64,000 nucleotides of DNA from Actinomycetota bacterium (lineage in GTDB: Bacteria > Actinomycetota > Acidimicrobiia > Acidimicrobiales > AC-14): the NCBI GenBank assembly GCA_040754375.1, contig JBFMCT010000013.1, positions 1-64,000 of the forward strand, read 5' to 3'. A program made the translations under genes and the position numbers. Shown here in pieces: positions 1 to 64,000 of the stretch; position 1 is the first letter of the stretch, and each line of letters starts with the position of its first letter. The notes under the pieces are model-generated. The model was not told where the DNA came from and did no database searches. It worked only from the letters and a program-made list of their open reading frames with translations.

Positions 1-335
1 CGCCGGTGGCCCCGGCGGCGGCGACTATCGAGCGGGCGGTTCCGTTGGCCGCCGCTGAGCAGTTCTCATGGCCATGAGCGGGCTGTTCCGTGGCCGCATA
101 CGGGCATTATCTAGTGGCCGTCGACACATGGCGTGGCTCGAACCGGCGCGTCACCGGCGCCAGGGTCGTCCCAGCTCGCTGATGTCGCCTGCGGTCCTGA
201 TCCCCCGAGGCTCCGGAGCATCACGCCTGTGCGGCGCGCGCACCGGGTTCTCGACTGTGCGATGGCGACCTCATCGTCGTGCTGGCTGGCGGCCGGGTGG
301 TCGAGCATCGTACGGATCGCTCGGTTCGCACTCGG
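1..335. other. No supported gene at left edge
   Basis: I see no convincing coding region here. Open frames exist on both strands but they are low-complexity Arg/Pro/Gly-rich translations typical of chance frames in very G+C-rich DNA. The stretch lies downstream of the minus-strand AhpD-like operon, so it may hold its terminator and the end of something outside the window. Confidence 0.5.
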
Positions 336-566
336 TCAAGTCGCGACCGCTTGTACCGAGGGGCCTGAGGGGGCCGAGATGGAGCTGCGCAGGTGGGCCA
401 CCGAGCGGTCGAACCCGCGCAGGACCCGTTCGAGCTCGTCTGCCTGCTCGGGTGACTGGGCGGCCAGGGCCGCGGCCGCCAGGCGTGCCCCGGCCACCAA
501 GGCGGCCAGTTCCTCCACCTTGAGCGTCGCCCGCACGACCCCGGCCCGTTCCCAGTCAAGCCGCAT
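336..566 (-). CDS. Small hypothetical protein (76 aa), coupled to AhpD-like gene
   Basis: I do not recognise a family. The 76-residue product is an Ala/Leu-rich, probably all-helical protein with no membrane segment or signal peptide. It starts with ATG one base after the stop codon of the upstream carboxymuconolactone-decarboxylase-like gene (TGA-C-ATG), so the two are very likely cotranscribed and translationally coupled. That spacing is the main support for it being real. A partner or accessory role to the AhpD-like protein is inference only. Confidence 0.5.
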   Translation of the reverse strand: MRLDWERAGVVRATLKVEELAALVAGARLAAAALAAQSPEQADELERVLRGFDRSVAHLRSSISAPSGPSVQAVAT

Positions 567-567
567 G

Positions 568-948
568 TCAGGCGGCCTTGACGTGCTCGACGACCCGGGC
601 CACCTGGGCCTTGAAGTCGTCGTAGTTGACCTGCAGGCCGTTGATGTAGGTGCTCCAGCCCACCACCAGCTTGGTGTAGTGGACGGCCTCCTCGACCTCC
701 TCGTCGGTCGCGCCGAACAGCTTGGCCGACTCGGTGTGGAAGAGAACGCAGTAGCGGCACCTGGTGGCCGCCGACACGCCCAGCCCGATCAGTTCCTTGT
801 ACTTGTTGGGGATGAGCGTCTCGCCGAACTGAACCCGCTTGATCAGGTCCCACTCGGAGTCGATGAACTGGTCGGGGATCTCGTCGATGAAGCCGATGAC
901 CTCGCCGAACATCTCCTTCATCTCACGCTGTACGTCCGCTCTGGCCAT
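568..948 (-). CDS. Carboxymuconolactone decarboxylase / AhpD-like protein
   Basis: A 126-aa alpha-helical protein of the AhpD-like superfamily. The diagnostic CxxC motif is present as CRYC (Cys64, Cys67) followed by His71, the arrangement used in AhpD-type peroxidase partners for thiol relay. The acidic helix after it (ATDEEVEEAVHY) is also typical. Length matches single-domain CMD proteins. Family members act either as decarboxylases or as alkylhydroperoxidase-like antioxidant proteins; the intact CxxC favours a redox role, but the substrate cannot be told from sequence. It is first in a two-gene minus-strand unit with a 76-aa protein. The ATG start is followed by a normal N-terminal helix and preceded by a purine-rich stretch. 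Confidence 0.85.
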   Translation of the reverse strand: MARADVQREMKEMFGEVIGFIDEIPDQFIDSEWDLIKRVQFGETLIPNKYKELIGLGVSAATRCRYCVLFHTESAKLFGATDEEVEEAVHYTKLVVGWSTYINGLQVNYDDFKAQVARVVEHVKAA

Positions 949-1223
949 CTCGGTACGTTCCTTTCGTCTCGGGTCGGGCTCAGGTCGAGCCCGTGACCGG
1001 ACCTTACGAAGGACCGATTGCAGACGGCCTGCACGGGCCGGCCGGCGCCCCGGCCGGCGCCTGCGCCCCCCCTGCAGGCCGAGCCCCGGCTTGGCGGCCG
1101 TTCCCGGCCGGGATTCCGGCCAGCGATCGAGACGTGTCGGGCCGCGGGATCAGGGTTGCCATGATCAACCGGAAACTACCCGACTACCGCCTGGCTCCAG
1201 TTGCCGCTGAGGGGAGTGCCGGG

Positions 1224-1724
1224 TCAGGGGTGTGGGGGACCAAGAGGTTCGTCGCGGCCAGTCCCGTCGGGGTGGCCCGCGATGGTGAGCCCATAGGCCC
1301 GCAGGGCCTCTTGGATCGGCTCCGGCGGGTGACTGATAGCCAGGACGGCGCCCCGACGTTGGGCGCGCTGGGCGGCGGAGGCAATGACGAGTGCCGTCAA
1401 ACCCTCATCGTCGGACGGGCTCGCATCACGGAGGTCTACCGTGAGCGACTTGTTCCCCTGACCGTCGATGAGGTCCGCCAGCATGCGATCGAGCTGTTGG
1501 GCGTCGAAGGGCCCGAGCTCACCGCGGACGGTGACGAAGACTGCCTCCTGACGGCGGCCGATTACCACACTGGCAGGGGGTCGGTCGGGCGCTGCCGAGC
1601 CGTGGGGACCGATGACCGTGTGCGGGCGGGCACTCTGGCCGGGACGGGCGGGACCGGGCCCTGCGGTCTTTGGCCCGTTCGGCCGGGCCCCTTCGGGGCC
1701 GGGGGCGTTGGGCAACACGCTCAT
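1224..1724 (-). CDS. STAS-domain protein (anti-anti-sigma factor-like)
   Basis: 166 aa. The first about 50 residues are Pro/Gly/Ala-rich and probably disordered; residues about 55-145 form a STAS domain, visible in the beta-strand VFVTVRGELGPFDAQQL, the LTVDLRDAS strand-turn that carries the phospho-Ser site of SpoIIAA/RsbV proteins, and the later strand AVLAIS. Such proteins sequester anti-sigma kinases of the RsbW type; one RsbW-like kinase is encoded at 49294, too far to infer pairing. Two GAF-ANTAR regulators lie just downstream on the other strand, so this end of the window is regulatory. The long N-terminal extension is unusual, and a shorter start is possible. Confidence 0.75.
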   Translation of the reverse strand: MSVLPNAPGPEGARPNGPKTAGPGPARPGQSARPHTVIGPHGSAAPDRPPASVVIGRRQEAVFVTVRGELGPFDAQQLDRMLADLIDGQGNKSLTVDLRDASPSDDEGLTALVIASAAQRAQRRGAVLAISHPPEPIQEALRAYGLTIAGHPDGTGRDEPLGPPHP

Positions 1725-2204
1725 GAGGTGGGCCCCTCGGCCCCGGGCGGAACGTCGCCTGCCCGTCGGGCGTGGATGACGACCGAAGGTCGGTGCCAGC
1801 CCAAAGAAGGACTCGGCGGGAGCCCGGCAAGCTGGGGCCTACCCGGCATCGGTCGTGCCGGGAGATCTAGCGGGAGCCGATCGGCGCGGCTACGCCTGCT
1901 CCACTTCCATGGCTTCGGCTCAGGCCCTTCCGCCAAAGTGTGCTCCTATCCAAGGACGCACTACCGGGGACCAGAGCAGCTATACGAACTTTAACAATCA
2001 TGCTAGCCGCGACTGGGATGTGTGGTCAACGGGTCGCTCCCATCCACCTGCCGGGCCACGACGTATCCGTAGGTCGGCCCGGTAGCCCTGCGCCCAAGCC
2101 GGCGTCGAGGGCGCGGGTTAGAGTGCGTTCCCAGCCCCGAGAATGCGGGGCGGTTACCGCTGGACCGGGTCCCCGTCGAGCGATTCACCCGAGGGGTCCG
2201 GATA
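1725..2204. other. 480-bp intergenic region, divergent regulatory genes
   Basis: Separates the minus-strand STAS gene from the plus-strand GAF-ANTAR gene and should carry promoters for both. It is more A+T-rich around 1975-2010 than its surroundings. A minus-strand open frame from 1936 to 1721 ends in an ATGA overlap with the STAS start, so a 71-aa upstream coupled gene is possible, but its sequence resembles no family and its composition is that of a chance frame. No operator or riboswitch is recognised. Confidence 0.4.
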
Positions 2205-2962
2205 ATGGCTATGAGCGGAACTGCAAGCGGCGCTTCATGGCGGTCCGGCGTGCCGACTAGGGGCTGACGACGGCCGGCGAACGTCTCGCACGGGTCCTGG
2301 CTGGCCTGGAATCGGCTGGTTGGGATGGTACGTCCCCTGCCGGGTTGTGTGCCGGCTGCGCCGCGGTGACGGCCGTTTCCGGGGCCGGGGTCATACTCAT
2401 GTCCGGTGACGTGCAGCGAGGTTCGGTGTGTAGCTCCGACCCCGTGAGCGCCCTCATCGAGGAGCTCCAGTTCACCCTCGGCGAAGGCCCCTGCATCGAC
2501 GCCTTCTCCGGGCAGCGGCCCGTTCTGGAGTCCGAACTGGCGGCCGCCCCCACCCGCTGGCCGACTTTCAGCCCGAGGGCGGTGGACATGGGCGTTCATG
2601 CCATCTTCGGCTTCCCGATGGTGATCGGCGCCGCCCGCATCGGCGCCCTCAACCTCTACCGGGCCGAGCCTGGGCCTCTCCGTGCTGAACAGCATGCCGA
2701 CGCCTTGGTGCTCGCGGGCGTGGCTGCCCGAGCGGTCTTGGCGGCCCAGGCGGGCGCCCCCCCGGGAGCGTTGGGGCCCGAGCTCGAGGCTTCCTCTGAC
2801 TTCCGCGTCGTCGTACACCAGGCCGCGGGGATGGTATCGGTGCAACTCGACGTGAGCGTGGCCGAGGCCCTGGTCCGCCTCCGCGCCTATGCGTACGCCA
2901 ACGACCACTCGCTGAACGCGGTGGCGCAAGACGTTGTCGCCCGGCGGCTGCGGTTCACCTGA
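2205..2962 (+). CDS. GAF-ANTAR regulator with an apparent -1 frameshift near its start
   Basis: A GAF domain (roughly 2290-2750; motif LGEGPCIDAF, then WPTF and GALNLYR) is followed by a C-terminal ANTAR domain (about 2800-2960, VVVHQAAGMVSVQLDVSVAEAL), a response-regulator-like RNA-binding antitermination module. The main frame has no ATG or GTG before the GAF domain; the first TTG, at 2345, would cut off residues that look like the family N-terminus (TTAGERLARVLAGLE). An ATG at 2205 with GAGGGG eight bases upstream opens a frame that runs to TGA at 2265. Inserting one G in the run AGGGG at 2259-2262 joins the two frames cleanly. I therefore read this as one gene of about 252 aa with one base missing, either a real mutation or a consensus error. 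CTG at 2264 is an alternative start. Confidence 0.7.
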
Positions 2963-3143
2963 GGTGGCCTCCGCGCTGTGGCCCACTGGGCAGGGGGATC
3001 GTGGGCACGGCTGAGCTTGGCGCCGGGGAGTGGCCCGGGGGACGAAGAATCGGGTACTCAGCACGACGAGTTGGGCGCTGGGCCCCGGTAACCTCTAGTG
3101 CGGCTGGCCCCTTATTGCCAGCCATGAAAGGAATGGGCTGTCG

Positions 3144-3878
3144 ATGATGGCGGGGGACACACTTCTGGTCAAGACGCTGGTCCAACTCGCCGACAATCTG
3201 GTCGAGGACTTCGACGTCGTCGACCTGCTCTCCCTTCTGGCTGACCGGTGTGTCGAGATCCTCGACTTGGGCGCCGCCGGCGTGATGCTCGCCTCCCCTG
3301 AGGGCGACCTTCGGGTCGTTGCGTCGTCGAGCGAAGCGATGCGGGTCGTCCAGCTCTTCGAGGTGCAGGCCGACCAGGGCCCGTGCCTCGATTGTTACCG
3401 TGCCCGCTCCGCTATCAGCAACGTTGAGCTCGCGTCCTCGGGCGTTCGTTGGCCCCGGTTCGTCCCGGTCGCACTCGACGCCGGGTTCGAGGTAGTACAC
3501 GCTCTGCCCATGCGGCTGCGGGATACAGTCATCGGCGCGCAGAACCTGTTCGGGCGGCAGCGCCTCGATGATGGGGAGTTGGCGGCCGCTCAGGCGCTGG
3601 CGGACATCGCCACGATCGCCATCCTCCAACAACGCGTGGTCGACGAAGCTCGTCTGGTCAACGACCAGCTCAACCTCGCTCTTACGACCCGCGTGGTCAT
3701 CGAGCAGGCCAAGGGGGTGCTGGCGGAGCGGGCCGGCCTGTCCGTCGACGCGGCGTTCGACACCATGCGCCGCTACGCTCGTTACAACAACCTCCGCCTG
3801 GCCGACGTGGCGCGAAGGGTCGTCGACCGCTCCCTCCCGCCCGGGGCCATGACAACCCCTCCGCGCCGGCCATCCTGA
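3144..3878 (+). CDS. GAF and ANTAR domain regulator
   Basis: 244 aa, intact. Residues about 20-165 are a GAF domain (helix LADNLVEDFDVVDLLSLLADRCVEIL, core GAAGVMLASPEGDLRVVASSS, motif DQGPCLDCYRA). Residues about 180-235 are an ANTAR domain (RVVIEQAKGVLAERAG, then AFDTMRRYARYNNLRLADVARRVV) with the conserved Ala/Ala/Gly positions of the RNA-binding helices. ANTAR proteins bind paired hexaloop RNA hairpins and antiterminate transcription; the GAF domain supplies the signal, which is unknown. Start is one of two tandem ATGs after a GAAAGGA sequence. It follows a second, divergent GAF-ANTAR gene in the same direction, so two paralogous antiterminators sit in tandem. Confidence 0.88.
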   Translation: MMAGDTLLVKTLVQLADNLVEDFDVVDLLSLLADRCVEILDLGAAGVMLASPEGDLRVVASSSEAMRVVQLFEVQADQGPCLDCYRARSAISNVELASSGVRWPRFVPVALDAGFEVVHALPMRLRDTVIGAQNLFGRQRLDDGELAAAQALADIATIAILQQRVVDEARLVNDQLNLALTTRVVIEQAKGVLAERAGLSVDAAFDTMRRYARYNNLRLADVARRVVDRSLPPGAMTTPPRRPS

Positions 3879-4193
3879 GGGTCGTGCCGCCCGGGCGGGG
3901 CGACCCCTCGGCCGAATGAATCAGAATGCCTGTTCCTGGCAGGCAGCCCGAGATAGCTGAACGCACTCAGGGCCTCGGTGTGGCGCCTGCGAGCAGCTAC
4001 CTCGCACGACGGAGGCTCGTCTTGACGGTCGCAGGTCCACTCGGGGCGTTGGCCGCCAAGGTGGGCCGTCGTCGGTGGCCTGGGGCCTCGGCGAGGCCCG
4101 GCCGGGTCTGGGGCGCCGGTGGCGGGGGTACGCTGCGGTCGTGATGCGGGTCACGGTCGCTCGGCCTGGGCGGGGCTCGGACGCCGCAGCGCC
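3879..4193. other. Intergenic region without recognised gene
   Basis: About 315 bp between the second GAF-ANTAR gene and the polysaccharide cluster. Short open frames on both strands are Arg/Gly-rich and unconvincing. Presumably contains the promoter of the nucleotidyltransferase gene; no clear -10/-35 pair stands out. Confidence 0.45.
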
Positions 4194-5030
4194 ATGAGGG
4201 CGGTCGTGCTCATCGGGGGCCGCGGGCAGCGGCTGGCGCCCTACACCACGGTGTTGCCCAAGCCCCTGATGCCACTGGGGGACGAGCCCATACTCAAGTT
4301 GCTGGTCGACCGGCTGCGGGACTGCGCGATCACCGATCTGGTCTTCGCCGGTGGGCACCTGGCGTCGCTGGTAGAGGCCTACTTCGGCGACGGCTCTAGG
4401 TTCGGTGTCGACATCGAGTACTCGGTGGAGCCCGAGCCCCTGGGGACGGCCGCGCCCCTGCGGCTGGTCGGCGACCTGGGCCCTTCGTTCCTGCTGCTCA
4501 ACGGCGACCTGGTGACCGACCTCGACTTCCGGCGCATGGTGAGCTGGCACCGGCAGTCGGGGGCGTTGGCCACCGTGGGCCTGCGCCGCCACGAGCTCCC
4601 CAGCGACTACGGGGTGATCGAGACCGACGAGAGCGGGCGGGTGACCGGCTACGTCGAGAAGCCGGTACAGACCCGGCTGGTCAGCATGGGCGTCTACGTA
4701 CTCGACCGGGCGACCCTCGATCACCTGCCCCCCGAAGGGGCCTGCGACCTCCCAGAGCTGCTCAACCGGCTGGTGGCGCGCGACCTGCCAGTGATGGGCT
4801 TCGTCCACGAGGGTTACTGGGTCGACATCGGCCACCCCGAGGAGTACCGCCAGGCGGCCGAGGACTTCGAGCGGCACGGGCCCAAGCTCTTCGGCATCGA
4901 CCGTTCGCCCGGCCCCGAGCGGTCAGCGCCGGTACTCGGAGGGGCAGAAGCGTTCGGGGTGGGCGCGCACCCACTCGATGGTCCGGTCGAGGCCGTCGTC
5001 GAGGGGGACGGTCGGGCCCCAGCCCAGTAA
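4194..5030 (+). CDS. Sugar-phosphate nucleotidyltransferase
   Basis: 278 aa nucleotidyltransferase of the NTP_transferase (GlmU/RmlA/ManC N-domain) family, making an NDP-sugar from a sugar 1-phosphate. The start MRAVVLIGGRGQRLAPYT is the nucleotide-binding loop (GGxGxRL) followed by LPKPLMPLGDEPI, the classic KPL/M signature. NGDLVTDLDF holds the metal-binding Asp, and YVEKP the sugar-phosphate site. ATG 4194 is chosen because it places this loop at the N-terminus. The enzyme fold ends near residue 243; the last about 36 residues are encoded opposite the 3' end of the convergent epimerase gene and are Gly/Ala/Pro-rich, so they look like stop-codon read-out into antisense sequence rather than a domain. 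The NDP-hexose produced probably feeds the neighbouring epimerases. Confidence 0.88.
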   Translation: MRAVVLIGGRGQRLAPYTTVLPKPLMPLGDEPILKLLVDRLRDCAITDLVFAGGHLASLVEAYFGDGSRFGVDIEYSVEPEPLGTAAPLRLVGDLGPSFLLLNGDLVTDLDFRRMVSWHRQSGALATVGLRRHELPSDYGVIETDESGRVTGYVEKPVQTRLVSMGVYVLDRATLDHLPPEGACDLPELLNRLVARDLPVMGFVHEGYWVDIGHPEEYRQAAEDFERHGPKLFGIDRSPGPERSAPVLGGAEAFGVGAHPLDGPVEAVVEGDGRAPAQ

Positions 5031-5912
5031 GGAGGCGGCCCGCGAGTTGTCGGCCACGAGGCGGTTGACCTCGCTGCGGGCGGGCCGCAGCCGGTCCTCG
5101 GTCGAGACGACTTCGGCGCCCGTCCCGCAGCGCTCGATGGCCCGCCGGGCCAGGTCGCCGACCGAGATCTCCCGCCCGCTGCCCAGGTTGACCTCCCGGC
5201 CCTCCACCCCGGCGGCGTGGCCCGCCGTCCCGATGCCGGCGGCGGTGTCGGTGACGAACGTGAAGTCCCGTGTCGGGGTCAGCGCCCCGAGCCGGACCGG
5301 CCCGCCGGCCAGCGCCTGGCTGACGATCGTGGGGATGACCGCCCTCTGGGACTGGCGGGGCCCGAAGATGTTGAAGGGGCGAACGGTGACGACGGGCACC
5401 CCGAAGCAGCGGTGGTAGCTCTCGGCCACCCGATCGGCGGCGATCTTGCTGGCCGAGTAAGGCGACTGGCCCTGCTGAGGGTGGAGCTCGGTAATGGGGA
5501 CGAACTGGGCGGTTCCGTAGACCTCACTCGTCGACAGGTGCACGACCCGCCGGGGCGAGTGGCGCCGGGCCGCCTCCAGGACGTTGAGCGTGCCCGTCAC
5601 GTTGGTCTCGACGACCTCGCGGGGATGGGCGTAGGAGTATGGAATGGCGATCAGCGCGGCCAGGTGGAACACGACCTCCTGGCCCTCCATGGCCTCGGCT
5701 ACCGCGCCCGGGTCGCGGATGTCGCCGAACACGCACTCGACGGCCGCCCGCCGCTCGGGCCCGAGCTCGGCCAGGTTGCCCAGGCTGGCCTCGGACGTGT
5801 AGCGCAGGAAGGCCCGGACACGGGCCCCCTGGTCGAGCAGCCACTCCACCAGGTGGCTGCCCACGAAGCCGCCGGCCCCGGTGACCATGGTCGTCACCCC
5901 GGCCAGGCTCAA
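4923..5912 (-). CDS. NAD-dependent nucleotide-sugar epimerase/dehydratase (extended SDR)
   Basis: 329 aa extended short-chain dehydrogenase acting on an NDP-sugar. The NAD-binding loop TGAGGFVGSH is at residues 11-20, the acidic strand FGDIRD follows, STSEVYG carries the catalytic Ser/Thr and YSASK the YxxxK pair; RPFNIFGPRQ is the usual substrate-loop motif of GDP-mannose 4,6-dehydratase/UDP-glucuronate-epimerase relatives. TTG 5912 is chosen: it overlaps the upstream gene's TGA as TTGA and lies after AGGAGAAGGA, while longer starts add low-complexity sequence. Second gene of a two-SDR operon. Its 3' end overlaps the convergent nucleotidyltransferase by 108 bp. Exact reaction not determinable. 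Confidence 0.88.
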   Translation of the reverse strand: MSLAGVTTMVTGAGGFVGSHLVEWLLDQGARVRAFLRYTSEASLGNLAELGPERRAAVECVFGDIRDPGAVAEAMEGQEVVFHLAALIAIPYSYAHPREVVETNVTGTLNVLEAARRHSPRRVVHLSTSEVYGTAQFVPITELHPQQGQSPYSASKIAADRVAESYHRCFGVPVVTVRPFNIFGPRQSQRAVIPTIVSQALAGGPVRLGALTPTRDFTFVTDTAAGIGTAGHAAGVEGREVNLGSGREISVGDLARRAIERCGTGAEVVSTEDRLRPARSEVNRLVADNSRAASLLGWGPTVPLDDGLDRTIEWVRAHPERFCPSEYRR

Positions 5913-6886
5913 CGGTCCTTCTCCTGGGGGCGCCCCCGCCAGTCGGCCAGCGTGTCCCGCACCGAAACCGTCAGCGGCACCTCGGGCTCCCACCCCGTCA
6001 GTTGGTGGAGGCGGGCGTAGCTTCCCACCTGCTCGGCCACCTCGGAGGGCCGCAGGCGGGTGGGGTCGGTCCGGAAATCCAGGGGCGCGCCGGCCTCCCC
6101 GGCCAGTAGTTCGCAGCACTCGGCCACCGACGTGGAGCGGCCCGAGGCCACGTTCACGACGCCTGGCTTCCCCTGGGCCACCGCTAGCAGGGCCAGCGCC
6201 CGGGCCGCGTCCCGCACGTCGACGAGGTCACGGCGGGCGGATCTGTCGCCCACCGGGACGTGGTCGGCCCGGCCCCGCTCGAACTCCACGACCCCGGCCG
6301 CCAGCTGGGCCAGCACCGCGCCGCCTCGCTGGCCCGGCCCCACGAGGTTGAACAGCCGGGCGATGACGACCTCGGGCCCACCGGCCATCTCGTGGCCCCG
6401 GGCCACCATCTCCTGGGCCAGCTTGCTGGCCCCGTAGGCGCTGGCCGGCGCGGGCGGGACCTCTTCGTCGACGGGGAGCACGCGCGTCGCACCGTAGACC
6501 GCGCTGGACCCGGCGACCACCACCCGGGCCACGCCCGCCTCGCCGGCCGCTTCCACCAGGCGCTCGGTGGCCAGCACGTTGAGCTCGAACAGCTCGGCCG
6601 CCCCGGCCGGCCCCCCGGGCGAGCCGGCGGCGTGGACCACCACCGCGGGCCGGGCCTCGGCGAGGGCAGACCGCAGGGCTCCGGGGTCGAGCAGCGAACC
6701 CGTGAGCAGGCGGCCTCCTGCGAAGGCGGCGGGGTCAAGAACCGGGGAACGGCACAGCCCGAACGTCTCGTGCCCGGCGGCGGCCACGGCCACAGCCACG
6801 TGGCGGCCTAGGAACCCCGATACCCCCGTGACGAGGACACGAGCCGGGCCGTGGACGTGAGCCTTCGTGGCGACCGACGCTACCAG
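5909..6886 (-). CDS. NAD-dependent epimerase/dehydratase, start codon unclear
   Basis: Extended SDR that probably epimerises or dehydrates an NDP-sugar. Catalytic motifs are clear (SSAVYG, then YGASK; FNLVGPGQRG). The first conventional start, GTG at 6799, would begin inside the cofactor domain; the same frame upstream encodes VLVTGVSGFLGRHV, the full Rossmann loop, with no stop but also no ATG, GTG or TTG. The only near-canonical start is CTG at 6886, preceded by AGGGGCAGG, giving 325 aa. Either CTG is used, or a base is wrong or missing here. The gene overlaps the next SDR by TTGA, and the pair diverges from the glycosyltransferase operon only about 47 bp away. Confidence 0.8.
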   Translation of the reverse strand: MVASVATKAHVHGPARVLVTGVSGFLGRHVAVAVAAAGHETFGLCRSPVLDPAAFAGGRLLTGSLLDPGALRSALAEARPAVVVHAAGSPGGPAGAAELFELNVLATERLVEAAGEAGVARVVVAGSSAVYGATRVLPVDEEVPPAPASAYGASKLAQEMVARGHEMAGGPEVVIARLFNLVGPGQRGGAVLAQLAAGVVEFERGRADHVPVGDRSARRDLVDVRDAARALALLAVAQGKPGVVNVASGRSTSVAECCELLAGEAGAPLDFRTDPTRLRPSEVAEQVGSYARLHQLTGWEPEVPLTVSVRDTLADWRGRPQEKDR

Positions 6887-6933
6887 CCGACCTGCCCCTG
6901 GCGACCACCGGCGGGGGCGCCCACAATGGCGGG

Positions 6934-8118
6934 GTGCGGCTCCTGGTCGTCGGCTTGCCCGGCAGCGTTCACCTCGCGCGTGCCCTGGCTCCCCTGCGCG
7001 GCCTCGACTGGGACGTCCATGTCTTCCCGTCCACCCCCGCGCCGATCACTCCGTTCCTGGAGGACGTGACCTTCTACGACACGTCACCCGGCCAGGGCGC
7101 GGGCGCCCATCCCAGCGTGCGGGTGGATCGCCGGTGGGACGAGAGCGACCTCGGCGCCGACTACCCCCGGGTGCGGACGCTGCGGTGGCGGCGCCGGGCC
7201 GCGGGGTGGTTGGCCGGGGTGGTGGCGTCGGCCCGCCCCGACCTGGTCCACGCCCACGAGCTCCAGCACGGCGGCTACCTCACCTTCGACGCCCGTGCCC
7301 GGCTGGGCCGCCCGGGTGGGTTCCCGCCGTGGATCGTCAGCTCGTGGGGGGCCGACCTCCACTGGTTCGGGCGCGACCCCCGTCACCGTCACCGCCTGGA
7401 GGCCCTGATGGCGGCCTGCGACTTCCTCTGGGCCGAGTGTGACCGCGACGCCACCATCGCGCAGCGCTTCGGTTTCCGGGGGCGGCTTCTCCCGGTCCTG
7501 CCCATCGCCGGCGGGTTCGACCTCGACGAGATCGCCCGGTTGGCCGTGCCCGGGCCAGCGTCACGCCGGCGGACCATCGCCGTCAAGGGCCGCGAGGGCT
7601 GGATCTACCAGGGCCTGAACGCCATGGCCGCCCTCGACCGGTGCCAGGACCTGCTGGGTGGTTACCGGCTGGCCCTGTACCTGCCCTCGCCCCCGGTGGT
7701 GGAAGCCGCCCGCCGGCTCTCGAAGGTGTCCGGGGTACGCGTAGACCTGGTCGAACGGGTCTCCCACGAGGACCTCCTGGGCATGCACGGCCGCGCCCGC
7801 GTGTCGATCAGCCTGGCCGCCAGCGACGGCATCTGCACGTCGTTCCTGGAGGCCATGGCCATGGGCGCCTTCCCGGTGCAGTCGTCGTCGGCGTGTGCCG
7901 ACGCCTGGGGCCGCCACGGGGAGCAGGCCCTGTTCGTCCCCGGCGACGACCCCGACGCCGTGGCCGCGGCCATCCGCCGGGCGTTGACCGACGACGCCCT
8001 CGTCGACCGGGCCCAGGAGCTCAATCGCCGGGCGGTGACCTCGGGGCTGGACCGGCGGTGCATCGCCCGGGCGGTCGTCGAGACTTACCGGCGGGTGGCG
8101 GCCGAGGTGCTGGTGTGA
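6934..8118 (+). CDS. Glycosyltransferase family 4-like protein
   Basis: 394 aa GT-B fold glycosyltransferase that would move a sugar from an NDP-sugar onto a growing surface glycan. The N-terminal Rossmann domain begins MRLLVVGLPGSVHLARAL; DLVHAHELQHGG is the GT4 acceptor-domain motif. In the C-terminal domain, the donor-site region reads SLAASDGICTSFLEAMAMGAFPV, corresponding to the E(x7)E segment of family GT4 (here with one Glu clearly visible). GTG start gives the first strand directly. First of seven plus-strand genes joined by 4-7 or more base overlaps, so it heads the polysaccharide operon. Donor and acceptor unknown. Confidence 0.87.
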   Translation: MRLLVVGLPGSVHLARALAPLRGLDWDVHVFPSTPAPITPFLEDVTFYDTSPGQGAGAHPSVRVDRRWDESDLGADYPRVRTLRWRRRAAGWLAGVVASARPDLVHAHELQHGGYLTFDARARLGRPGGFPPWIVSSWGADLHWFGRDPRHRHRLEALMAACDFLWAECDRDATIAQRFGFRGRLLPVLPIAGGFDLDEIARLAVPGPASRRRTIAVKGREGWIYQGLNAMAALDRCQDLLGGYRLALYLPSPPVVEAARRLSKVSGVRVDLVERVSHEDLLGMHGRARVSISLAASDGICTSFLEAMAMGAFPVQSSSACADAWGRHGEQALFVPGDDPDAVAAAIRRALTDDALVDRAQELNRRAVTSGLDRRCIARAVVETYRRVAAEVLV

Positions 8119-9113
8119 CGGACGTGACCGTGGTCGCCCTCGGCCCCGATCCCGCTGGCGGTCCGCCCCTGCCCCCCGGGGCGGTGCCGGCCGACGAGCA
8201 CGGCGGGTGGGCCCAGGCCGTGACCACGCCGTTGGTCGCCTTCGTGCGGCCCGGGGACCGGTTCCGCCCCGGCAAGCTGGAGCGCCAGGCTGCCGTCCTG
8301 GCGGCCCGGCCCGCGACCGTCCTGGTCTTCACGTCCTACGCCCTGAACGACGCCGGTGGCCGGCTCACCGAGGTGGTCAGGGACGGCCGCGAGGCGCGTT
8401 CGGGCGGGGCCGGGGTGTTGCTGTCTCGGCCCTTGGAGGCGTCCACGGTGATGGTGCGGGCGGAGGCCCTGGGGGCGGTTACCGGCTGGCCGGTGCTGGG
8501 CCAGCCCGGGGGCGACACCGCCTGCTGGGCCGAGCTGGCCGAGGTGGGGCGGCTCGAAGGGGTCGACGAGGTGCTGGCCGACGTGGTCCTCGACCGTACC
8601 CGCCACGGCCTCGACGCCGGCCCCGAGCTGGCTCGCCTGGCCACCCTGCTGGCCAGCCCCGCGTGCGGTGGCGAAGTGGCCTCGGTGCTACGCCGGCGAG
8701 CCTTGCGCCGGCGTTACATCGACCTCGAGGTGCCCGGGGCCCGCTTACCCGGGCCCGGCCGGGTCGTACGCCCTCGGGCCCGGGGGCGCGAGGATTTCCC
8801 GGTGGGGGACGAGCACGACGCCACGGTCCGCGACCTGGAGTGGGCGCTCGAACGCCAGGCCGAGCGGTTCTCGGCCGACCTGGCCGCGTGGGCTAACCCC
8901 GAAGGGCCCGTCCCGGAGCTGGCCCTGCGGTGGCCCGACGCCGAGCTGGCGGCCCGGGAGGAGGAGGTGCACGACCTGACCCGCCAGCTCTCCGACGCGG
9001 GCAAGACGATCGCCGCCCTCGAGCGGAAGGCGGGCCACCTCGAGCGCCAGGTGAAGGCGCTGGAGGGCCAACTGAGGCGGGCGCGGTCATCCGAGAAGGG
9101 CCGGGGCGAGTGA
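8115..9113 (+). CDS. GT-A-like protein with C-terminal coiled coil, catalytic motif absent
   Basis: 332 aa. The order of segments resembles family 2 glycosyltransferases (a VVAL strand, then LVAFVRPGDRF where GT2 enzymes have the DxD-type metal site, then a variable acceptor region), but the acidic DxD/DDD triad is not there; RPGDR stands in its place. Residues about 240-330 are strongly helical with heptad-like Leu/Ala/Glu spacing (LERKAGHLERQVKALEGQL), so a coiled coil is likely. It starts with GTG overlapping the previous stop (GTGA), and ends the same way into the next gene, so expression is coupled to real glycosyltransferases. A scaffold or inactive paralogue is my inference. Confidence 0.75.
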   Translation: MTDVTVVALGPDPAGGPPLPPGAVPADEHGGWAQAVTTPLVAFVRPGDRFRPGKLERQAAVLAARPATVLVFTSYALNDAGGRLTEVVRDGREARSGGAGVLLSRPLEASTVMVRAEALGAVTGWPVLGQPGGDTACWAELAEVGRLEGVDEVLADVVLDRTRHGLDAGPELARLATLLASPACGGEVASVLRRRALRRRYIDLEVPGARLPGPGRVVRPRARGREDFPVGDEHDATVRDLEWALERQAERFSADLAAWANPEGPVPELALRWPDAELAAREEEVHDLTRQLSDAGKTIAALERKAGHLERQVKALEGQLRRARSSEKGRGE

Positions 9114-10240
9114 GCACGGTCCTGGTGACCTTGGTCGTGCGGGTCGCCAACCGGCCGGTGGCACTCGTCGAGGCGACCCTGGCGGCGGCCGCCGCCCAGG
9201 ACCATCCGCACCTCGAAGTGGTCGTGGCCGGGATGGCCGCTGGGGTGGGCCCGGACGTGCGGGCCCGTTACGGGGAGTGGGCCCGGTGGGTGGACGCCGT
9301 CCCCGGCGACCGGACGGGAGGGGCCGCGCTGGAGCAGGCCTTGAGGGGAGCGGCAGGGGAGCTCGTCGGTGTGCTCGAGGCCGGGGTGGGGATGGGCTCG
9401 TCGGCCGTCGGCGCCGTGGCCCAGGTGCTCGGGGAGCGGCCTGAGACCGTCGCGGCCTGCCCCGACAGCTTCCTGGTCGACGGCCACGGCACGCTGGTGG
9501 GGCGGGTGAGCGAGCCCTCGCGGGACCTGTTGGCCATGGCCCGCGACCACGGCCCTGTACCAGGACCAGGCGCGCTGTTCCGGAGGGCCGCGGGCGAACG
9601 GGCCGGGGGTTGGGACGCGGCGATGCCCGCCGAAGTGGCGGCCTACGACTTCTGGCTGCGCCTAGCGGTGATCGGCCCCTTCGTCGGCGTGCCCGAGCCT
9701 CTCGGGCTGCGCCCCCTGCCTTCGGGCCCGCAGGAGGCCCCCGGCCGGTGGGAGGTGGCGGCGGCCCACGTCGAGGCGGCCCGCCGCCTCTTCCGTCGCT
9801 CCAGCCTGCCCGAGGAGGTCAAGGCCGTCGAGATGCAGGCCGCCAGGGCGGCCTACGTCGCGGCTGCCCTCGCCGTCGGTGGCGGCCCGGGCGGTGACGG
9901 CGAACGGTTCGTCGTGTACGACCGGCTGCTGGAGCGGAGCGAGCTATGGCGCCCCGATGAAGGTGGGGCACTGTCGGTCGGGGACAGCCTGGTGGGCCTG
10001 CGCCGGGCCATAGCCGCGAAGGAGCGCCAGGTCGCCCAATTGGAGGCCCGGGTGGCGGAGCTCGAGGCCGACCGGGCGGGCGGCCTGCTGGGGATGGCCG
10101 TAGGGCAGGCCCGGTCGGGCTGGCGGGCCGTGGGCGATGCCGCCCGGCGGCTGCCGCCCCGCTCACCGGTGCGGCGGGCCCTCGCCCAGGCCCGCCTGGG
10201 GGTACGAACCTTCGGCCTCGGAACCAGGGCGCGGCGGTGA
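9110..10240 (+). CDS. GT2-like protein lacking DxD, with C-terminal coiled coil
   Basis: 376 aa, start GTG in a GTGA overlap. The N-terminus aligns by eye with GT2 enzymes (TVLVTLVVRVANRPVALVEA, DHPHLEVVVAG) and the later FRRAAGERAGGWDAAM and YDFWLRLAVIG match the acceptor-side motifs of that family, yet the sequence VGVLEAGVGMG lies where the metal-binding DxD should be. A short coiled coil (RQVAQLEARVAELEADRAG) and a basic Arg-rich tail follow. This is the second successive protein in the operon with a GT-A-like body, no catalytic Asp pair, and a coiled coil; both may be structural or regulatory partners of the active GT2 enzyme encoded next. Confidence 0.75.
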   Translation: MSTVLVTLVVRVANRPVALVEATLAAAAAQDHPHLEVVVAGMAAGVGPDVRARYGEWARWVDAVPGDRTGGAALEQALRGAAGELVGVLEAGVGMGSSAVGAVAQVLGERPETVAACPDSFLVDGHGTLVGRVSEPSRDLLAMARDHGPVPGPGALFRRAAGERAGGWDAAMPAEVAAYDFWLRLAVIGPFVGVPEPLGLRPLPSGPQEAPGRWEVAAAHVEAARRLFRRSSLPEEVKAVEMQAARAAYVAAALAVGGGPGGDGERFVVYDRLLERSELWRPDEGGALSVGDSLVGLRRAIAAKERQVAQLEARVAELEADRAGGLLGMAVGQARSGWRAVGDAARRLPPRSPVRRALAQARLGVRTFGLGTRARR

Positions 10241-11352
10241 TGACCACCGGCCGACGTTCGCGCCGGCTGGTCCCGGCCCAGGCCGGCCGCCGGGCTGGCG
10301 GCCTCATCGCTGGTAGCGCACGGCGCGCCCCTCCGCCCCTGGCGCGGGACGCGGCGATGACTGCCAGGGGGGTAGCTGTCGCCGCGGGTGGGCCGGCGGT
10401 GACAGTCCTCGTGCCGACCTTCAACCGGCCTGAGCACCTGCTGGCCCAGGCGCTCGACAGCGTGGTCGGCCAGGATTACCCGTACCTGGAGGTCATCGCC
10501 CTCGACGACGGGTCCACGAACGGCACCCCGGCCGTCCTCGACCGCTACGCCGACGCCAACCCCGGCCGGTTCCGAACCGTGCGTCACGACAACATGGGCC
10601 AGGCCCGCACCCTCAACCGAGGCTTCGAGCTGGCCCGGGGCGAGCTGGTCGGCTACCTGGCTGACGACGACCTCCTGCTGCCCGGGGCGATAGCCCGTCT
10701 GGTCCAGGCCCTCTGTCGAGTGCCGGACGCGGTGGGTGCCTACCCGGCCTTCGAGGTGATCGACGCCGACGGCACGGTCGGCCATGTCGTCAACCCTCTC
10801 GAATGGTCGGCGGCCACCGCATTGCGCTGCCACGACCCCATCGTCAGCGTGGGTGCCCTCGTGAGGGCCGAGGTGGCCCGGGCCCACCCGTGGGACCCCG
10901 ACCTGGCCTACACAGGTGACTTCGACTTCTGGCTGCGGGTCGGTCTCACCGGCCGACTGGTGCTGGTGCCCGAGGTGCTCGCCCGCCACCGGTCGCACCC
11001 TGGGTCGTTGACCGTGGCCGGTCACGGCGACCGTCGGAGGGTGGAGGACTCGCTGGCCGTGCTCGACAAGCTGTTCGCACGGACGGACCTGCCGGCCGAG
11101 GTGCGGGCGGCGCGGGGGTCGGCCTACCGGGCCGCCTTTGTCACCGCCGCCTTCCAGACGACCCGCACCTTCTACGAGCCCGGCGACCGCTACGAGGTCG
11201 TCGACCGGCTGTGGGAGATCGCCGCCGAACGCCCGGCCCGTGACGCCAGCGCGGTGGGCTCGCTCTATGGCCGCCTGCCGAAGTCGGTACGCCGGGCTGC
11301 CCGCCGCCGGGCCCCCCGGGTGCTGCGCCGGGTATGGGGACGCATCCGGTGA
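10237..11352 (+). CDS. Family 2 glycosyltransferase
   Basis: 371 aa GT-A glycosyltransferase, cytoplasmic, inverting type. TVLVPTFNRPEHL starts the nucleotide-binding half, ALDDGSTNGT is the canonical GT2 DDGS motif and YLADDDLLLPG (Asp143-145) the metal-binding DDD; GDFDFWLRVGL corresponds to the ED/DxxLW-like acceptor motif. The first about 50 residues are basic and low complexity; ATG at 10357 could be the true start, but GTG 10237 forms the GTGA overlap used throughout this operon, so I keep it. The C-terminus is very Arg-rich. This is the clearest active glycosyltransferase of the three GT2-like genes in a row. Confidence 0.87.
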   Translation: MMTTGRRSRRLVPAQAGRRAGGLIAGSARRAPPPLARDAAMTARGVAVAAGGPAVTVLVPTFNRPEHLLAQALDSVVGQDYPYLEVIALDDGSTNGTPAVLDRYADANPGRFRTVRHDNMGQARTLNRGFELARGELVGYLADDDLLLPGAIARLVQALCRVPDAVGAYPAFEVIDADGTVGHVVNPLEWSAATALRCHDPIVSVGALVRAEVARAHPWDPDLAYTGDFDFWLRVGLTGRLVLVPEVLARHRSHPGSLTVAGHGDRRRVEDSLAVLDKLFARTDLPAEVRAARGSAYRAAFVTAAFQTTRTFYEPGDRYEVVDRLWEIAAERPARDASAVGSLYGRLPKSVRRAARRRAPRVLRRVWGRIR

Positions 11353-12290
11353 GCGCCACCGGTGGTACGGGCTGGTGGCCACCGGGCCCGCGAAGCCCAG
11401 GTCTCACGACCCTGGTCGTGGGCGGGACGGGCATGCTGGGCCACCGGGTGTGGCTGGCCGCCGACCGCCGGGGCCCGGCCTGGGCCACGGTCAGGGCGCC
11501 CATGCTGACGCCCGCCCTGGCCACCGTCCTCCCCGGGGACCGGGCCATCGTGGGCGTGGCCGCCGACGACCTGGAGGGCGTGAGCCAGGCCATGGACCGG
11601 GCCCGGCCCGACCTGGTCGTCAACTGCGTGGGGGTGGTCAAGCAGGCCGACGAGGCGTCGGACCCGGTGCCGTCGATCATCGTCAACTCCCTCTTCCCCC
11701 ACCGGCTGGCCGCCCTGTGCCGCGAGCGCGGGGCCCGGCTGGTGCACATCTCGACCGACTGTGTGTTCTCCGGGCGGCGGGGCTCCTACGGCGAGGACGA
11801 CCTGCCCGATCCCGTCGACCTCTACGGCCGCTCCAAGCTCCTGGGCGAGGCGGCCGGCCCCGGCTCGCTCACGGTGCGGACGTCGTTCATCGGGCGGGAG
11901 CTGGCGGGCGGCCGGGGCTTGCTCGAGTGGTTCCTGTCGAAGCGGGGCGGCCACGCCCCAGGGTTCACCCGAGCGGTGTTCTCGGGGCTCACCACGGCCG
12001 CCGCGGCCGAAGCCGTCCTCGATCTGGGCACCGGTGACCGGGCCATCGAGGGCGTGGTGCACCTGGCCGGCCCGCCGGTGGACAAGTACCGGCTGCTGGT
12101 CATGCTCCGTGACGCCTACGGCATCGATGTCGACGTCGTGCCCGACGAGTCGGTCGTGATCGACCGGTCCCTGAACGGCGCGATGCTGGAGGCCAGGAGC
12201 GGCTGGCGGCCACCGACATGGGAGGCGATGATCCCCGAACTGACCGCAGACCCGTTCCCCTACGAGCAGGTGCGGGCCGAGGCGTGCTGA
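11349..12290 (+). CDS. RmlD-like NDP-sugar 4-keto reductase
   Basis: 313 aa SDR of the dTDP-4-dehydrorhamnose reductase (RmlD) type. The cofactor loop GGTGMLGHR is at residues 25-33, STDCVF at 135-140 and the YxxxK pair at Tyr159/Lys163 (LYGRSK). GTG 11349 is preferred because it overlaps the preceding stop as GTGA; an ATG at 11334 is possible. Followed directly by a UDP-GlcNAc 4,6-dehydratase/5-epimerase-like gene and a WecB-like C2-epimerase gene. In such triads the reductase sets the C4 configuration: an RmlD-type reductase is the variety I associate with UDP-L-RhaNAc/UDP-L-QuiNAc routes, whereas L-FucNAc routes use a different reductase. Product assignment is therefore inference. Confidence 0.85.
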   Translation: MSATGGTGWWPPGPRSPGLTTLVVGGTGMLGHRVWLAADRRGPAWATVRAPMLTPALATVLPGDRAIVGVAADDLEGVSQAMDRARPDLVVNCVGVVKQADEASDPVPSIIVNSLFPHRLAALCRERGARLVHISTDCVFSGRRGSYGEDDLPDPVDLYGRSKLLGEAAGPGSLTVRTSFIGRELAGGRGLLEWFLSKRGGHAPGFTRAVFSGLTTAAAAEAVLDLGTGDRAIEGVVHLAGPPVDKYRLLVMLRDAYGIDVDVVPDESVVIDRSLNGAMLEARSGWRPPTWEAMIPELTADPFPYEQVRAEAC

Positions 12291-13327
12291 CCGGCAAGCG
12301 GGTCGTGGTGACCGGGGGGACGGGCTCTCTGGGCCGGGCCCTAGTGCGCCGTCTGCTGGAGGGCCCGATGGGCGAGCCCGAGCGCATCGTGGTCTTCTCG
12401 CGCAGCGAGGCCCACCAGCACCAGATGCGCCTGGACTTCCAGAACCGGGCGGTCGCCACCGACGACATCGTCTACGAGGAGGCCCGCTACCAGCGCATCG
12501 TCTTTCGCATCGGGGACGTGAGCGACAACGGGGCGGTCATGGCCGTGCTGCGGGGCGCCGACGTGGTGTTCCACGCGGCGGCCATGAAGCAGGTCCCAAC
12601 ATGCGAGTACAACCCGTGGGAGGCCGTCAAGACAAACGTGCTGGGCGCCGAGAACATCGTGCGTGCCATCCGCGACGGCGGCCTGCCGGTCAGCGCCGTG
12701 ATCGGCGTCTCTACCGACAAGGCGTGCAAGCCGGTGAACGTCATGGGCATGACCAAGGCCGTGCAGGAGCGCACGTTGACCTCGGCCAACCTCGAGGCCC
12801 CGGGCACCCGGTTCGCGGTGGCCCGCTACGGCAACGTCTTGGCCTCGCGGGGTTCGGTAGTGCCCCTGTTCCGGGAGCAGATCGCGGCCGGGGGGCCCGT
12901 GACGCTGACCACCCCGGAGATGACCCGGTTCCTGATGACGCTCGACCAGGCCGTCGACACCGTCTTCGCGGCCTTGCGCTCGGCCCGCCCGGGCGAGACC
13001 TACGTGCCCCTCGTGCCGTCGGCCCGAATGGTCGACCTGGCCGCGGCCATGGTGGGCAACTCGGGGGTGGAGACCAAGTTCGTCGGCATCCGTCCGGGCG
13101 AGAAGGTCCACGAGGTCCTGGTCTCGGAGGAGGAGGCGTCGAGGACGCACCACCGCGACGGCCACCTGGTGGTCCTGCCTATCCTGCCCGAGCTCCGGTC
13201 CTCCGACCCCGACGGCCCACCGCTGGGCCAGCGGGAGTACTCGAGCGCCGACCGCCTGCTCGACCGCGAGGAGTGCCGCGCCCTCCTGGCCCGCCACGGG
13301 ATGCTCCCGCCGGCGCCGGGCCCGTGA
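12284..13327 (+). CDS. UDP-GlcNAc 4,6-dehydratase/5-epimerase-like (FnlA/CapE type)
   Basis: 347 aa soluble polysaccharide-biosynthesis SDR. Residues 6-16 are the NAD loop (VVVTGGTGSLG); SRSEAHQHQMR recognises the cofactor; MKQVPTCEYNPWEAVKTNVLGAENI and STDKACKPVNVMGMTK are signature blocks of the CapE/FnlA branch rather than of the membrane-bound PglF type. Expected reaction: UDP-GlcNAc to a UDP-2-acetamido-2,6-dideoxy-4-keto-L-sugar. GTG 12284 overlaps the end of the reductase gene by 7 bp and starts right before the Rossmann strand; an earlier ATG would add unlikely sequence. Sits between the RmlD-like reductase and the C2-epimerase, completing the three steps. Confidence 0.88.
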   Translation: MLTGKRVVVTGGTGSLGRALVRRLLEGPMGEPERIVVFSRSEAHQHQMRLDFQNRAVATDDIVYEEARYQRIVFRIGDVSDNGAVMAVLRGADVVFHAAAMKQVPTCEYNPWEAVKTNVLGAENIVRAIRDGGLPVSAVIGVSTDKACKPVNVMGMTKAVQERTLTSANLEAPGTRFAVARYGNVLASRGSVVPLFREQIAAGGPVTLTTPEMTRFLMTLDQAVDTVFAALRSARPGETYVPLVPSARMVDLAAAMVGNSGVETKFVGIRPGEKVHEVLVSEEEASRTHHRDGHLVVLPILPELRSSDPDGPPLGQREYSSADRLLDREECRALLARHGMLPPAPGP

Positions 13328-14400
13328 AGGTCCTCACCCTGCTGGGCACCCGGCCCGAGATCATCCGGCTGTCCTGTGTCGTCGAGCGCCTCGACGCCCT
13401 CTGCGACCACGTGCTCGTCCACACCGGGCAGAACTACGAGCCCGCCCTTAGCGATGTGTTCTTCGAACAGCTCGGGGTGAGGGCGCCCGACCACAGCCTG
13501 GGTGTCCGGGCCGGCACCTTCGGGGAGCGGGTCGGGCGCATACTGGCGGCCACCGAGGCGGTCCTGCGGGCCGAGCGGCCCGACCGGTTGCTGGTCCTGG
13601 GCGACACCGACAGCGGCTTGGCCACCATCGTGGCCAAGCGCATGGGGGCCCGCACCTTCCACATGGAGGCCGGCAACCGCTGCTTCGACGACCGGGTTCC
13701 CGAGGAGGTCAACCGGAGGGTCATCGACCACGCCAGCGACGTGCTCATGCCGTACACCGAACGCAGCCGGGCCAACCTGCTGCGGGAGGGGATCGGCCCC
13801 GATCGCGTGCTGGTCACCGGCAACCCGATCAAAGAGGTCCTCGACCGGCATGCCGCGGGCGTGGCCCGGTCGACCGTGCTGGCCGACCTCGGCCTCGACG
13901 CCCATGGCTACTTGCTAGTCACGACCCACCGCCAGGAGACCGTCGACGTGCCCGCCCGCCTGGCCCGGCTGGTGGAGGCCGTCAACGTGGTGGCGGCCAA
14001 GCTGGGGATGCCCACGGTCGTCAGCCTCCATCCCCGGGCCCGGGCCCGGCTGGCCGAGGCGGGCCTGGCCTTCGACACGGCCGGCATCACCGTTCACGAG
14101 CCGTTCGACTTCTTCGACTTCGTCCACCTCGAACAGCACGCCCGCTGCGTGCTCACCGACAGCGGCACCGTCCAGGAGGAGTGCTGCCTCTTCGGCGTGC
14201 CCGTGGTCACCCTGCGGGGCACGACCGAACGCCCCGAGACGGTCGAGTGCGGCAGCAACGTGCTGGCCGGGGTGGAACCCGACGCCGTGCTCCGGTGCGC
14301 CAACATCGCCCTCTCGTCGCCGCCCAGGTGGTCGCCACCCCCCGAGTACCTAGTCCCCGACGTCAGCGCCACGGTGGCCAAGATCGTCCTCGGTCGGTGA
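13324..14400 (+). CDS. UDP-N-acetyl sugar 2-epimerase (FnlC/CapG, WecB family)
   Basis: 358 aa non-hydrolysing UDP-N-acetylhexosamine 2-epimerase. GTRPEIIRL, HTGQNYEPALSDVFFEQLG, LGDTDSGL, HMEAGNRCFDDRVPEEVNRRVIDH and THRQETVD are the family blocks; HTGQNY with GNRCFD matches the CapG/FnlC branch acting on UDP-6-deoxy-L-HexNAc rather than housekeeping WecB (HTGQH, GLRT). Likely last step to UDP-L-FucNAc or UDP-L-QuiNAc. GTG start in a GTGA overlap; last gene of the operon, followed by a 68-bp gap and a separately initiated VOC gene. Confidence 0.88.
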   Translation: MKVLTLLGTRPEIIRLSCVVERLDALCDHVLVHTGQNYEPALSDVFFEQLGVRAPDHSLGVRAGTFGERVGRILAATEAVLRAERPDRLLVLGDTDSGLATIVAKRMGARTFHMEAGNRCFDDRVPEEVNRRVIDHASDVLMPYTERSRANLLREGIGPDRVLVTGNPIKEVLDRHAAGVARSTVLADLGLDAHGYLLVTTHRQETVDVPARLARLVEAVNVVAAKLGMPTVVSLHPRARARLAEAGLAFDTAGITVHEPFDFFDFVHLEQHARCVLTDSGTVQEECCLFGVPVVTLRGTTERPETVECGSNVLAGVEPDAVLRCANIALSSPPRWSPPPEYLVPDVSATVAKIVLGR

Positions 14401-14468
14401 GGGCGGACAACCGGCCCCGGTCCGGCGTAGACCAGGTGTGACGATCCGACTGCCATGAGGAGGGAACC

Positions 14469-14849
14469 GTGGGCTTGAACCTGAACAGCGTGATGTTGGG
14501 CTCGGAGGACTCGAAGGCTCTGGCCGAGTTCTACGGCAAGGTGCTGGGGGCGCCCAACCCGCAGTGGAGCGACGAGGCCAACGGGTGGTTCGGCTTCGGG
14601 GTGGGCGACAGTGGGCTGGCCATCGGTCCCCACAGCGACGTGAAGGGCCGGAACACCCAGCCCGGGCGCATCATGTTCAACCTGGCCACGCCCGACGTGA
14701 CCGGCGAGTTCGAGCGCATCAAGGCCCTCGGGGCCGAGGTGGTGGCCGAGCCCTACTCCCCGGGCGACGGCATGCTGCTGGCCACCTTCGCCGACCCCGA
14801 CGGCAACTACTTCCAGCTCGCCACCCCCTGGGAGCCCGAGAAGGCGTAG
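14469..14849 (+). CDS. VOC-family (glyoxalase/bleomycin-resistance fold) protein
   Basis: 126 aa single-chain VOC protein made of two beta-alpha-beta-beta-beta modules. Visible blocks: LNSVMLGSEDSKALAEFYGKVLG, WFGFGVGDSGLAIG, and FADPDGNYFQLATPW with the C-terminal metal-ligand-type residues. Preceded by a near-perfect Shine-Dalgarno (ATGAGGAGGGAACC then GTG), suggesting strong translation. VOC proteins cover metal-dependent dioxygenases, isomerases and drug-binding proteins; nothing here fixes which. It stands alone between the polysaccharide operon and the helicase. Confidence 0.85.
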   Translation: MGLNLNSVMLGSEDSKALAEFYGKVLGAPNPQWSDEANGWFGFGVGDSGLAIGPHSDVKGRNTQPGRIMFNLATPDVTGEFERIKALGAEVVAEPYSPGDGMLLATFADPDGNYFQLATPWEPEKA

Positions 14850-15055
14850 GGCTCGGGCTGCGCCCGCCCGGCCTTGGCGGGGGCATCGCCGGTGGCCCCG
14901 CAAGGTTCGGGTAACGTGGTGGCGAGACGGTCCCGCCGGGGCCTTCCAGGTCGAGTGCAAGGCGCCGAGTAAAAGTACTTGTCGCCGGTTTCCCGCTTTC
15001 GAGGCGTGCGGCCGCAGCATCAACGGCCATCTGTTCGCATCGAAAGGTCTCACCC

Positions 15056-16459
15056 TTGCCTACCACCCCACGCGCCGGCGGCCGGTCCCGCCCAGGCAAC
15101 CGCCGTCGTCCCCAGGCGCCCGCCGCCCGCCGCCCGAAGCCGGTCGCGCCCGTCGAGCGCACCCCCCAGTACGAGGTCGCCCCCGAGCGCCCGCTGGCGG
15201 CCACCTTCTCGGAGCTGGGCGTGCCTGCTCCCGTAGTCGCGGCGCTCGCCCGCGCCGGCTGCCACGCGCCGCTGCCCATCCAGTCCTCGGCTATCCCGAC
15301 CGCACTGGCGGGGCGCGACGTGCTCGGCCGCGGTCGCACGGGCAGCGGCAAGACGGTTGCCTTCGCGGTGCCGACCGTCCTCAAGGTGGCGGCCTCGGCC
15401 GAGGCCCGCCGGCCGGGCCATCCCCGTGCCCTCGTGCTGGTGCCCACCCGGGAACTGGCCGCCCAGGTAGTGGCCACCATCGCCCCGCTGGGCCGGGCCA
15501 TGGGCCTGCGCACAGCCAAGGTCCACGGCGGGGTCGGCCAGGCCCCCCAGGTCACGGCCCTCCGCCAGGGGGCCGACATCGTCGTAGCCACGCCTGGCCG
15601 CCTCGAGGACCTCATCGCCCAGCGCCAGTGCAGCTTGGCCTCGGTCGAGGTGACCGTGCTCGACGAGGCCGATCACCTGGCCGACCTCGGGTTCCTACCG
15701 GCCGTCAGGCGCCTGCTCGACCAGACCCCGGCGACAGGCCAGCGCCTGCTGTTCTCGGCCACCCTCGACCAGGCCGTCGGGTCCCTCGTGGGCCGCTACC
15801 TGTCCAGGCCCCTCGTCCACTCGGTCGACCCCGAGGTCTCCACTCCCCCCGAACTGGAGCACTACGCGTTCACAGTCTCCCCGTCGGACAAGTCGGCGGT
15901 GGTACGGGAACTGGCCTCGGGCCTTGAGCGGAGCCTGCTGTTCACCCGGACCAAGCACGCGGCCAAGAAGCTGGCCCGCGACCTCACCCAGTTCGGTATC
16001 CCTGCCGTCGACCTGCACGGCAACCTGTCCCAGGCCCAGCGGGACCGCAACCTGGCCTCGTTCACCGGGGGCGGCGCCCGGGTGCTGGTGGCCACTGACA
16101 TCGCCGCTCGCGGCATCCACGTCGACGACGTCGCCCTGGTGGTGCACGTCGACCCGCCGACCGAGCACAAGGCCTACCTCCACCGGTCCGGGCGTACCGC
16201 CCGGGCCGGGGCGCGCGGCTCGGTCGTGACGGTGGTGCTGCCCGACCAGGTGGGCGACGTGGCCGCCATGGTCCGCCAGGCGGGGATCCGTCCGGCCCAG
16301 TCCCGCGTGGGCCCGGGGGCGCCCGAGACCCTGGCCCTCACCGGCCCCCCCGCCCGGCTCGTGCCCGCCCCCGCGCCGGCCCCGGCGGCCGGTCCGCCCA
16401 GGTCGGGCAGGCCTCAACGGGGGGCTCCGGCCGGGCCCCCCCGGCGCCGTCGCCGGTGA
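15056..16459 (+). CDS. DEAD-box ATP-dependent RNA helicase
   Basis: 467 aa. A basic N-terminal tail (residues 1-45) precedes the helicase core: Q-motif region FSELGVPAPVVAAL and LPIQSSAI, motif I GRTGSGKT (93-100), PTREL (130-134), TPGRLED, motif II DEAD (203-206), SAT (234-236), and in domain 2 DIAARGIHVDDV and HRSGRTARAG. All motifs are intact. The C-terminus is Pro/Ala/Arg-rich, typical of RNA-binding tails. Start TTG follows GAAAGG. The about 200-bp untranslated stretch upstream has no gene; long leaders are common for cold-induced helicases, but no specific element is recognised. Role: RNA unwinding in ribosome assembly or mRNA decay. Confidence 0.92.
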   Translation: MPTTPRAGGRSRPGNRRRPQAPAARRPKPVAPVERTPQYEVAPERPLAATFSELGVPAPVVAALARAGCHAPLPIQSSAIPTALAGRDVLGRGRTGSGKTVAFAVPTVLKVAASAEARRPGHPRALVLVPTRELAAQVVATIAPLGRAMGLRTAKVHGGVGQAPQVTALRQGADIVVATPGRLEDLIAQRQCSLASVEVTVLDEADHLADLGFLPAVRRLLDQTPATGQRLLFSATLDQAVGSLVGRYLSRPLVHSVDPEVSTPPELEHYAFTVSPSDKSAVVRELASGLERSLLFTRTKHAAKKLARDLTQFGIPAVDLHGNLSQAQRDRNLASFTGGGARVLVATDIAARGIHVDDVALVVHVDPPTEHKAYLHRSGRTARAGARGSVVTVVLPDQVGDVAAMVRQAGIRPAQSRVGPGAPETLALTGPPARLVPAPAPAPAAGPPRSGRPQRGAPAGPPRRRRR

Positions 16460-16571
16460 CCGAGGACGGCGGGGGGAGCTACTCTCGTCTCAAGCCCAGT
16501 TCCTTGGGAGACGCCTCGGCCCGCGAGATGCCGTCGGTGCCTCTTCTGAGCAGCGCACCCGAGGAGAACCG

Positions 16572-16859
16572 ATGACGCCGAGCCCGACCCTGCGAGATGT
16601 CCCCTTCGATGGAGACGAGGTGGCCCGCCAGCGGCGACGGCGGGCCGAGGGCCACCTCAACCGCCCGGTGGCGGGCTTCGACATGACCCTGAACGACGTT
16701 CTGCGGTCGGTCGTGGCGGCCACTCACGAGAGTGCCGGTCCCCTCGACGTGGAGGCCTTCCTCCGGGAGCGGGGCCACGCGTGGCAGACCGTGGAGATGG
16801 TGCAGGTCTGCCTGAAGTTCGTCGACCTTCAGGAGGAGGAGCGCAATGGCCCCCGATAA
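16572..16859 (+). CDS. Hypothetical protein (95 aa), first of a small-gene pair
   Basis: Not recognised. Acidic/basic mixed, soluble and helical by eye, with LNDVLRSVVAATHE and DVEAFLRERGHAWQTVEMVQVCLKFVDLQEEE suggesting a compact helical domain. The start ATG follows GAGGAGAACCG. It overlaps the next gene by 14 bp, so the two form a coupled pair. No signal peptide or membrane segment. Confidence 0.65.
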   Translation: MTPSPTLRDVPFDGDEVARQRRRRAEGHLNRPVAGFDMTLNDVLRSVVAATHESAGPLDVEAFLRERGHAWQTVEMVQVCLKFVDLQEEERNGPR

Positions 16860-17145
16860 GACCGACATCGATGAGCAGGCGTTGGAGCTGCGCGGCAAGT
16901 CGAAGGGGTTCGGCAAGATCTCCGAAGCCCTGGGCCTACCGCGCCCCAACGACGCCAACGAGGCCTTCAACCGGGCCCTTCGACGCCGCTCGCCTGACGA
17001 GCAGGTGAAGATCCGCCAGCAGGAGAACGCCCGCCTCGACCTGCTGGCCCGGTCGGTCAGCGCCGACAGCGTCCGCACCCAGGACGAGATCGACAAGCGG
17101 CTGCGGGCCATCGACCGCCTCCGCAACCGCCTCATGGCGGAATGA
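16846..17145 (+). CDS. Hypothetical helical protein (99 aa)
   Basis: Not recognised. The middle (KGFGKISEALGLPRPNDANEAFNRALRRR) looks like a helix-turn-helix-style segment, and the C-terminal half (QVKIRQQENARLDLLARSV, DEIDKRLRAIDRLRNRLM) is a probable coiled coil. Translation is coupled to the preceding 95-aa gene by a 14-bp overlap (ATG preceded by GGAGGAGCGCA). A small DNA-binding or dimerising regulator is possible but unproven. Confidence 0.68.
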   Translation: MAPDKTDIDEQALELRGKSKGFGKISEALGLPRPNDANEAFNRALRRRSPDEQVKIRQQENARLDLLARSVSADSVRTQDEIDKRLRAIDRLRNRLMAE

Positions 17146-17207
17146 ACCCGGGGTAAATAGGTCTTTCGACCCTGGCGCCTCGGGCCGGGCTGGCTCAAGA
17201 TCGGTCC

Positions 17208-17498
17208 ATGGCGAAACGAGGCGTGGTGCCCAACATCCCGAGCATCCCCGTCCTGGTCACAGCAGCGGTCTCCACCCTGGTGATCGTGGGGGGAGCCCTC
17301 CTGGGGGCGAGCGCCACCGTGATCGTGGCCTGCGGTGGGCTCGGCTTCGGGGCCGTCCTGGCCGCCGGTCGCCGGGACAGCGCCGGCCTCCGGCCCCCCG
17401 TGGCTCCCCTGACGTCGTTCACCGCGGAGGTGACTGTGCTGGCCCCCCGGGCCGCGGACCTGGCGGCGTGGCCGGCCGCAGGCACAGAGGCGGCTTGA
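17208..17498 (+). CDS. Small membrane protein (96 aa)
   Basis: Not recognised. Two adjacent hydrophobic stretches (VLVTAAVSTLVIVGGALLG and ATVIVACGGLGFGAVLAAG) suggest a membrane hairpin near the N-terminus, followed by an Ala/Pro-rich tail. Its stop overlaps the next gene's ATG by one base (TGATG), so it is the first of a two-gene unit. Confidence 0.55.
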   Translation: MAKRGVVPNIPSIPVLVTAAVSTLVIVGGALLGASATVIVACGGLGFGAVLAAGRRDSAGLRPPVAPLTSFTAEVTVLAPRAADLAAWPAAGTEAA

Positions 17499-17716
17499 TG
17501 TTCGGGGCCGGGTTGGTGGAGAGCCAGCAGGGGGACGAGCGACTGGTGGTGACCAAGGCCGTGGTGCCGGCCGGGCTCTTGGAGGGAGCCCGGCCGGTGC
17601 CCGCACCGCCACAGGCGGCCGGGCGGGAGCGCGGCGAGGTCTCCGACGCCGTGGCCGACGGCTTCTTCGTGGAGTGGCAGATAGGGTCGAGGGCCGGAGG
17701 TCCGGCGTCACCGTAA
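17498..17716 (+). CDS. Hypothetical protein (72 aa), coupled to membrane protein
   Basis: Not recognised. Soluble 72-residue product beginning MFGAGLVESQQGDERLVVTKAVVPAG. ATG overlaps the preceding stop (TGATG). An internal VSDAVADGFFVEWQI segment is conserved-looking but matches no family I know. Real status rests on the overlap and length only. Confidence 0.45.
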   Translation: MFGAGLVESQQGDERLVVTKAVVPAGLLEGARPVPAPPQAAGRERGEVSDAVADGFFVEWQIGSRAGGPASP

Positions 17717-17768
17717 CGACGGCCCGCCGGGCATGATCTAAGCCTCCTGCCACCTACGGAGGTGCGAG

Positions 17769-19019
17769 ATGAGTGACGCCGCAACCGGTCGTCCCCGCTG
17801 GCTGATGCCGGCCCTGGTCGGGGCTCTGGCCCTACTGGTGGCGGTGGCCGCCGTGGTCCTCCTCACGAGGAACGGGGAGGGCGACGGAGCCCAGCCCGCG
17901 CCCACGTCGACCACCACCGGCGAACCGGGCCCGACCTCGACCGCGCCGGTCACCACCGGGCCCGGCGGCACGGCCGCGCCCACCACCGCTCCTGCGACCA
18001 CCGCTCCGCCCGCCGGCGACCTCAGCTCGGCGGTGTGGCCCGTGGCGTCGGGGCCCACCCGGTTCTCGGCGCCAGTCGACGCCGCCCGTAGCTTCGCCGT
18101 CGACTTCGTGGGGTTCACCGACCCGGTGGTGGGGACGTTCCGGGCGGGTGACAGCCGCTCGGGCGAGGTCGACGTCCGGCCCCGGGCCACCGGCCCGGTG
18201 ACCACCGTGCTCCTACGCCAGCTCGGCAATGACGGGTCGTGGTGGGTGATCGGCTCGGCCACCCCCAACATCCGCGTGCAGGACCCGTCGGCGCTCGACA
18301 CCATCGCCAGCCCGGCCCGCCTACGGGGTACGAGCACCGCCTTCGAGGCCACGGTGAACGTCGAGGTCCGCGAGGACGGCAACCGCCAGCCTCTGGGCAG
18401 CGGGTTCGTCATGGGCGGTTCGATGGGCGACCTCGGGCCCTTCGACGGCACCGTGACCTTCACGAGCCCGAGGGCCGCGGCCGGAGCGGTGGTCTTGCTC
18501 ACCCGGTCTGCTGAGGACGGCCGGGTCTGGGAGGCGTCGGTGGTGAGGGTCCGGTTCGGCTCGTGCGGTCCGGCTCCCAGCCGGCCCACGGCCGGGGCCG
18601 GCCAGATGGTGGTCACCGTCTACTTCAGCTGCGGCGACTCGGCGGGCACGGTGGCCGCCTACCGGGTGGTCCCGCAGTCGGCGGGGGTGTTGCGGGCCCC
18701 GCTCGAGCAGCTACTGGCCGGGCCCACGGCCACCGAACGGGCGGCCGGGCTCAGCTCGTTCTTCTCATCGGCTACCGCCGGGATGGTGACAGGCGTCAAC
18801 GTCCGTCCCGACGGGTCGGCCGTCGTCGACTTCGCCGACCTGCGACCGGTGATCCCCAACGCCAGCACCAGCGCCGGCTCGCGGGTGCTGCTCGAACAGC
18901 TCGACGCCACCGTCTTCCAGTTCGCCTCGGTCCGCAATGTGACCTACCGCATCGCCGGCAACTGCCAGGCCTTCACCGAGTGGCTCCAGTTCGGCGGGTG
19001 CGACCCCCGGACGCGATGA
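17769..19019 (+). CDS. Membrane-anchored Gmad2/GerMN domain protein
   Basis: 416 aa. One N-terminal membrane segment (residues about 13-35, PALVGALALLVAVAAVVLL), then a Thr/Pro linker (about 44-86) and an extracytoplasmic part. Around residues 175-265 the pattern PARLRGTSTAFEATVNVEV ... GPFDGTVTF fits a Gmad2 immunoglobulin-like domain; residues about 285-410 (LRAPLEQLLAGPTATERAAGL, VNVRPDGSAVVDFADL) fit a GerMN domain. Such proteins occur widely in Gram-positive bacteria that do not sporulate, and may act at the cell envelope. Cysteines in the GerMN part (four visible) could form disulfides outside the cell. GAGGTGCGAG precedes the ATG. Confidence 0.8.
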   Translation: MSDAATGRPRWLMPALVGALALLVAVAAVVLLTRNGEGDGAQPAPTSTTTGEPGPTSTAPVTTGPGGTAAPTTAPATTAPPAGDLSSAVWPVASGPTRFSAPVDAARSFAVDFVGFTDPVVGTFRAGDSRSGEVDVRPRATGPVTTVLLRQLGNDGSWWVIGSATPNIRVQDPSALDTIASPARLRGTSTAFEATVNVEVREDGNRQPLGSGFVMGGSMGDLGPFDGTVTFTSPRAAAGAVVLLTRSAEDGRVWEASVVRVRFGSCGPAPSRPTAGAGQMVVTVYFSCGDSAGTVAAYRVVPQSAGVLRAPLEQLLAGPTATERAAGLSSFFSSATAGMVTGVNVRPDGSAVVDFADLRPVIPNASTSAGSRVLLEQLDATVFQFASVRNVTYRIAGNCQAFTEWLQFGGCDPRTR

Positions 19020-19046
19020 ACGGGGGCGGCCGCCGCCGCCCCCGTT
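19019..19046. terminator. Hairpin between convergent genes
   Basis: A perfect 11-bp stem (AACGGGGGCGG / CCGCCCCCGTT) with a 6-base loop begins at the last base of the GerMN gene's stop codon and lies before the 3' end of the convergent ABC operon. No T-run follows on either side, as is usual in actinobacteria, so I call it a probable bidirectional terminator. Confidence 0.6.
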
Positions 19047-19069
19047 CGGTGTGAGCTGGACCGCCCGGG

Positions 19070-20728
19070 TCAGAACCCGGTGGTCTGGCCGGTCACGTAC
19101 ATGTGCTTGTTGCGGGTGCCTCGGCACGGGCTGCAACCAGGCGTGTAGTACCAGTTGTCGAACACCGCGTTGGCGAAGAACGCCACCCGCTGAGGCACGT
19201 ACAGCGGGAGGATGGGAAGGTCCTCGGCCACGATGCGCTGCATCTCGACCAGGATGTTCCTGCGCTCGGCCTCGTTGAGCGCCACCAGTTGCTTGGCCGC
19301 CAGGTCGGCGAAGGTCGGGTTGTTGTAGCCGATGGCCCGGCTGAACGACGTGCTGTTGCGCGGGGCGGCGTAGCGGTTGCGCAGCGAGTCGGCGTCCCCG
19401 GCGATCCCGCCGTAGCCGACGAGGGCCAGCGTGTAGTTGCCCTGGCCGGCGTTGGTGTCGGCTGCCGACCGGTCGAGCACCTGGATGTCGACGTCGATGC
19501 CGACCTCGCGCAGGTACTCCTTGATGAGCTCGGACGACTTCGGGTCGAAGCGGTTGCTGGCCTGGAGCTCCTGCACGAACCGGCTCCCGTCGGGGTTCTC
19601 CCGGATGCCGTCACCGTTGGTGTCCCGCAGGCCGATCTCGTCGAGAAGGGTACGGGCGCGGGCCACGTTGCGCTCGTAGGTGGGCAGGCCGGGCGCCAGC
19701 ATCTGGTGGTCGGGGGCGAGCCCGACGACGCTGGCGGGCACACCCCGGCCCAGCAGGAGGCGGTCGACCATGTCCGGGCGGTCGATGGCGTAGGCCAGGG
19801 CGTGGCGGAACCGCTTGTCGTCGTAAGGGAAGCCCTTGGCGATGTTGATGTGCAGGGCCAGGTTCCAGTCGCCCGCTCCTTCCAGCTTGCCGAAGCGGGG
19901 GTCGTTCTCGAAGGCCCTCAGCTGCTCCTCCGGAGCGGGGTCCTCGGAGAGCTCGGCGGCGTCGATCTCACCCCGCTGCAGGGCGAGCAACTCGTCGGGG
20001 GCGGGGACGAACTCCAGGCGCTTGATGTAGGGCACGCCCAGGTGGAACTCCTCGTTGGCCACGTAGAGGTAGCTGCCCGATGCCTCGTCGAAGGTCTGCA
20101 GCTTGTAGGGCCCGGACCCGATCAGGGCCTTGGCATCGCGGTAGCGGGCGGGGTCGCTGACTGTCGACCACACGTGGCGGGGGATGATGAACGCCCGCAT
20201 GGCCACCGACTGCTCGAACACGGCCGAGGGCGTGTTGAGGCGGATGATCACCGTGCTGGGCGCCTCGGTCACGATCTCTTTGAAGTCGAAGCGCACGCCG
20301 CCGGCGGCCGCCCCGTCACCGGATGTCAGGTACTCGAACGTGAACTTGATGTCGTCGAGGGTCAGCGGCTGACCGTCGTGCCACTTGACGTTGTCGCGGA
20401 TCGTGAAGCGCCACTCGAGGCCGTCGGGGCTCGACGACCACGCTGTGGCCAGCCAGGGGATGGGCTTGCCCGTCGAGTCCTGCCACAGGAGGGTGTCGAA
20501 GATGTAACCGGTCTGGATCATGCCCGGGCCGCGTACGTAAGCGAACGGGGTCGGGTAGCCGAAGTCACCACCTGCCAGCCGTACCCTCTCCACGCTGGTG
20601 GGCCGCTCCGGTGCCTGGCCGGCGGGGCTGCCGCCATCGTCGGACGCACACGCGCCCAGGACCGTCAGGGCCACGGTGGCCAGCGCCACTCGCTTGGCCC
20701 ACGTTCGCCGTCTCCGGGTTGTTCTCAT
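19070..20728 (-). CDS. ABC transporter substrate-binding lipoprotein, family 5
   Basis: 552 aa SBP_bac_5 (DppA/OppA/NikA) protein. A lipoprotein signal peptide ends LTVLGAC, with Cys27 as the acylation site. Typical blocks are WLATAWSSSPDGLEWRFTIRDNVKWHDGQPLT, RHALAYAIDR and the C-terminal LPILPLYVPQ. Family ligands include peptides, nickel-metallophore complexes and others; no ligand-specific motif can be read. Last gene of the operon; its ATG overlaps the stop of the ATPase gene (ATGA) and lies after GGGAGCAGAG. A CxxC near the C-terminus (CSPC) is unusual for this family and could be a disulfide or a ligand contact. Confidence 0.9.
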   Translation of the reverse strand: MRTTRRRRTWAKRVALATVALTVLGACASDDGGSPAGQAPERPTSVERVRLAGGDFGYPTPFAYVRGPGMIQTGYIFDTLLWQDSTGKPIPWLATAWSSSPDGLEWRFTIRDNVKWHDGQPLTLDDIKFTFEYLTSGDGAAAGGVRFDFKEIVTEAPSTVIIRLNTPSAVFEQSVAMRAFIIPRHVWSTVSDPARYRDAKALIGSGPYKLQTFDEASGSYLYVANEEFHLGVPYIKRLEFVPAPDELLALQRGEIDAAELSEDPAPEEQLRAFENDPRFGKLEGAGDWNLALHINIAKGFPYDDKRFRHALAYAIDRPDMVDRLLLGRGVPASVVGLAPDHQMLAPGLPTYERNVARARTLLDEIGLRDTNGDGIRENPDGSRFVQELQASNRFDPKSSELIKEYLREVGIDVDIQVLDRSAADTNAGQGNYTLALVGYGGIAGDADSLRNRYAAPRNSTSFSRAIGYNNPTFADLAAKQLVALNEAERRNILVEMQRIVAEDLPILPLYVPQRVAFFANAVFDNWYYTPGCSPCRGTRNKHMYVTGQTTGF

Positions 20729-22506
20729 CTCTGCTCCCTTTCTCGTGCCGTCTCCGGCTTGGTCATATCGAACAAGAGGTCCCGCCCGGCAGCCCGCAGG
20801 AGGGCCTGGGTGGCCTCGTGCTGGGGCTTCATCAGCAGCTCGCTGCCCGTGCCCTCCTCCACCACCCGGCCCCTGGCCATCACCAGGACGCGGTCGGCCA
20901 CCCGCAGCACCGAAGCGAGGTCGTGGGACACCAGGACCATGGCCATGCCCCGGTCGACCTGGAGCTGTTTGAGGAGTTGGAGCACCTTGGCCTGCTCGGA
21001 GGGGTCGAGCATCGAGACGGGCTCGTCGGCCACCAGCAGCTTGGGCTTGAGGACCAGGGCACGGGCCAGCGCGACCCGCTGGAGCTGGCCGCCCGACAGC
21101 TCGTGGGTGAAGCGGCGCAGGAACGAGTCCTCGGCCGGGAGGCGGGCGGCCCGCACCGTCTCGCGGACCAGGCGCTCCCGCTCGTCGCGGCTGCCGATGT
21201 CCTGGAGGTCGAGCGGTTCCTGCACAGCCTGGCCGACGGTCATGCGGGCCGAGAGCGCCTCGAACGGGTCCTGGAACAGGAGCTGGACCCTGCGCCGGGC
21301 TGCCTTCAGGTCCGCCCCCTTGAGGGTCAGAAGGTCGCGCCCGTCGAGCTCGATGCAACCCGAGTCGGGCTCGAGCAGGCGGACGAGCATCGACGACACC
21401 GTCGACTTGCCGGCCCCGGTCGCCCCCACCAGGCCGACCACCTCGCCCTCGTAGACGTCGAGGCTCACGTCGTCGGCCGCCCTGAACTTGTCCTTGCGCA
21501 CGAGCTTGCCGGGCACGTCGTAGGACTTCGTCAGGCCCTTGGCCCGCAGCAGGGGGACGACCCCACCCCGAACGCACGCCACCAGCCGGGGGCCGTGCTC
21601 CCCGGTCGGGGGCAGCAGGGGCGGCCGGCCCTGGGCACAACTGTCGATCTCCTGGGTGCAGCGCCCCGTGAAAGGGCAGCCGGGCGCCACCTGGGTGGGG
21701 CTGGGCGGGTCGCCCCGGATGCCCCGCAGCTCCTTCACCGAGGCCAGGGTCGGGCGGGCGTTGAGCAGGGCCCACGAGTAGGGGCCACGCGGCTGGGAGA
21801 GCACCTCGCGGGCCGGGCCGGTCTCGGCCAGCCACCCTCGATAGAGCACGGCCACCTGGTCGGCCAGCATCTCCAGGGCGTCGGCGTCGTGGCTCATCAC
21901 CACCAGTGCCCGCTTGTCCTCGCTGCGGACCCGCTTGAGCACGTCGAGCACCCCGTTGCGGGTCTCGGGGTCGAGCCCGGCCGTGGGTTCGTCGAGCACG
22001 ATGACCTCGGGGTCGCACACCAGCGCCATGCTGAGCAGCACCAGGCGGCGCTGGCCGCCGGACAGCTCGCGGGGGTGGCGTTGGAGCGCCCAGTCGCCCA
22101 ACCCGACCCGGGTGAGCACCTCGGCGCTGCGCTGATCGGCGTCGGCCCGGGACCGGCCCAGGTGTACCTGCTGGGGTTCGGCCAGCTGCACGCCGATCGT
22201 GAGCACCGGGTTGAGCGAAGCCGCCGACTGCATGGCCATGGAGATCCGGCGCCACCGGACGTCACGCCAGCCCTTCTCGTCGAGCCCGGTCAGGTCGAGG
22301 TCGCCGAGGCGGATGTCGCCTTCGACCTGGGCGTCACTGGCCAGCCCGAGCAGGGCCCGGCCCAGGGTCGACTTGCCCGATCCCGATTCGCCCAGCACCC
22401 CCAGGCACTCGCCCGCTTCCACCGAGAGGGACAGGTCGTCGACGGCCCGCACCGGGGGCGGCCCGGGGTAGGTGACCCGCAGGTTCGACACCGAGATGCC
22501 GTTCAC
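20725..22506 (-). CDS. Fused double ABC ATPase (DppD-DppF type)
   Basis: 593 aa with two complete nucleotide-binding domains in one chain. NBD1: Walker A GESGSGKST (39-47), signature LSGGQ (148-152), Walker B IVLDEP. NBD2: Walker A GATGAGKST (361-369), signature LSGGQ, Walker B LLVADEP. Between them, residues about 240-312 are the oligopeptide-transporter C-terminal element with Cys277, Cys283, Cys290 and Cys311 (CPFTGRC...C...C), the same cysteine set proposed to hold an iron-sulfur cluster in some DppD proteins. Energises the two permeases encoded upstream. GTG start forms a GTGA overlap with the preceding permease gene. Confidence 0.92.
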   Translation of the reverse strand: MNGISVSNLRVTYPGPPPVRAVDDLSLSVEAGECLGVLGESGSGKSTLGRALLGLASDAQVEGDIRLGDLDLTGLDEKGWRDVRWRRISMAMQSAASLNPVLTIGVQLAEPQQVHLGRSRADADQRSAEVLTRVGLGDWALQRHPRELSGGQRRLVLLSMALVCDPEVIVLDEPTAGLDPETRNGVLDVLKRVRSEDKRALVVMSHDADALEMLADQVAVLYRGWLAETGPAREVLSQPRGPYSWALLNARPTLASVKELRGIRGDPPSPTQVAPGCPFTGRCTQEIDSCAQGRPPLLPPTGEHGPRLVACVRGGVVPLLRAKGLTKSYDVPGKLVRKDKFRAADDVSLDVYEGEVVGLVGATGAGKSTVSSMLVRLLEPDSGCIELDGRDLLTLKGADLKAARRRVQLLFQDPFEALSARMTVGQAVQEPLDLQDIGSRDERERLVRETVRAARLPAEDSFLRRFTHELSGGQLQRVALARALVLKPKLLVADEPVSMLDPSEQAKVLQLLKQLQVDRGMAMVLVSHDLASVLRVADRVLVMARGRVVEEGTGSELLMKPQHEATQALLRAAGRDLLFDMTKPETAREREQR

Positions 22507-23471
22507 CGGGCGCCCCGCACCCTGGGGGCGGCGCCCGCCTGGTGGCGGACCAGCCGGGGGTTGATGCGTTGCTCGAGCCCGATCCCCAGGAACGTCACGC
22601 CCAGCAGGAGCACGCTGATCGACACGACCGGCGGTACCAGCCACCACTTCCAGGCCTGGGTGAAGAACAGGCCGCTGAAGTTCAGCGAGTCGCGCAGGAC
22701 GGCACCCCAACTGGCCCGCGAGGGGTCCCCTAAGCCCAGGAAGGCCAGGCCCGCCTCGAAGGTGATGGCCCGGCCGGCGGCCCCCACGAACCCGGCCACC
22801 AGGATGAGGCCCACCTCGGGCAGGATGTGGTGACGCAGTATCTGGGCCGAGTTGGCCCCGAACCCCAGGGCCGCCTTGACGTGGGCGCGCCGCCGCAACG
22901 ACAGCACCTGGGACCGAACGACGCGGGCGGTGGGGGGCCAGGCGGTCAGGGCGATGATCAGCGAGAGCATCGCCAGCCCCGGCCCGGCGTAGGTGCCGAC
23001 AACGATCAGCAGTGGGACCTTGGGGATCACCAGCACCAGGTCGACGATCCGCATGAGCACGGCATCGGTGGTCCCTCCGGCCCAACCCGCGACCATGCCC
23101 AAGATGGCGCCGATCAGCAGGGTGCCCCCTCCGGCCACCAGGGCGACGAACAGCGACACCCGCGCCCCACTGAGGAGCTGGGTGGCCACGTCCTGGCCGA
23201 CCCCGTTGGTGCCCAGCAGGTGGCTACCGCTGGGCGCCTCCAGCGGGCGGCCCGCCAGCTCGATGGTCCGGTAGGGGCTCAGGTAAGGCGCGGCCAGGGC
23301 CAGCGCCGCGAACACCCCGACGATGGCCAGGCCGATCCAGCCGATGACCGGGAACGGCGGCCGCGGCGGCTTGTTGGCACGTGACCGGCGCTTGTCCCGC
23401 CTGCTCTGGCGGACTTCACCGCCCGGCCCGGGTGCGTCGACGTCGCCGGGGGGCGACAGGGTGGCCGTCAT
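22503..23471 (-). CDS. ABC transporter permease, DppC/OppC type
   Basis: 322 aa inner-membrane permease. A basic N-terminal tail is followed by a first membrane helix (VIGWIGLAIVGVFAALALAAPYL), a periplasmic segment with LLGTNGVGQDVATQLLSGARVSL (the DppC HxLGTDxxGRD-type motif with N in place of D/R) and the later five-helix core; the coupling motif reads ...GFGANSAQILRHHILPE, matching the EAAxxxGxxxxxIxxxHILP loop that docks on the ATPase. ATG 23471 overlaps the stop of the DppB-type gene (ATGA). Confidence 0.9.
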   Translation of the reverse strand: MTATLSPPGDVDAPGPGGEVRQSRRDKRRSRANKPPRPPFPVIGWIGLAIVGVFAALALAAPYLSPYRTIELAGRPLEAPSGSHLLGTNGVGQDVATQLLSGARVSLFVALVAGGGTLLIGAILGMVAGWAGGTTDAVLMRIVDLVLVIPKVPLLIVVGTYAGPGLAMLSLIIALTAWPPTARVVRSQVLSLRRRAHVKAALGFGANSAQILRHHILPEVGLILVAGFVGAAGRAITFEAGLAFLGLGDPSRASWGAVLRDSLNFSGLFFTQAWKWWLVPPVVSISVLLLGVTFLGIGLEQRINPRLVRHQAGAAPRVRGAR

Positions 23472-24535
23472 TCGGCCCCCACCCGGGGGTCGACGCGGGC
23501 GTAGATCAGTTCGAGCAGGAGGTTGACGGCCAGCACCACCAGGGCCAGCACCAAGAAGGTCGCCTCCAGCACCGGGTAGTCCCGAGCCTCGACGGCCCTC
23601 AGGATCAGCGTCCCCATGCCTGGGTAGGCGAAGACGGTCTCGACGAACACCGAGCCACCGACCGCGAAGCCGGCTTGGATCCCCAAGACGGTGAGGAACG
23701 GGAGCAGGGCGTTGCGCCCGGCGTGGCGGTACTTCATCATCCGGTCGGGCAGGCCCTTGGCCCGGGCCAGGACCATGTAGTCCTGGCCCAGGGTGGAGAT
23801 CATGGTGTTGCGCACGAGCAGGAACTTGGTGCCCAGGAGCGAGAGCGTCAGGGCGGTCACGGGCAGGACCATGTGGCGTGCGATGTCGTAGTACTTGTGG
23901 GCCCCGGTGTAGTCGTTGAACGGGGTCTTGGCCCCGGCCAGCGGGAACAGGGGCACGACCACCGCGAACGAGATCAGCAGCACGGCCGCCAGCGCGTACT
24001 CGGGAACGGCCCTGGCGATGGTCAACCCGATCGTCAGGGCCCGGTCGCCGAACCGGCCCCGCTTCCAGGTGGCCGCCACCCCGGCCATGAAGCTGAGGCC
24101 GGAGGCGAGGGCCAGAGAGACGCCCATGAGCAGCAGTGTCCAAGGGAGGTGGAGGCGGATGAGATGGGACACCTCGGCCTTGCGGGCGATCGAGAACCCC
24201 AGGTCGCCGGTGGCCAGGCCGGTGACGTAGCTGCGGAACTGCTCCACCAGCGGCTTGTCGAGCCCGTAGTACTCCTGGAGCTGGGCCCGCAGCTCGGGGT
24301 CGCTCAGGTAGTAGCTGTTGTCCGGGTCCTCGAGGGCGCGCAGCGGGTCGCCGGGCATGGCCCGGGGCAGGGCGAAGACCACCATGACCACGGCCATCAT
24401 CGTGAGCGCGTACAGCCCGATGGAACGAAGGGCGGCCGCCCGGTAGCGCCGTCCCCGCGCCGGAGCGGGGTGGGTGGCGGGCTCATCCTCGGTGGAGGGC
24501 GCGCCCGTACGGGGCTCGGCCAGTTCGGTGGGCAA
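23468..24535 (-). CDS. ABC transporter permease, DppB/OppB type
   Basis: 355 aa. After an N-terminal cytoplasmic tail the first helix is IGLYALTMMAVVMVVFALPRAMPGDP, the family's PGDP motif; the extracytoplasmic loop YYGLDKPLVEQFRSYVTGLATGDLGFSI is standard for DppB, and MVLARAKGLPDRMMKYRHAGRNALLPFLT is the ATPase-docking loop (ARAKGL...HALRNALLP pattern). TTG 24535, following GAGGAC, is chosen since upstream sequence in the same frame runs into the methyltransferase gene. 29 bp separate it from that gene, so they are probably cotranscribed. Confidence 0.9.
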   Translation of the reverse strand: MPTELAEPRTGAPSTEDEPATHPAPARGRRYRAAALRSIGLYALTMMAVVMVVFALPRAMPGDPLRALEDPDNSYYLSDPELRAQLQEYYGLDKPLVEQFRSYVTGLATGDLGFSIARKAEVSHLIRLHLPWTLLLMGVSLALASGLSFMAGVAATWKRGRFGDRALTIGLTIARAVPEYALAAVLLISFAVVVPLFPLAGAKTPFNDYTGAHKYYDIARHMVLPVTALTLSLLGTKFLLVRNTMISTLGQDYMVLARAKGLPDRMMKYRHAGRNALLPFLTVLGIQAGFAVGGSVFVETVFAYPGMGTLILRAVEARDYPVLEATFLVLALVVLAVNLLLELIYARVDPRVGAE

Positions 24536-24564
24536 GAGGGTCCTCGGGCCGGGGCCAGCCGGGG

Positions 24565-25404
24565 CTAGCCGGCTCCCGCCTGGCCGGGCCACCAGATGGT
24601 CACGGAACGGCGCAGCGGGCGCTCGTAGTCGGTGGGCAGGATGGCGTCGATCTCGGCGTCGCGCTCGGGGCCCACGCACAGCCGCCGGCGGGCGAAGGCG
24701 ATGGCGTCGTCGCGGCTCCGGTAGGACGGGGCCAGTTGGCGCTCCCACTGCTCCCACTGAACGTCGAGGCCCATCTCTTCCAGCACGGCCACAGCGTCGA
24801 GGGCCGTCGGGCCGGCCGGGCGGTCGATGCCGTGCAGGGCCTTCCACAGGGGGTTGAGGTTGGACGCCGGGTGGTCCATGGTGATCTCGGCCACCACGCG
24901 GCGGCGAGCGTGCTCGGTGAGGGCCTGGGCGAACGCCACCAGGTCGGGCACGTTGTAGAAGACGTTGTGGCACACGACCAAGTCGGCTGCCCCGACCTCG
25001 GAGGCGATATCGGGCCAGCGCCCGAGCACGGTCTCGAACTCGACCCCTTCCCGGCGGGCGGCGTCGGCAAAGGCGGCCAGCAGTTCCTCGCTGGCGTCGG
25101 CGGCCGTCACGCGGCTGGCGGGCGGCACCAGGGGCAGGCTGGCCCGGCCCCCACCCGCGCCCACGTCGAGAACGGTCCCACCGCCCTCGACGGCCTCAAG
25201 GGCCCGCTGGCGCGAGGGCGTCACCATCGGACGTTCGAAGGCCGATCGCTCGGGTGTCCAGGCGAAGACCTCGGGTGGGAACCGCCACGGCGGCCCCTCC
25301 GGGGCGGCTTCGACGATCTCCGCAGGTATGGCCCAACCGGCCAGTGCGTCGGCCCAGCGGGTCGCGGCGGCTCCGCTCATGACGTCGGTCACCGGACTGG
25401 TCAC
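24565..25404 (-). CDS. SAM-dependent class I methyltransferase
   Basis: 279 aa. Motif I is VLDVGAGGGRASLPL, followed by the acidic end of strand 2 (VTAADAS) and motif IV LVVCHNVFYNV, so the Rossmann methyltransferase core is complete. Substrate unknown. GTG 25404 overlaps the stop of the FmdE-like gene as GTGA; ATG 25380 is an alternative eight codons later. The gene lies between an FmdE-like gene and an ABC importer in one operon, so it may modify the imported molecule or a metal-binding ligand; this is inference. It ends IWWPGQAGAG. Confidence 0.85.
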   Translation of the reverse strand: MTSPVTDVMSGAAATRWADALAGWAIPAEIVEAAPEGPPWRFPPEVFAWTPERSAFERPMVTPSRQRALEAVEGGGTVLDVGAGGGRASLPLVPPASRVTAADASEELLAAFADAARREGVEFETVLGRWPDIASEVGAADLVVCHNVFYNVPDLVAFAQALTEHARRRVVAEITMDHPASNLNPLWKALHGIDRPAGPTALDAVAVLEEMGLDVQWEQWERQLAPSYRSRDDAIAFARRRLCVGPERDAEIDAILPTDYERPLRRSVTIWWPGQAGAG

Positions 25405-26039
25405 TGACCGGGACGGCGGGTCGGGGCGGCTACCGGCTCGTCGCCGGCCATGGCCGCGTCGAAGCACGGCGGGCACAGCTCGCGGCCGGCGATGCGGCGG
25501 ATGCGGGTCTCCATGGTCCCCTCGCCGCACTGGGCGCACACGACGCTGGCGTGGATGCGGGCCCGCTGGGGAGCGGGGCCGGCCACGGGCTGGACCTCGA
25601 ACAGCGAGTCGGGGTCGAGCTCGAGGACCCGCTTGGACTCGGACTGGTGAAGCTCGCGGAAGCGGGCCTTCTCCTCGTCGGTGGCCATGTTGGCCCGTAC
25701 CTTGGCGGACAGCGCCTGGTGTTCGGGGTTGCGGGCCCAGGCGTCGGGCCGGCCCACGATGCGGATGGCCTTGCCGTCGGACCGGCGATAGAAGCTGTAG
25801 GCGTTCTTGCCCCAGTCGCGGTGCTGGAGGTTGCCCTTGCCGAACGTGCAGCCGGTGAGGAACTGGATGCCGTCGACCCCGCACATGTCGGTCTCCACCA
25901 CGGCCACCACCTCTTCGTCCTTGGCGTGGGGCCCGATCTCCCGCAGGGCGATCTGGGCGGCCTGGATGCCCATGGCCAGCCCGGGGCACATGTGCCCGTG
26001 GAAGTCCACCACCCGGTCCAGCAGTTGCTCGTCGATCAC
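25401..26039 (-). CDS. fmdE: FmdE-family protein with C-terminal zinc ribbon
   Basis: 212 aa. The N-terminal FmdE domain starts VVDFHGHMCPGLAMGIQAA, with His14/His16/Cys18 forming the conserved HGHxCPG site; ETDMCGVDGIQFLTGCTFGKGN adds Cys53 and Cys64. Residues about 165-195 form a CxxC...CxxC zinc ribbon (Cys168, 171, 189, 192). FmdE was named from a molybdenum formylmethanofuran dehydrogenase operon, but most bacterial copies, as here, are in genomes showing no such enzyme nearby, and their function is not settled; a metal-handling or cofactor role is the usual guess. GTG start after GAGGGAGGGGACC. First gene of the importer operon, divergent from a LysR regulator. Confidence 0.88.
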   Translation of the reverse strand: MIDEQLLDRVVDFHGHMCPGLAMGIQAAQIALREIGPHAKDEEVVAVVETDMCGVDGIQFLTGCTFGKGNLQHRDWGKNAYSFYRRSDGKAIRIVGRPDAWARNPEHQALSAKVRANMATDEEKARFRELHQSESKRVLELDPDSLFEVQPVAGPAPQRARIHASVVCAQCGEGTMETRIRRIAGRELCPPCFDAAMAGDEPVAAPTRRPGQ

Positions 26040-26077
26040 GGTCCCCTCCCTCGCGCGGCAGATCCGCCTTCCGGGGG

Positions 26078-26130
26078 AATATAACGACTTGGCGCCTATG
26101 CTCGCCTGAACTATACCGAATCGTTATACT
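26078..26130. promoter_or_regulatory. LysR-type operator and divergent -10 boxes
   Basis: Three copies of one box lie in an A+T-rich island inside very G+C-rich DNA: TATAACGA at 26080-26087, TATACCGA at 26112-26119 and TCGTTATA at 26121-26128. The last two form a 17-bp near-perfect palindrome (one mismatched pair around a central A); the first and last are an exact 8-bp inverted repeat 33 bp apart. Good -10 hexamers overlap the outer boxes: TATACT at 26125-26130 toward the regulator and TATATT (26083-26078) toward the FmdE operon. This fits a regulator that represses itself and controls the operon. Confidence 0.75.
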
Positions 26131-26141
26131 AGGGGCGCTAG

Positions 26142-27056
26142 ATGGACCTTCGGCAGATCGAGTACTTCGTGGTGGTGGCCCGCCAGCGCAACTTCTCGCG
26201 CGCCGCCCAGGTCCTGGGGGTGGCTCAGCCCGCTCTGTCCCAGCAGGTGAAGCGGCTGGAGGACGAGCTGGGCGTCAAACTGCTGGACCGCTCCACCCGG
26301 CCCGTCACCCTCACCGACGCAGGTGAGGCCTTCCAGGCCCGGGCCGAGCGGGTCCTGGCCGAGGCTCGCATGGCGCGCGAGCACATGCGGGAGTTCGCGG
26401 GTATCGGCCGGGGCCGGCTGGTGGTGGGCGCCCTGCCCGCCCTGGCCTCGTTGTGGCTGCCGGCTGCGCTGGGGGACTTCTACCGGGCCCACCCGCGCGT
26501 CGAGATCTCGGTGCGGGAGGAGAACACCGAAGAGCTGGCCCGCCTCCTGGGCACGGGGCAGCTCGACCTCGCCCTGCTCCACGCCGTGCCGGGCATGGCG
26601 TCGGGCGGCCCGAACCTCCAGGGCCTGGTCATGGAGCGGTTGTTCGACGAGGAACTTGTGGTGATCGCCAGCACCGGCCACCCGCTGGCCGGCCGCCGGT
26701 CGGTCCGCCTGGCCGAGCTGCGCAACGAGCCGTTCGTGTTGCTGGCCCGGGGTTCGGGCCTGGCCCACACCGTGCTGGGTGCGGCCGGGGCGGAGGGCTT
26801 CACCCCCCAGGTGGCGGCCGAGGCAACCAGCATGCCCACCCTCCGGGCGCTGGTGGCCGCCGGGCTGGGCGTGTCGGTCGTCCCCCGCCTGCCGGCCAGC
26901 GCGCCGGGCCCGGCCGTGGCCGTGCTTCCCCTGCGCCCGGCCCTGCCCAGCCACTCGACGGCGGTGGCCTGGCGAGGCGGCCTGCGCCCCTCGGCCACCA
27001 CCGAGGCCCTGCTGGGCTACGTCCGCGGCCACGCCCAGGGTCTCCTGTCGCGCTGA
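26142..27056 (+). CDS. LysR-family transcriptional regulator
   Basis: 304 aa, standard LysR length. The N-terminal winged helix (residues 1-60) reads MDLRQIEYFVVVARQRNFSR, AAQVLGVAQPALSQQVKRLEDELGVKLLDRS; a linker helix follows, then a two-lobed effector-binding domain (VGALPALASLWLPAAL, QLDLALLHAVPG, GLGVSVVPRLPA). The ATG lies only about 12 bp after a -10-like TATACT, so the transcript may be nearly leaderless. Transcribed divergently from the FmdE/methyltransferase/ABC operon with shared palindromic boxes between them, the classical LysR layout; it most likely senses the transported compound or a derivative. Confidence 0.92.
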   Translation: MDLRQIEYFVVVARQRNFSRAAQVLGVAQPALSQQVKRLEDELGVKLLDRSTRPVTLTDAGEAFQARAERVLAEARMAREHMREFAGIGRGRLVVGALPALASLWLPAALGDFYRAHPRVEISVREENTEELARLLGTGQLDLALLHAVPGMASGGPNLQGLVMERLFDEELVVIASTGHPLAGRRSVRLAELRNEPFVLLARGSGLAHTVLGAAGAEGFTPQVAAEATSMPTLRALVAAGLGVSVVPRLPASAPGPAVAVLPLRPALPSHSTAVAWRGGLRPSATTEALLGYVRGHAQGLLSR

Positions 27057-27166
27057 CGCACCGGCGAGAGGCGAGGCGGGTGATAGCGCCAGCGTTACGC
27101 GGGGCAACGGGACGTTTACGGGGCGATCGCTACGGTGACCTCAAGCTACCGATGAGGGGGGCCGGC

Positions 27167-28609
27167 ATGACCCGTAGGAGCATTCGGACGGCGGCGCTGT
27201 TCGTGGCGTTGGGGCTGGTCGCGGCCTCGTGCTCGGCCGACGAGGAGGCCTCGGCGGGCGGCCAGGCCGAGCCCACGGCGGGCGCCTGGCGGACGTGGGT
27301 GCTCACCAGCCCCGACGAGATCGCCGTGCCCCCGCCCCCGGCCGAGGGCTCGGCCGCCGAGGAGGCCGAGGACGCCGAGCTGCGGGACATGGCCGACGGG
27401 CGAACGACCGAGATCGTCGACCAGGTGCGCAAGTGGGCCTCGCTGGGCCAGCCCGTAAGCACGCCCTGGGTGGAGATGAACCTCGAGTTCATCTCGGCCC
27501 GCGCCAAGGACCCGCCTCTGGCGTCGCGGGGTTACGCGCTGGTGAGCACGGCCGTCTACGACGCGGTGGTCGCCACCTGGCACTACAAGTACCTCTACGA
27601 CCGTGAGGCCCCCAGCGTGGTCGACCATGTCGTGCCGCCTGGGCCCGACCCGTCCTACCCGAGCGAGCACGCGGCCATCGCCGGGGCGGCGTCGACCGTG
27701 CTGGCCTACCTGTTCCCCGAACGGCCCAAGCTCCGCCTCGACGAGCTGGCCGACCAAGCGGCCGAGTCGCGCCTGTACGCGGGCGTGAACCGCCGCTCCG
27801 ACGTGGAGGCTGGTCTTGAACTGGGCCGGCAGGTGGCCGAGAAGGTGATCGCCTACGCCCAGGCCGACAGGGCGGAGGACCCCTGCAACGCTCGCCGGCC
27901 CGGGCCTGCGGGCCGCTACTGGGACCCCCCGCCGGGCAGCGTGGCCAACCCTGTCCAGCCGTGCGCCGGCCAGTGGAAGCCTTGGGTCCTGACGTCGGGC
28001 GACCAGTTCCGCCCGGGGCCGCCCCCGGTCCTCGGTTCGCCCGAGTTCCGGGCCCAGGCCGAGGAGATCGTGGCCGTGAAGGCGGCCCTCACCGACGAGC
28101 AGAAGCGCATCGCCACGTTCTGGGCGGGCGGCGAGGGAACGCCCCTGCCACCCGGGGTGTGGATCAACGTGGTGCTCGCCTACCTGCGTGACCGCCAGCC
28201 CACCGAGCCCCAAGCGGAACGTGTTCTTGCCATGGTCAACGTGGCCCAGTCCGACGCCGGCATCGCCGCCTGGGACACCAAGTACACCTACTGGGACCCC
28301 AGGCCCGAGAACGGCGTCCGCGACATCGGGCTCGACCCGTCGTGGTCGCCTTACATCGAGACGCCCTTCTTCCCGTCCTACATCTCAGGGCATGCCACCT
28401 ACTCGGCCGCCGCGGCCGAGGTGCTGGCCCACCTCTTCCCCTCCGACGCGGCCGAGTTCCACCGCAAGGCCGAGGAGGCTTCGAACTCGAGGCTGTGGGG
28501 CGGCATCCACTGGCGGCTCGACAACGAGGTCGGAATGGACGTCGGGCGCCAGGTCGGGGCGCTGGTCGTGCAGAGGGCGACCACCGACGGGGCACCCCCG
28601 ATGCGTTGA
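27167..28609 (+). CDS. Vanadium-haloperoxidase/PAP2-like lipoprotein with internal duplication
   Basis: 480 aa. A lipoprotein signal peptide ends LVAASC (Cys22). The C-terminal half has the full vanadate-site set: KYTYWDPRP (Lys372, Arg379), PSYISGHA (403-410, Ser407, His409) and SRLWGGIHWRLDNE (Arg442, His448). The N-terminal half repeats the same plan: GAWRTWVLTS (39-48) matches GQWKPWVLTS (268-277), PSYPSEHA (162-169) matches PSYISGHA, and SRLYAGVNRRSD matches SRLWGGIHWRLD, but the apical His is Asn208 and the RP Arg is missing. So the second half could be catalytic (halide oxidation or phosphoester cleavage outside the cell) and the first is probably inactive. A duplicated pseudo-domain is the notable point. 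Confidence 0.85.
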   Translation: MTRRSIRTAALFVALGLVAASCSADEEASAGGQAEPTAGAWRTWVLTSPDEIAVPPPPAEGSAAEEAEDAELRDMADGRTTEIVDQVRKWASLGQPVSTPWVEMNLEFISARAKDPPLASRGYALVSTAVYDAVVATWHYKYLYDREAPSVVDHVVPPGPDPSYPSEHAAIAGAASTVLAYLFPERPKLRLDELADQAAESRLYAGVNRRSDVEAGLELGRQVAEKVIAYAQADRAEDPCNARRPGPAGRYWDPPPGSVANPVQPCAGQWKPWVLTSGDQFRPGPPPVLGSPEFRAQAEEIVAVKAALTDEQKRIATFWAGGEGTPLPPGVWINVVLAYLRDRQPTEPQAERVLAMVNVAQSDAGIAAWDTKYTYWDPRPENGVRDIGLDPSWSPYIETPFFPSYISGHATYSAAAAEVLAHLFPSDAAEFHRKAEEASNSRLWGGIHWRLDNEVGMDVGRQVGALVVQRATTDGAPPMR

Positions 28610-28675
28610 ACGAGCCGTAACCCGATCGCGCTCGACTGATCACGCAGCCGTCATGTCCGAGGGTAGTGGCACTGG

Positions 28676-30199
28676 ATGGACGGACGTCTCATGCTCCGCA
28701 GCCGCGCCCGGCGGATGGTGGTGGGGGCGGTCGCGGTGCTGGTCGTAGCCGGGTTGACCGGCCCCGCGTCCATCGCCTCCGCCCAACTCCAGGCCCCGGA
28801 GGCCGACACCGTGGAGCTCAACACGGTCTCGGCCTTCGGGGCGGCCGGCCAGCACGGGCCTGCTGCCGGGTTCCCGTTCGCCCTGCCGGTGATCGGCATG
28901 GCCGCCACCCCTTCGGGCGAGGGCTACTGGCTGGTGGCCGCCGACGGCGGCATCTTCACCTACGGCGACGCCGGCTTTTTCGGGTCCCGGGGCGGCCAGC
29001 CCCTCGTGCAACCCATCGTCGGGATGGCCGCCACCCCGTCGGGCGAGGGCTACTGGCTGGTGGCCGCCGACGGCGGCGTCTTCACCTACGGCGACGCCGG
29101 GTTCTTCGGGTCCCGGGGCGGCCAGCCTTTGCTCCAGCCCATCGTCGGCATGGCCGCCACCCCGTCGGGCGAGGGCTACTGGCTGGTGGCCGCCGACGGC
29201 GGCATCTTCACCTACGGCGACGCCGGGTTCTTCGGGTCCCGGGGGGGCCAGGTCCTGGCCGAGCCGGTCGTAGGCATGGCCGCCGCCGGATCAGGCGACG
29301 GCTACTGGCTGGTGGCGTCGGACGGGGGCGTGTTCACCTACGGCGACGCCGAGTTCGTGGGTTCACACGGGGGGCGCCGGCTCGACGACCCGGTGGTGGC
29401 CATGGCCGCCAGCGACGACGGCGACGGCTACTGGCTGGTCGACCGGGGCGGGGAGATCTACCCCTTCGGTGTGCCCGACCTGGGGTCGGCGGCGGCACGC
29501 GACGCCGAGGAGCGGGCCGCCACCGTGGCCATCGCCGCCCACCCGGGGGGCGACGGTTACTGGTTGGCCCACGGTGGTACCCAGGTGGCCGAGGTCGACG
29601 ACCGGGGACCGCACGTGGAGGCCCTACAGCAGCGCCTGCAGTCGTTGGGGTACTGGGTTGGTCCGGTCGACGGCGTCTACGGACGGCTCACCCGCCAGGC
29701 GGTGTACGCCTTCCAGAAGGCGAACGGCCTGGAGGTCGACGGGCGGGTAGGTGCGGGCACGGCCGCGGCTCTCGATCTGGCCGGGCGTCCCCAGCCCCGC
29801 AGCAGCAGCGGCGACCTGGTGGAGATCGACAAGACCAACCAGGTCCTGTTGGTGGTGCGCGACGGCGCCGTGCTGTGGGCGTTCAATACCTCGACGGGCA
29901 CCGAGCAGCCCTACACCTACGAAGGCCAGACCTACGTCGCCGACACCCCACCGGGCCGATGGGACGTCTACCGCAGTGCCGACGGGGTCGAGGTCTCCCA
30001 CCTCGGGAGGCTGTACCGGCCGATCTATTTCCATCACGACGGCATCGCCGTCCATGGGTACTCGTCGGTCCCGCCCGAGCCCGTCTCCCACGGCTGCGTC
30101 CGGGTGACCAACGCGGCCATGGACTTCATCTGGGACCAGAACTTCATGCCCATCGGCTCGCCGGTCTGGGTCTACGGCACGTCACCCGGTACCCCTTGA
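28676..30199 (+). CDS. Secreted L,D-transpeptidase with GYW repeats and peptidoglycan-binding domain
   Basis: 507 aa. Sec signal peptide about residues 1-36. Residues about 71-290 hold six repeats of about 42 aa with the core GEGYWLVAADGGIFTYGDAGF, likely a beta-propeller or beta-solenoid; this repeat is familiar from Acidimicrobiia and other actinobacteria. Next comes a PG_binding_1 domain (VEALQQRLQSLGYWVGPVDG, then GRLTRQAVYAFQKANGL), then a YkuD L,D-transpeptidase domain with IAVHGYSS ... SHGCVRV (catalytic Cys474). It would make 3-3 crosslinks or attach proteins to the wall. ATG at 28676 or 28691. It lies in a run of envelope genes. Confidence 0.9.
   Translation: MDGRLMLRSRARRMVVGAVAVLVVAGLTGPASIASAQLQAPEADTVELNTVSAFGAAGQHGPAAGFPFALPVIGMAATPSGEGYWLVAADGGIFTYGDAGFFGSRGGQPLVQPIVGMAATPSGEGYWLVAADGGVFTYGDAGFFGSRGGQPLLQPIVGMAATPSGEGYWLVAADGGIFTYGDAGFFGSRGGQVLAEPVVGMAAAGSGDGYWLVASDGGVFTYGDAEFVGSHGGRRLDDPVVAMAASDDGDGYWLVDRGGEIYPFGVPDLGSAAARDAEERAATVAIAAHPGGDGYWLAHGGTQVAEVDDRGPHVEALQQRLQSLGYWVGPVDGVYGRLTRQAVYAFQKANGLEVDGRVGAGTAAALDLAGRPQPRSSSGDLVEIDKTNQVLLVVRDGAVLWAFNTSTGTEQPYTYEGQTYVADTPPGRWDVYRSADGVEVSHLGRLYRPIYFHHDGIAVHGYSSVPPEPVSHGCVRVTNAAMDFIWDQNFMPIGSPVWVYGTSPGTP
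28886..29515 (+). repeat. 126-bp coding tandem repeats (GYW repeats), five near-regular units
   Basis: Units begin at 28886, 29012, 29138, 29264 and 29390, each 126 bp (42 codons). The first three are almost identical at DNA level, the fourth diverged and the fifth more so, suggesting recent expansion or gene conversion at the 5' end. They encode the GYW repeats of the L,D-transpeptidase and are not a CRISPR array. Confidence 0.85.
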
Positions 30200-30262
30200 A
30201 CGGCCGTTGACAGCCGGGCCCGGGCCCCGGGAGGATGGGGCGGCCGACGGGGAGGGCGCGCC

Positions 30263-31075
30263 ATGGCTGACACCAGGGAGGTTGCCGACCGCTTCCACGT
30301 CAGATCGGCCGACGGCACGGCCATCGCCGTGTGGGCCGAGGGGTCGGGGCCCCCGCTGGTCTTGGTCCACGGCGCACTGAACGACCACACCAGCGACGCC
30401 CGGTTCGTAGCCGCACTGGCTGACAGGGTCACGACCTTCGCCATCGACCGGCGGGGCCGGGGCGGCAGTGGTGACGGCCAGGCTTACGCCATCGAGCGGG
30501 AGTTCGAGGACGTGGCCGCGGTGGTGGACGCAGTGTCCGGGCCCACGGGTCGGCCCGTGGCCGTGTGGGGCCATTCGTTCGGGGCCGACTGCGCCATGGG
30601 CGGGGCCGCTCTGACCTCCCGGGTGAGCCACCTGGTCCTCTACGAGCCGGGCCTGGGGTGCGAGATCGCCGACGAGGCCATCGAAGCCGTCGAGGCCGCG
30701 TTGGCGGCCGGCGACCGGGAGGGCGCGCTGGTGGCCACGCTGGCGAGGATCGTGGAGCTGACCGAGGACGAGATCGCCTTCGTGCGGGCCAGCCCCGGTT
30801 GGGACGCCCGCCTGGCGGCCGTGCCCGTGGTGCCCCGCGAGATCCGGGCCGAGAGGGACTGGGCGTACCGTCCGGGGCAGTTCGACACCATCACCGCCCA
30901 GGCGCTGGTCCTGGACGGGACGGCCAGTCCGGCAGCCCAGAGGGCAGCCACCAAGCAGGCGGCCCAGGCCGTGCCCGGGGCCAAGCTCCACCAGCTCGAG
31001 GGCCACTCCCACATCGCCCACCGCACCCACCCGGCGGCCGTGGCCGATCTCGTGGTCGGCTTCGTCCTGTCGTGA
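30263..31075 (+). CDS. Alpha/beta hydrolase
   Basis: 270 aa. Oxyanion region VLVHGALNDH, nucleophile elbow GHSFGAD (Ser in GHSFG), acid on a later strand (LVLDGTAS) and catalytic His in EGHSHIAH. All three catalytic positions can be assigned. Family members include esterases, epoxide hydrolases and haloperoxidase-like hydrolases; the substrate is unknown. ATG start lies after GGAGGGCGCGCC, a good ribosome-binding site. No signal peptide, so cytoplasmic. Flanked by envelope genes but with no overlap that implies a shared role. Confidence 0.88.
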   Translation: MADTREVADRFHVRSADGTAIAVWAEGSGPPLVLVHGALNDHTSDARFVAALADRVTTFAIDRRGRGGSGDGQAYAIEREFEDVAAVVDAVSGPTGRPVAVWGHSFGADCAMGGAALTSRVSHLVLYEPGLGCEIADEAIEAVEAALAAGDREGALVATLARIVELTEDEIAFVRASPGWDARLAAVPVVPREIRAERDWAYRPGQFDTITAQALVLDGTASPAAQRAATKQAAQAVPGAKLHQLEGHSHIAHRTHPAAVADLVVGFVLS

Positions 31076-31112
31076 CCGCGCCCGTGCGGGGCCGGCCCCT
31101 AACCTTCCGGGG

Positions 31113-32234
31113 GTGAGAGAGGCCAGGGCCGGGCGACGGCGACCGACGGCGATGGCCGTGGCTGCGCTGGTGGCCGCGCTGGTGGCCGTGTTGGCGGGGC
31201 CTGCGGGGCCAGCCGCCAGTGCGTCCGCGGAAGACGACCTGCGGGCCGCCCGCCAGCGGGCCAACCAGGTGGCCGCCGACCTGTCGGCCGCCGAGGAGGC
31301 GCTGGCCCGCTCCGAGGACACGGTCGCCCACCTCCAGCAGCGCCTGGCCCGCACCGAGGCCCGGGCCGCCCAGGCCCACGGCCGGGTGCGGGAGCTGGCC
31401 GTGCGCCTCTACGTGGAGGGGATCTCGGGCGTGACCCGCCTCCTGCGCATGAGCGAGGCCAACGAGCTGGTGCTGGCCCAGGGGTACAGCGACGTGATCG
31501 CGGGGGCGTCCACCGACGCCCTGCGCCAGTTCCGAGCCGACCGGGCCGTGATGGTCGAAGAGCAGGCTGTCCTGGCCCGGGAGATGGGCCACCAGGAGGC
31601 CGCCGCCGAGCAGTTGCGCCGCCAGAACCAGGCGGCCATCGCCGAGATCGACCGGCTGGCCGAGGTGGCGGCCCGCGCCCAGGCCGCCCGGGAGGCCGAG
31701 GCCCGGCAAGCGGCGGCTCGCCAGGCGGCCGCCTCACCGACGGGCGGGGCAGGCCCCGCCGCAGGGGCAGGGGCTTCTCCCGCCGGCACAGCCGCACCCT
31801 CCCCGGTCGCGGCCGCCAGCCCGGCGGTGGCCGCCGTCCCGGCGGGCGGAGGCTGGGTGTGCCCCGTGCAGGGCCCGCTGGCATTCAGCAACGACTACGG
31901 CGCGCCCCGGGGCGGCGGCTACAGCCACATGGGCAACGACATCCTCGCCCCCCGGGGCACGCCCGTGGTGGCCCACGTCGGGGGAGTCGTCACGCACCGC
32001 GACGGGGCCGTGAGCGGTCTCGCCTACTTCCTGGCAGGCGACGACGGCAACCGCTACTTCGGGGCCCACCTCGACTCCTTCGGGGCCAGCGGTCGGGTGT
32101 CAGCGGGCACGGTGATCGGCACGGCGGGCAACACGGGAGATGCCGCCGGCGGCCCTCCCCACCTCCACTTCGAGATGCACCCGGGCGGGACGGGCAACGT
32201 GAACCCCTACCCGATGCTGGTGCAGTACTGCTAA
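31113..32234 (+). CDS. Secreted coiled-coil M23 peptidase-family protein
   Basis: 373 aa. Sec signal/anchor about residues 10-38, then a long coiled coil (about 40-215: AEDDLRAARQRANQVAADLSAAEEALAR and later helices), an Ala/Pro-rich linker, and a C-terminal LytM/M23 domain. Zinc motifs are visible: SHMGNDI (HxxxD) and PHLHFEMH (HxH). Overall layout matches EnvC/NlpD/RipA-like regulators of septal peptidoglycan hydrolysis; with both metal motifs present it may itself cleave peptidoglycan. GTG start 31113 with GGGGGTGAG nearby. Confidence 0.87.
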   Translation: MREARAGRRRPTAMAVAALVAALVAVLAGPAGPAASASAEDDLRAARQRANQVAADLSAAEEALARSEDTVAHLQQRLARTEARAAQAHGRVRELAVRLYVEGISGVTRLLRMSEANELVLAQGYSDVIAGASTDALRQFRADRAVMVEEQAVLAREMGHQEAAAEQLRRQNQAAIAEIDRLAEVAARAQAAREAEARQAAARQAAASPTGGAGPAAGAGASPAGTAAPSPVAAASPAVAAVPAGGGWVCPVQGPLAFSNDYGAPRGGGYSHMGNDILAPRGTPVVAHVGGVVTHRDGAVSGLAYFLAGDDGNRYFGAHLDSFGASGRVSAGTVIGTAGNTGDAAGGPPHLHFEMHPGGTGNVNPYPMLVQYC

Positions 32235-32261
32235 TGCCTCGGCGGCTGGCAGGATGGCGGG

Positions 32262-32789
32262 ATGCTCGTCTCAGAACTGGTGGCTCGCGGCGGCGCGGTC
32301 CAGGTGGTCGACGTGCGCTGGCCCAACGAGTGGGAGGCGGGCCACATCGAGGGCTCGGTCCACATGCCCCTCGACGACATCGAGGAGCGCTACCGCGAGC
32401 TCGACCGGGGCCGGCCGGTGGTGACTGTGTGCCGCTCGGGCAACCGGTCGGCCACGGCCGCCCGCCACCTCGAGGCCGAGGGCTTCGGGGCCGAAAGCCT
32501 CGAGGGCGGGCTGGAGGCCTGGGTGGCCGAAGGCCGGGCACTGGTGGCAGCCGACGGCTCGCAGGGGTCGGTGGTCGACGCCCAGCCCCCGGCCGACGAC
32601 CGTCCCGCCGAGCACCAGAGGCTCGAGGCCGAGCTGCTCAGTGTCCTGTTCGCCGTGCAGGCCCACTTCGGCGACCGGGAGCCGTCGGACGAGGAGGTGC
32701 GGGGGTTCCTGCGCCAGCGCCTGATCGACGAGGGCCGGAGCGAGGCGGAGGCCGACCGGTTCATGGCCTCCCTCGACGGGCCGGGCTGA
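32262..32789 (+). CDS. Rhodanese-domain sulfurtransferase
   Basis: 175 aa. Residues 1-95 are one rhodanese domain: VVDVRWPNEWEAGHIEGSVHMPL and the active-site loop VCRSGNRS with Cys57, which carries the persulfide. The remaining about 75 residues (AEHQRLEAELLSVLFAVQAHFGDREPSDEEVRGFL) are helical and not recognised. 16 bp before a persulfide-dioxygenase-like gene, then a TauE-type exporter, so the three probably form a reactive-sulfur detoxification operon in which this protein transfers sulfane sulfur. Confidence 0.9.
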   Translation: MLVSELVARGGAVQVVDVRWPNEWEAGHIEGSVHMPLDDIEERYRELDRGRPVVTVCRSGNRSATAARHLEAEGFGAESLEGGLEAWVAEGRALVAADGSQGSVVDAQPPADDRPAEHQRLEAELLSVLFAVQAHFGDREPSDEEVRGFLRQRLIDEGRSEAEADRFMASLDGPG

Positions 32790-32805
32790 TCCGAGGCAGC
32801 CGGCC

Positions 32806-34209
32806 GTGTTCTTCAAGCAGTTCCACCATCCCGGCCTGGGCCACGCCAGCTACCTCGTGGGCGCCGAGAGCACGGGCGAGGCACTTGTCTTCGATCCCCG
32901 GCGCGACGTGAGCCCCTACTTCGACGTGGCCCGCGACCAGGGCCTGCGGGTCGCCTTCGCCCTCGACTCCCACGGCCACAACGACTACCTGTCGGGCCTC
33001 ACCGAGGTCGGCCAGCGGGCCGAAGTGGAGAAGTGGGGCTCGTCGGCCGCCGAGCTGGGGTACGACCACCGGCCCTTGCGCGACGGCCAGCAGATCGAGA
33101 TGGGTGAGGTCGGCCTCGAGGTGTTGCACACGCCCGGCCACACCCCCGAGCACATCTCGCTGCTCGTCTACGACCGCGACGTGTCCGCCGACGAACCGGC
33201 CCTTCTGCTCTCGGGCGGGGCCCTGCTGGTCGGCGACCTCGCCCGGCCCGACCTGCTGGGCGGCCACGACCAGGCGGTCGAGGCAGCCAAGGTCTTCTGC
33301 CACACCATCCAGTCCAAGATCCTGCAGCTGCCCGACCACGTCGAGGTGTTCCCGACCCACGTGGCCGGCTCGCTGTGCGGGGGCAACATCGGCAGCCGCC
33401 TGTCGACCACGGTCGGCTACGAACGGCGGACCAACGCCATCCTTTCCCAGGTCTCCTCCAAGGGTGAGTTCGTCGAGCAGTGCCTGCGCCTCGACAACCT
33501 GCCGGCCGTGCCGCCCTACTGGAGGCGGATGCGCAGCCAGAACATGGCCGGGGTCTCCCCCCTGGGTGCCCTGGGCGAGCCCCCGGCGCTTACCCCGGCC
33601 CGCTTGGGGCAGATGGCGGCCGACGGGGTGGTCGTGCTCGACACCCGGTCGGCGGAGGCCTTCGCCGGCGGCCACGTGCGCGGTGCCCTCAACGTCGGGC
33701 TGGGCTCGGCCTTCGCCACGTGGGCGGGCACGGTTATCGACGACGGCGACGAGGTGGTGCTGGTGCTGTCGTCCCCGTCGGAGCTGTGGACGGCGGTCTG
33801 GGAGCTACTGCGCATCGGTTACGACCTCCCGCTCGGGTGGTTGTCGGGGGGTATGCAGGCGTGGCGGACCTCGGCCTACGACGTGGCCCGCCTGCCCCAG
33901 ATGACCGTGCACGAGCTGCAGGCGGGCTTGGCGGCCGGCGACGTCGACCTGCTCGATGTCCGCCAGCCCGCCGAGTGGGCCGCCGGCCACGTGGAGGGGG
34001 CGATGTTCGTGACCGGAGCCGAGCTGCCTCGCCGCCTCGACGAGGTGGCCGGCGGCAGCCGCCCGCTGGCGGTTACCTGCGGGTCGGGCTACCGGTCGTC
34101 GGTGGCCGCCAGCCTGCTGGCCCGCGACGGCCGCCGCCCGGTGCTCAACACCATCGGTGGGATGAGCGCGTGGTCGGCTGCCGGCCTCCCGACGGTGAAG
34201 GACGGCTGA
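32806..34209 (+). CDS. Persulfide dioxygenase-like metallo-beta-lactamase fold fused to two rhodanese domains
   Basis: 467 aa. Residues 1-about 250 are a glyoxalase-II-like MBL domain: DSHGHNDYLSG supplies His56, His58 and Asp60 of the iron site, HTPGHTPEHISL adds His112, and GALLVGDLARPDLLG the bridging Asp. Residues about 265-365 are a rhodanese domain without an active-site Cys (LSSPSELW in its place), residues about 370-465 a second one with Cys425 (TCGSGYRSS). This three-part layout is that of CstB-type enzymes, which oxidise low-molecular-weight persulfides to sulfite or thiosulfate. GTG start. The neighbouring TauE-type transporter would export the sulfite formed. Confidence 0.9.
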   Translation: MFFKQFHHPGLGHASYLVGAESTGEALVFDPRRDVSPYFDVARDQGLRVAFALDSHGHNDYLSGLTEVGQRAEVEKWGSSAAELGYDHRPLRDGQQIEMGEVGLEVLHTPGHTPEHISLLVYDRDVSADEPALLLSGGALLVGDLARPDLLGGHDQAVEAAKVFCHTIQSKILQLPDHVEVFPTHVAGSLCGGNIGSRLSTTVGYERRTNAILSQVSSKGEFVEQCLRLDNLPAVPPYWRRMRSQNMAGVSPLGALGEPPALTPARLGQMAADGVVVLDTRSAEAFAGGHVRGALNVGLGSAFATWAGTVIDDGDEVVLVLSSPSELWTAVWELLRIGYDLPLGWLSGGMQAWRTSAYDVARLPQMTVHELQAGLAAGDVDLLDVRQPAEWAAGHVEGAMFVTGAELPRRLDEVAGGSRPLAVTCGSGYRSSVAASLLARDGRRPVLNTIGGMSAWSAAGLPTVKDG

Positions 34210-34234
34210 CGGCCACCGGCTTGCGGGCCCACGG

Positions 34235-35047
34235 GTGAAGGCCCTCTTCGTATCCCCCCTCGGGCTGCTGATCGGCCTGTCCCTGGGGGCCCTGGGTGGC
34301 GGCGGCTCCATCCTGGCTGTCCCCGTGCTCGTCTACGCCGCCGGCCAGCCCGTGCGGGCCGCGACCACCACCAGCCTGCTGGTCGTGGGGGTGGCCGCGG
34401 TGGCCAGCGTGGTCGGCCACTGGCGAGCCGGGCGGGTGATGGCCGGCCCCGGCACGGTGGTCGGCCTGGCCGGCGTCGGCGGCTCGTTCGCCGGGTCGGC
34501 CCTGAACCGCGGCCTCGACCCCGACGTGCTGCTGCTGGCCTTCTCCGCCCTGGTCCTGGTGGCTGCTTGGCGGATGGTCACGGGGTGCCCGTCGTGCACC
34601 CGCGCCGGCGAACGCCAGGCCCTGGCCCTGGCCACCCCCGGGGAGCGTTCGGTGGGCGGGTTGCGCCTCGACGGGCCCACGGTGGCCAAGGTGCTCGCTG
34701 TGGGGACCGTGGTCGGGTTCTTCACTGGGCTGTTCGGAGTGGGCGGGGGGTTCATCATCGTGCCCGCGCTGACGCTCGTAATGGGCTTCACCATGCCGGT
34801 GGCCATCGGAACGTCCATCCTGGTCGTCGCCATCAACTCCGCCCTGGCCCTGGTCGCCCGGTTGGGCGACCAGGGGGTGGACTGGGCGGTGGCCGGCCCG
34901 TTCACGGTGGCCGCCGTGGCCGGGGCCCTGGCCGGGTCACGGGTGGCCGACCGCCTGCCCGCCCGGCTGCTGGTGCGGGCTTTCGCCACCCTGCTGGTGC
35001 TCGTCGCCGCCTACACGGCGGCCCGCGCCCTGGCCGACCTGCTCTGA
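34235..35047 (+). CDS. TauE/SafE-family sulfite/sulfonate exporter
   Basis: 270 aa integral membrane protein with about eight helices in two similar halves. Each half carries the family's glycine motif: GALGGGGSILAVPVLVY near the N-terminus and FFTGLFGVGGGFIIVPALTL in the second half. The loop GCPSCTRAGERQ between them has a CxxC. Family members export sulfite, sulfoacetate and related anions. GTG start 34235, 25 bp after the persulfide dioxygenase gene. The context makes sulfite the likely substrate. Confidence 0.9.
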   Translation: MKALFVSPLGLLIGLSLGALGGGGSILAVPVLVYAAGQPVRAATTTSLLVVGVAAVASVVGHWRAGRVMAGPGTVVGLAGVGGSFAGSALNRGLDPDVLLLAFSALVLVAAWRMVTGCPSCTRAGERQALALATPGERSVGGLRLDGPTVAKVLAVGTVVGFFTGLFGVGGGFIIVPALTLVMGFTMPVAIGTSILVVAINSALALVARLGDQGVDWAVAGPFTVAAVAGALAGSRVADRLPARLLVRAFATLLVLVAAYTAARALADLL

Positions 35048-35062
35048 ACCCCGTCTAGTGCC

Positions 35063-35734
35063 TCAGCCCAGGCGGGGGGAGGTGAGCGCGGCCAGGCTCT
35101 CCAGCTTGTGGTGGCGTTCGTCGAGACCGACCTGGCGGAAGAAGTCGGCCATGGACGCGAAGTACCCGTAGTCGGGGGCGAACTGGCTCACGAACGCCAT
35201 GTCCTCCAGTTCGGGGCACTCGGCCACGAACTGCATGTACTCGTGCTCGGCGTGGTCCTCGAACTCGGCGTTGAGCCGGTAGCTCCACGCTGGTTTGACC
35301 ACGAATAGCACCACCGACACCTGGTAGACGAGCATGGCCAGCACTTGTGGTACGACCCGGTACCACAGGATGCTCTCTCGCACCTTTGACCGCCGGATCT
35401 GCTCCTCGATGATCAACAGGTGCCACTGCTCATTGTCCTGCTGGTGACGGCTCTCCTCCACCCGGCGGAACACCCGCCGGGCACGCTGGGGCCACGGGTG
35501 CGTGTGGGTCAGGGCGATGTAGCCCACTCTCTCCCACGCCTGGTAGGGCACCCGAGCCACGACCTCGAGCACCCGGAACTTCGAGAGGCTGCGGCGCCGC
35601 CCGTAGAAGAGGTCGAGAGAGGCGAAAAGGGCTCGCGAAAGGAGGCTGTAATGAAGCCGAGGAGACGTGAGCGTCTCTTCCTGGGCCAGTCGGAGAACGG
35701 CCGCAGGATCGTCGTTGTATGCAGTGAGGGCCAT
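35063..35734 (-). CDS. Alternative-oxidase-like diiron protein
   Basis: 223 aa. All six diiron ligands expected of an alternative oxidase/plastid terminal oxidase can be placed by eye: Glu57 (VLEVVARVPY, compare LETVAxVP), Glu102 and His105 (NEQWH, compare NERMH), Glu159 (FEDHAEHEY, compare LEEEAxHSY), Glu206 and His209 (DERHH, compare DEAHH). The hydrophobic stretch VLAMLVYQVSVVLFVV lies where the enzyme dips into the membrane. Such enzymes oxidise quinol with oxygen, do not pump protons, and resist cyanide and sulfide. It lies 121 bp after arsC on the same strand and convergent with the sulfide-detoxification genes, a sensible place for a sulfide-tolerant oxidase. ATG 35734 preferred over an earlier start. 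Confidence 0.82.
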   Translation of the reverse strand: MALTAYNDDPAAVLRLAQEETLTSPRLHYSLLSRALFASLDLFYGRRRSLSKFRVLEVVARVPYQAWERVGYIALTHTHPWPQRARRVFRRVEESRHQQDNEQWHLLIIEEQIRRSKVRESILWYRVVPQVLAMLVYQVSVVLFVVKPAWSYRLNAEFEDHAEHEYMQFVAECPELEDMAFVSQFAPDYGYFASMADFFRQVGLDERHHKLESLAALTSPRLG

Positions 35735-35855
35735 GCCGTCAACATACTGGCCCGGGGTTACGGCACCATTGGCCCCGCATGGCCAGCAAATGAACAACGC
35801 CTCACGCCTCCCTTCGTAGGCGTGGCCGGCGGACCGGGGGCGGCCCGGTAGGCCC

Positions 35856-36500
35856 TCAGGCGGTCGGTACCCCGAGGCTGGTGAGCAGGTCGCGGACCCG
35901 GCGGCCGATCTCGTCGCGAACGGGGCGGACGGCCTCGACGGTCTTGCCGAAGGGGTCGTCGAGCACCCAGTCCTCGTAGCGCTTGCCCGGGAACAAGGGG
36001 CAGGCGTCCCCGCAGCCCATGGTCACGACGACGTCGGCCGCCTGGACGATCTCGGTGGTCCAGGGCTTGGGGAACTCAGAGGAGATGTCGATGCCGACCT
36101 CGGCCATGGCCGCCACGGCCGCCGGGTTGACCTCGGCCCCGGCCTCGGACCCGCCCGACCAGGCCACGGCCCGTTCGCCGGCCAGGTGGTTGAACCACCC
36201 GAGGGCCATCTGCGAACGCCCGGCGTTGTGCACGCACAGGAACAGGACGACGGGCACGCCGCCCACGGCCCGGCCCTCGACCCGGGCCAGCGCGGCCAGG
36301 CGCTGGCGGGCGAAGCGTTCGGCCAGCAGGGGAAGGAAGTTGGCCACCGTGGCCCGGGTGGCGAACTGGTCGTAGCTGGTTGTGAGGAACATCTCGATGG
36401 TCTCGGGCCCGAACGTCCCGCCGAACTCGTCGGCCAGCCGTAGGGCGGCGCTGTGCAGCAGGGCCCTCTGCTCGAGGGGGACCTCGTCGGTATTGGTCAC
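35856..36500 (-). CDS. arsC: Arsenate reductase (low-Mr phosphatase type) with N-terminal helical domain
   Basis: 214 aa. Residues 1-about 75 form a three-helix bundle found fused to some actinobacterial arsenate reductases. From about 80, the LMW-phosphatase-like domain starts VVLFLCVHNAGRSQMA, with the Cys-x5-Arg-Ser phosphate loop, followed by MGCGDACPLFPGKRYEDWVLDDP, which has the extra Cys residues and the DDP Asp. Reduces arsenate to arsenite, probably with mycothiol or a thioredoxin-like partner in this lineage (inference). GTG start follows GGAGAAACCA. Third gene of the minus-strand ars operon. Confidence 0.9.
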   Translation of the reverse strand: MTNTDEVPLEQRALLHSAALRLADEFGGTFGPETIEMFLTTSYDQFATRATVANFLPLLAERFARQRLAALARVEGRAVGGVPVVLFLCVHNAGRSQMALGWFNHLAGERAVAWSGGSEAGAEVNPAAVAAMAEVGIDISSEFPKPWTTEIVQAADVVVTMGCGDACPLFPGKRYEDWVLDDPFGKTVEAVRPVRDEIGRRVRDLLTSLGVPTA

Positions 36501-36516
36501 TGGTTTCTCCTTTCGA

Positions 36517-37224
36517 TCAGTCGCCCGGGCGGGGCAGGACGGTGTCGGCGGCCAGCTCGGCGGGCGCAGGGTGCAGGTAGGCCACGGTGGCCACGGCCAG
36601 TGCCGCGCCCACGAGTTGGGCGGTCACGAAGGCCGGCACCGAGCCCGGGCTGATGCCTGCGAACGTGTCCGACAGGGCCCGGGCGACGGTGACCGCCGGG
36701 TTGGCGAAGCTGGTGGAGGACGTGAAGAAGTAGGCCCCCCCGATGTAGGCGCCGACGGCGAACGGGGCGACCGAGGCCCGGCCCGAGCGGACCACCCCGA
36801 AGATGACCAGCAACAGGCCGAAGGTGGCCACGATCTCGCTGGTCCACAGGGCGGGCGAGGAGCGGTCGGTGGTGGCCATGGTGACGGGGCCCACCGAGAA
36901 CATCACGTTGGCCACGACTGCGCCGGCTGCCCCCCCGGCCACCTGGGCGGCCACGTAGGCCGCCGCCTCCCGGTTGGACATGGCCCCCAGGGCGCGGTTG
37001 GCCAGGGTGACCACCGGGTTGAGGTGGGCGCCCGAGACGGGCCCGACAGCCAGGATGATGGCGACCAGGGCGGCAGCGGTGGCTGCCGCGTTCTGCAGGA
37101 GTTGCAGCCCGGTGTCGCCCGGGGACAGCCGCGAAGCGGCGATCCCCGAGCCGACGACGGCCATGACCAGCAGGCCCGTTCCCAGGGCCTCGGCCGTGGC
37201 CCGGCGGGGCAGGTCGGTGCTCAA
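36517..37224 (-). CDS. MIP/aquaglyceroporin, probable arsenite channel
   Basis: 235 aa, six membrane helices. The two half-helix motifs read SGAHLNPVV (NPV instead of NPA) and SFANPAVT (NPA). Start TTG 37224 puts EALGTGLLVMAVVGSGIAA, the usual first aquaporin helix, near the N-terminus. Position inside an ars operon between arsC and an ArsI-like gene matches AqpS-type arsenite efflux channels, which replace ArsB when arsenate is reduced inside the cell. 16 bp separate it from arsC. No ArsB or Acr3 pump is seen in this window. Confidence 0.88.
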   Translation of the reverse strand: MSTDLPRRATAEALGTGLLVMAVVGSGIAASRLSPGDTGLQLLQNAAATAAALVAIILAVGPVSGAHLNPVVTLANRALGAMSNREAAAYVAAQVAGGAAGAVVANVMFSVGPVTMATTDRSSPALWTSEIVATFGLLLVIFGVVRSGRASVAPFAVGAYIGGAYFFTSSTSFANPAVTVARALSDTFAGISPGSVPAFVTAQLVGAALAVATVAYLHPAPAELAADTVLPRPGD

Positions 37225-37255
37225 GCGGCCCTGCCCCGCGGCTGGGGCCAACCGA

Positions 37256-37762
37256 TCAGCAGCACGCCGAGGTACCGGCCTTGACCGTGGTCGTGCCGTC
37301 CTCGGCCGTGACCGTCTCGGCGCAGCACACGGCCCCGGTCTCAGGGTCGACGGTGCGCAGGGAACCACCGGGCATCTCCACGTCCTCGAGGACCGTGTAG
37401 ATCTCCCACGGCTCGCCCGAAGGGCCGTCGACCCACACCTTGTCCTGGCGGGCGTAACAACAGGCCACACCCTCTTCGGTGGCCGTGGCCAGGCCCTCGC
37501 CGGCCAGGCGGGCTTGGGCCGCGCCCACGAGCTCGCTCGAGCCCACCTCAACGCCGAGATGGTTGATCGTTCCCCCCTTGCCGGGCTGCTCGAACAGCAC
37601 GAGCTTCAGCGGCGGCTGGGCGATGGCGAAGTTGGCGTAGCCCGCTCGGCGCTTGGCCGGTGCCGTGGCGAACAGCTTGGAGTAGAAGTCGACGGCCGTG
37701 TCGATGTCCTCGACGTTGAGGGCGAGCTGCACCCTCGAACCCTCCAGCTTCCCTTGGTCCAT
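37256..37762 (-). CDS. ArsI/CadI-family VOC protein
   Basis: 168 aa. Begins with the family block RVQLALNVEDIDTAVDFYSKLF and contains INHLGVEV (His68), ACCYARQDKVWVDGP (the vicinal Cys101-Cys102 pair used to bind trivalent arsenicals in ArsI) and GEPWEIYTV (Glu120). The tail ends SACC, a second Cys pair. ArsI cleaves the carbon-arsenic bond of methylarsenite or aromatic arsenicals; CadI relatives are cadmium-induced. Strong ribosome-binding site (AAGGAGGGCCCAGC before ATG). First gene of the ars operon, divergent from arsR. Confidence 0.88.
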   Translation of the reverse strand: MDQGKLEGSRVQLALNVEDIDTAVDFYSKLFATAPAKRRAGYANFAIAQPPLKLVLFEQPGKGGTINHLGVEVGSSELVGAAQARLAGEGLATATEEGVACCYARQDKVWVDGPSGEPWEIYTVLEDVEMPGGSLRTVDPETGAVCCAETVTAEDGTTTVKAGTSACC

Positions 37763-37833
37763 GCTGGGCCCTCCTTGATAGATAGACTGTCTTCGATCAG
37801 TAGTAGATCCTATCCATCGATGAATGTCAATAG
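37763..37833. promoter_or_regulatory. ars divergent promoter/operator region
   Basis: 71 bp, distinctly A+T-richer than the flanks, between the ArsI-like gene and arsR. It holds GATAGATAGACTGTC and an imperfect 14-bp palindrome ATCCATCGATGAAT (one mismatched pair) centred on CATCGATG at 37815-37822. ArsR proteins bind such A+T-rich dyads over their own promoter, so this is the likely operator; the exact half-sites cannot be assigned by eye. Confidence 0.5.
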
Positions 37834-38208
37834 GTGATGCCAGTGGACGGAGCGGTGGTGCCTTCGAGGCCGGGGCGGCGGCCGGTGGCGGTGATCGCCG
37901 ACGAGTGCTGCCCGGCCGGGCTGACCTCGCCGCTAGCCGAGGCCGAGGCCGAGGCACTGGCCCGTGACTTCTCGGCCCTGGGCGACCCGGTGCGGCTCCG
38001 CCTGCTGAGCATGCTGGCCTCGGCTCCTGCCGGGGAGGCGTGCGTGTGCGAGCTGGTCGAACCGCTGGACCGTTCCCAACCCACGGTGTCGCACCACCTC
38101 AAGGTCCTGGCCGACGCCGGCCTGATCACCGGGGAGAAGCGGGGCCGGTGGGTCTGGTACCGGCCCGTCCCCGAGCGCTTCGCCGACCTGCGCCGCTTCC
38201 TGGCCTGA
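37834..38208 (+). CDS. arsR: ArsR/SmtB-family repressor
   Basis: 124 aa winged-helix metalloregulator. LARDFSALGDPVRLRLLSMLASAP leads into the sensor helix EACVCELVEPL, whose CVC is the alpha-3 arsenite-binding motif, then the recognition helix QPTVSHHLKVLADAGLI and wing KRGRWVWYRP. An N-terminal ECC pair (ADECCPAG) may provide a further thiol ligand. Expected to release DNA on binding As(III), inducing the divergent operon and itself. GTG 37834 or ATG 37837 are both possible starts. Confidence 0.92.
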   Translation: MMPVDGAVVPSRPGRRPVAVIADECCPAGLTSPLAEAEAEALARDFSALGDPVRLRLLSMLASAPAGEACVCELVEPLDRSQPTVSHHLKVLADAGLITGEKRGRWVWYRPVPERFADLRRFLA

Positions 38209-38239
38209 TCGCGGGAGCACCCGGGCGCCGGGTGGGAGA

Positions 38240-39928
38240 ATGCCGCCCGTGGCCCCCCCTGTGCTGCTCACGATCGACGACGACCCGGGCGTGTCCCGGG
38301 CAGTGGCCCGGGACCTGCGCCAGCGCTACGGCGAGCGCTTCCGCGTAAGGAGGGCCGAGAGCCCGGCCTCGGCCCTCGACGCCCTCCACGAGCTCAGGGC
38401 GCGCGACGACCGCGTCGCGCTGCTCCTAGCCGACCAGCGCATGCCCGACATGACGGGCGTCGAGCTGCTCGACGAGGCCCGGGCCATCTTCCCGACGGCC
38501 CGCCGGGTGCTGCTCACGGCCTACGCCGACACCGACGCGGCGATCGCCGCCATCAACGACGTGAAGGTCGACTACTACCTGCTCAAGCCGTGGGACCCGC
38601 CCGAGGAGAAGCTCTACCCCGTGCTCGACGACCTGCTGGAGGACTGGGCCGCTCAGCACCCGCCGCCGTTCGAGGGCGTGCGGGTGGTGGGCCACCGCTG
38701 GTCGGCCCGGTCCCACGCGGTGAAGGACTTCCTGGCTCGCAACCTCGTCCCGTTCCAGTGGCTGGACGCCGAACGCGACCCCGGCGCGGCCCGCCTCCTG
38801 GGCGGCAACGGGCCCGGGGACGGGGCCGGGGACGGGGCCGGTCGGGACCGGCTCCCGCTCGTGCTCCCGCCCGGCGGCCAGGCGCTCCACTCGCCGTCGA
38901 TCGGCGAGCTGGCGGCTGCCCTGGGCCTGTCCAGCGCGCCGGGCCTGCCCTTCTACGACTTGGTGGTGGTGGGGGCCGGCCCTGCGGGCCTGGGGGCGGC
39001 CGTGTACGGCGCGTCGGAGGGCCTGCGCACCCTGCTGATCGAGCGTGACGCGGTGGGCGGACAGGCGGGCCAGAGCTCGCGCATCGAGAACTACCTGGGG
39101 TTCCCCTCGGGGTTGTCAGGCGCCGACCTCACCCGGCGGGCGGCCACCCAGGCTCGGCGGTTCGGGGCCGAGATGCTGCTGGTGGCCGAGGCCGTGGGGG
39201 TGGAGCGGTGCGGGGCTGGGCGGGTCGTCCGCCTGGCCAGCGGGGACGACGTCGCCGCTCACACGGTCCTGCTCACGGGAGGCGTGTCCTACACCCGCCT
39301 GGAGCCGGTCGACGAGTTCGCGGGCCGGGGCGTGTACTACGGGGCGGCGACGACCGAGGGGATGAGCTGTAAGGACGACGACGTGTTCGTGGTCGGAGGC
39401 GCCAACTCGGCTGGCCAGGCGGCCGTCTACTTCGCCCGCTGGGCCCGCCACGTGACCCTGCTGGTGAGGGGTGACGACCTCGGGAAGTCGATGTCGCACT
39501 ACCTCATCGCCCAGATCTCCGAACTGGAGAACGTGTCGGTGAGGACAGGGGTGGAGGTCGTGGGGGCATCGGGCGAGGGCCACCTCGAGCGCCTCCTGCT
39601 CCGGGACCGGGTCACGGGCGACCAGCAGGAGATCGACGCGTCGTGGCTGTTCGTCTTCATCGGCGCCGCCCCCCGCACCGAGTGGCTGGGCGAGGACGTG
39701 CGCCGTGACAGCCGGGGGTTCGTCCTCACCGGCCCCGATGTGCTGGTGGATGGGCGCCCGCCGCCGGGCTGGGACCTCGACCGCCAGCCTTACTACCTGG
39801 AGTCGAGTGTTCCCGGGGTGTTCGCCGCGGGTGACATGCGCCACGAGTCGGTCAAGCGGGTGGCCTCGGCGGTGGGGGAGGGGGCCATGGCCGTGACCCT
39901 GGTCCACCGGTACCTGGAGCACCTGTGA
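38240..39928 (+). CDS. Response-regulator receiver fused to a thioredoxin-reductase-like flavoprotein
   Basis: 562 aa. Residues 1-about 130 are a receiver domain: TIDDDPG acidic pocket, phospho-acceptor Asp65 (LLLADQRMPDMTG) and the conserved Lys in YYLLKPW. Residues about 145-225 look like a glutaredoxin/thioredoxin-like insert without CxxC. From about 235 comes a class II pyridine nucleotide-disulfide reductase fold: FAD loop VVVGAGPAGLGAA, GGQAGQSSRIENYLGFP, NADPH loop VFVVGGANSAGQAA, and GVFAAGDMR. The redox CxxC of thioredoxin reductase is absent (TTEGMSCKDDDV has one Cys). So phosphorylation may steer a flavin oxidoreductase with an unknown acceptor. Coupled by GTGA to a histidine kinase. 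Confidence 0.88.
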   Translation: MPPVAPPVLLTIDDDPGVSRAVARDLRQRYGERFRVRRAESPASALDALHELRARDDRVALLLADQRMPDMTGVELLDEARAIFPTARRVLLTAYADTDAAIAAINDVKVDYYLLKPWDPPEEKLYPVLDDLLEDWAAQHPPPFEGVRVVGHRWSARSHAVKDFLARNLVPFQWLDAERDPGAARLLGGNGPGDGAGDGAGRDRLPLVLPPGGQALHSPSIGELAAALGLSSAPGLPFYDLVVVGAGPAGLGAAVYGASEGLRTLLIERDAVGGQAGQSSRIENYLGFPSGLSGADLTRRAATQARRFGAEMLLVAEAVGVERCGAGRVVRLASGDDVAAHTVLLTGGVSYTRLEPVDEFAGRGVYYGAATTEGMSCKDDDVFVVGGANSAGQAAVYFARWARHVTLLVRGDDLGKSMSHYLIAQISELENVSVRTGVEVVGASGEGHLERLLLRDRVTGDQQEIDASWLFVFIGAAPRTEWLGEDVRRDSRGFVLTGPDVLVDGRPPPGWDLDRQPYYLESSVPGVFAAGDMRHESVKRVASAVGEGAMAVTLVHRYLEHL

Positions 39929-41385
39929 CCGACGGCTCGGGCGGAGGCGGGGCGGGCGGGGCCGCGGGCGGAGCCGCCGAGGCCGGGATCATCGACGAGA
40001 TCCGGACCTGCTTTCTGTTCGACGCCCTCGACGAGGGCCAACTGGCCCACCTGGCCGGGCTGGGCCGAACCACCGAGTACGCCGAAGGCTCGTTCGTCTA
40101 CCGCGAGGGCGAACCGGCCACCTGCTTCTTCGTGCTCCTCTCGGGCGAGGTGCAGTTGCTCAAGCGGGTCGGTCCCGACGACGTGGTGATCCTGGCCAGC
40201 GACCACCGGGGGGCCTACGCCGGGGCGACGCGGGCGTTCGTGCCGTCGATGGGCGACCAGGCCTACTCCAACAGCATGCGGGCCGTCCGGGAGTCGCGGT
40301 TCTTCGAGCTGGGGGCCGACGACTTCGCCGACGCCCTGCGGCGCTGGTTCCCGATGGCCACCCACCTGCTCGACGGCCTGTTCCTGGGTCTCACCAACAT
40401 CGAGGCCATCACCGGCCAGCGCGAGAAGCTGTTCGCCCTGGGCAAGCTGTCGGCCGGCATGGCCCACGAGCTCAACAACCCGGCGTCGGCGCTTGTGCGG
40501 GCATCGCAGTCCCTGCGCCGGCGCCTGGCCGAGTCCCAGGGCGCGGTGTCCCACCTCGTGGGCCGGGTCGACCCCGAAGCCTTCGCCCAGGTGGTCGCAC
40601 TGTGGGAGGAGGCGGCCGCCAGCGCCCGGGCGGCCGGGCCCCTGAGCCCCCTGGAGGCCGGCGACGCCGAGGACGAACTGGGGGAGTGGCTGGACGAGAA
40701 CGGTGTCGAGGGGCCGTGGGAGCTGGCCCCCGTGCTGGCCAACGCCGGCATCGGCACCGACTGGCTGGCGAGGATGGCCGAGGTGACGGGCGAGAAGCTG
40801 GGGCCGGCCCTGCGCTGGGTGGTGGCCCGGGTCGAGGTCAACTCGCTGGTCGACGAGGTCGAGGACTCGGCCCAACGGGTCTCGGCGCTGGTGGCGTCGG
40901 TGAAGGAGTACACCCACATGGACCGCGCCCCCCACGCCGAGACCGACGTGCACGACGGGCTGGAGAGCACGCTGGTGATGCTGGGCCACAAGCTGCGGGG
41001 CGGCGTCGAGGTGGTGCGCGACTACGACCGCTCGCTCCCCGAGGTGTTGGCCTATGGCAGCGAGCTCAACCAGGTGTGGACCAACCTGATCGACAACGCG
41101 GTGGACGCCATGGACGGCCACGGCACCCTCACCATCCGCACGGCCCGCGACGGCGACCACCTGCTGGTGGAGGTGCGCGACACCGGGCCGGGGATCGCCC
41201 CCGAGCACCAGCGGCGGGTCTTCGAGCCCTTCTTCACCACCAAGGAGGTGGGCAAGGGGACCGGCCTCGGCCTCGACATCGCCTACCGGGTGGTCGTCCA
41301 GCGCCACCACGGCGACCTGCGGCTGCGGTCCGAGCCCGGCGACACCCGCTTCGAGGTACGCCTCCCTCTCGACGGCCCCACCTGA
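39925..41385 (+). CDS. Histidine kinase with N-terminal cyclic-nucleotide-binding-like domain
   Basis: 486 aa, no membrane segments. After a Gly/Ala-rich start, residues about 25-150 are a CRP/cNMP-binding fold (FDALDEGQLAHLAGLGRTTEYAEGSFVYREGEPATCFFVLLSGEVQLLKRV). The phosphate cassette is not obvious, so it may sense something else. LSAGMAHELNNPASALVRAS contains phospho-acceptor His181; HATPase motifs are NQVWTNLIDNAVDAM (N box), DTGPGIAPE (G1), FEPFFTTKEVGKGTGLGL (F/G2). Starts GTG overlapping the receiver-flavoprotein stop (GTGA), so the two are an obligate pair: cytosolic sensing, then phosphorylation of the fused oxidoreductase. Confidence 0.9.
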   Translation: MTDGSGGGGAGGAAGGAAEAGIIDEIRTCFLFDALDEGQLAHLAGLGRTTEYAEGSFVYREGEPATCFFVLLSGEVQLLKRVGPDDVVILASDHRGAYAGATRAFVPSMGDQAYSNSMRAVRESRFFELGADDFADALRRWFPMATHLLDGLFLGLTNIEAITGQREKLFALGKLSAGMAHELNNPASALVRASQSLRRRLAESQGAVSHLVGRVDPEAFAQVVALWEEAAASARAAGPLSPLEAGDAEDELGEWLDENGVEGPWELAPVLANAGIGTDWLARMAEVTGEKLGPALRWVVARVEVNSLVDEVEDSAQRVSALVASVKEYTHMDRAPHAETDVHDGLESTLVMLGHKLRGGVEVVRDYDRSLPEVLAYGSELNQVWTNLIDNAVDAMDGHGTLTIRTARDGDHLLVEVRDTGPGIAPEHQRRVFEPFFTTKEVGKGTGLGLDIAYRVVVQRHHGDLRLRSEPGDTRFEVRLPLDGPT

Positions 41386-41638
41386 CCGCAACGGCCGGCC
41401 GCCGGACGGGCTGTCGCTCCGTCGGAGGGGCGCCCGTGCCGGCACACGAGAAGCGGACGCGGCGGGACCGGCGGTTCTCCGGGCCCGGCGGTGCGCAGCA
41501 GAGGAGACGGGCCCCGATGCGAACGACCCGACGGCACGGAGCCCCGGCCTCCCGGGCCGACCCGGCCCCGGGCCAGGCGGGGGCCAGGTGGTGGGGGCCG
41601 ATATCCACTTCCTTGGTTCATACTTCTAGGGGTCTGCC

Positions 41639-41860
41639 ATGCGAACGTTTCTAACGGCCTGCGGTGGGGTCCTCCTGGTTGGCGTGATCCTGATGCTCGC
41701 CGGGCTCGAGTTCACTGTCTGGGGACGAGGAACTGATGCCGATGAGCCGATAGCTCACTTCGCCATGCTGGGCAAGTGGTCTCGCTGGATCGGCGTGTCC
41801 ATATCACTGGTGGCTGGAGCTGGGCTTCTGCTTGGGCTGCTGATCCGGGCGCTGAGCTGA
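41639..41860 (+). CDS. Small two-helix membrane protein (73 aa)
   Basis: Not recognised. Two hydrophobic helices (FLTACGGVLLVGVILMLAGLEF and WIGVSISLVAGAGLLLGLLIRAL) joined by a short polar loop (WGRGTDADEPIAHFAML). ATG preceded by CTAGGGGTCTGCC. The codon use is less G+C-saturated than its neighbours. It stands alone upstream of the RHS remnant. Confidence 0.6.
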   Translation: MRTFLTACGGVLLVGVILMLAGLEFTVWGRGTDADEPIAHFAMLGKWSRWIGVSISLVAGAGLLLGLLIRALS

Positions 41861-42029
41861 CCCGCCAAGCAGCGGATCGCCTGCACGCGGTTGAGCCCGG
41901 CGTACCGGCTGAAGGCGACGGACAGCGCCCACGGCGATGTCCCGGCGACAGGCCGGGACGTAATGGCGGTCAAGGGCGTCCTTAGGCCGCCGGTCGCCTA
42001 GCCCTGACGGTCCGGGCCATGCCGCACAC

Positions 42030-43245
42030 TTGAACACGGAGCCCGCCAGGGCTTCGTGGGCCTTGACCACCTTCGGCCACGACCACGCCGACCGCCTGGT
42101 CGGGGCCTCGCCTAGCCTGGGGCCCATCGCCTACGACGACCACGGCAACACCACCGCGCTGGGGGCGGCCGCCCTGTCCTTCGACGGGGCCGGCCGTCAC
42201 GTGGCCACCACCGAGGGCACGGCCACCGTCACCTATGCCCGCGACGCCACCGGTCGGGTGGTGGCCCGCACCGACGCCTCGGGCACCGTGCGCTACGCCC
42301 ACCGGGGCCCGGGCGACAGCCCCTCGGCCGTACTCGACGGCCAGGACGTGCCCGTCGAGGCCACCGTGGCCCTGGCCGGGGGCCGGTGCTCACCCGCCGC
42401 TTGGTGGTCACACCCCCCCTGGCCCTCACCGACGTGTGGAGCTACCCCGACGTGGGGGGCCACACGGCGGCCACCGCCACCTACGCCGGGTCGCTCTTGG
42501 GCCTGCACGTTCCGGTGGGCACCACCAAGCACGCCTACACCCCCGACGGCACCGGCCCCCCGCCCGACAACTCCGACGGGGACTACGACTACGGCTGGCT
42601 GGGCTCCCACCAGCGCCCCACCGACCACGGCCTGCCCACCACCGTCGTTCAGATGGGCGCCCGCCCTACGTCCCCGCCCTCGGCCGCTTCCTGTCCGTCG
42701 ACTCCGTGGAGGGTGGATCGTGCAACAGCTACGACTACGTCTGCGGCGACCCGGTGAACGGCTTGGACCTGACGGGGACGCACTGTTCGTGGCGCCACCC
42801 CCACCACTGCGCCGGCGCCGCCGTCCGGGCGGTCGTGGACTACGCCACCGCCGGGGACCTCAAGCGCCAGGACCGCGAGAGCTACGAGTGCAACTGCATG
42901 GCCGAGAACACTAACCCGATCGCCCAGGCACACCAGGCATATGTCGACCGAGGCTATGCCGATGACACACTACGGGTGGTAGCTGCCGCCTCAGCGGTCC
43001 TCCTTGCGCCGGCCGGCGTTCCCGCCGCCTCGGTGCTTGTGGCCGTCCTCGCATCGACGGCGGGCAACTTTGCCGACTCTGATTGCTCAAGAACGGGGAT
43101 AGGTGCAGGCGCGGTCGCGTCAGCGTTAGCAAGTGCGGCCGCCGAAGGCGTCGCAGCGAATACCACTGGTGGACTTGCAGGCTGGGCTCGTCGCGTATCC
43201 TTAGGGAGCTCGGTCGCGACATCTATAGCGCCCTGTGTGCCCTGA
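42030..43245 (+). pseudogene. Truncated, twice frameshifted RHS/YD-repeat fragment with C-terminal tip
   Basis: Translation in three successive frames gives one RHS-like polypeptide. Frame 1 (about 42066-42385): YDDHGNTTALG, DGAGRHVAT, TYARDATGRVVARTD. Frame 2 (about 42386-42670): SLLGLHVPVG, YDYGWLGSHQRPTDHG, VQMGARP. Frame 3 (from about 42670): YVPALGRFLSVDSVEGG, YDYVCGDPVNGLDLTG, the conserved end of the RHS core. Both shifts run in the same direction (one base lost), the second at a C-run. The gene is also cut at its 5' end: no filament or N-terminal repeats are present. After LDLTG, about 155 residues form a unique tip with paired Cys (YECNCMA) and a hydrophobic Ala-rich segment, the position where polymorphic toxins carry their effector domain. 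Confidence 0.8.
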
Positions 43246-43475
43246 TGAAGGACGCGTGTCGGCATTGTGGGCGAGTCGGCGTTCATGCCTGGGATTGCAG
43301 GTACACGATCACCGCCGTACAAGGGTTCGTCGGAGTGGGCGTCGCCGTCCTTATCCTAGGGTGGGTTCTCGGAGCGCAGAATCTCAACTACCCGGCCCTC
43401 GTGCTCTGGATCACCCTCACCGGCAGCTGGGTGTCAGCCGCCCTTCTCAGGCGCAGGAGATCAAGATGGGAATGA
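43245..43475 (+). CDS. Small membrane protein with Cys motif, candidate partner of the RHS tip
   Basis: 76 aa, not recognised. ATG overlaps the stop of the RHS tip frame (TGATG), so it is translationally coupled. Residues 1-20 contain CRHCGRVGVHAWDC, a possible zinc or disulfide knuckle; two membrane helices follow (VQGFVGVGVAVLILGWVLG and ALVLWITLTGSWVSAALL), ending in a basic RRRRSRW tail. Immunity genes sit directly downstream of polymorphic toxin tips, so this placement suggests an immunity protein; there is no sequence evidence beyond position. Confidence 0.5.
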   Translation: MKDACRHCGRVGVHAWDCRYTITAVQGFVGVGVAVLILGWVLGAQNLNYPALVLWITLTGSWVSAALLRRRRSRWE

Positions 43476-43547
43476 CACCCTGCGCCGCCTGGCGCTTAAT
43501 CGCAGAGTTCGAGCGGAACCGCAAGGCGAACCTTTACGAGCTCTTGG

Positions 43548-43739
43548 TTAGGTCTGCAGCTCCAGTGGGCGTAGGCGGCGGGCGTCGACCAGGTTGATCT
43601 CGCGGCCGTTGTCGAAGTTGACGCGATAGCGCAGCCACGACAGGCCTGACTGGCCCACGATCGTGCCCGGGGTGCCGGCCGGCACACCTCGGAGTGTGTC
43701 GTCGGCCGCCTCGACCCGGTCCTTGACGCGTAGAGCCAT
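43548..43739 (-). CDS. Small conserved-looking protein (63 aa)
   Basis: Compact soluble protein starting MALRVKDRVEAADDTLRGVPAGTPGTIVG and ending in VNFDNGREINLVDARRLRPLE. The pattern of short beta strands (GTIVG, YRVNFDNG, INLVDARRLRPL) suggests an SH3-like barrel, as in small DUF proteins of actinobacteria. It diverges from lon about 110 bp away. Function unknown. Confidence 0.72.
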   Translation of the reverse strand: MALRVKDRVEAADDTLRGVPAGTPGTIVGQSGLSWLRYRVNFDNGREINLVDARRLRPLELQT

Positions 43740-43847
43740 CTGGACAGTGTGCCTCGCCGGCGGCGGGTACGGGGCGGCTGCGACCGGGAATCGCGTACCG
43801 GTGCCCGGCGTTGTCGGTGTGTACCGCTTACCGGACGTGAGGAACAC

Positions 43848-46202
43848 ATGCCTGACCTGAAGACGCAGACGCTGCCCCTGCTGCCACTGGCGACCGGCGT
43901 GGTGCTCCCGGGCATGGTCGTCACCATCGCCCTGGAGAGCCCCGAGGCCCGGGCCGCGGTGGGGGCCTCGGACGGCTCCGAGGGCCGCATCGTGATGGTC
44001 CCCCGCATCGACGACCGGTTCGCCCGGGTGGGCACGATCGCCAAGATCGAGGACCGGGGCGACCTGCCCAACGGCACCAAGGTCGTGGTCGTGCGGGGCA
44101 TCGAGCGGGGTGTCATCGGCGTGGGCGTCCCCGGGCTGTCGGCCGGGCCGGCCACGTGGGTCGAAGTCGAGCCCGTCCGCCCCGGGCCGGCCAGCCAGCG
44201 GGCCTCCGACCTGGCCCGGGAGTACCGCGCCGTGGTCGAGAACATCCTCGACGAGCGGGGCGCGGGCCACATGTCCGAGCTGTTCCGAGGCATCAACGAA
44301 CCCGGGGCCATGGCCGACACGGCCGGCTACTCGCCCGACCTGACCCTCGAGCAGAAGGTCGAGCTGCTGGAGACCGTCGACGTCGAGGAGCGCCTGGAGA
44401 AGGTGCTGGCCTGGGCCAACGGCGTGCTGGCCGATCTCGCCCTCAAGGCCCGGATCCACCAGGACGTGACCGAGGGCATGGAGAAGACCCAGCGGGAGTT
44501 CCTGCTGCGCCAGCAGATGGCCGCCATCCGCAAGGAGCTGGGTGAAGGCGACGACGGTGAGGGGGCGGTCGAGGAGTACCGCCGCCGGCTCTCCGAGTCG
44601 GGCGCGCCCGACGACGTGAGGGCGTCGGTCGAGCGGGAGATCGGGCGGCTCGAGCGCACCAGCGAGCAGAGCCCCGAGCACGGCTGGATCAGGACGTGGC
44701 TCGACACCGTCTTGGAGGTGCCGTGGGGCGAACGGTCCGAGGACCGGCTCGACGTGGCCGAGGCCCGTACCGTGCTCGACGCCGACCACACCGGCCTGGA
44801 GGACGTCAAGGACCGGATCGTGGAGTACCTGGCCGTTCGCAAGCTGCGGGCCGACCGCGGCCTGCCGGCGGTCAGCGGACGGGGCTCAGGGGCGATCGTG
44901 GCCCTGGTGGGCCCGCCCGGGGTGGGCAAGACCTCGCTGGGCGAATCGGTGGCCCGCGCCCTGGGCCGCAAGTTCGTCCGGGTCGCCCTCGGAGGCGTGC
45001 GGGACGAGGCCGAGGTGAGGGGCCACCGGCGCACCTACGTCGGCGCCCAGCCCGGTCGGGTCGTCCGGGCGTTGCAGGAGGCGGGCACCATGAACCCCGT
45101 GTTCCTGCTCGACGAGGTCGACAAGCTGGGTTCGGACTGGAGGGGCGACCCCTCCTCGGCCTTGCTGGAGGTCCTCGACCCGGCCCAGAACCACACGTTC
45201 CGCGACCACTACCTCGAAGTCGACCTCGACCTGTCCGAGGTGCTGTTCATCGCCACCGCCAACGTGGTCGAGACCATCCCCGGCCCTTTGCTGGACCGCA
45301 TGGAGGTCATCGCCCTCGACGGCTACACCGAGGACGAGAAGGTGGCCATCGCCCGCGACCACCTGATGGCCCGCCAGCTCGAACGCAACGGCTTGGGGGC
45401 CGAGGAGTGCGTGGTCTCCGACGACGCCTTCCGGCGCATCACGGCCGACTACACCCGAGAGGCCGGGGTGCGCAACCTCGAACGGGAGCTGGGCAAGCTC
45501 CTGCGTAAGGTGGCCACCAAGGTGGCTTCCGGCGACGAGGCCGTGCCGGTGACCGTGGGGGCCGACGACGTGGCCGCTTACCTGGGCCGCCCCCGCCACT
45601 TCTTCGAGGCGGCCGAGCGCACGGCCGTCCCGGGCGTGGCCACCGGCCTGGCGGTCACGGGCGTGGGCGGCGACGTGCTGTTCATCGAGGCCACCGGCCT
45701 GCCTGGGGGCGAGGGCCCTCGCCTGGTGTTGACCGGCCAGCTGGGGGAGGTCATGAAGGAGTCGGCCGAGATCGCCCTGTCGTGGGTGCGCTCCCGGTCG
45801 GCCGACCTGGGCGCGGGGGACGGCCCGTCACGCTTCCACCTTCACGTGCCCGCGGGCGCGGTGCCCAAGGACGGCCCTTCGGCGGGCGTGACGATGACCA
45901 CTGCACTGGCCAGCCTGGTCACGGGCCGGCCCGTGCGCCCCACGGTGGGCATGACCGGTGAGGTCACCCTCCAGGGCCGGGTGCTGGCTATCGGCGGCGT
46001 CAAGCAGAAGGTGCTGGCCGCCCACCGGTCCGGCCTGCGCGAGGTCATCCTGCCCAGTCGCAACGGGGCTGACCTCGACGACGTGCCCGAGGCCGTCCGG
46101 GCCCAGATGACCTTCCACCTCGTCGACGACGTCCGCCAGGTCCTCGACATCGCCCTCGAGCCGGCTCTCGCCGGCTCGAGGGAGCAACCGGCAGCCGCCT
46201 GA
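43848..46202 (+). CDS. lon: ATP-dependent Lon protease
   Basis: 784 aa, usual LonA length. N-terminal substrate-binding domain (LPLLPLATGVVLPGMVVTIAL), then AAA+ domain with Walker A GPPGVGKTS (about 354-362) and Walker B FLLDEVDK, sensor-1 IATAN, and the protease domain with the catalytic Ser678 in KDGPSAGV and Lys719 in GGVKQKVLA. All catalytic parts are present. Degrades misfolded and regulatory proteins in the cytoplasm. ATG 43848 chosen: GTGAGGAACAC precedes it and the family N-terminus follows. No HspR-type inverted repeat is seen upstream. Confidence 0.96.
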   Translation: MPDLKTQTLPLLPLATGVVLPGMVVTIALESPEARAAVGASDGSEGRIVMVPRIDDRFARVGTIAKIEDRGDLPNGTKVVVVRGIERGVIGVGVPGLSAGPATWVEVEPVRPGPASQRASDLAREYRAVVENILDERGAGHMSELFRGINEPGAMADTAGYSPDLTLEQKVELLETVDVEERLEKVLAWANGVLADLALKARIHQDVTEGMEKTQREFLLRQQMAAIRKELGEGDDGEGAVEEYRRRLSESGAPDDVRASVEREIGRLERTSEQSPEHGWIRTWLDTVLEVPWGERSEDRLDVAEARTVLDADHTGLEDVKDRIVEYLAVRKLRADRGLPAVSGRGSGAIVALVGPPGVGKTSLGESVARALGRKFVRVALGGVRDEAEVRGHRRTYVGAQPGRVVRALQEAGTMNPVFLLDEVDKLGSDWRGDPSSALLEVLDPAQNHTFRDHYLEVDLDLSEVLFIATANVVETIPGPLLDRMEVIALDGYTEDEKVAIARDHLMARQLERNGLGAEECVVSDDAFRRITADYTREAGVRNLERELGKLLRKVATKVASGDEAVPVTVGADDVAAYLGRPRHFFEAAERTAVPGVATGLAVTGVGGDVLFIEATGLPGGEGPRLVLTGQLGEVMKESAEIALSWVRSRSADLGAGDGPSRFHLHVPAGAVPKDGPSAGVTMTTALASLVTGRPVRPTVGMTGEVTLQGRVLAIGGVKQKVLAAHRSGLREVILPSRNGADLDDVPEAVRAQMTFHLVDDVRQVLDIALEPALAGSREQPAAA
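46153..46182 (+). terminator. Perfect hairpin inside the last codons of lon
   Basis: A 13-bp perfect stem (CCCTCGAGCCGGC / GCCGGCTCGAGGG) with a TCTC loop ends 20 bp before the lon stop codon. It is inside the reading frame (Leu-Glu-Pro-Ala-Leu-Ala-Gly-Ser). It could serve as an intrinsic terminator or 3' stability element. No T-run follows. Confidence 0.4.
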
Positions 46203-46325
46203 CACGTCGCCGGTCGCGCTCGGCCACCGCCGCGTGGGCACCGATGAAGAAGCCGGTGGGTCGAAGCGCTGGTGAACTCCACGTGCTCCGCACGGCAGCT
46301 GGGCATCTGCGTCTATTCGACAGGT

Positions 46326-47432
46326 TCAGAACTGCACGGCGGCGGCCTGCTCGGCGGTGGCGGTGACCGGGTTGTCGGTGCGGGCCTGGGCCTGGCCGGC
46401 GTGCACGATGACCACCGGGGTGCCTACGGAGACCATCTCGAACAGCTCGAGCTCGTCCTCGGCCAGCATGCGCACGCAGCCGTGGGAGGCGTTGTACCCG
46501 ATCGAGGCCCGGTCGGGTGTGCCGTGGATGAGGATCAAGGGGGCGTCGAGCTGGAGGGCGTGGGTGCCCAGGGGGTTGTTGGGACCGGGGCCGATGCGAG
46601 CCGGCATGCCCCGGGCCCAGGCGCTGCCGGGGTTGTACCAGGTGGGGTTGACGATCTTGTCCACGATGCGCCAATGGCCGGCCGGGGTCTCGTGCCCGGG
46701 CTTGCCGGTGGCCACCGGCCAGTCCCTCACGATCGTGCCGTTGCGGTAGAGGTAGAGGCGGTTCTCCCCGGTCCTCACCAGGATGGCCTGGTGGCCCCGG
46801 TCGTCGGCCGAGGGCTCCACCCTGCGGGTCACGAGCCGCAACGACTCGTCGCCCGGCAGCAGCCCGTCGAGCACGGCTCGGCGGGACCGTTCCACGTCGA
46901 GCTCCACCCCGGGCCTGGCCCCCACCGTGCGCAGCCAGCCCGACGAGGAGTCGAGCTCGACCTCGGTGGGGTCGACCCGCACCTGGCCGGCCACGGCCTC
47001 GAGGGCGGCATCGAGCACCTCGTGCTGCCAGGTGGGCCGGGCCTCGACGAGCACCGGCGAGGGTGCGGCCGCCCGTCGCCAGACCCTGGTCAACAGGCTG
47101 CCGCCGGTGCCTTCAGCCGCCTTGGCCACGGCCGCGACAACGTCGACGCGCAGCCCGAGGTCCCACGCGGTGGTGGTCACCTCGGTCCCGCCCGCCACCA
47201 GGCGCAGGGGGCGGCGCAGGGGGTCCTCCAGCTCGGCCCTCACCCGGTCGGCGGCCTGCTCGATGGACATGCCGCCCACTTCCACGCCCCCGATGACTGT
47301 CGAAGGCGGCAGGTGGCCCTGGTGGCGCCGGTCGTAGTTGGTGGCCCAGGCCGCCGCCACCCCCGACGTGCCCACCAGCGAGATGGCCACGGCCACGGCC
47401 ACGACGGCCCAGCGACGGCCTGTGGTCCTCAC
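46326..47432 (-). CDS. L,D-transpeptidase with PG-binding_4-like region
   Basis: 368 aa. An N-terminal membrane anchor or signal (VAVAVAISLVGTSGVAAAW), then STVIGGVEVGGMSIEQAADRV, typical of the peptidoglycan-binding (VanW-associated) module, and a C-terminal YkuD domain with LILIHGTPDRASIGYNASHGCVRM (His, Ser-His-Gly-Cys-Val-Arg). It catalyses 3-3 crosslinks in peptidoglycan. This is the second L,D-transpeptidase in the window and differs wholly in accessory domains from the GYW-repeat one. GTG start. Confidence 0.9.
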   Translation of the reverse strand: MRTTGRRWAVVAVAVAISLVGTSGVAAAWATNYDRRHQGHLPPSTVIGGVEVGGMSIEQAADRVRAELEDPLRRPLRLVAGGTEVTTTAWDLGLRVDVVAAVAKAAEGTGGSLLTRVWRRAAAPSPVLVEARPTWQHEVLDAALEAVAGQVRVDPTEVELDSSSGWLRTVGARPGVELDVERSRRAVLDGLLPGDESLRLVTRRVEPSADDRGHQAILVRTGENRLYLYRNGTIVRDWPVATGKPGHETPAGHWRIVDKIVNPTWYNPGSAWARGMPARIGPGPNNPLGTHALQLDAPLILIHGTPDRASIGYNASHGCVRMLAEDELELFEMVSVGTPVVIVHAGQAQARTDNPVTATAEQAAAVQF

Positions 47433-47488
47433 TTGGTGCTCACCTCACTGCCCTCCAGCTTGGGCCCGCCTCCGCCGTGACCATGGCG

Positions 47489-49120
47489 TCAGGGTAGCGA
47501 GGGTTCCCCGGGCGCGCCCTGGCCCCGGCGGGGGAGGAGCTGGCGGAACAAGGCCAGGTCCTCCACCCGCAGAGCCCTGGCCGCCATCAGGAAGGCCACC
47601 GCCCCCGAGGCCCCGCCGGCCAGGAGCTGCACCAGGGCGCGGGTGGTGCCCGGTCCAATGGCCGCGGCCACCAGCTCGACGACCACCACCATCACGGCCG
47701 CGGAGGCGAGAGAGGCAGCCGTCACCTTGGCCAGCTCCCGGGCCGTGTGGCGCCCCTCCAAGCCGCCGATACGCCTGGCCAGCAGCCACGCCGCCATGCC
47801 CGCAGCCACCACGTAGCACAGGGTGTGGGACAGGCCCAGGCCGGCCACCTCCATGAACGGGAAGAGGGCGAACGAGAAGGCGAGGTAGGCGCCGTTGCTG
47901 ACCAGGTTGCAGTACAGCGGGGTCCGGGCGTCCTGGCGGGCGTAGAAGGCCCGTACGAGGAGCAGGAAGACCGAGAACGGGAGCATCCCCAGGGCCAGCA
48001 TGTCGAGGACCGAGGCCACCAGCCGGCTGCTCTCGGGCTGCATCACGCCCCGTTCGAGCATGGTCTGGATCAAGGGCCGCGACAGGACCACGAAGGCGGC
48101 CGTGGCCGGGACCATGATGAGCGCCATCGCCCGGATCCCACCCGCCGTCCGGGCCCGGAACCCGTCGTCGTCACCGTCGACGGCCTGGGCCGACAAGGTG
48201 GGGACCAGGGCGGTCATGATCGAGACGGCCGCGATCCCGTAGGGGAGCTGGAAGAAGGCGAAGGCGGTGAAGTAGGCCGTGGGGCCGCCCTGCACGCCGT
48301 TGGCCAGCACCAGGGCGATGGCGAAGGCGACCTGGTTGCTGACGACGTAGCCGAAGGTCCAGGCCGAGAGGCGGCCCAGCTTGCGCACGGCCGGGTGCCT
48401 GAAGGCCAGGACGGGCCGCAGGCGGCCAGGGAGCTGCCTGAGGAACGGCCAGTTGGCCAGGGCCATGGCCGCCACCCCGGCCGTCGTCCCCCCGGCCAGC
48501 AGCAGCTTCTGGCCGAGGTCGGCGTCGACGCTGGCCACCGTCGGGACGCCGCTGACCAGGGCCGCGAAGCCCAGGAACATGGCGATGACGACCATGTTGT
48601 TGAGGATGGGGACGAACATGGGCACGGCGAAGCGGCCGTGGGCGTTGAGCAAGCCGGCGGAGATGGCGGCGTAGCCGTAGAGCAGGATCTGGGGAGCGAA
48701 GACGCGCAGGAAGAAGGTGGCCAGTTCCTGCTGCTCGGCCGCTTCAGGGCCCGAAAGGCGCAGGGTGAAGAGACGGATGATCCACGGGGCGGCCACCACC
48801 GCCACCAATGTGAGGGCCGTCAGCACGGTGAGGGCGGTGGTCACGAGGGCGGACACAGCCTCCCAGGCCTTGTCCTTGTCCTTGGTCCGCAACTCCTCGA
48901 CGACCACGGGGATGAACACCGAGGTGAGCACGCCTCCCAGCACCAGCTCGTAGATCACGTTGGGCATGGTGTTGGCGATGTTGTAGGTGTCGGCCAGCCG
49001 CGACTCGCTCACGCCCAGGGCGTAGGCAGCCGCTACCAGGCGGCCCAACCCGGTGACCCGCGACACGGTCGTCCCGACGGCCATCACGGCCGCCGAACGG
49101 CCGAGGCTGGGGGCGCTCAC
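47489..49120 (-). CDS. murJ: Lipid II flippase MurJ (MviN family)
   Basis: 543 aa, about 14 membrane helices. Begins SLGRSAAVMAVGTTVSRVTGLGRLVAAAYALG, with the family's GTxxSRxxGLxR block; NTMPNVIYELVLGGVLTSVFIPV is the conserved second motif (P-N-x-x-x-x-L-x-x-G-x). Moves lipid II across the membrane for peptidoglycan synthesis. GTG 49120 is chosen because it gives the family N-terminus; longer starts add Pro/Gly-rich sequence. No pseudokinase C-terminal domain as in mycobacterial MviN, so this is the short form. Confidence 0.92.
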   Translation of the reverse strand: MSAPSLGRSAAVMAVGTTVSRVTGLGRLVAAAYALGVSESRLADTYNIANTMPNVIYELVLGGVLTSVFIPVVVEELRTKDKDKAWEAVSALVTTALTVLTALTLVAVVAAPWIIRLFTLRLSGPEAAEQQELATFFLRVFAPQILLYGYAAISAGLLNAHGRFAVPMFVPILNNMVVIAMFLGFAALVSGVPTVASVDADLGQKLLLAGGTTAGVAAMALANWPFLRQLPGRLRPVLAFRHPAVRKLGRLSAWTFGYVVSNQVAFAIALVLANGVQGGPTAYFTAFAFFQLPYGIAAVSIMTALVPTLSAQAVDGDDDGFRARTAGGIRAMALIMVPATAAFVVLSRPLIQTMLERGVMQPESSRLVASVLDMLALGMLPFSVFLLLVRAFYARQDARTPLYCNLVSNGAYLAFSFALFPFMEVAGLGLSHTLCYVVAAGMAAWLLARRIGGLEGRHTARELAKVTAASLASAAVMVVVVELVAAAIGPGTTRALVQLLAGGASGAVAFLMAARALRVEDLALFRQLLPRRGQGAPGEPSLP

Positions 49121-49293
49121 CGGCGGGACAGTACCGGCCCCTGCCCGGCCGGTTGAGGGCCCGGCGTGCCGGGTACCAACCAAAGGAGCCGAGAGACTGG
49201 CACGGGCCCAGCATGGAGCGACCACATCGGGGCCCGGCGGCCGCCGCCGAGGGGCGGGGCGAACGCCGGGCAGACAGGCGGGGAGGGAGCGGT

Positions 49294-49749
49294 ATGCAGA
49301 TCGCGCTTTCGCTGATGTTGCCGAGAGAAGAACAGACCATCTCGGTCTGCCGTCACATCATCCAGGGCGCCATGCGGGAGGTGGGCGTGGTAACCGACTG
49401 CATCGAGGACATTGCCGTCGCCCAGACCGAGGCATGCGCCAACGTGGTCAAGCACTCGGGGCCGGGCGACAGGTACGAGGTCAGGGTGACGATCGACGCC
49501 ACCAAGTGCGTGATCCGGGTGGTCGACACCGGCCGGGGGTTCGACTGGCGGTCGCTGACCGATGGCGCCGGGGCGGATTCGTCGGCCGAGGAGGGCCGGG
49601 GCATCCTGCTCATGCAGGCCCTGGTCGACGACGTGCGCTTCGTCTCCAAGCCCGAGGCGGGCACGATCGTCCATCTCGAGAAGGGGCTCGTGTTCAACGA
49701 GGACGCCCCTCTGGGCCAAGCCGCCACCCGAGCAGGCCCGAGCGGGTGA
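49294..49749 (+). CDS. Anti-sigma regulatory kinase (RsbW/SpoIIAB-like ATPase)
   Basis: 151 aa HATPase_c_2 protein. DIAVAQTEACANVVKHS is the N box, VVDTGRGFDW the G1 box, and EEGRGILLMQALVDDV the G2-like region. Start ATG 49294 follows GGGAGGGAGCGGT. Such kinases bind and silence sigma factors and phosphorylate STAS partners such as the one at 1224. No STAS or sigma gene is adjacent. Its final 56 bp overlap the convergent histidine kinase gene. Confidence 0.85.
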   Translation: MQIALSLMLPREEQTISVCRHIIQGAMREVGVVTDCIEDIAVAQTEACANVVKHSGPGDRYEVRVTIDATKCVIRVVDTGRGFDWRSLTDGAGADSSAEEGRGILLMQALVDDVRFVSKPEAGTIVHLEKGLVFNEDAPLGQAATRAGPSG

Positions 49750-51406
49750 CGCCAAGCCGACGCTTACGGTGCGCCGACTTCGCGGACAACCCGGTGCTCG
49801 ACATGGCCCGAACGGGTAGCCCGGCGCCCGACGTGGCGTCGAGGTTGCCGGCCAGCACGGGGGCGACGATTAGCTGGTACCTGCGGTTCCGAAGGGCGTT
49901 CTCGGCAATGACGATGTCGCGCAGCTCGGCGAACGTCCCGTAGGGAACGCCCATGGCGTCGGCTCCCCGCTGCACCCGATCGAGTTCCTCGGGTGTGAGA
50001 GGACCATCGGACGAGCACGCGCGAAGCGTCTCGTACACCGTCCCTCGGCAGATCATCGACATGCCGGGGAGCTCCATGAGGTCTTCGAGCGTGTCAGCGT
50101 CGTCGTAGGTCTTGATCAGCGCGATGACGCGGTCTGAACTGCCAGCCGCGGTGTGGTAGCCGATGAGCCACTCCCGCTGGCGGGCCGTGAGGTGGCCGTT
50201 CCCGCCGGCGCAGAGGAGGATCGCCTTCGCGTCCAAAGCGTTGTCCTCCTCGGTGATCTGCTCGTACAGCTCTCCGGGCGCTTCCCAGTTCTCCCAACCG
50301 ATCCACTTCAGGGCGGTCAGCCGCCGTCGCTCGACGTCGACGTCCGCAGGCTCGGCGAGGGGGATGTCGGCGGACACGGTCGTCCCCCGTCCCGGTTCGC
50401 TGTCGATCACCAACTCACCCCCGAGGGCGGTGACACGGTCGGCGAGACCTTCAAGTCCTGAACCGGGAATTGCACTGGCGCCGCCCGAGCCGTCGTCGGA
50501 CACCGCCATATGCAGGGCTCCGTCGGCGACGGTTGCCCGCACCGTCGCTTGGCGGGCCCCGGCGTGCTTATTGACGTTGGTGAGGGCCTCGGCGACGAGG
50601 TAGTAGGCGGCCACCTCGACCGGTTGTGGCAGTCGCTCCCGAACATCAAGGTGAAGCTCGACCGGGACGCCCGGCCGCTCGGCGAGGGTTTCCAGCGCAC
50701 CCGCGAGGCCGGCCTCGTCGACGATCGCCGGGTGGATCCCCCGGGCCAGTTCACGGAGCTCGGTCAGCGCATCGTCGAGTTCTCTCGTCGCGTCGGCGAT
50801 GAGCTCGGTCATGATCGCGTCCCCTGCGACCTCGCGGCTGGCCAGGCGGAGCATCAGGGCCAGTCCGACCAGACGCTGTTGGGCGCCGTCGTGGATGTTG
50901 CGTTCCACGCGCCGAAGCTCACGGTCACCTGCGTCGACGATTCGGGCCCGGGATGCCTGAACCTCGGCGAGCTGGGCCAGGAGCTGGGCCTTGAGCCGCT
51001 CGTTGTCGATGGCCAGCGACGCTGCCTCGGTGACCGCCTTGAGCCGGTCGGGGTCATCCAGCAGGGCGCGATCGTGGATCAGGCCGGCGACCGGCTTCCC
51101 GCCACGGGCAATGGGGGTGAACGCTCGGCCGTCGATTGCAGTGGTCGCAACCTCGCCGAGCTCGTCGATCCAGCCACCGGTCCCGACTCGGGAGTAGACG
51201 ATGTCGAGCTCCTGGTCGCCAAGCGCCCGCCTGAGCGTGTCACGCACCGTTTCGCCGGCGCCACCTGCCCCGAGGCTCACGACGGGCGGCGCGGGTGGTA
51301 GGGGCTCGCCGGGACCCGGCCTGCGACCGTTCCGAGCGGCATGCAGCCATTCTGGCCGCTCGGACGTAGAACCGCATGGAGCCGGGGACAACGAGAGGGG
51401 GACCAC
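49694..51406 (-). CDS. NarL-type histidine kinase with extra C-terminal helical domain
   Basis: 570 aa, soluble. Residues about 50-140 resemble a GAF-like region; HisKA_3 follows with phospho-acceptor His172 (VERNIHDGAQQRLVGLALML), and HATPase motifs EALTNVNKHAGA and SDDGSGGA, then GLADRVTALGG. An added domain covers about 365-515 (DAKAILLCAGGNGHLTARQREWLIGYH ... DGPLTPEELDRVQRGADAMGV), with two similar helical halves containing G-N-G-H and D-G-P-L turns that recall TerB-like folds. This fusion is unusual. The tail after 515 is basic and overlaps the convergent RsbW-like gene by 56 bp. Paired with the LuxR-type regulator 51 bp upstream. Confidence 0.85.
   Translation of the reverse strand: MVPLSLSPAPCGSTSERPEWLHAARNGRRPGPGEPLPPAPPVVSLGAGGAGETVRDTLRRALGDQELDIVYSRVGTGGWIDELGEVATTAIDGRAFTPIARGGKPVAGLIHDRALLDDPDRLKAVTEAASLAIDNERLKAQLLAQLAEVQASRARIVDAGDRELRRVERNIHDGAQQRLVGLALMLRLASREVAGDAIMTELIADATRELDDALTELRELARGIHPAIVDEAGLAGALETLAERPGVPVELHLDVRERLPQPVEVAAYYLVAEALTNVNKHAGARQATVRATVADGALHMAVSDDGSGGASAIPGSGLEGLADRVTALGGELVIDSEPGRGTTVSADIPLAEPADVDVERRRLTALKWIGWENWEAPGELYEQITEEDNALDAKAILLCAGGNGHLTARQREWLIGYHTAAGSSDRVIALIKTYDDADTLEDLMELPGMSMICRGTVYETLRACSSDGPLTPEELDRVQRGADAMGVPYGTFAELRDIVIAENALRNRRYQLIVAPVLAGNLDATSGAGLPVRAMSSTGLSAKSAHRKRRLGVTRSGLLGWRLGPEGRPR
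49740..49751. repeat. 12-bp repeat shared with tRNA-Gly 3' end, possible attachment-site remnant
   Basis: GAGCGGGTGACG occurs here, across the stop codon of the RsbW-like gene, and again at 58226-58237 within the 3' end of tRNA-Gly. The genes between the copies are accessory in type. No integrase is present between them, and 12 bp is short for an att core, so this is only a candidate left boundary. Confidence 0.3.
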
Positions 51407-51457
51407 CGTGCGAGCCGTCGTGCGAGCCGCGCCGAGGCTGTGCCGTCGCCCCTCCTG

Positions 51458-52153
51458 TCAGAACGCGTCAGTGCCGGCATGGATGGTCGACGGCCACGTC
51501 CTCACGCGGAGGTGGGCGAGCACGGCGAGGGCCCGACGGTGGGTCGCCGGGTCAGCATCGAGGCCGAGCTTGGTAAAGATGCGGCTGATATTGGTCTCCA
51601 CGGTTCGGGCCGTCACCACGAGCTGCTCGGCGATCCGGTCGTTGGAGTGCCCCTCGGCCACGAGCCCGAGCACGTCGCGCTCCGTGGCGGTCAGCGTTGC
51701 CATGGGGTCGGCACGCCGGGGTGTCTGGAAGACGATGCGAACCACCTCGGGATCGATGGCCGTCCCCCCGGCGACGACTCGGCGGACGGCATCAACGAGC
51801 TCCGCCGGGCGGGCGATGCGTTCCTTCAGCATGTAGCCCACCCCAGCCCGCCCACTGGTGAGCAGCTCGACGGCATGGCGGGTCTCGATGTGCTGGGAGA
51901 GCACGAGTACGCCGATGTCGGGGCGCTCGCCCTTCAGCTCGACGGCGGCCTGCAACCCTTCGGTCGTGTTCGTCGGCGGCATGCGGACGTCGATGATGAC
52001 GGCGTCGGGCTGGTCGGCTCGCACCGCGGGCAGCAAACCGCTGGCGTCCGAGAGCTCAGCGACGACGTGGGCGCCCTCATCGGCCAGCAGTCTGGCTATG
52101 CCGGCACGCACGAGGCGCGCGTCGTCGACGAGCATGACGCGCAACGGGCTCAC
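51458..52153 (-). CDS. NarL/LuxR-type response regulator
   Basis: 231 aa. Receiver domain: VMLVDDARLVRAG, phospho-acceptor Asp near 54 (AVIIDVRMPP), LVLSQHIE and the conserved Lys in GYMLKERI. C-terminal LuxR HTH: LTATERDVLGLVAEGHSNDRIAEQLVVTARTVETNISRIFTKLGL. Note VRMPPTNTTEG, the variant loop common in actinobacterial NarL proteins. Transcribed just before the kinase gene, so they form a two-component system. GTG start 52153. Target genes unknown; the nearest divergent gene is the NTF2-like gene. Confidence 0.92.
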   Translation of the reverse strand: MSPLRVMLVDDARLVRAGIARLLADEGAHVVAELSDASGLLPAVRADQPDAVIIDVRMPPTNTTEGLQAAVELKGERPDIGVLVLSQHIETRHAVELLTSGRAGVGYMLKERIARPAELVDAVRRVVAGGTAIDPEVVRIVFQTPRRADPMATLTATERDVLGLVAEGHSNDRIAEQLVVTARTVETNISRIFTKLGLDADPATHRRALAVLAHLRVRTWPSTIHAGTDAF

Positions 52154-52666
52154 CGAGAAATGATGCCGTATCGAGCCAGCCGATCGGGACCAGCGGGCAA
52201 ACGGCGACCCTGGGGAATCGGTCGATAGTCAAGCGCCCACGCTCCCGCAGACGGTGGCGCCGGCGGAGGGCTAGGTCCACGGCCCGGTCCGCACCGGTCG
52301 GACGGCCGCCCACCCACCACGTTCTCGGGCAAGCCCCCCTGCGCTCGTGAAGCTCCCCGACCGGCATCCGTGCTGGCACGGACGACAGGAGGCACGTGAT
52401 GCACGACGATACGAACCCTGCGAGCAACCGGCAGGAGGGCAAGCCCGACATGAACGTTCGCCGTCGGGCTCGGTGCCACGCTCGGCCCCTGTTGCTGGGG
52501 CGGAACCACCGTAGGACAGAAGGCGGCATCGACCTGCCCGCCCGCCCGCCTGCGCGGCCGCACGAGGACTGCGCCTGCCGGCGAGCGCATCCCCGACACG
52601 ATCGCCAACACCGTTCAGGTGGCCGTGGGCCATCTGAAGCCCAAGACCGCTGAAAAGGAACCAACC
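52154..52666. other. 513-bp intergenic region
   Basis: Between the response regulator and the NTF2-like gene. Frames here are Arg/Pro/His-rich and look like chance frames. In the frame of the downstream gene, the 50 bases before its ribosome-binding site read AGERIPDTIANTVQVAVGHLKP without a stop, which could be the remnant of an older longer reading frame. No RNA element recognised; the promoters of both flanking genes should be here. Confidence 0.4.
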
Positions 52667-53515
52667 ATGACCACTGCCCCGAACCTCGTCGAGTCACCCC
52701 TGGCTGAGACGATCGAGGACTTCTTCCGGACCAAGACGGCTTGCGATGTCGCCGGCACGATGTCCTTCTTCTCCCCCGACCTCGTTACCTACACCGACGC
52801 CACCCTCGGCTGGGACATCGGCACCTTCGAGGCGCTTCATGCGATCTTCGAGCAGTACATGCCCAACTGGGGCCCGCCGGCCCGCTCGTACTCCACCGGC
52901 ATCTTCTCCAACGAGCACAGCGCGCTCATCCACATGGTCGACACACCCGAGCTCTTCGGCGGCGAGCTGCGCATCCTCGCCGCCGTCGACTTCTTGGACG
53001 GCAAGATCGTCCGCTGGGTCGACTACTGGGACGCCACGCCCTTCGACCCCGACCTCTACGCCCAGATGCGCACCCCAGCCGATGGGTTCCCCGCCGACCT
53101 GAAGGACGACGTTGTTGCCACTCAGGCCGCCCCCGCGATGGTGGCCGCAGCCGCGGCGCTGCAATCGGCGTTCGCCGCCGGCGACGCCGAGGCCGCCGCA
53201 GCCCTGCTGCACCCCGACGTCGCCCACGAGGACATGACTCTGCGCACTCGGGTCCTCGGCCGTATCGAGACGTCGGCATACCTCGCCCGCGTCCTCACCG
53301 ACGTCCCCTACGGGAGGGGCAGCGCCCTGCGCCACGTGGTCGGCGGCCGCCGGGGCGGCGGGTTCGAATGGACCGCGGGCGACGGCCTGGTGGGCATCAC
53401 CGCCATCGAGCTCGACGCAGAAGGCCTGATAAGCAAGGTGACGTCGGTCTACGACGGTCGCCAGGTCCCGGTCGGGCGCCGGAGTGCGGTCCTCGCCGCC
53501 ACCTTCGGCTCCTGA
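52667..53515 (+). CDS. Protein of two SnoaL/NTF2-like domains
   Basis: 282 aa made of two NTF2-like cone-barrel modules. Module 1 (about 10-135): AETIEDFFRTKTACDVAGTMSFFSPDLVTYTDATLGW and ILAAVDFLDGKIVRWVDYWD. Module 2 (about 150-270): AAAALQSAFAAGDAEAAAALLHPDVAHEDMTL and LVGITAIELDAEGLISKVTSVYD. These domains act as small-molecule isomerases/cyclases or binding proteins; the substrate is not predictable. ATG 52667 follows AAAAGGAACCAACC. Stands alone, convergent with the luciferase-like gene. Confidence 0.82.
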   Translation: MTTAPNLVESPLAETIEDFFRTKTACDVAGTMSFFSPDLVTYTDATLGWDIGTFEALHAIFEQYMPNWGPPARSYSTGIFSNEHSALIHMVDTPELFGGELRILAAVDFLDGKIVRWVDYWDATPFDPDLYAQMRTPADGFPADLKDDVVATQAAPAMVAAAAALQSAFAAGDAEAAAALLHPDVAHEDMTLRTRVLGRIETSAYLARVLTDVPYGRGSALRHVVGGRRGGGFEWTAGDGLVGITAIELDAEGLISKVTSVYDGRQVPVGRRSAVLAATFGS

Positions 53516-53555
53516 CAGGAACTACCAGGTGTCCTTCGAGCTCCACATGGAACGG

Positions 53556-54062
53556 CTACGTCTTCCCATCAGGCGGAGCCTCAGGTTCGCGGACGGTGCT
53601 GGCGAACGCGTGTGATGCCTGCAGGAGGGCCCAAACCACCTCGGCTTCGGCGGCGTCGCGCGGGGCGTACACCATGACGACGGACCCAGGGAAATCCTCG
53701 GTTCTCGCGACAAGGTGAAGCTCGGCCCAGCCCCGCTCGATGGCGAGGTCGGCCGTCGAATCGGCAAGCACCAAGTGCAGGCTCCAGTCCGGCCCCGGGT
53801 GGAAGTGCGCGAACTCGCGGCCCCGGATGAAAGCCACGGGAGGACCTGTTGGCCGGTCCTCGGCCAGCACCAGGGCACGCGCCCCCGGTACCGATACGTT
53901 GCTCGGCCGCTCGACGACGCCCTCGAGCCCGAAGGCCCGCTCGGCGAGGAGATGCAGCGGGTTCGGATCGTCGGGCTGCTGGTCGAGCTGGCTGTGGGGG
54001 AACTCCGACGTCGTCTTCGGTCGCCCGCCGCTCCGTCGGGGGAGGTCAGTCGCTACATCCAT
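53556..54062 (-). CDS. Luciferase-like (DUF5519) domain protein
   Basis: 168 aa. The central part GREFAHFHPGPDWSLHLVLADSTADLAIERGWAELHLV followed by VMVYAPRDAAEAEVVWALLQAS is the pattern I know from PF17648, a family named after a fungal luciferase domain but of unknown function in bacteria. Start ATG 54062 overlaps the end of the VOC gene by 10 bp, so it is coupled to it. An N-terminal about 35-residue stretch (RSGGRPKTTSEFPHSQLDQQP) is polar and probably disordered. Confidence 0.75.
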   Translation of the reverse strand: MDVATDLPRRSGGRPKTTSEFPHSQLDQQPDDPNPLHLLAERAFGLEGVVERPSNVSVPGARALVLAEDRPTGPPVAFIRGREFAHFHPGPDWSLHLVLADSTADLAIERGWAELHLVARTEDFPGSVVMVYAPRDAAEAEVVWALLQASHAFASTVREPEAPPDGKT

Positions 54063-54478
54063 ACGAGTTCCAGGGCGATGTTGTCGGGATCGCGAAAGCA
54101 CAGCGTCGCCGCCGGGAAGGGCTCGGTGACGTCGTTGATCTTGCTGTGGGCAACGCCGAGCGCGTCCAAACGCTCGACCCAGGTATCGAGGTCCTCGCGC
54201 CGGCCGACGCCGAAGGCGAGGTGGTCGAGCCCGGTACGGTGCTCGCCGAACTGCTCCCCCTGGTGGCCGTCGTGCTTGTCGAGGCCCATGAAGATGGCCG
54301 TGCCGGGGATGCTCATCACCACCGCGTAGCCGTTGCCCTGCTGGTGCGGCTCGACGAAGGCCCGCTGGAAGCCGAACACCTTCCCGTACCACTCCTCGCT
54401 GCGATCGAGATGGCACACCGTGAGCCCGAGGTGGTGATACCCGGTGACCGCCGTGACCGCCGTCAACTGCCCCCCCAT
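54053..54478 (-). CDS. VOC-family protein
   Basis: 141 aa. First half: YHHLGLTVCHLDRSEEWYGKVFGFQRAF with a metal-ligand-type His; second half: TGLDHLAFGVGRREDLDTWVERLDALGV and FRDPDNIALELVWM with the closing Glu. Looks like a glyoxalase or type I extradiol-dioxygenase relative. Coupled to the luciferase-like gene and divergent from a TetR regulator 77 bp away, which probably controls both. Confidence 0.85.
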   Translation of the reverse strand: MGGQLTAVTAVTGYHHLGLTVCHLDRSEEWYGKVFGFQRAFVEPHQQGNGYAVVMSIPGTAIFMGLDKHDGHQGEQFGEHRTGLDHLAFGVGRREDLDTWVERLDALGVAHSKINDVTEPFPAATLCFRDPDNIALELVWM

Positions 54479-54555
54479 GTCTTCCCCCTATGGTAGATTG
54501 TAATTGTTTAACGAGATTCTATTAATCTTCGAGGGGAAGTCAAGGGGCAATCTGG
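54479..54555. promoter_or_regulatory. A+T-rich divergent control region (VOC / TetR)
   Basis: Strikingly A+T-rich for this genome (AGATTGTAATTGTTTAACG ... TTCTATTAATCTTCG). AGATT and AATCT form an inverted repeat about 24 bp apart, the type of dyad bound by TetR dimers. Probable promoter and operator for the divergent TetR gene and VOC operon; half-sites uncertain. Confidence 0.5.
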
Positions 54556-55185
54556 GTGGCGCGCAAGAGGAGCACCGAGACCGAGTCCCGGATCGCGGAA
54601 GCGGCCACCAACCTGTTCTGCAACCAGGGCTACGTCGACACGACGATGGCCGCGATCGCCAATGCGGCCGGCGTGTCCGTGCAGACGCTGTACCTGCGCC
54701 ACGGATCGAAAGCGGCCATCCTGTCGGCCGCGCTGGACGTGGCGATCGCTGGTGACGCCGAGCCGATCAGCCTCACCGTACGAGGCTTCTTCCCCCTTGC
54801 GCTCGCCGAGGAGGACGCCGCCACCGCGCTGTCGATCTGGGCCCACGGCGCCCGCACCATCTGCGACCGCACGCACCGCCTGTACGACGTCATCCGGTCG
54901 GCGGCCGCCGACCCGGAGGTCGCACAGGTACTCGAGAAGAGCCGACGGGACCGCTCCACCGCGCACCGCATGCTGGCCGAGGCTCTGGTGACGCGGGAGC
55001 GATACAACCGAGGCGTCCCGGTGCAGCGAGCGGCGGACGTGCTCTACGCGCTGGGGACGGAGGATTCCTACCTCTTGTTCGTGGTCGACCGGGGGTGGGC
55101 CCCGGACGAGTGGGAGCGCTGGGTGATCGACACCCTCAGCGCGCAACTACTGGTCCCTTCGAGCCCCCGACGCCGACGCACGTAG
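54556..55185 (+). CDS. TetR-family transcriptional regulator
   Basis: 209 aa. The N-terminal HTH spans residues about 8-55: ESRIAEAATNLFCNQGYVDTTMAAIANAAGVSVQTLYLRHGSKAAIL, with the canonical T-x-x-x-I-A-x-x-A-G-V-S pattern. The C-terminal ligand-binding domain is divergent. GTG start. Divergent from VOC and luciferase-like genes, likely its targets. Confidence 0.9.
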   Translation: MARKRSTETESRIAEAATNLFCNQGYVDTTMAAIANAAGVSVQTLYLRHGSKAAILSAALDVAIAGDAEPISLTVRGFFPLALAEEDAATALSIWAHGARTICDRTHRLYDVIRSAAADPEVAQVLEKSRRDRSTAHRMLAEALVTRERYNRGVPVQRAADVLYALGTEDSYLLFVVDRGWAPDEWERWVIDTLSAQLLVPSSPRRRRT

Positions 55186-55277
55186 ACGTCCGTTAGTGGA
55201 TCAACTGCCCTGAAGACCGCGGTCGCCGCCGGAGTGGGAACCCCCCCAGGGCCCTAGAGCCGGCACCCACGGAAACG

Positions 55278-55772
55278 CTACGTTTTCGTGTCACCCTCCG
55301 CCGAACGCTTCAGTGCGGCGAGCGTCGCCCGCATGCCCTCCTCCATGTCAGTGGGCCGGTCCTTCACCCCAGTCGTGAGCCGCGTGACGACCCGGGAGCC
55401 GAGGCCGAGCGGCTTGGTCAGCTCGAACGACTCGGTCACCCGCACACCCTCGGTGACCGGCTCGAAGCGGTAGCGCCAGACCGTCTCGGGCTTGACGGCT
55501 TTGCCGACCGCGAATGCGAAGGCCCTCCCTGGCTCCGACTCGATGACCTCACAGGTCGTCGACCACCGCGTCCGGCCCCTGCGGTTATGGCCCTTGAACC
55601 GGGCGCCGTCCGTCGGGCCGGTGGCGCCGTCGATCCACTCCGCCCGCTCGGTCTCCGGGCTCCATTCGCCCATCCGCGTCACATCGGTGACCATCGACCA
55701 CACCCGGCCGGCGTCGGCCCGGATCACCACACTGGCCTCCCTCGTGACGTTGCTCATCTCTCTCACAGTCAT
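55278..55772 (-). CDS. SRPBCC (polyketide cyclase/START-like) protein
   Basis: 164 aa. REASVVIRADAGRVWSMVTDVTRMGEWSPET is the standard SRPBCC N-terminal helix-grip signature; GARFKGHNRRGRTRWSTTCEVIESEPGRAFAF continues the beta sheet. Likely binds a hydrophobic small molecule. ATG overlaps the upstream gene's TGA (ATGA), so it is second in a two-gene unit after an HExxH protein and under the divergent TetR regulator. Confidence 0.85.
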   Translation of the reverse strand: MTVREMSNVTREASVVIRADAGRVWSMVTDVTRMGEWSPETERAEWIDGATGPTDGARFKGHNRRGRTRWSTTCEVIESEPGRAFAFAVGKAVKPETVWRYRFEPVTEGVRVTESFELTKPLGLGSRVVTRLTTGVKDRPTDMEEGMRATLAALKRSAEGDTKT

Positions 55773-56614
55773 CGAGCAGGCCCCTGCGCGGCGCCGAGCT
55801 CGCGCAGCAGGTGCACGGCGGGCAGACCGAGGTGATGTTCGAGCGTGTCCGTCAGGTCCCGGCTCGATGGTTCGCCGGCGAGCAGGTCCCACACCCGAGA
55901 GGTCACGTCCATGCCGCCGAAGTCGAAGATGCTCTTGGCTGCGACGTGGAGCTTCGCCTGGAACCAGCCGTAGTTCGCCCCGTCCATCCCGTGCGCATAG
56001 GAGCGGTCGAAGTCGTCCAGGGTGCGGTGGGTGAACCGGTTTGCCACGATGGCGGCGAAGACGGAGGGGAAGGTCTCGAGCGTCGGCAGGTGCTCCGGCT
56101 CCTCCAGGGCCACGTAGGCGTGCAGGAGCACGTTGCAGGCCAACTCGAGAACCCACAGCCGGGAAGGGACGCGTCCGTCGGCTGCGATGAAGATGTGGGC
56201 CAGCTCGTGCACGCCGAGAAGATCGAAGAAGGGGCTCAGGTCCACGCTGGAGCCCGGCCCGGGATAGGAGCGTTGCAGCAGTTCCCCACCGCCGGGTACC
56301 TCGCTGGCGGCGAGGCCGACGAGACCGGTCCAGAAGGGGTTCGGTTCGCCCGCGAGCACCAGGTTGCCGTCCCGGAAGTTCGGCATGCCGTACAGCGGGT
56401 GGTTCGAGCGTCGGGCCCAGTCATCGGGACCGAGGACCAAGACGGCGATTCGAGGCTCGACCCCGAGCTGGTCGATGAAGAAGCGATGGGCGTGCTCTAC
56501 GCGCTGGATCGTCGCCGCCACGCCCTCATGGAGCCCGGCGGAGACGTGGGCGGGCAATGTGCTCCCGAACGGCTCGAGCCCGCGATGCAGGGTCTCGTCC
56601 AGGTTGCCGATCAC
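55769..56614 (-). CDS. HExxH-containing hypothetical protein
   Basis: 281 aa, family not recognised. FDLLGVHELAHIFIAADG contains HELAH, the zinc-metallopeptidase HExxH motif, followed 14 residues on by a helical region with ELACNVLLHAYVALEEPEH; a downstream Glu there could be the third zinc ligand. No signal peptide or membrane segment, so a cytoplasmic metallo-enzyme is possible. GTG 56614 is chosen because AGGGAGGTACCA lies directly before it; an earlier TTG at 56632 is less likely. Coupled to the SRPBCC gene. Confidence 0.75.
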   Translation of the reverse strand: MIGNLDETLHRGLEPFGSTLPAHVSAGLHEGVAATIQRVEHAHRFFIDQLGVEPRIAVLVLGPDDWARRSNHPLYGMPNFRDGNLVLAGEPNPFWTGLVGLAASEVPGGGELLQRSYPGPGSSVDLSPFFDLLGVHELAHIFIAADGRVPSRLWVLELACNVLLHAYVALEEPEHLPTLETFPSVFAAIVANRFTHRTLDDFDRSYAHGMDGANYGWFQAKLHVAAKSIFDFGGMDVTSRVWDLLAGEPSSRDLTDTLEHHLGLPAVHLLRELGAAQGPAR

Positions 56615-56642
56615 TGGTACCTCCCTTGACAACTCGTCTAGT

Positions 56643-56661
56643 CAGTATGTCTACCAGACTG
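56643..56661. promoter_or_regulatory. Putative TetR operator
   Basis: CAGTATGTCTACCAGACTG is an inverted repeat of the form CAGTnTG-N5-CAnACTG, in the gap between the HExxH gene and the TetR gene. Three GTCTA boxes (56636, 56649, and the palindrome GTCTAGAC at 56682-56689 within the first codons of the regulator) lie around it. Likely autoregulation and control of the divergent pair. Confidence 0.5.
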
Positions 56662-56679
56662 TAGCGTAGGGTGGACAGC

Positions 56680-57312
56680 ATGTCTAGACGTGATGTCGGT
56701 GCGGCTCGGCGGCGGAAGTCGGCCGCCGAAGACACGGGTGCGACCCGCCGGCGGATCCTCGACTCAGCTCGATCGCTGCTACGGCAAGGCCGGTTCCAGG
56801 GGGCGAGCATGGAAGAGATCGCCGAGGAAGCTGGGCTGTCCCGGGCGGGCCTCTACCTCCACTTCCGGTCGCGAGCCGCGCTCATCGACGCCATCTGTGA
56901 GACGCTCGACGAGAGCCCCGAACTGCAGGCCCTGCACGAACTCGTCGGCTCAGGGGACCCCCGGGAGTCGCTGCACCGCATCATCGAGGTCAACACCCGC
57001 TTCTGGGCCAGCGACGAACCGATGTTCCAGCAGCTCTACGGCAGCGCCGCAATCGACACAGCCGCCCGCGACTTCGTCACTCGCCAGACCGATGACCGTT
57101 CCACCGGCGTGGCCATCCTCACCGAACGGCTCGCAGCGGCCGGACATCTCCGCTCAGGACTGCGCGTGAGCGACGCGAACGCCCTCATCCTCCTCGTCAC
57201 CAGCTTCTCGACGTACCTCGAGTTGCGCCGCACCGCCGGTCTGTCCGCTGAGGAGGTCGTGAGCATGCTGCAAGAGGTGGCGGAACAGAACATCCTCAAA
57301 CCCGAGCCATGA
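56680..57312 (+). CDS. TetR-family transcriptional regulator
   Basis: 210 aa. HTH: ATRRRILDSARSLLRQGRFQGASMEEIAEEAGLSRAGLYLHFRSRAALIDAI, a full TetR DNA-binding domain after a basic N-terminal tail. The effector domain is less conserved. ATG 56680 or GTG 56671, three codons earlier, are both possible; AGGGTGG precedes the ATG. Divergent from the HExxH/SRPBCC unit. Confidence 0.88.
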   Translation: MSRRDVGAARRRKSAAEDTGATRRRILDSARSLLRQGRFQGASMEEIAEEAGLSRAGLYLHFRSRAALIDAICETLDESPELQALHELVGSGDPRESLHRIIEVNTRFWASDEPMFQQLYGSAAIDTAARDFVTRQTDDRSTGVAILTERLAAAGHLRSGLRVSDANALILLVTSFSTYLELRRTAGLSAEEVVSMLQEVAEQNILKPEP

Positions 57313-57632
57313 CATCGCCCTTGGCCCCCAAGACACATGGGCGACGGGCGGAGTCCTGTTCGGCGTGAGGAGATGACCAGTTCGGCTGCAGTCGCCCTCT
57401 TCCGGACGGTCCCCGCAGTTGACGCGCGGCGTTGTGCGCCGACCTGGTCCCTTCGTGAGCCGAGACGCTTCACCTCGTGCCTGACCAGCCGCGTTCGGGG
57501 CTACCTCGCCAGACCCGATCTCCGAACATTCTGGGACGCGCCGTTCGGGGCCCCGGCCTACGTCGGAGCGCGCCCCGAGCCGTCGTCCCGGTGGCCGCCG
57601 GACGGGCCACGTCGTTGGTGTAGGGTAGGTGT
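57313..57632. other. Intergenic region, nothing recognised
   Basis: About 320 bp between the TetR gene and vapB. Frames on both strands give Arg/Pro-rich translations with no family signature. Near its 3' end, GTTGGTGTAGGGTAGGTGT before the vapB ATG holds TAGGGT and TAGGTG boxes, possibly the VapBC autoregulation region. Confidence 0.4.
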
Positions 57633-57836
57633 ATGAGTCGTACCAACATCGACATCGACGAGGACGCGTGCCGAGCGGTGATGGACCGCTACCACCTCCG
57701 GTCGAAGCGCGAAGCGGTCAACTACGCGCTTCGGCTCGTCGCCGGTGAGGCCCTCGACCTCGACGACGCCCGCGCCCTGCGAGGGTCAGGGTGGGAGGGG
57801 GATCTCGACGAGATGCGTCAAGGCCGCTCCGCGTGA
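57633..57836 (+). CDS. vapB: VapB-type antitoxin
   Basis: 67 aa. MSRTNIDIDEDACRAVMDRYHLRSKREAVNYALRLVAGE is the ribbon-helix-helix VapB domain (TNIxIDxxL...K.eAV..AL). The C-terminal part, rich in acidic and aromatic residues (RGSGWEGDLDEMRQG), is the usual toxin-wrapping tail. Its stop overlaps the vapC GTG (GTGA). Type II toxin-antitoxin operon, autoregulated by the VapBC complex. Confidence 0.9.
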   Translation: MSRTNIDIDEDACRAVMDRYHLRSKREAVNYALRLVAGEALDLDDARALRGSGWEGDLDEMRQGRSA

Positions 57837-58255
57837 TCCTTGTCGACACCTCGGCCTGGGTCGAGTTCCTGCGCGATACGGGCACGCCGGTGTGCAACGA
57901 GGTCGACCGGCTGTTGTCCGAGGAGCTCGCCACCTGCGACGCAGTCCGCATGGAGGTGTTGGCCGGTGCCCGCGACGATGCCCATCTGCGTCGCCTCCGA
58001 GGGCTCCTAGCCCGGGCCACGACGCTGCCGACCGAGCCTGGCGACTACGAGATGGCTGCCGCGCTCCATCGATCGTGCCGTCGCGGCGGCGAGACCGTCC
58101 GCAAGCTGATCGACTGCCTCATCGGTGCAGTAGCACTCAGACATGGGGCCCCGATCCTCCACGAAGACATCGACTTCTCGACCCTTGCACGTCATAGCGG
58201 TCGTCCTTCACGAACCGCCCGGCTGGAGCGGGTGACGGGAATCGAACCCGCGTAG
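57833..58255 (+). CDS. vapC: VapC PIN-domain ribonuclease toxin
   Basis: 140 aa. ILVDTSAWVEFLR carries the first catalytic Asp; MEVLAGARDD the Glu; LIDCLIGAVALRHGAPILHEDIDF the later Asp pair: the four-acid PIN site is complete. GTG start with GTGA overlap to vapB. The last about ten residues (ERVTGIEPA and neighbours) are encoded by the complement of the tRNA-Gly 3' end, so the stop codon lies inside the tRNA gene. VapC toxins often cut tRNAs or rRNA; the overlap with a tRNA gene is a positional oddity, not evidence of its target. Confidence 0.9.
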   Translation: MILVDTSAWVEFLRDTGTPVCNEVDRLLSEELATCDAVRMEVLAGARDDAHLRRLRGLLARATTLPTEPGDYEMAAALHRSCRRGGETVRKLIDCLIGAVALRHGAPILHEDIDFSTLARHSGRPSRTARLERVTGIEPA

Positions 58256-58297
58256 CCAGCTTGGAAGGCTGGAGCTCTACCACTGAGCTACACCCGC
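58224..58297 (-). tRNA. tRNA-Gly (anticodon TCC)
   Basis: GCGGGTG pairs with CACCCGC in the acceptor stem; D arm AGCTCAGTGGTAGAGC; anticodon stem CCAGC/GCTGG around CTTCCAA, giving anticodon TCC; T loop GGTTCGATTCC. Discriminator T, and CCA is encoded at 58226-58224. Its 3' end overlaps the last codons of vapC on the other strand. Confidence 0.93.
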
Positions 58298-58318
58298 ATG
58301 GCTCCGCGTGGGAGCCGG

Positions 58319-58390
58319 TCGGGGAGGGGGGATTTGAACCCCCGACCGCCTGCCCCCAAAGCAGGTGCGCTACCGCTGCGCCACTCCCCG
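58319..58390 (-). tRNA. tRNA-Pro (anticodon TGG)
   Basis: Acceptor stem CGGGGAG/CTCCCCG, D arm GGCGCAGCGGTAGCGC, anticodon stem CCTGC/GCAGG around TTTGGGG (anticodon TGG), T loop GGTTCAAATCC. CCA is not encoded (ACC then G). It lies 21 bp upstream of tRNA-Gly on the same strand, so the two are probably one transcript. Confidence 0.93.
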
Positions 58391-58419
58391 GTACCGACGA
58401 GGTCGGCGACCACGGGGCA

Positions 58420-58446
58420 AGCGTAAACGACCTCAGGGCTCTGCAA
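58420..58446 (-). promoter_or_regulatory. Possible tRNA promoter
   Basis: On the minus strand TTGCAG (58446-58441) and TACGCT (58425-58420) resemble -35 and -10 boxes 30 bp upstream of tRNA-Pro, but the 15-bp spacer is short. Weak call. Confidence 0.3.
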
Positions 58447-58512
58447 CGAGATTTCGAGCGCCGCTCTGGCGTGTGTGCTGGGGCCAGCCGGTTCCCGCCT
58501 CGCTGTGAGAGC

Positions 58513-58629
58513 ATGGCGGCCATGCCCGAGAAGGCGCACGACGTGGGGGTGCCGCTCGGCGGCGCCCGACACCCCGACGGCGTCGACGTGCACGTGCGCA
58601 GGGTCGCCCCGGTGGCCGCGCCGCGCTGA
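58513..58629 (+). CDS. Possible 38-aa small protein, coupled to PGPGW gene
   Basis: ATG 58513 (or 58522) opens a short frame (MPEKAHDVGVPLGGARHPD ...) that ends in TGA overlapping the ATG of the PGPGW membrane gene (TGATG). It does not look like the usual Arg/Pro-rich chance frame. Function unknown; it may be a leader peptide controlling the next gene. Support is the overlap alone. Confidence 0.4.
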   Translation: MAAMPEKAHDVGVPLGGARHPDGVDVHVRRVAPVAAPR

Positions 58630-58898
58630 TGGACCTCCACTCACCACGGGAGCTGCTGGCCGTAATCGCGCGCAGCGGCAAGCGGGTGGCGGTGTTCGTG
58701 GTCGGCGTCGTCCTGCTGGTGGCCGGCGTGGTCATGCTGGTGCTCCCGGGGCCGGGACTGCTGGCGATCATCGCCGGCCTGGCCGTGCTCGCCACCGAGT
58801 TCGCCTGGGCCGAGCACCTGCTGGACCGGGCCAAGGACCAGGCGAGCAAGGCCAAGGACAAGGCCGGGGGCTGGCTGCGCCGGAGCCGCAAGGGCTGA
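58629..58898 (+). CDS. PGPGW-family transmembrane protein
   Basis: 89 aa. Two membrane helices: RVAVFVVGVVLLVAGVVMLVL and, after the conserved LPGPGLLAIIAGLAVLATEFAWAE, the second. The PGPG motif between the helices defines the PGPGW family of small actinobacterial and proteobacterial membrane proteins; role unknown. The C-terminal tail is a basic amphipathic helix (RAKDQASKAKDKAGGWLRRS). Confidence 0.85.
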   Translation: MDLHSPRELLAVIARSGKRVAVFVVGVVLLVAGVVMLVLPGPGLLAIIAGLAVLATEFAWAEHLLDRAKDQASKAKDKAGGWLRRSRKG

Positions 58899-58965
58899 GC
58901 TGGCCCGAGGAGCGGTTGCCGCCGTTGTGCAGGCAGGCTGCAGGCCGGGCCGCCACGATGTGCAC

Positions 58966-60012
58966 ATGACCGCCGGCCCCGTCTTGCCTCGGCCGATCCC
59001 TCCGGGGGCCCACCCGTTGGCCGCGTCGGTGGCCGAACTGCTGGCCGGGGCCGAGCGCCGGGAGCCGTTCGCCAACCCCGACGGCCGTTCGTCGTCGGCC
59101 TTCGAGCGGGTGTGGATCGGCGGCCGGGCCCACGTGGTCAAGTACGTGCACCCCGACGACGACTTCACGATGAGGGCGTCGGGCGACTTCGGGTGCCGGG
59201 CCGTGAGGGCGTGGGCGCTGGGCCTGCTCGACGCCGCCCCCGATCTGGTCGACCACGCGGTGGTGGGGGCGGCCATGGGGACCGGGCGCGGGGGCCTGGG
59301 GGCGGCCCTGCTGATGCGCGACGTGTCCGACGAGCTCCTGCCCCGGGGCGACGGCGTGCTCGACGCCGCCGGGCACCTGCGCTTCCTCGACCACCTGGCT
59401 GGCTTCTGCGCGGCTACCTGGGGGTTTCGCGACGACGCCGGCTCGGGCCCCGGGCTGCTGGCCTACCAGGCTCGCTGGGAGTGGTTCAGCCCGGTCGCCC
59501 TGGAGGGGGAGCGGGCGCTGGGGTGGCCCGAGCGGGTGCCCCGGGTCGCCGTCGACGGCTGGGCTCGCTTCGCCGAGTTGGCCCCTGCGGACGTGGCCGG
59601 CACCGTCGACGAGCTGCGCCGGGACGTGACCCCTCTGGCCCGGGCCTTGCGGGCGACGCCGTCCTGCCTGCTGCACGGCGACGTCAAGGCGTCCAACACC
59701 GGGACCTCGCTCGACGGACGTACCGTGCTCATCGACTGGGCGTACGTGGGCGAGGGCCCGCCGGCCCACGACCTGGCGTGGCACCTGGCCCTCGACCGCG
59801 CCCGCCTCCCCGTTCCCAAAGAGCTGGTGGCCGAGCAGTTCGCGCTGGCCCTGGAACGCCACGGCGTGAGCACCTCGGGGTGGTGGGACCGCCAGCTCGG
59901 GCTGTGCCTGCTGGGGGCGGCCGTGCAGTTCGGGTGGGAGAAGGCCCTGGGCAGCCCCGACGAGCTGGACTGGTGGTGCCAGGCCGCCCGGGCCGGGGCC
60001 CGGTGGTTGTGA
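58966..60012 (+). CDS. Aminoglycoside-phosphotransferase-like (APH/choline kinase fold) protein
   Basis: 348 aa. The kinase-like catalytic loop is LLHGDVKASNTGT (HGDxxxxN) and the metal Asp lies in VLIDWAYVGEGPPAHDLAWHL. The Lys-bearing N-lobe strand reads HVVKYVHPDDDF. Substrate cannot be inferred; family members phosphorylate antibiotics, choline, homoserine and sugars. ATG 58966 is chosen; an in-frame GTG at 58927 is possible. Overlaps the next methyltransferase gene by four bases (GTGA), suggesting a joint modification function. Confidence 0.82.
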   Translation: MTAGPVLPRPIPPGAHPLAASVAELLAGAERREPFANPDGRSSSAFERVWIGGRAHVVKYVHPDDDFTMRASGDFGCRAVRAWALGLLDAAPDLVDHAVVGAAMGTGRGGLGAALLMRDVSDELLPRGDGVLDAAGHLRFLDHLAGFCAATWGFRDDAGSGPGLLAYQARWEWFSPVALEGERALGWPERVPRVAVDGWARFAELAPADVAGTVDELRRDVTPLARALRATPSCLLHGDVKASNTGTSLDGRTVLIDWAYVGEGPPAHDLAWHLALDRARLPVPKELVAEQFALALERHGVSTSGWWDRQLGLCLLGAAVQFGWEKALGSPDELDWWCQAARAGARWL

Positions 60013-60803
60013 CCACCACCGGCCCGACCCTGGTCGACGCTTACTCGGGCTCGGCCGGGGCCTGGCGGGCCGGGCCGGAGGTCGTCTACGACCGTTTGGC
60101 CGAGGTGCTCGTGGCCCGGTCGCCGGTGGCGCTGGCCGGCGCCGGCGTCCTCGACGTGGGGGCCGGCACGGGGGCGGCGTCGCGCGCCGCCCGGGCGGCC
60201 GGGGCGCGCTGGGTGGTGGCCGCCGACCCGGCGTTCGGGATGGTGGCCCTCGATGCCCGCAGGCGGCCCCCGGCGGTGACGGGCGATGCCCGCCACCTGC
60301 CCTTCCGGGACGGGGCGTTCGACGCTGCGGTGGCCGCGTTCTCGCTCAACCACCTGGGCGAGCCCGCCCTCGGGCTCCGGGAGATGGCCAGGGTGACGCG
60401 GCCCGGGGGGGCGCTGCTGGCGTCGTCCTACGCGGCCGACGACAATCATCCGGTCAAGGCCGCCGTCGAGGCCGCCCTCGATGCCCGGGGATGGCGGCCC
60501 CAGCCCTGGTTCGTCGCCCTGCGGGCCGATGCCATCCCCGTCCTGGCCACGGTCGAGGGGTTCCGGGCGGCGGCCGCGGCCGCCGGCTTGGAGGGCGAGG
60601 TCGAGGCCGTGAGGGTGGGGTTCCCCGAGCTGGGCCCGGCCGAGCTGGTGGCCTGGAGGCTGGGCATGGCCCAGCACGCCTCTTTCGTCGCCGACATGAC
60701 ACCCCCGGAGCGGGCCGAGCTGGCGAACGAGGCCGCCGGCCGGCTGGGCGCGGCGCCCGTGCTGGTGAGGTCGGTGCTCGTCTTCAGTGGCGTGCGGCGC
60801 TGA
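60009..60803 (+). CDS. SAM-dependent class I methyltransferase
   Basis: 264 aa. Motif I VLDVGAGTGAASRAA, motif II-like VVAADPAFGMVAL, DARHLPFRDGAFDAAVAAFSLNHL (motif IV and the LPF block of UbiE/COQ5-type enzymes) and VTRPGGALLASSY (post-motif). Likely methylates a small molecule. GTG 60009 forms a GTGA overlap with the phosphotransferase stop. Its last 20 bp overlap the end of the convergent BTAD regulator. Confidence 0.85.
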   Translation: MTTTGPTLVDAYSGSAGAWRAGPEVVYDRLAEVLVARSPVALAGAGVLDVGAGTGAASRAARAAGARWVVAADPAFGMVALDARRRPPAVTGDARHLPFRDGAFDAAVAAFSLNHLGEPALGLREMARVTRPGGALLASSYAADDNHPVKAAVEAALDARGWRPQPWFVALRADAIPVLATVEGFRAAAAAAGLEGEVEAVRVGFPELGPAELVAWRLGMAQHASFVADMTPPERAELANEAAGRLGAAPVLVRSVLVFSGVRR

Positions 60804-63800
60804 GAACTCGCTCGACCAGGCGGCGGGCGGGGGCCTCGTCCGGAGAGGCTGCCACCAGGGCGGCGGCCCGCCGTTCGGCCTCGGCCTGCCATCGGGGGTT
60901 GGCCCGAGCGGCGGCCAGGGCGGCCACCAGGGGCAGGCCGTCGGCCGCCGCGCACCGGCCCAGCCCCTCGACGACGGGGCTGAGGTGACCCTCGGGGACC
61001 GACCGGTCGGCCAGCCCAGCCAGCGCCAGCGCCAGCAGCTCGTAGCGGCCCGCCCCCCGGGCGGCGGCGTCGGACGCCACCGTGTCGGCCAGCGCGGCCG
61101 CCCCGGCAAGGTCGCCGCCGGCCAGCGCCAGGCGTGCCCGCAGCAGGCCGAGCCGGTGACGCTGGTGCCAGGCCATGGTCCCCGACCACCCGGCCACCAG
61201 CGCTACCGCGCCGCTAGCTGACCGGCCCCTCAGTTCGAGGTTCGGAGAGGTGGCAGCGGTGCCGGCGACAGCCACGCCGGCGGCCTCGGTGTGCTCCGCC
61301 GGGCGCGAGAGGCACCACCCTCCCAGGGGCGACAGGCGTTCGACCAGGGCGGCGGCCCCGTCGAGGTCGCCGTCGAGGAGGCAACCGTCGGCCAGGTCGA
61401 GCAGGGCGACATAGTGGCCCTCGGCCATCCCTTCGCCCGAGGGTGCCGTGCCGCCGGTGGCCGCCAGGGCCCGGTAGTTGAGCTCGTCGGCTTCCTCGGG
61501 GCGACCCGACCACCGGAGCAGCCAGGCCTTCACGTTGGCGGCCGGCGCCTTGAAGCGGGCGCCGACGGGCCCGGCCACGGCCACGGCGGCGTCGAGGTCG
61601 GCGGCCACTTCGAGCCCCTCGGCCGTCCTCCCGAGCTGGCCCAGGGCCATGGCCCGGTTGAACCGCAGGTGCAGCGGGGCCCACGGATGGGCCAGCGCTC
61701 CCGGGTCGACCATGGGACGGGCGAGTGCGGACAGGGCGTCCCCCGGGCGGCCCTGGTGGAGGCGGGCCTGGGCCAGCCACACGTCGGCGACCCCCCGGAC
61801 CGACGCCGGGCCCTCCCCGACGCCCGCCAGGTGCTCGACCGCGCCCGCGAGGTCCCCGGCCCCGTGGCGGGCTCGGCCGGCCAGGGCCAGGGCGCTGACC
61901 CGGACGGCGTCGTCGGTCGCGCGGGCGGCGGCCTCGTCGGCGAAGGCCTGGGCCTCCTCGTAGCGGCGGCGGTAGTAGGCCACCCACCCGGCCACCTCCA
62001 GCGCGGGCGGCCCGCCACCGAGGGCGACCGCCCGCCGGGCGTCCTCGGCGGCCGCCTCGAAGGCCAGGCGGCTCATCTGCACCCGGGCCCGGGCGGTGAG
62101 GGCCTCGGCACTGGGGCCCAGGGCGAGGGCGGACCCGAGGTGGGCCGCGGCGGCGTCGAGGTCAAACCGGGCGGCGGCCGCCGCCGCCGCCCGCACGAAC
62201 GCCCCCTGGGCCAGCTCCCGGTCGCCGCCTTCGCGGGCGTGCACGGCCACCGCCAGCGGGTCGGGCCCCGGGCGGGCAGCCAGCGCCCGCGCTCCCCGCT
62301 GGTGGGCCAGGGCCCGGCGGGCCGCGCCCGTCGAGGCCACCAGCGACTCCCGCACCAGCTCGTGGCGGAACCGGAAGCGGGTGCCGTCCTCGGCCACGAG
62401 CCCGGCCCCCGCGGCCCGCTCGAGATGGGACAACACGTCGAGCACCGGGGTGCCCGCCACCTCGGCGATGAGCTCGAGGTCGCAATCGGGACCGAGCACG
62501 GCGGCCGTGCGCAAGGTGGTGGCCACCTCGGGGCCCAGCCCCGCGGTGCGAACAGCCACCGTCTCGCGGAGCGTCCCGGGGTCCGAGGAGGCGAGGGCCG
62601 CCACCAGCAGCGGGTGGCCGCCGGTGCGGGCGTAGACGGCGTCGGCCTCCTCGGCCCCCACCAGGGCAGCCACGTCGTCCCGGCCCAGCGAGCCCAGCAC
62701 GACGTGGTGGGTGGGGGCCAGTCCCGGTGTGCTGGCCGGCCGGGTGGTGACCACCAGCGCGGTCCCCGCCAGCCGCCGGCGGGCGTAGGCCAGCCAGCCG
62801 ACCGTGGCCGGGCCGGCCATGTGGAGGTCCTCGACGACCACCACGGCCGGACGCCCGGCTCCCACCCGTCCGAGGACGGCGACGAGGGCGGCGAACACCC
62901 GGGCCCGGCCCTCGTCAGGGTCGGTCACCACCGTGGCCGCCGCGGTAGCCGCGGCCCGGCCCAGGAGAGGACCCAGAACGTGCCCCTCGGCCCCGAGCAC
63001 CGCATCGGCCTCCTCGGGGGGGAGGGCGCGCAGGTAGTCGGACAGGGCGTCGGCCACGGGCTGGAGGGGCAGGTCGCGGCCCAGCTCGTCGCAGCCGCCC
63101 CGCAGGACGATCGCCGAGGCGCCCACCCGGGCCAGCCACGCCTCGACCAGGGTTGTCTTGCCGATGCCGGCCTCGCCCTCGACCAGCACCAGCGCTACCC
63201 CTCCCGCCCGGGCGCTGTCCAGGGCGTCGTCGAGGACGGCCTCCTCGCGGTCCCTCCCCACCATGGTCGGGACGGGCGCCGTCGGGTGCCGGGCACCGGC
63301 CTGTTCCCCGACCGACCGGTCCCCCCGGCCGGCGTCGCCGGTCCCTCGGCCGCCAGAGGGGTCGGTCACCTCGTCGAGGCCCCCCCCGGTCAGCTGGCCC
63401 CGGCCTCCAACCGCGGCCTCGGCATCGGCCGCGCCCAGGCCTGAGCCGTCGGCCCCGTCGGCGATGCCCTCGCCGATGCCCTCGCCGATGCCCTCGCCGA
63501 TGCCCTCGCCGATGCCCGCGCCCAGGCCTGAGCCGTCGGCCGCGGCCAGGGCGGCCACGTAGAGGGCTTCGGTCTCGGCTGTGGGGGGCACCCCGAGGTC
63601 GTCGGCCAGCCGCTGGCGGGCACGGGCATAAGCGGCCAGGGCGGCGGCCGGGCGGCGGGCAGCCATGTGGGCGCGCATCAGCGAGCGCAGCACGGCCTCG
63701 TCGTAGGGGTCGTCGGCCACTGCCTGCTGGGCCAACCGGGCCGCGCCGGCGTGGTCGCCGGCCGCGGTGGCCGCCTCGATCCCGGTCTGGCGGGCGTGGG

Positions 63801-64000
63801 AGACGGCGGCGGCCACCGCGGCCCGCTCGGCCTCGACCCAGGGGCCGTCCTCGTCGGGCAGGAGGGGCCCGCGGACGAGCCGGAGGGCGGCCTCGGCCGT
63901 GGCCCGGGCGGCGGCCGTGCGGCCCTCGGCCAGTGCCGCGCCCGCCGCGGCCGACAGGTTGGAGAGCTCGTCGACGTCGAGCCAGTCGTAGACGAGGGCG
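60784..64000 (-). CDS. BTAD/AAA-ATPase transcriptional regulator (5' part beyond window)
   Basis: At least 1072 aa; the frame is open to the right edge, so the N-terminus, probably an OmpR-type winged helix, is missing here. Visible parts: a bacterial transcriptional activation domain from the edge to about 63545 (DWLDVDELSNLSAAAG, RGPLLPDEDGPWVEAER, DPYDEAVLRSLMRAHMAARRPAAALAAYARARQRLADDLGV); a low-complexity Gly/Ile/Glu linker; a STAND/AAA ATPase with MVGRDREEAVL, Walker A GEAGIGKTT, Walker B VVVVEDLHMAG; then a long tetratricopeptide-like helical tail. Architecture of AfsR/SARP and LuxR-family large ATPase regulators, which often control secondary metabolism. Confidence 0.88.
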   Translation of the reverse strand, partial: ALVYDWLDVDELSNLSAAAGAALAEGRTAAARATAEAALRLVRGPLLPDEDGPWVEAERAAVAAAVSHARQTGIEAATAAGDHAGAARLAQQAVADDPYDEAVLRSLMRAHMAARRPAAALAAYARARQRLADDLGVPPTAETEALYVAALAAADGSGLGAGIGEGIGEGIGEGIGEGIADGADGSGLGAADAEAAVGGRGQLTGGGLDEVTDPSGGRGTGDAGRGDRSVGEQAGARHPTAPVPTMVGRDREEAVLDDALDSARAGGVALVLVEGEAGIGKTTLVEAWLARVGASAIVLRGGCDELGRDLPLQPVADALSDYLRALPPEEADAVLGAEGHVLGPLLGRAAATAAATVVTDPDEGRARVFAALVAVLGRVGAGRPAVVVVEDLHMAGPATVGWLAYARRRLAGTALVVTTRPASTPGLAPTHHVVLGSLGRDDVAALVGAEEADAVYARTGGHPLLVAALASSDPGTLRETVAVRTAGLGPEVATTLRTAAVLGPDCDLELIAEVAGTPVLDVLSHLERAAGAGLVAEDGTRFRFRHELVRESLVASTGAARRALAHQRGARALAARPGPDPLAVAVHAREGGDRELAQGAFVRAAAAAAARFDLDAAAAHLGSALALGPSAEALTARARVQMSRLAFEAAAEDARRAVALGGGPPALEVAGWVAYYRRRYEEAQAFADEAAARATDDAVRVSALALAGRARHGAGDLAGAVEHLAGVGEGPASVRGVADVWLAQARLHQGRPGDALSALARPMVDPGALAHPWAPLHLRFNRAMALGQLGRTAEGLEVAADLDAAVAVAGPVGARFKAPAANVKAWLLRWSGRPEEADELNYRALAATGGTAPSGEGMAEGHYVALLDLADGCLLDGDLDGAAALVERLSPLGGWCLSRPAEHTEAAGVAVAGTAATSPNLELRGRSASGAVALVAGWSGTMAWHQRHRLGLLRARLALAGGDLAGAAALADTVASDAAARGAGRYELLALALAGLADRSVPEGHLSPVVEGLGRCAAADGLPLVAALAAARANPRWQAEAERRAAALVAASPDEAPARRLVERVLSAARH
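63431..63541 (-). repeat. Minisatellite in the BTAD-ATPase linker
   Basis: Five copies of a 12-bp unit (GATGCCCTCGCC; the fifth has one change) at 63463-63522 encode (GIGE)n, flanked by an exact 24-bp direct repeat at 63431-63454 and 63518-63541 (encoding ADGSGLGA). In frame, so copy number can vary without breaking the protein. Looks like slippage and duplication. Confidence 0.85.

Follow-up and report, generated by a model that had tools for sequence, protein, structure and literature searches.

The described members of the AOX/PTOX superfamily comprise the alternative oxidases (AOX) of mitochondria and Pseudomonadota and the plastoquinol terminal oxidases (PTOX) of cyanobacteria, cyanophages and plastids, and to our knowledge those that have been characterised use ubiquinol or plastoquinol. 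As for their distribution, a December 2025 survey dating the oxygen reductases, which used BLAST on a balanced dataset largely devoid of MAGs, confined prokaryotic AOX to Pseudomonadota and PTOX to Cyanobacteriota; it also regarded PTOX as untouched by lateral transfer (PMC7618691). A 2022 review treated the prokaryotic distribution as uncertain (PMC9246349). Within the open-access literature, a scope outside which subscription papers mostly lie, we found no paper describing the third clade reported below, and nothing relevant on menaquinol in connection with AOX or diiron enzymes or on AOX in the phyla that carry this clade.

The gene considered here lies in a window of DNA (the whole stretch analysed, 64,000 nucleotides) from an Actinomycetota bacterium of the order Acidimicrobiales. 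The clade to which its product belongs is already labelled AOX by Pfam. That this is a third, non-photosynthetic bacterial clade of the superfamily, extending over about ten phyla and working as haem-free menaquinol oxidases, seems to us an evenly balanced proposition. The occurrence of a third clade in phyla such as Omnitrophota, Rokubacteria, Elusimicrobiota, Myxococcota and Actinomycetota alters both the map drawn by the above survey (PMC7618691) and the count of origins and, if menaquinol is indeed oxidised, the superfamily would be extended to a low-potential quinone.

The oxidase gene, its iron ligands and its predicted fold

Judged from its sequence, the window gene encodes a real oxidase of the AOX/PTOX superfamily (Table 1). 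A preliminary description of this DNA had reported the 223-aa reading frame with all six expected iron ligands, and both were recovered as described; the exact start is nevertheless uncertain, as an in-frame TTG at 35797 would provide an alternative to the ATG and a protein of 244 aa. The ligands, four glutamates and two histidines in the order E57, E102, H105, E159, E206 and H209, are invariant in a 12-sequence alignment and, one truncated row excepted, in a 95-sequence clade alignment, so this set is not a product of chance. Also retained are Tyr166, Asp205 and Asn101, which are common to the AOX and PTOX references, with Tyr166 seven residues after E159 of the third helix, the same spacing as in trypanosome AOX, proteobacterial AOX and PTOX.

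Table 1. Features of the window at and around the oxidase gene
Feature	Position	Strand	Remarks
Single-domain rhodanese-like protein	32262..32789	+	
MBL fold and two rhodanese domains, persulfide-dioxygenase-like	32806..34209	+	
TauE/SafE permease	34235..35047	+	convergent with oxidase, end 15 nt from oxidase stop
AOX/PTOX-superfamily diiron oxidase gene	35734..35063	-	ATG start, 223 aa and stop
Gap from arsC stop to oxidase ATG	35735..35855	-	121 nt
arsC-like arsenate reductase, low-molecular-weight phosphatase fold, N-terminal three-helix domain	35856..36500	-	
Aquaporin (MIP), AqpS-like position in ars cluster	36517..37290	-	start approximate, ORF open to 37551
ArsI/CadI family metalloenzyme	37256..37762	-	189.5 bits (cut-off 116); start approximate, ORF open to 37957
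ArsR/SmtB-family repressor	37834..38208	+	divergent to ars genes

Comparison with AOX and PTOX profiles, the check proposed in the preliminary description, supported the assignment. The Pfam AOX model (PF01786) matched the window protein at 34.2 bits, its cut-off being 22.7 (E 2.7e-8), and likewise 12 of the 12 clade members checked, and PHROG 4235, the plastoquinol terminal oxidase family, matched the window protein at E 7e-11; none of the NCBIfam profiles did. Searching the PDB directly with phmmer and with profiles returned no AOX, just a weak unrelated ribosomal protein, and a fold search was therefore needed. An AlphaFold model built from the 12-sequence alignment (mean pLDDT 91) had trypanosome AOX as its top fold match by Foldseek and VIA-align, with Z 20.0 over 197 residues at 2.4 A in the latter, followed at Z 13.0 and lower by nigerythrin, Dps-like proteins, bacterioferritins and COQ7. 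Since in VIA-align a largely helical model may reach Z of about 13-14 even when nothing matches it clearly, it is the gap from 13 to 20 that is informative. The best match was thus to AOX and not to a non-oxidase ferritin-like family, the outcome that had been named beforehand as speaking against the assignment; the geometry of the ligands was judged from the sequence alignment and the fold match.

A third clade beside AOX and PTOX

The window protein and 94 bacterial relatives together form a third clade, apart from both described groups. Its profile scores are 343 bits against its own clade, 58 against PTOX, the strongest match outside that clade, and just 23 against AOX. In a tree of 109 rows, AOX, PTOX and the third clade each form one group with 98-100% bootstrap support, the window protein lying outside both the AOX rows (100/99) and the PTOX rows (99/96). 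Reference PTOX were taken from cyanophages, Nostoc and Acaryochloris, and reference AOX from Azospirillum, Sphingobium and Sphingomonas together with a trypanosome AOX fragment, all AOX references being database sequences fetched with an AOX query. The third-clade rows were collected with the window protein as query and their grouping is partly a result of that choice; the informative point is that the AOX and PTOX rows stay outside it. In a tree that has long branches between the groups and a root drawn at the midpoint, the clade leans towards a sister position to PTOX, which the higher score to PTOX than to AOX supports.

The residues tell a similar story of likeness and difference. With PTOX the third clade shares the six ligands and the helix motif E-x-H-A-x(3)-Y, together with Arg61, Tyr64, Tyr152 and His161, which are absent from AOX. 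Unlike PTOX, it occurs in non-photosynthetic hosts, the window protein being 25-31% identical to PTOX, and it carries the markers Trp67, Glu68, Asp100, Pro129 and Asn155, of which Asn155 is also found in three phage PTOX rows and the marker status of Trp67 and Glu68 is alignment-dependent, columns 67-68 being gapped in the references. With AOX the window protein has in common the fold, the six ligands and the tyrosine and aspartate at catalytic positions, but identity is 20-24% and the third-helix motif is F-E-D-H-A instead of L/F-E-E-E-A. Membership in AOX proper was rejected on the basis of this motif and of the position outside the AOX group, and membership in the PTOX clade on the basis of the position outside the PTOX group. 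The original label of an alternative-oxidase-like diiron oxidase holds as far as the family models, invariant ligands, Tyr166, Asp205 and fold are concerned, and it requires amendment in that the protein belongs to a separate clade nearer to PTOX than to AOX, with quinol oxidation as its likely, predicted activity.

As the residues flanking the ligands (Trp67, Glu68, Asp100 and Trp104) are clade-specific, the chemistry or the substrate could have shifted. A diiron oxygenase or hydroxylase acting on another substrate, with only the AOX fold in common, would agree with these residues, with the identity of about 20-31% between the window oxidase and any AOX or PTOX reference, and with the presence among the lower fold matches of COQ7 (Z 12.1), which has the wider ferritin-like fold in common with AOX. 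Such a function appears quite improbable, however, since the protein keeps Tyr166, Asp205 and Asn101 as AOX and PTOX do and AOX stands 7 Z units above all other folds.

The same genome carries a second copy on contig C35 (G000:C35:14442-15071; L019:8446-9075), which is 61% identical to the window copy and groups with same-family orthologues in the tree. The window copy sits on a long terminal branch (0.91), is placed with uncertainty and departs from five near-invariant residues, none of them a ligand; it is the divergent second copy, and the C35 copy the typical one. The latter adjoins mscL, as does the oxidase gene of a relative from another genus (G003, L020), and has an HU-like gene nearby. 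Another divergent member of the clade (L025, from genome G015) shows 18 departures from near-invariant columns and keeps every ligand. Separately, a protein annotated as "hypothetical" in phage C48C1 (Kyanoviridae; OQ984149.1, WJE87901.1, L123:553-1104) grouped in the tree with AOX proper and not with PTOX.

Distribution, quinone type and physiological role

The preliminary description considered such oxidases rare in actinobacteria, and this is borne out across the phylum, where the gene was detected in 4 of 396 genomes with the Pfam model (which scores the third clade weakly and may undercount), though it is present in 9 of 41 close relatives, the own genome counted. Two conserved peptides, used to scan 84,980 species genomes, led to 198 confirmed relatives. 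By record title, the hosts of the best 80 of these belong, besides Actinomycetota, to Rokubacteria/Methylomirabilota, Omnitrophota, Elusimicrobiota, Myxococcota and other former Deltaproteobacteria, Nitrospirota, Planctomycetota, Kiritimatiellae, Chlorobiales and Bacteriovoracaceae. Sparse as it is, the clade thereby spans roughly ten phyla, most carriers being MAGs, among which single-phylum cases may be misbinned. Strain-titled records exist for several Actinomycetota, namely the chromosome of Mycolicibacter sp. MYC098, Streptomyces sp. CNH099, Pseudonocardia asaccharolytica DSM 44247, Granulicoccus phenolivorans DSM 17626 and an Acidiferrimicrobium, and carriers of this kind, such as the Pseudonocardia and the Mycolicibacter, may render the oxidase testable. 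Searches of phages and plasmids by tblastn found nothing at E 0.01, and the phage matches listed at E 10 were nearly all cyanophage PTOX. Two alphaproteobacterial plasmid AOX genes (L132, L135) adjoin a truncated haemoglobin gene, and the second also a flavohaemoprotein gene, hinting at a link of AOX to nitric-oxide stress.

The own genome has a menaquinone genotype, with MenD at 446 bits and UbiG below cut-off only. Among 24 carrier genomes, 20 have a MenD or futalosine-pathway match over cut-off (MenD in 13, MqnA/D in seven others), neither menaquinone marker exceeds its cut-off in four, and UbiG exceeds it in two (G432, G437). A quinone survey lists Acidimicrobiia as users of Men-pathway menaquinone (PMC13386864). 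On these genotypes and this survey, menaquinol is the probable donor here; it may not apply in every carrier, in view of the two with UbiG and the four without a menaquinone marker. The own genome also has four matches to the haem-copper subunit I family, some of which may belong elsewhere in that superfamily, and no cytochrome bd was found in its assembly (97% complete), so that the two oxidase copies would be its only evident haem-free quinol oxidases. The presence of haem-copper oxidases together with the lack of cytochrome bd favours a role in resistance.

The reading that we hold to be probable is that of a membrane-surface diiron oxidase of the third clade that passes electrons from menaquinol to oxygen. 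Menaquinol would donate its electrons to a putatively membrane-associated enzyme, and O2 would be reduced to water at a carboxylate-bridged diiron site. As predicted, the oxidase would have no haem and pump no protons, and may serve, alongside the haem-copper oxidases, as an overflow route or one that withstands poisons. Tentatively, the same enzyme may have a different physiological role, that of an oxygen-scavenging or redox-poise valve in low or fluctuating oxygen, which would remove O2 and re-oxidise menaquinol without energy conservation. Record titles place many of the hosts in groundwater or sediment lineages (Omnitrophota, Elusimicrobiota, Rokubacteria), and 3 of the 24 carrier genomes have no haem-copper subunit I match, both in agreement with a valve; however, such a match is present in the other 21, this host included, host physiology is here a guess based on those titles, and gaps in an assembly may account for missing genes.

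Genomic neighbourhood and the sulfide and arsenic question

On the minus strand the gene order is ArsI/CadI-like, aquaporin, arsC-like and oxidase, and the arrangement noted at the outset, with the oxidase following arsC on the same strand and convergent with a rhodanese, persulfide dioxygenase and TauE set, proved correct in both respects. The gap between arsC and the oxidase contains no terminator-like site and no minus-strand sigma-70-like promoter by scanning, and its RNA folding does not go beyond that of shuffled sequences; transcriptional read-through from the ars genes into the oxidase is possible. Such placement had been taken to suggest that the oxidase could maintain quinol oxidation under sulfide stress or relieve arsenic-induced oxidative stress, and an animal reportedly tolerates sulfide better with AOX (PMC8407659).

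The neighbourhood in related genomes does not bear this out. With the window neighbours as queries against 92 loci (about 88 distinct), arsC, aquaporin and arsR turned up close to the oxidase in a single further genome, a member of the same family (G005; L023 = L072) with these genes about 4 kb away; TauE and the MBL-rhodanese protein accompanied it at no locus, and rhodanese was matched weakly at one. In the search of close relatives for arsC, direct adjacency to the oxidase was found at the window locus only, relatives with both genes, G005 aside, having them on different contigs or far apart. ORF clustering and a Pfam census across the clade revealed no general conserved operon partner, and a census of 138 immediate-neighbour proteins, from a rough gene caller that yields some spurious ORFs, found FUR in four, FdhD in three and no other recurrent family. 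The sulfide role thus finds the sulfur set at none of the related loci, and the arsenic role finds arsenic genes at a single one.

An oxidase for sulfide or arsenic stress, sharing the regulation of the ars genes or required once haem-copper oxidases are blocked by sulfide, would accord with the same-strand position 121 nt behind arsC without an evident terminator, with the absence of cytochrome bd and with the arsenic genes of G005. It is nevertheless unlikely, given the unconserved sulfur and arsenic neighbours, the restriction of the arsC adjacency to the window, and the mscL and HU-like neighbours of the typical copy on C35. The position of the window gene next to arsenic and sulfur genes seems largely incidental.

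Genes for NrfD, FdhD and molybdopterin oxidoreductases are of the type that supplies electrons to the quinone pool. In Rokubacteria (L031-L036), the oxidase adjoins molybdopterin oxidoreductase, FeS, NrfD-like and FdhD genes, which suggests a quinone-reducing module of the formate dehydrogenase type beside a quinol oxidase.

Farther along the window, at 38240-41385 on the plus strand, a gene for a response-regulator receiver fused to a thioredoxin-reductase-like FAD domain overlaps by 4 nt a gene for a cNMP-binding sensor histidine kinase, and the two may form a redox-signalling pair.
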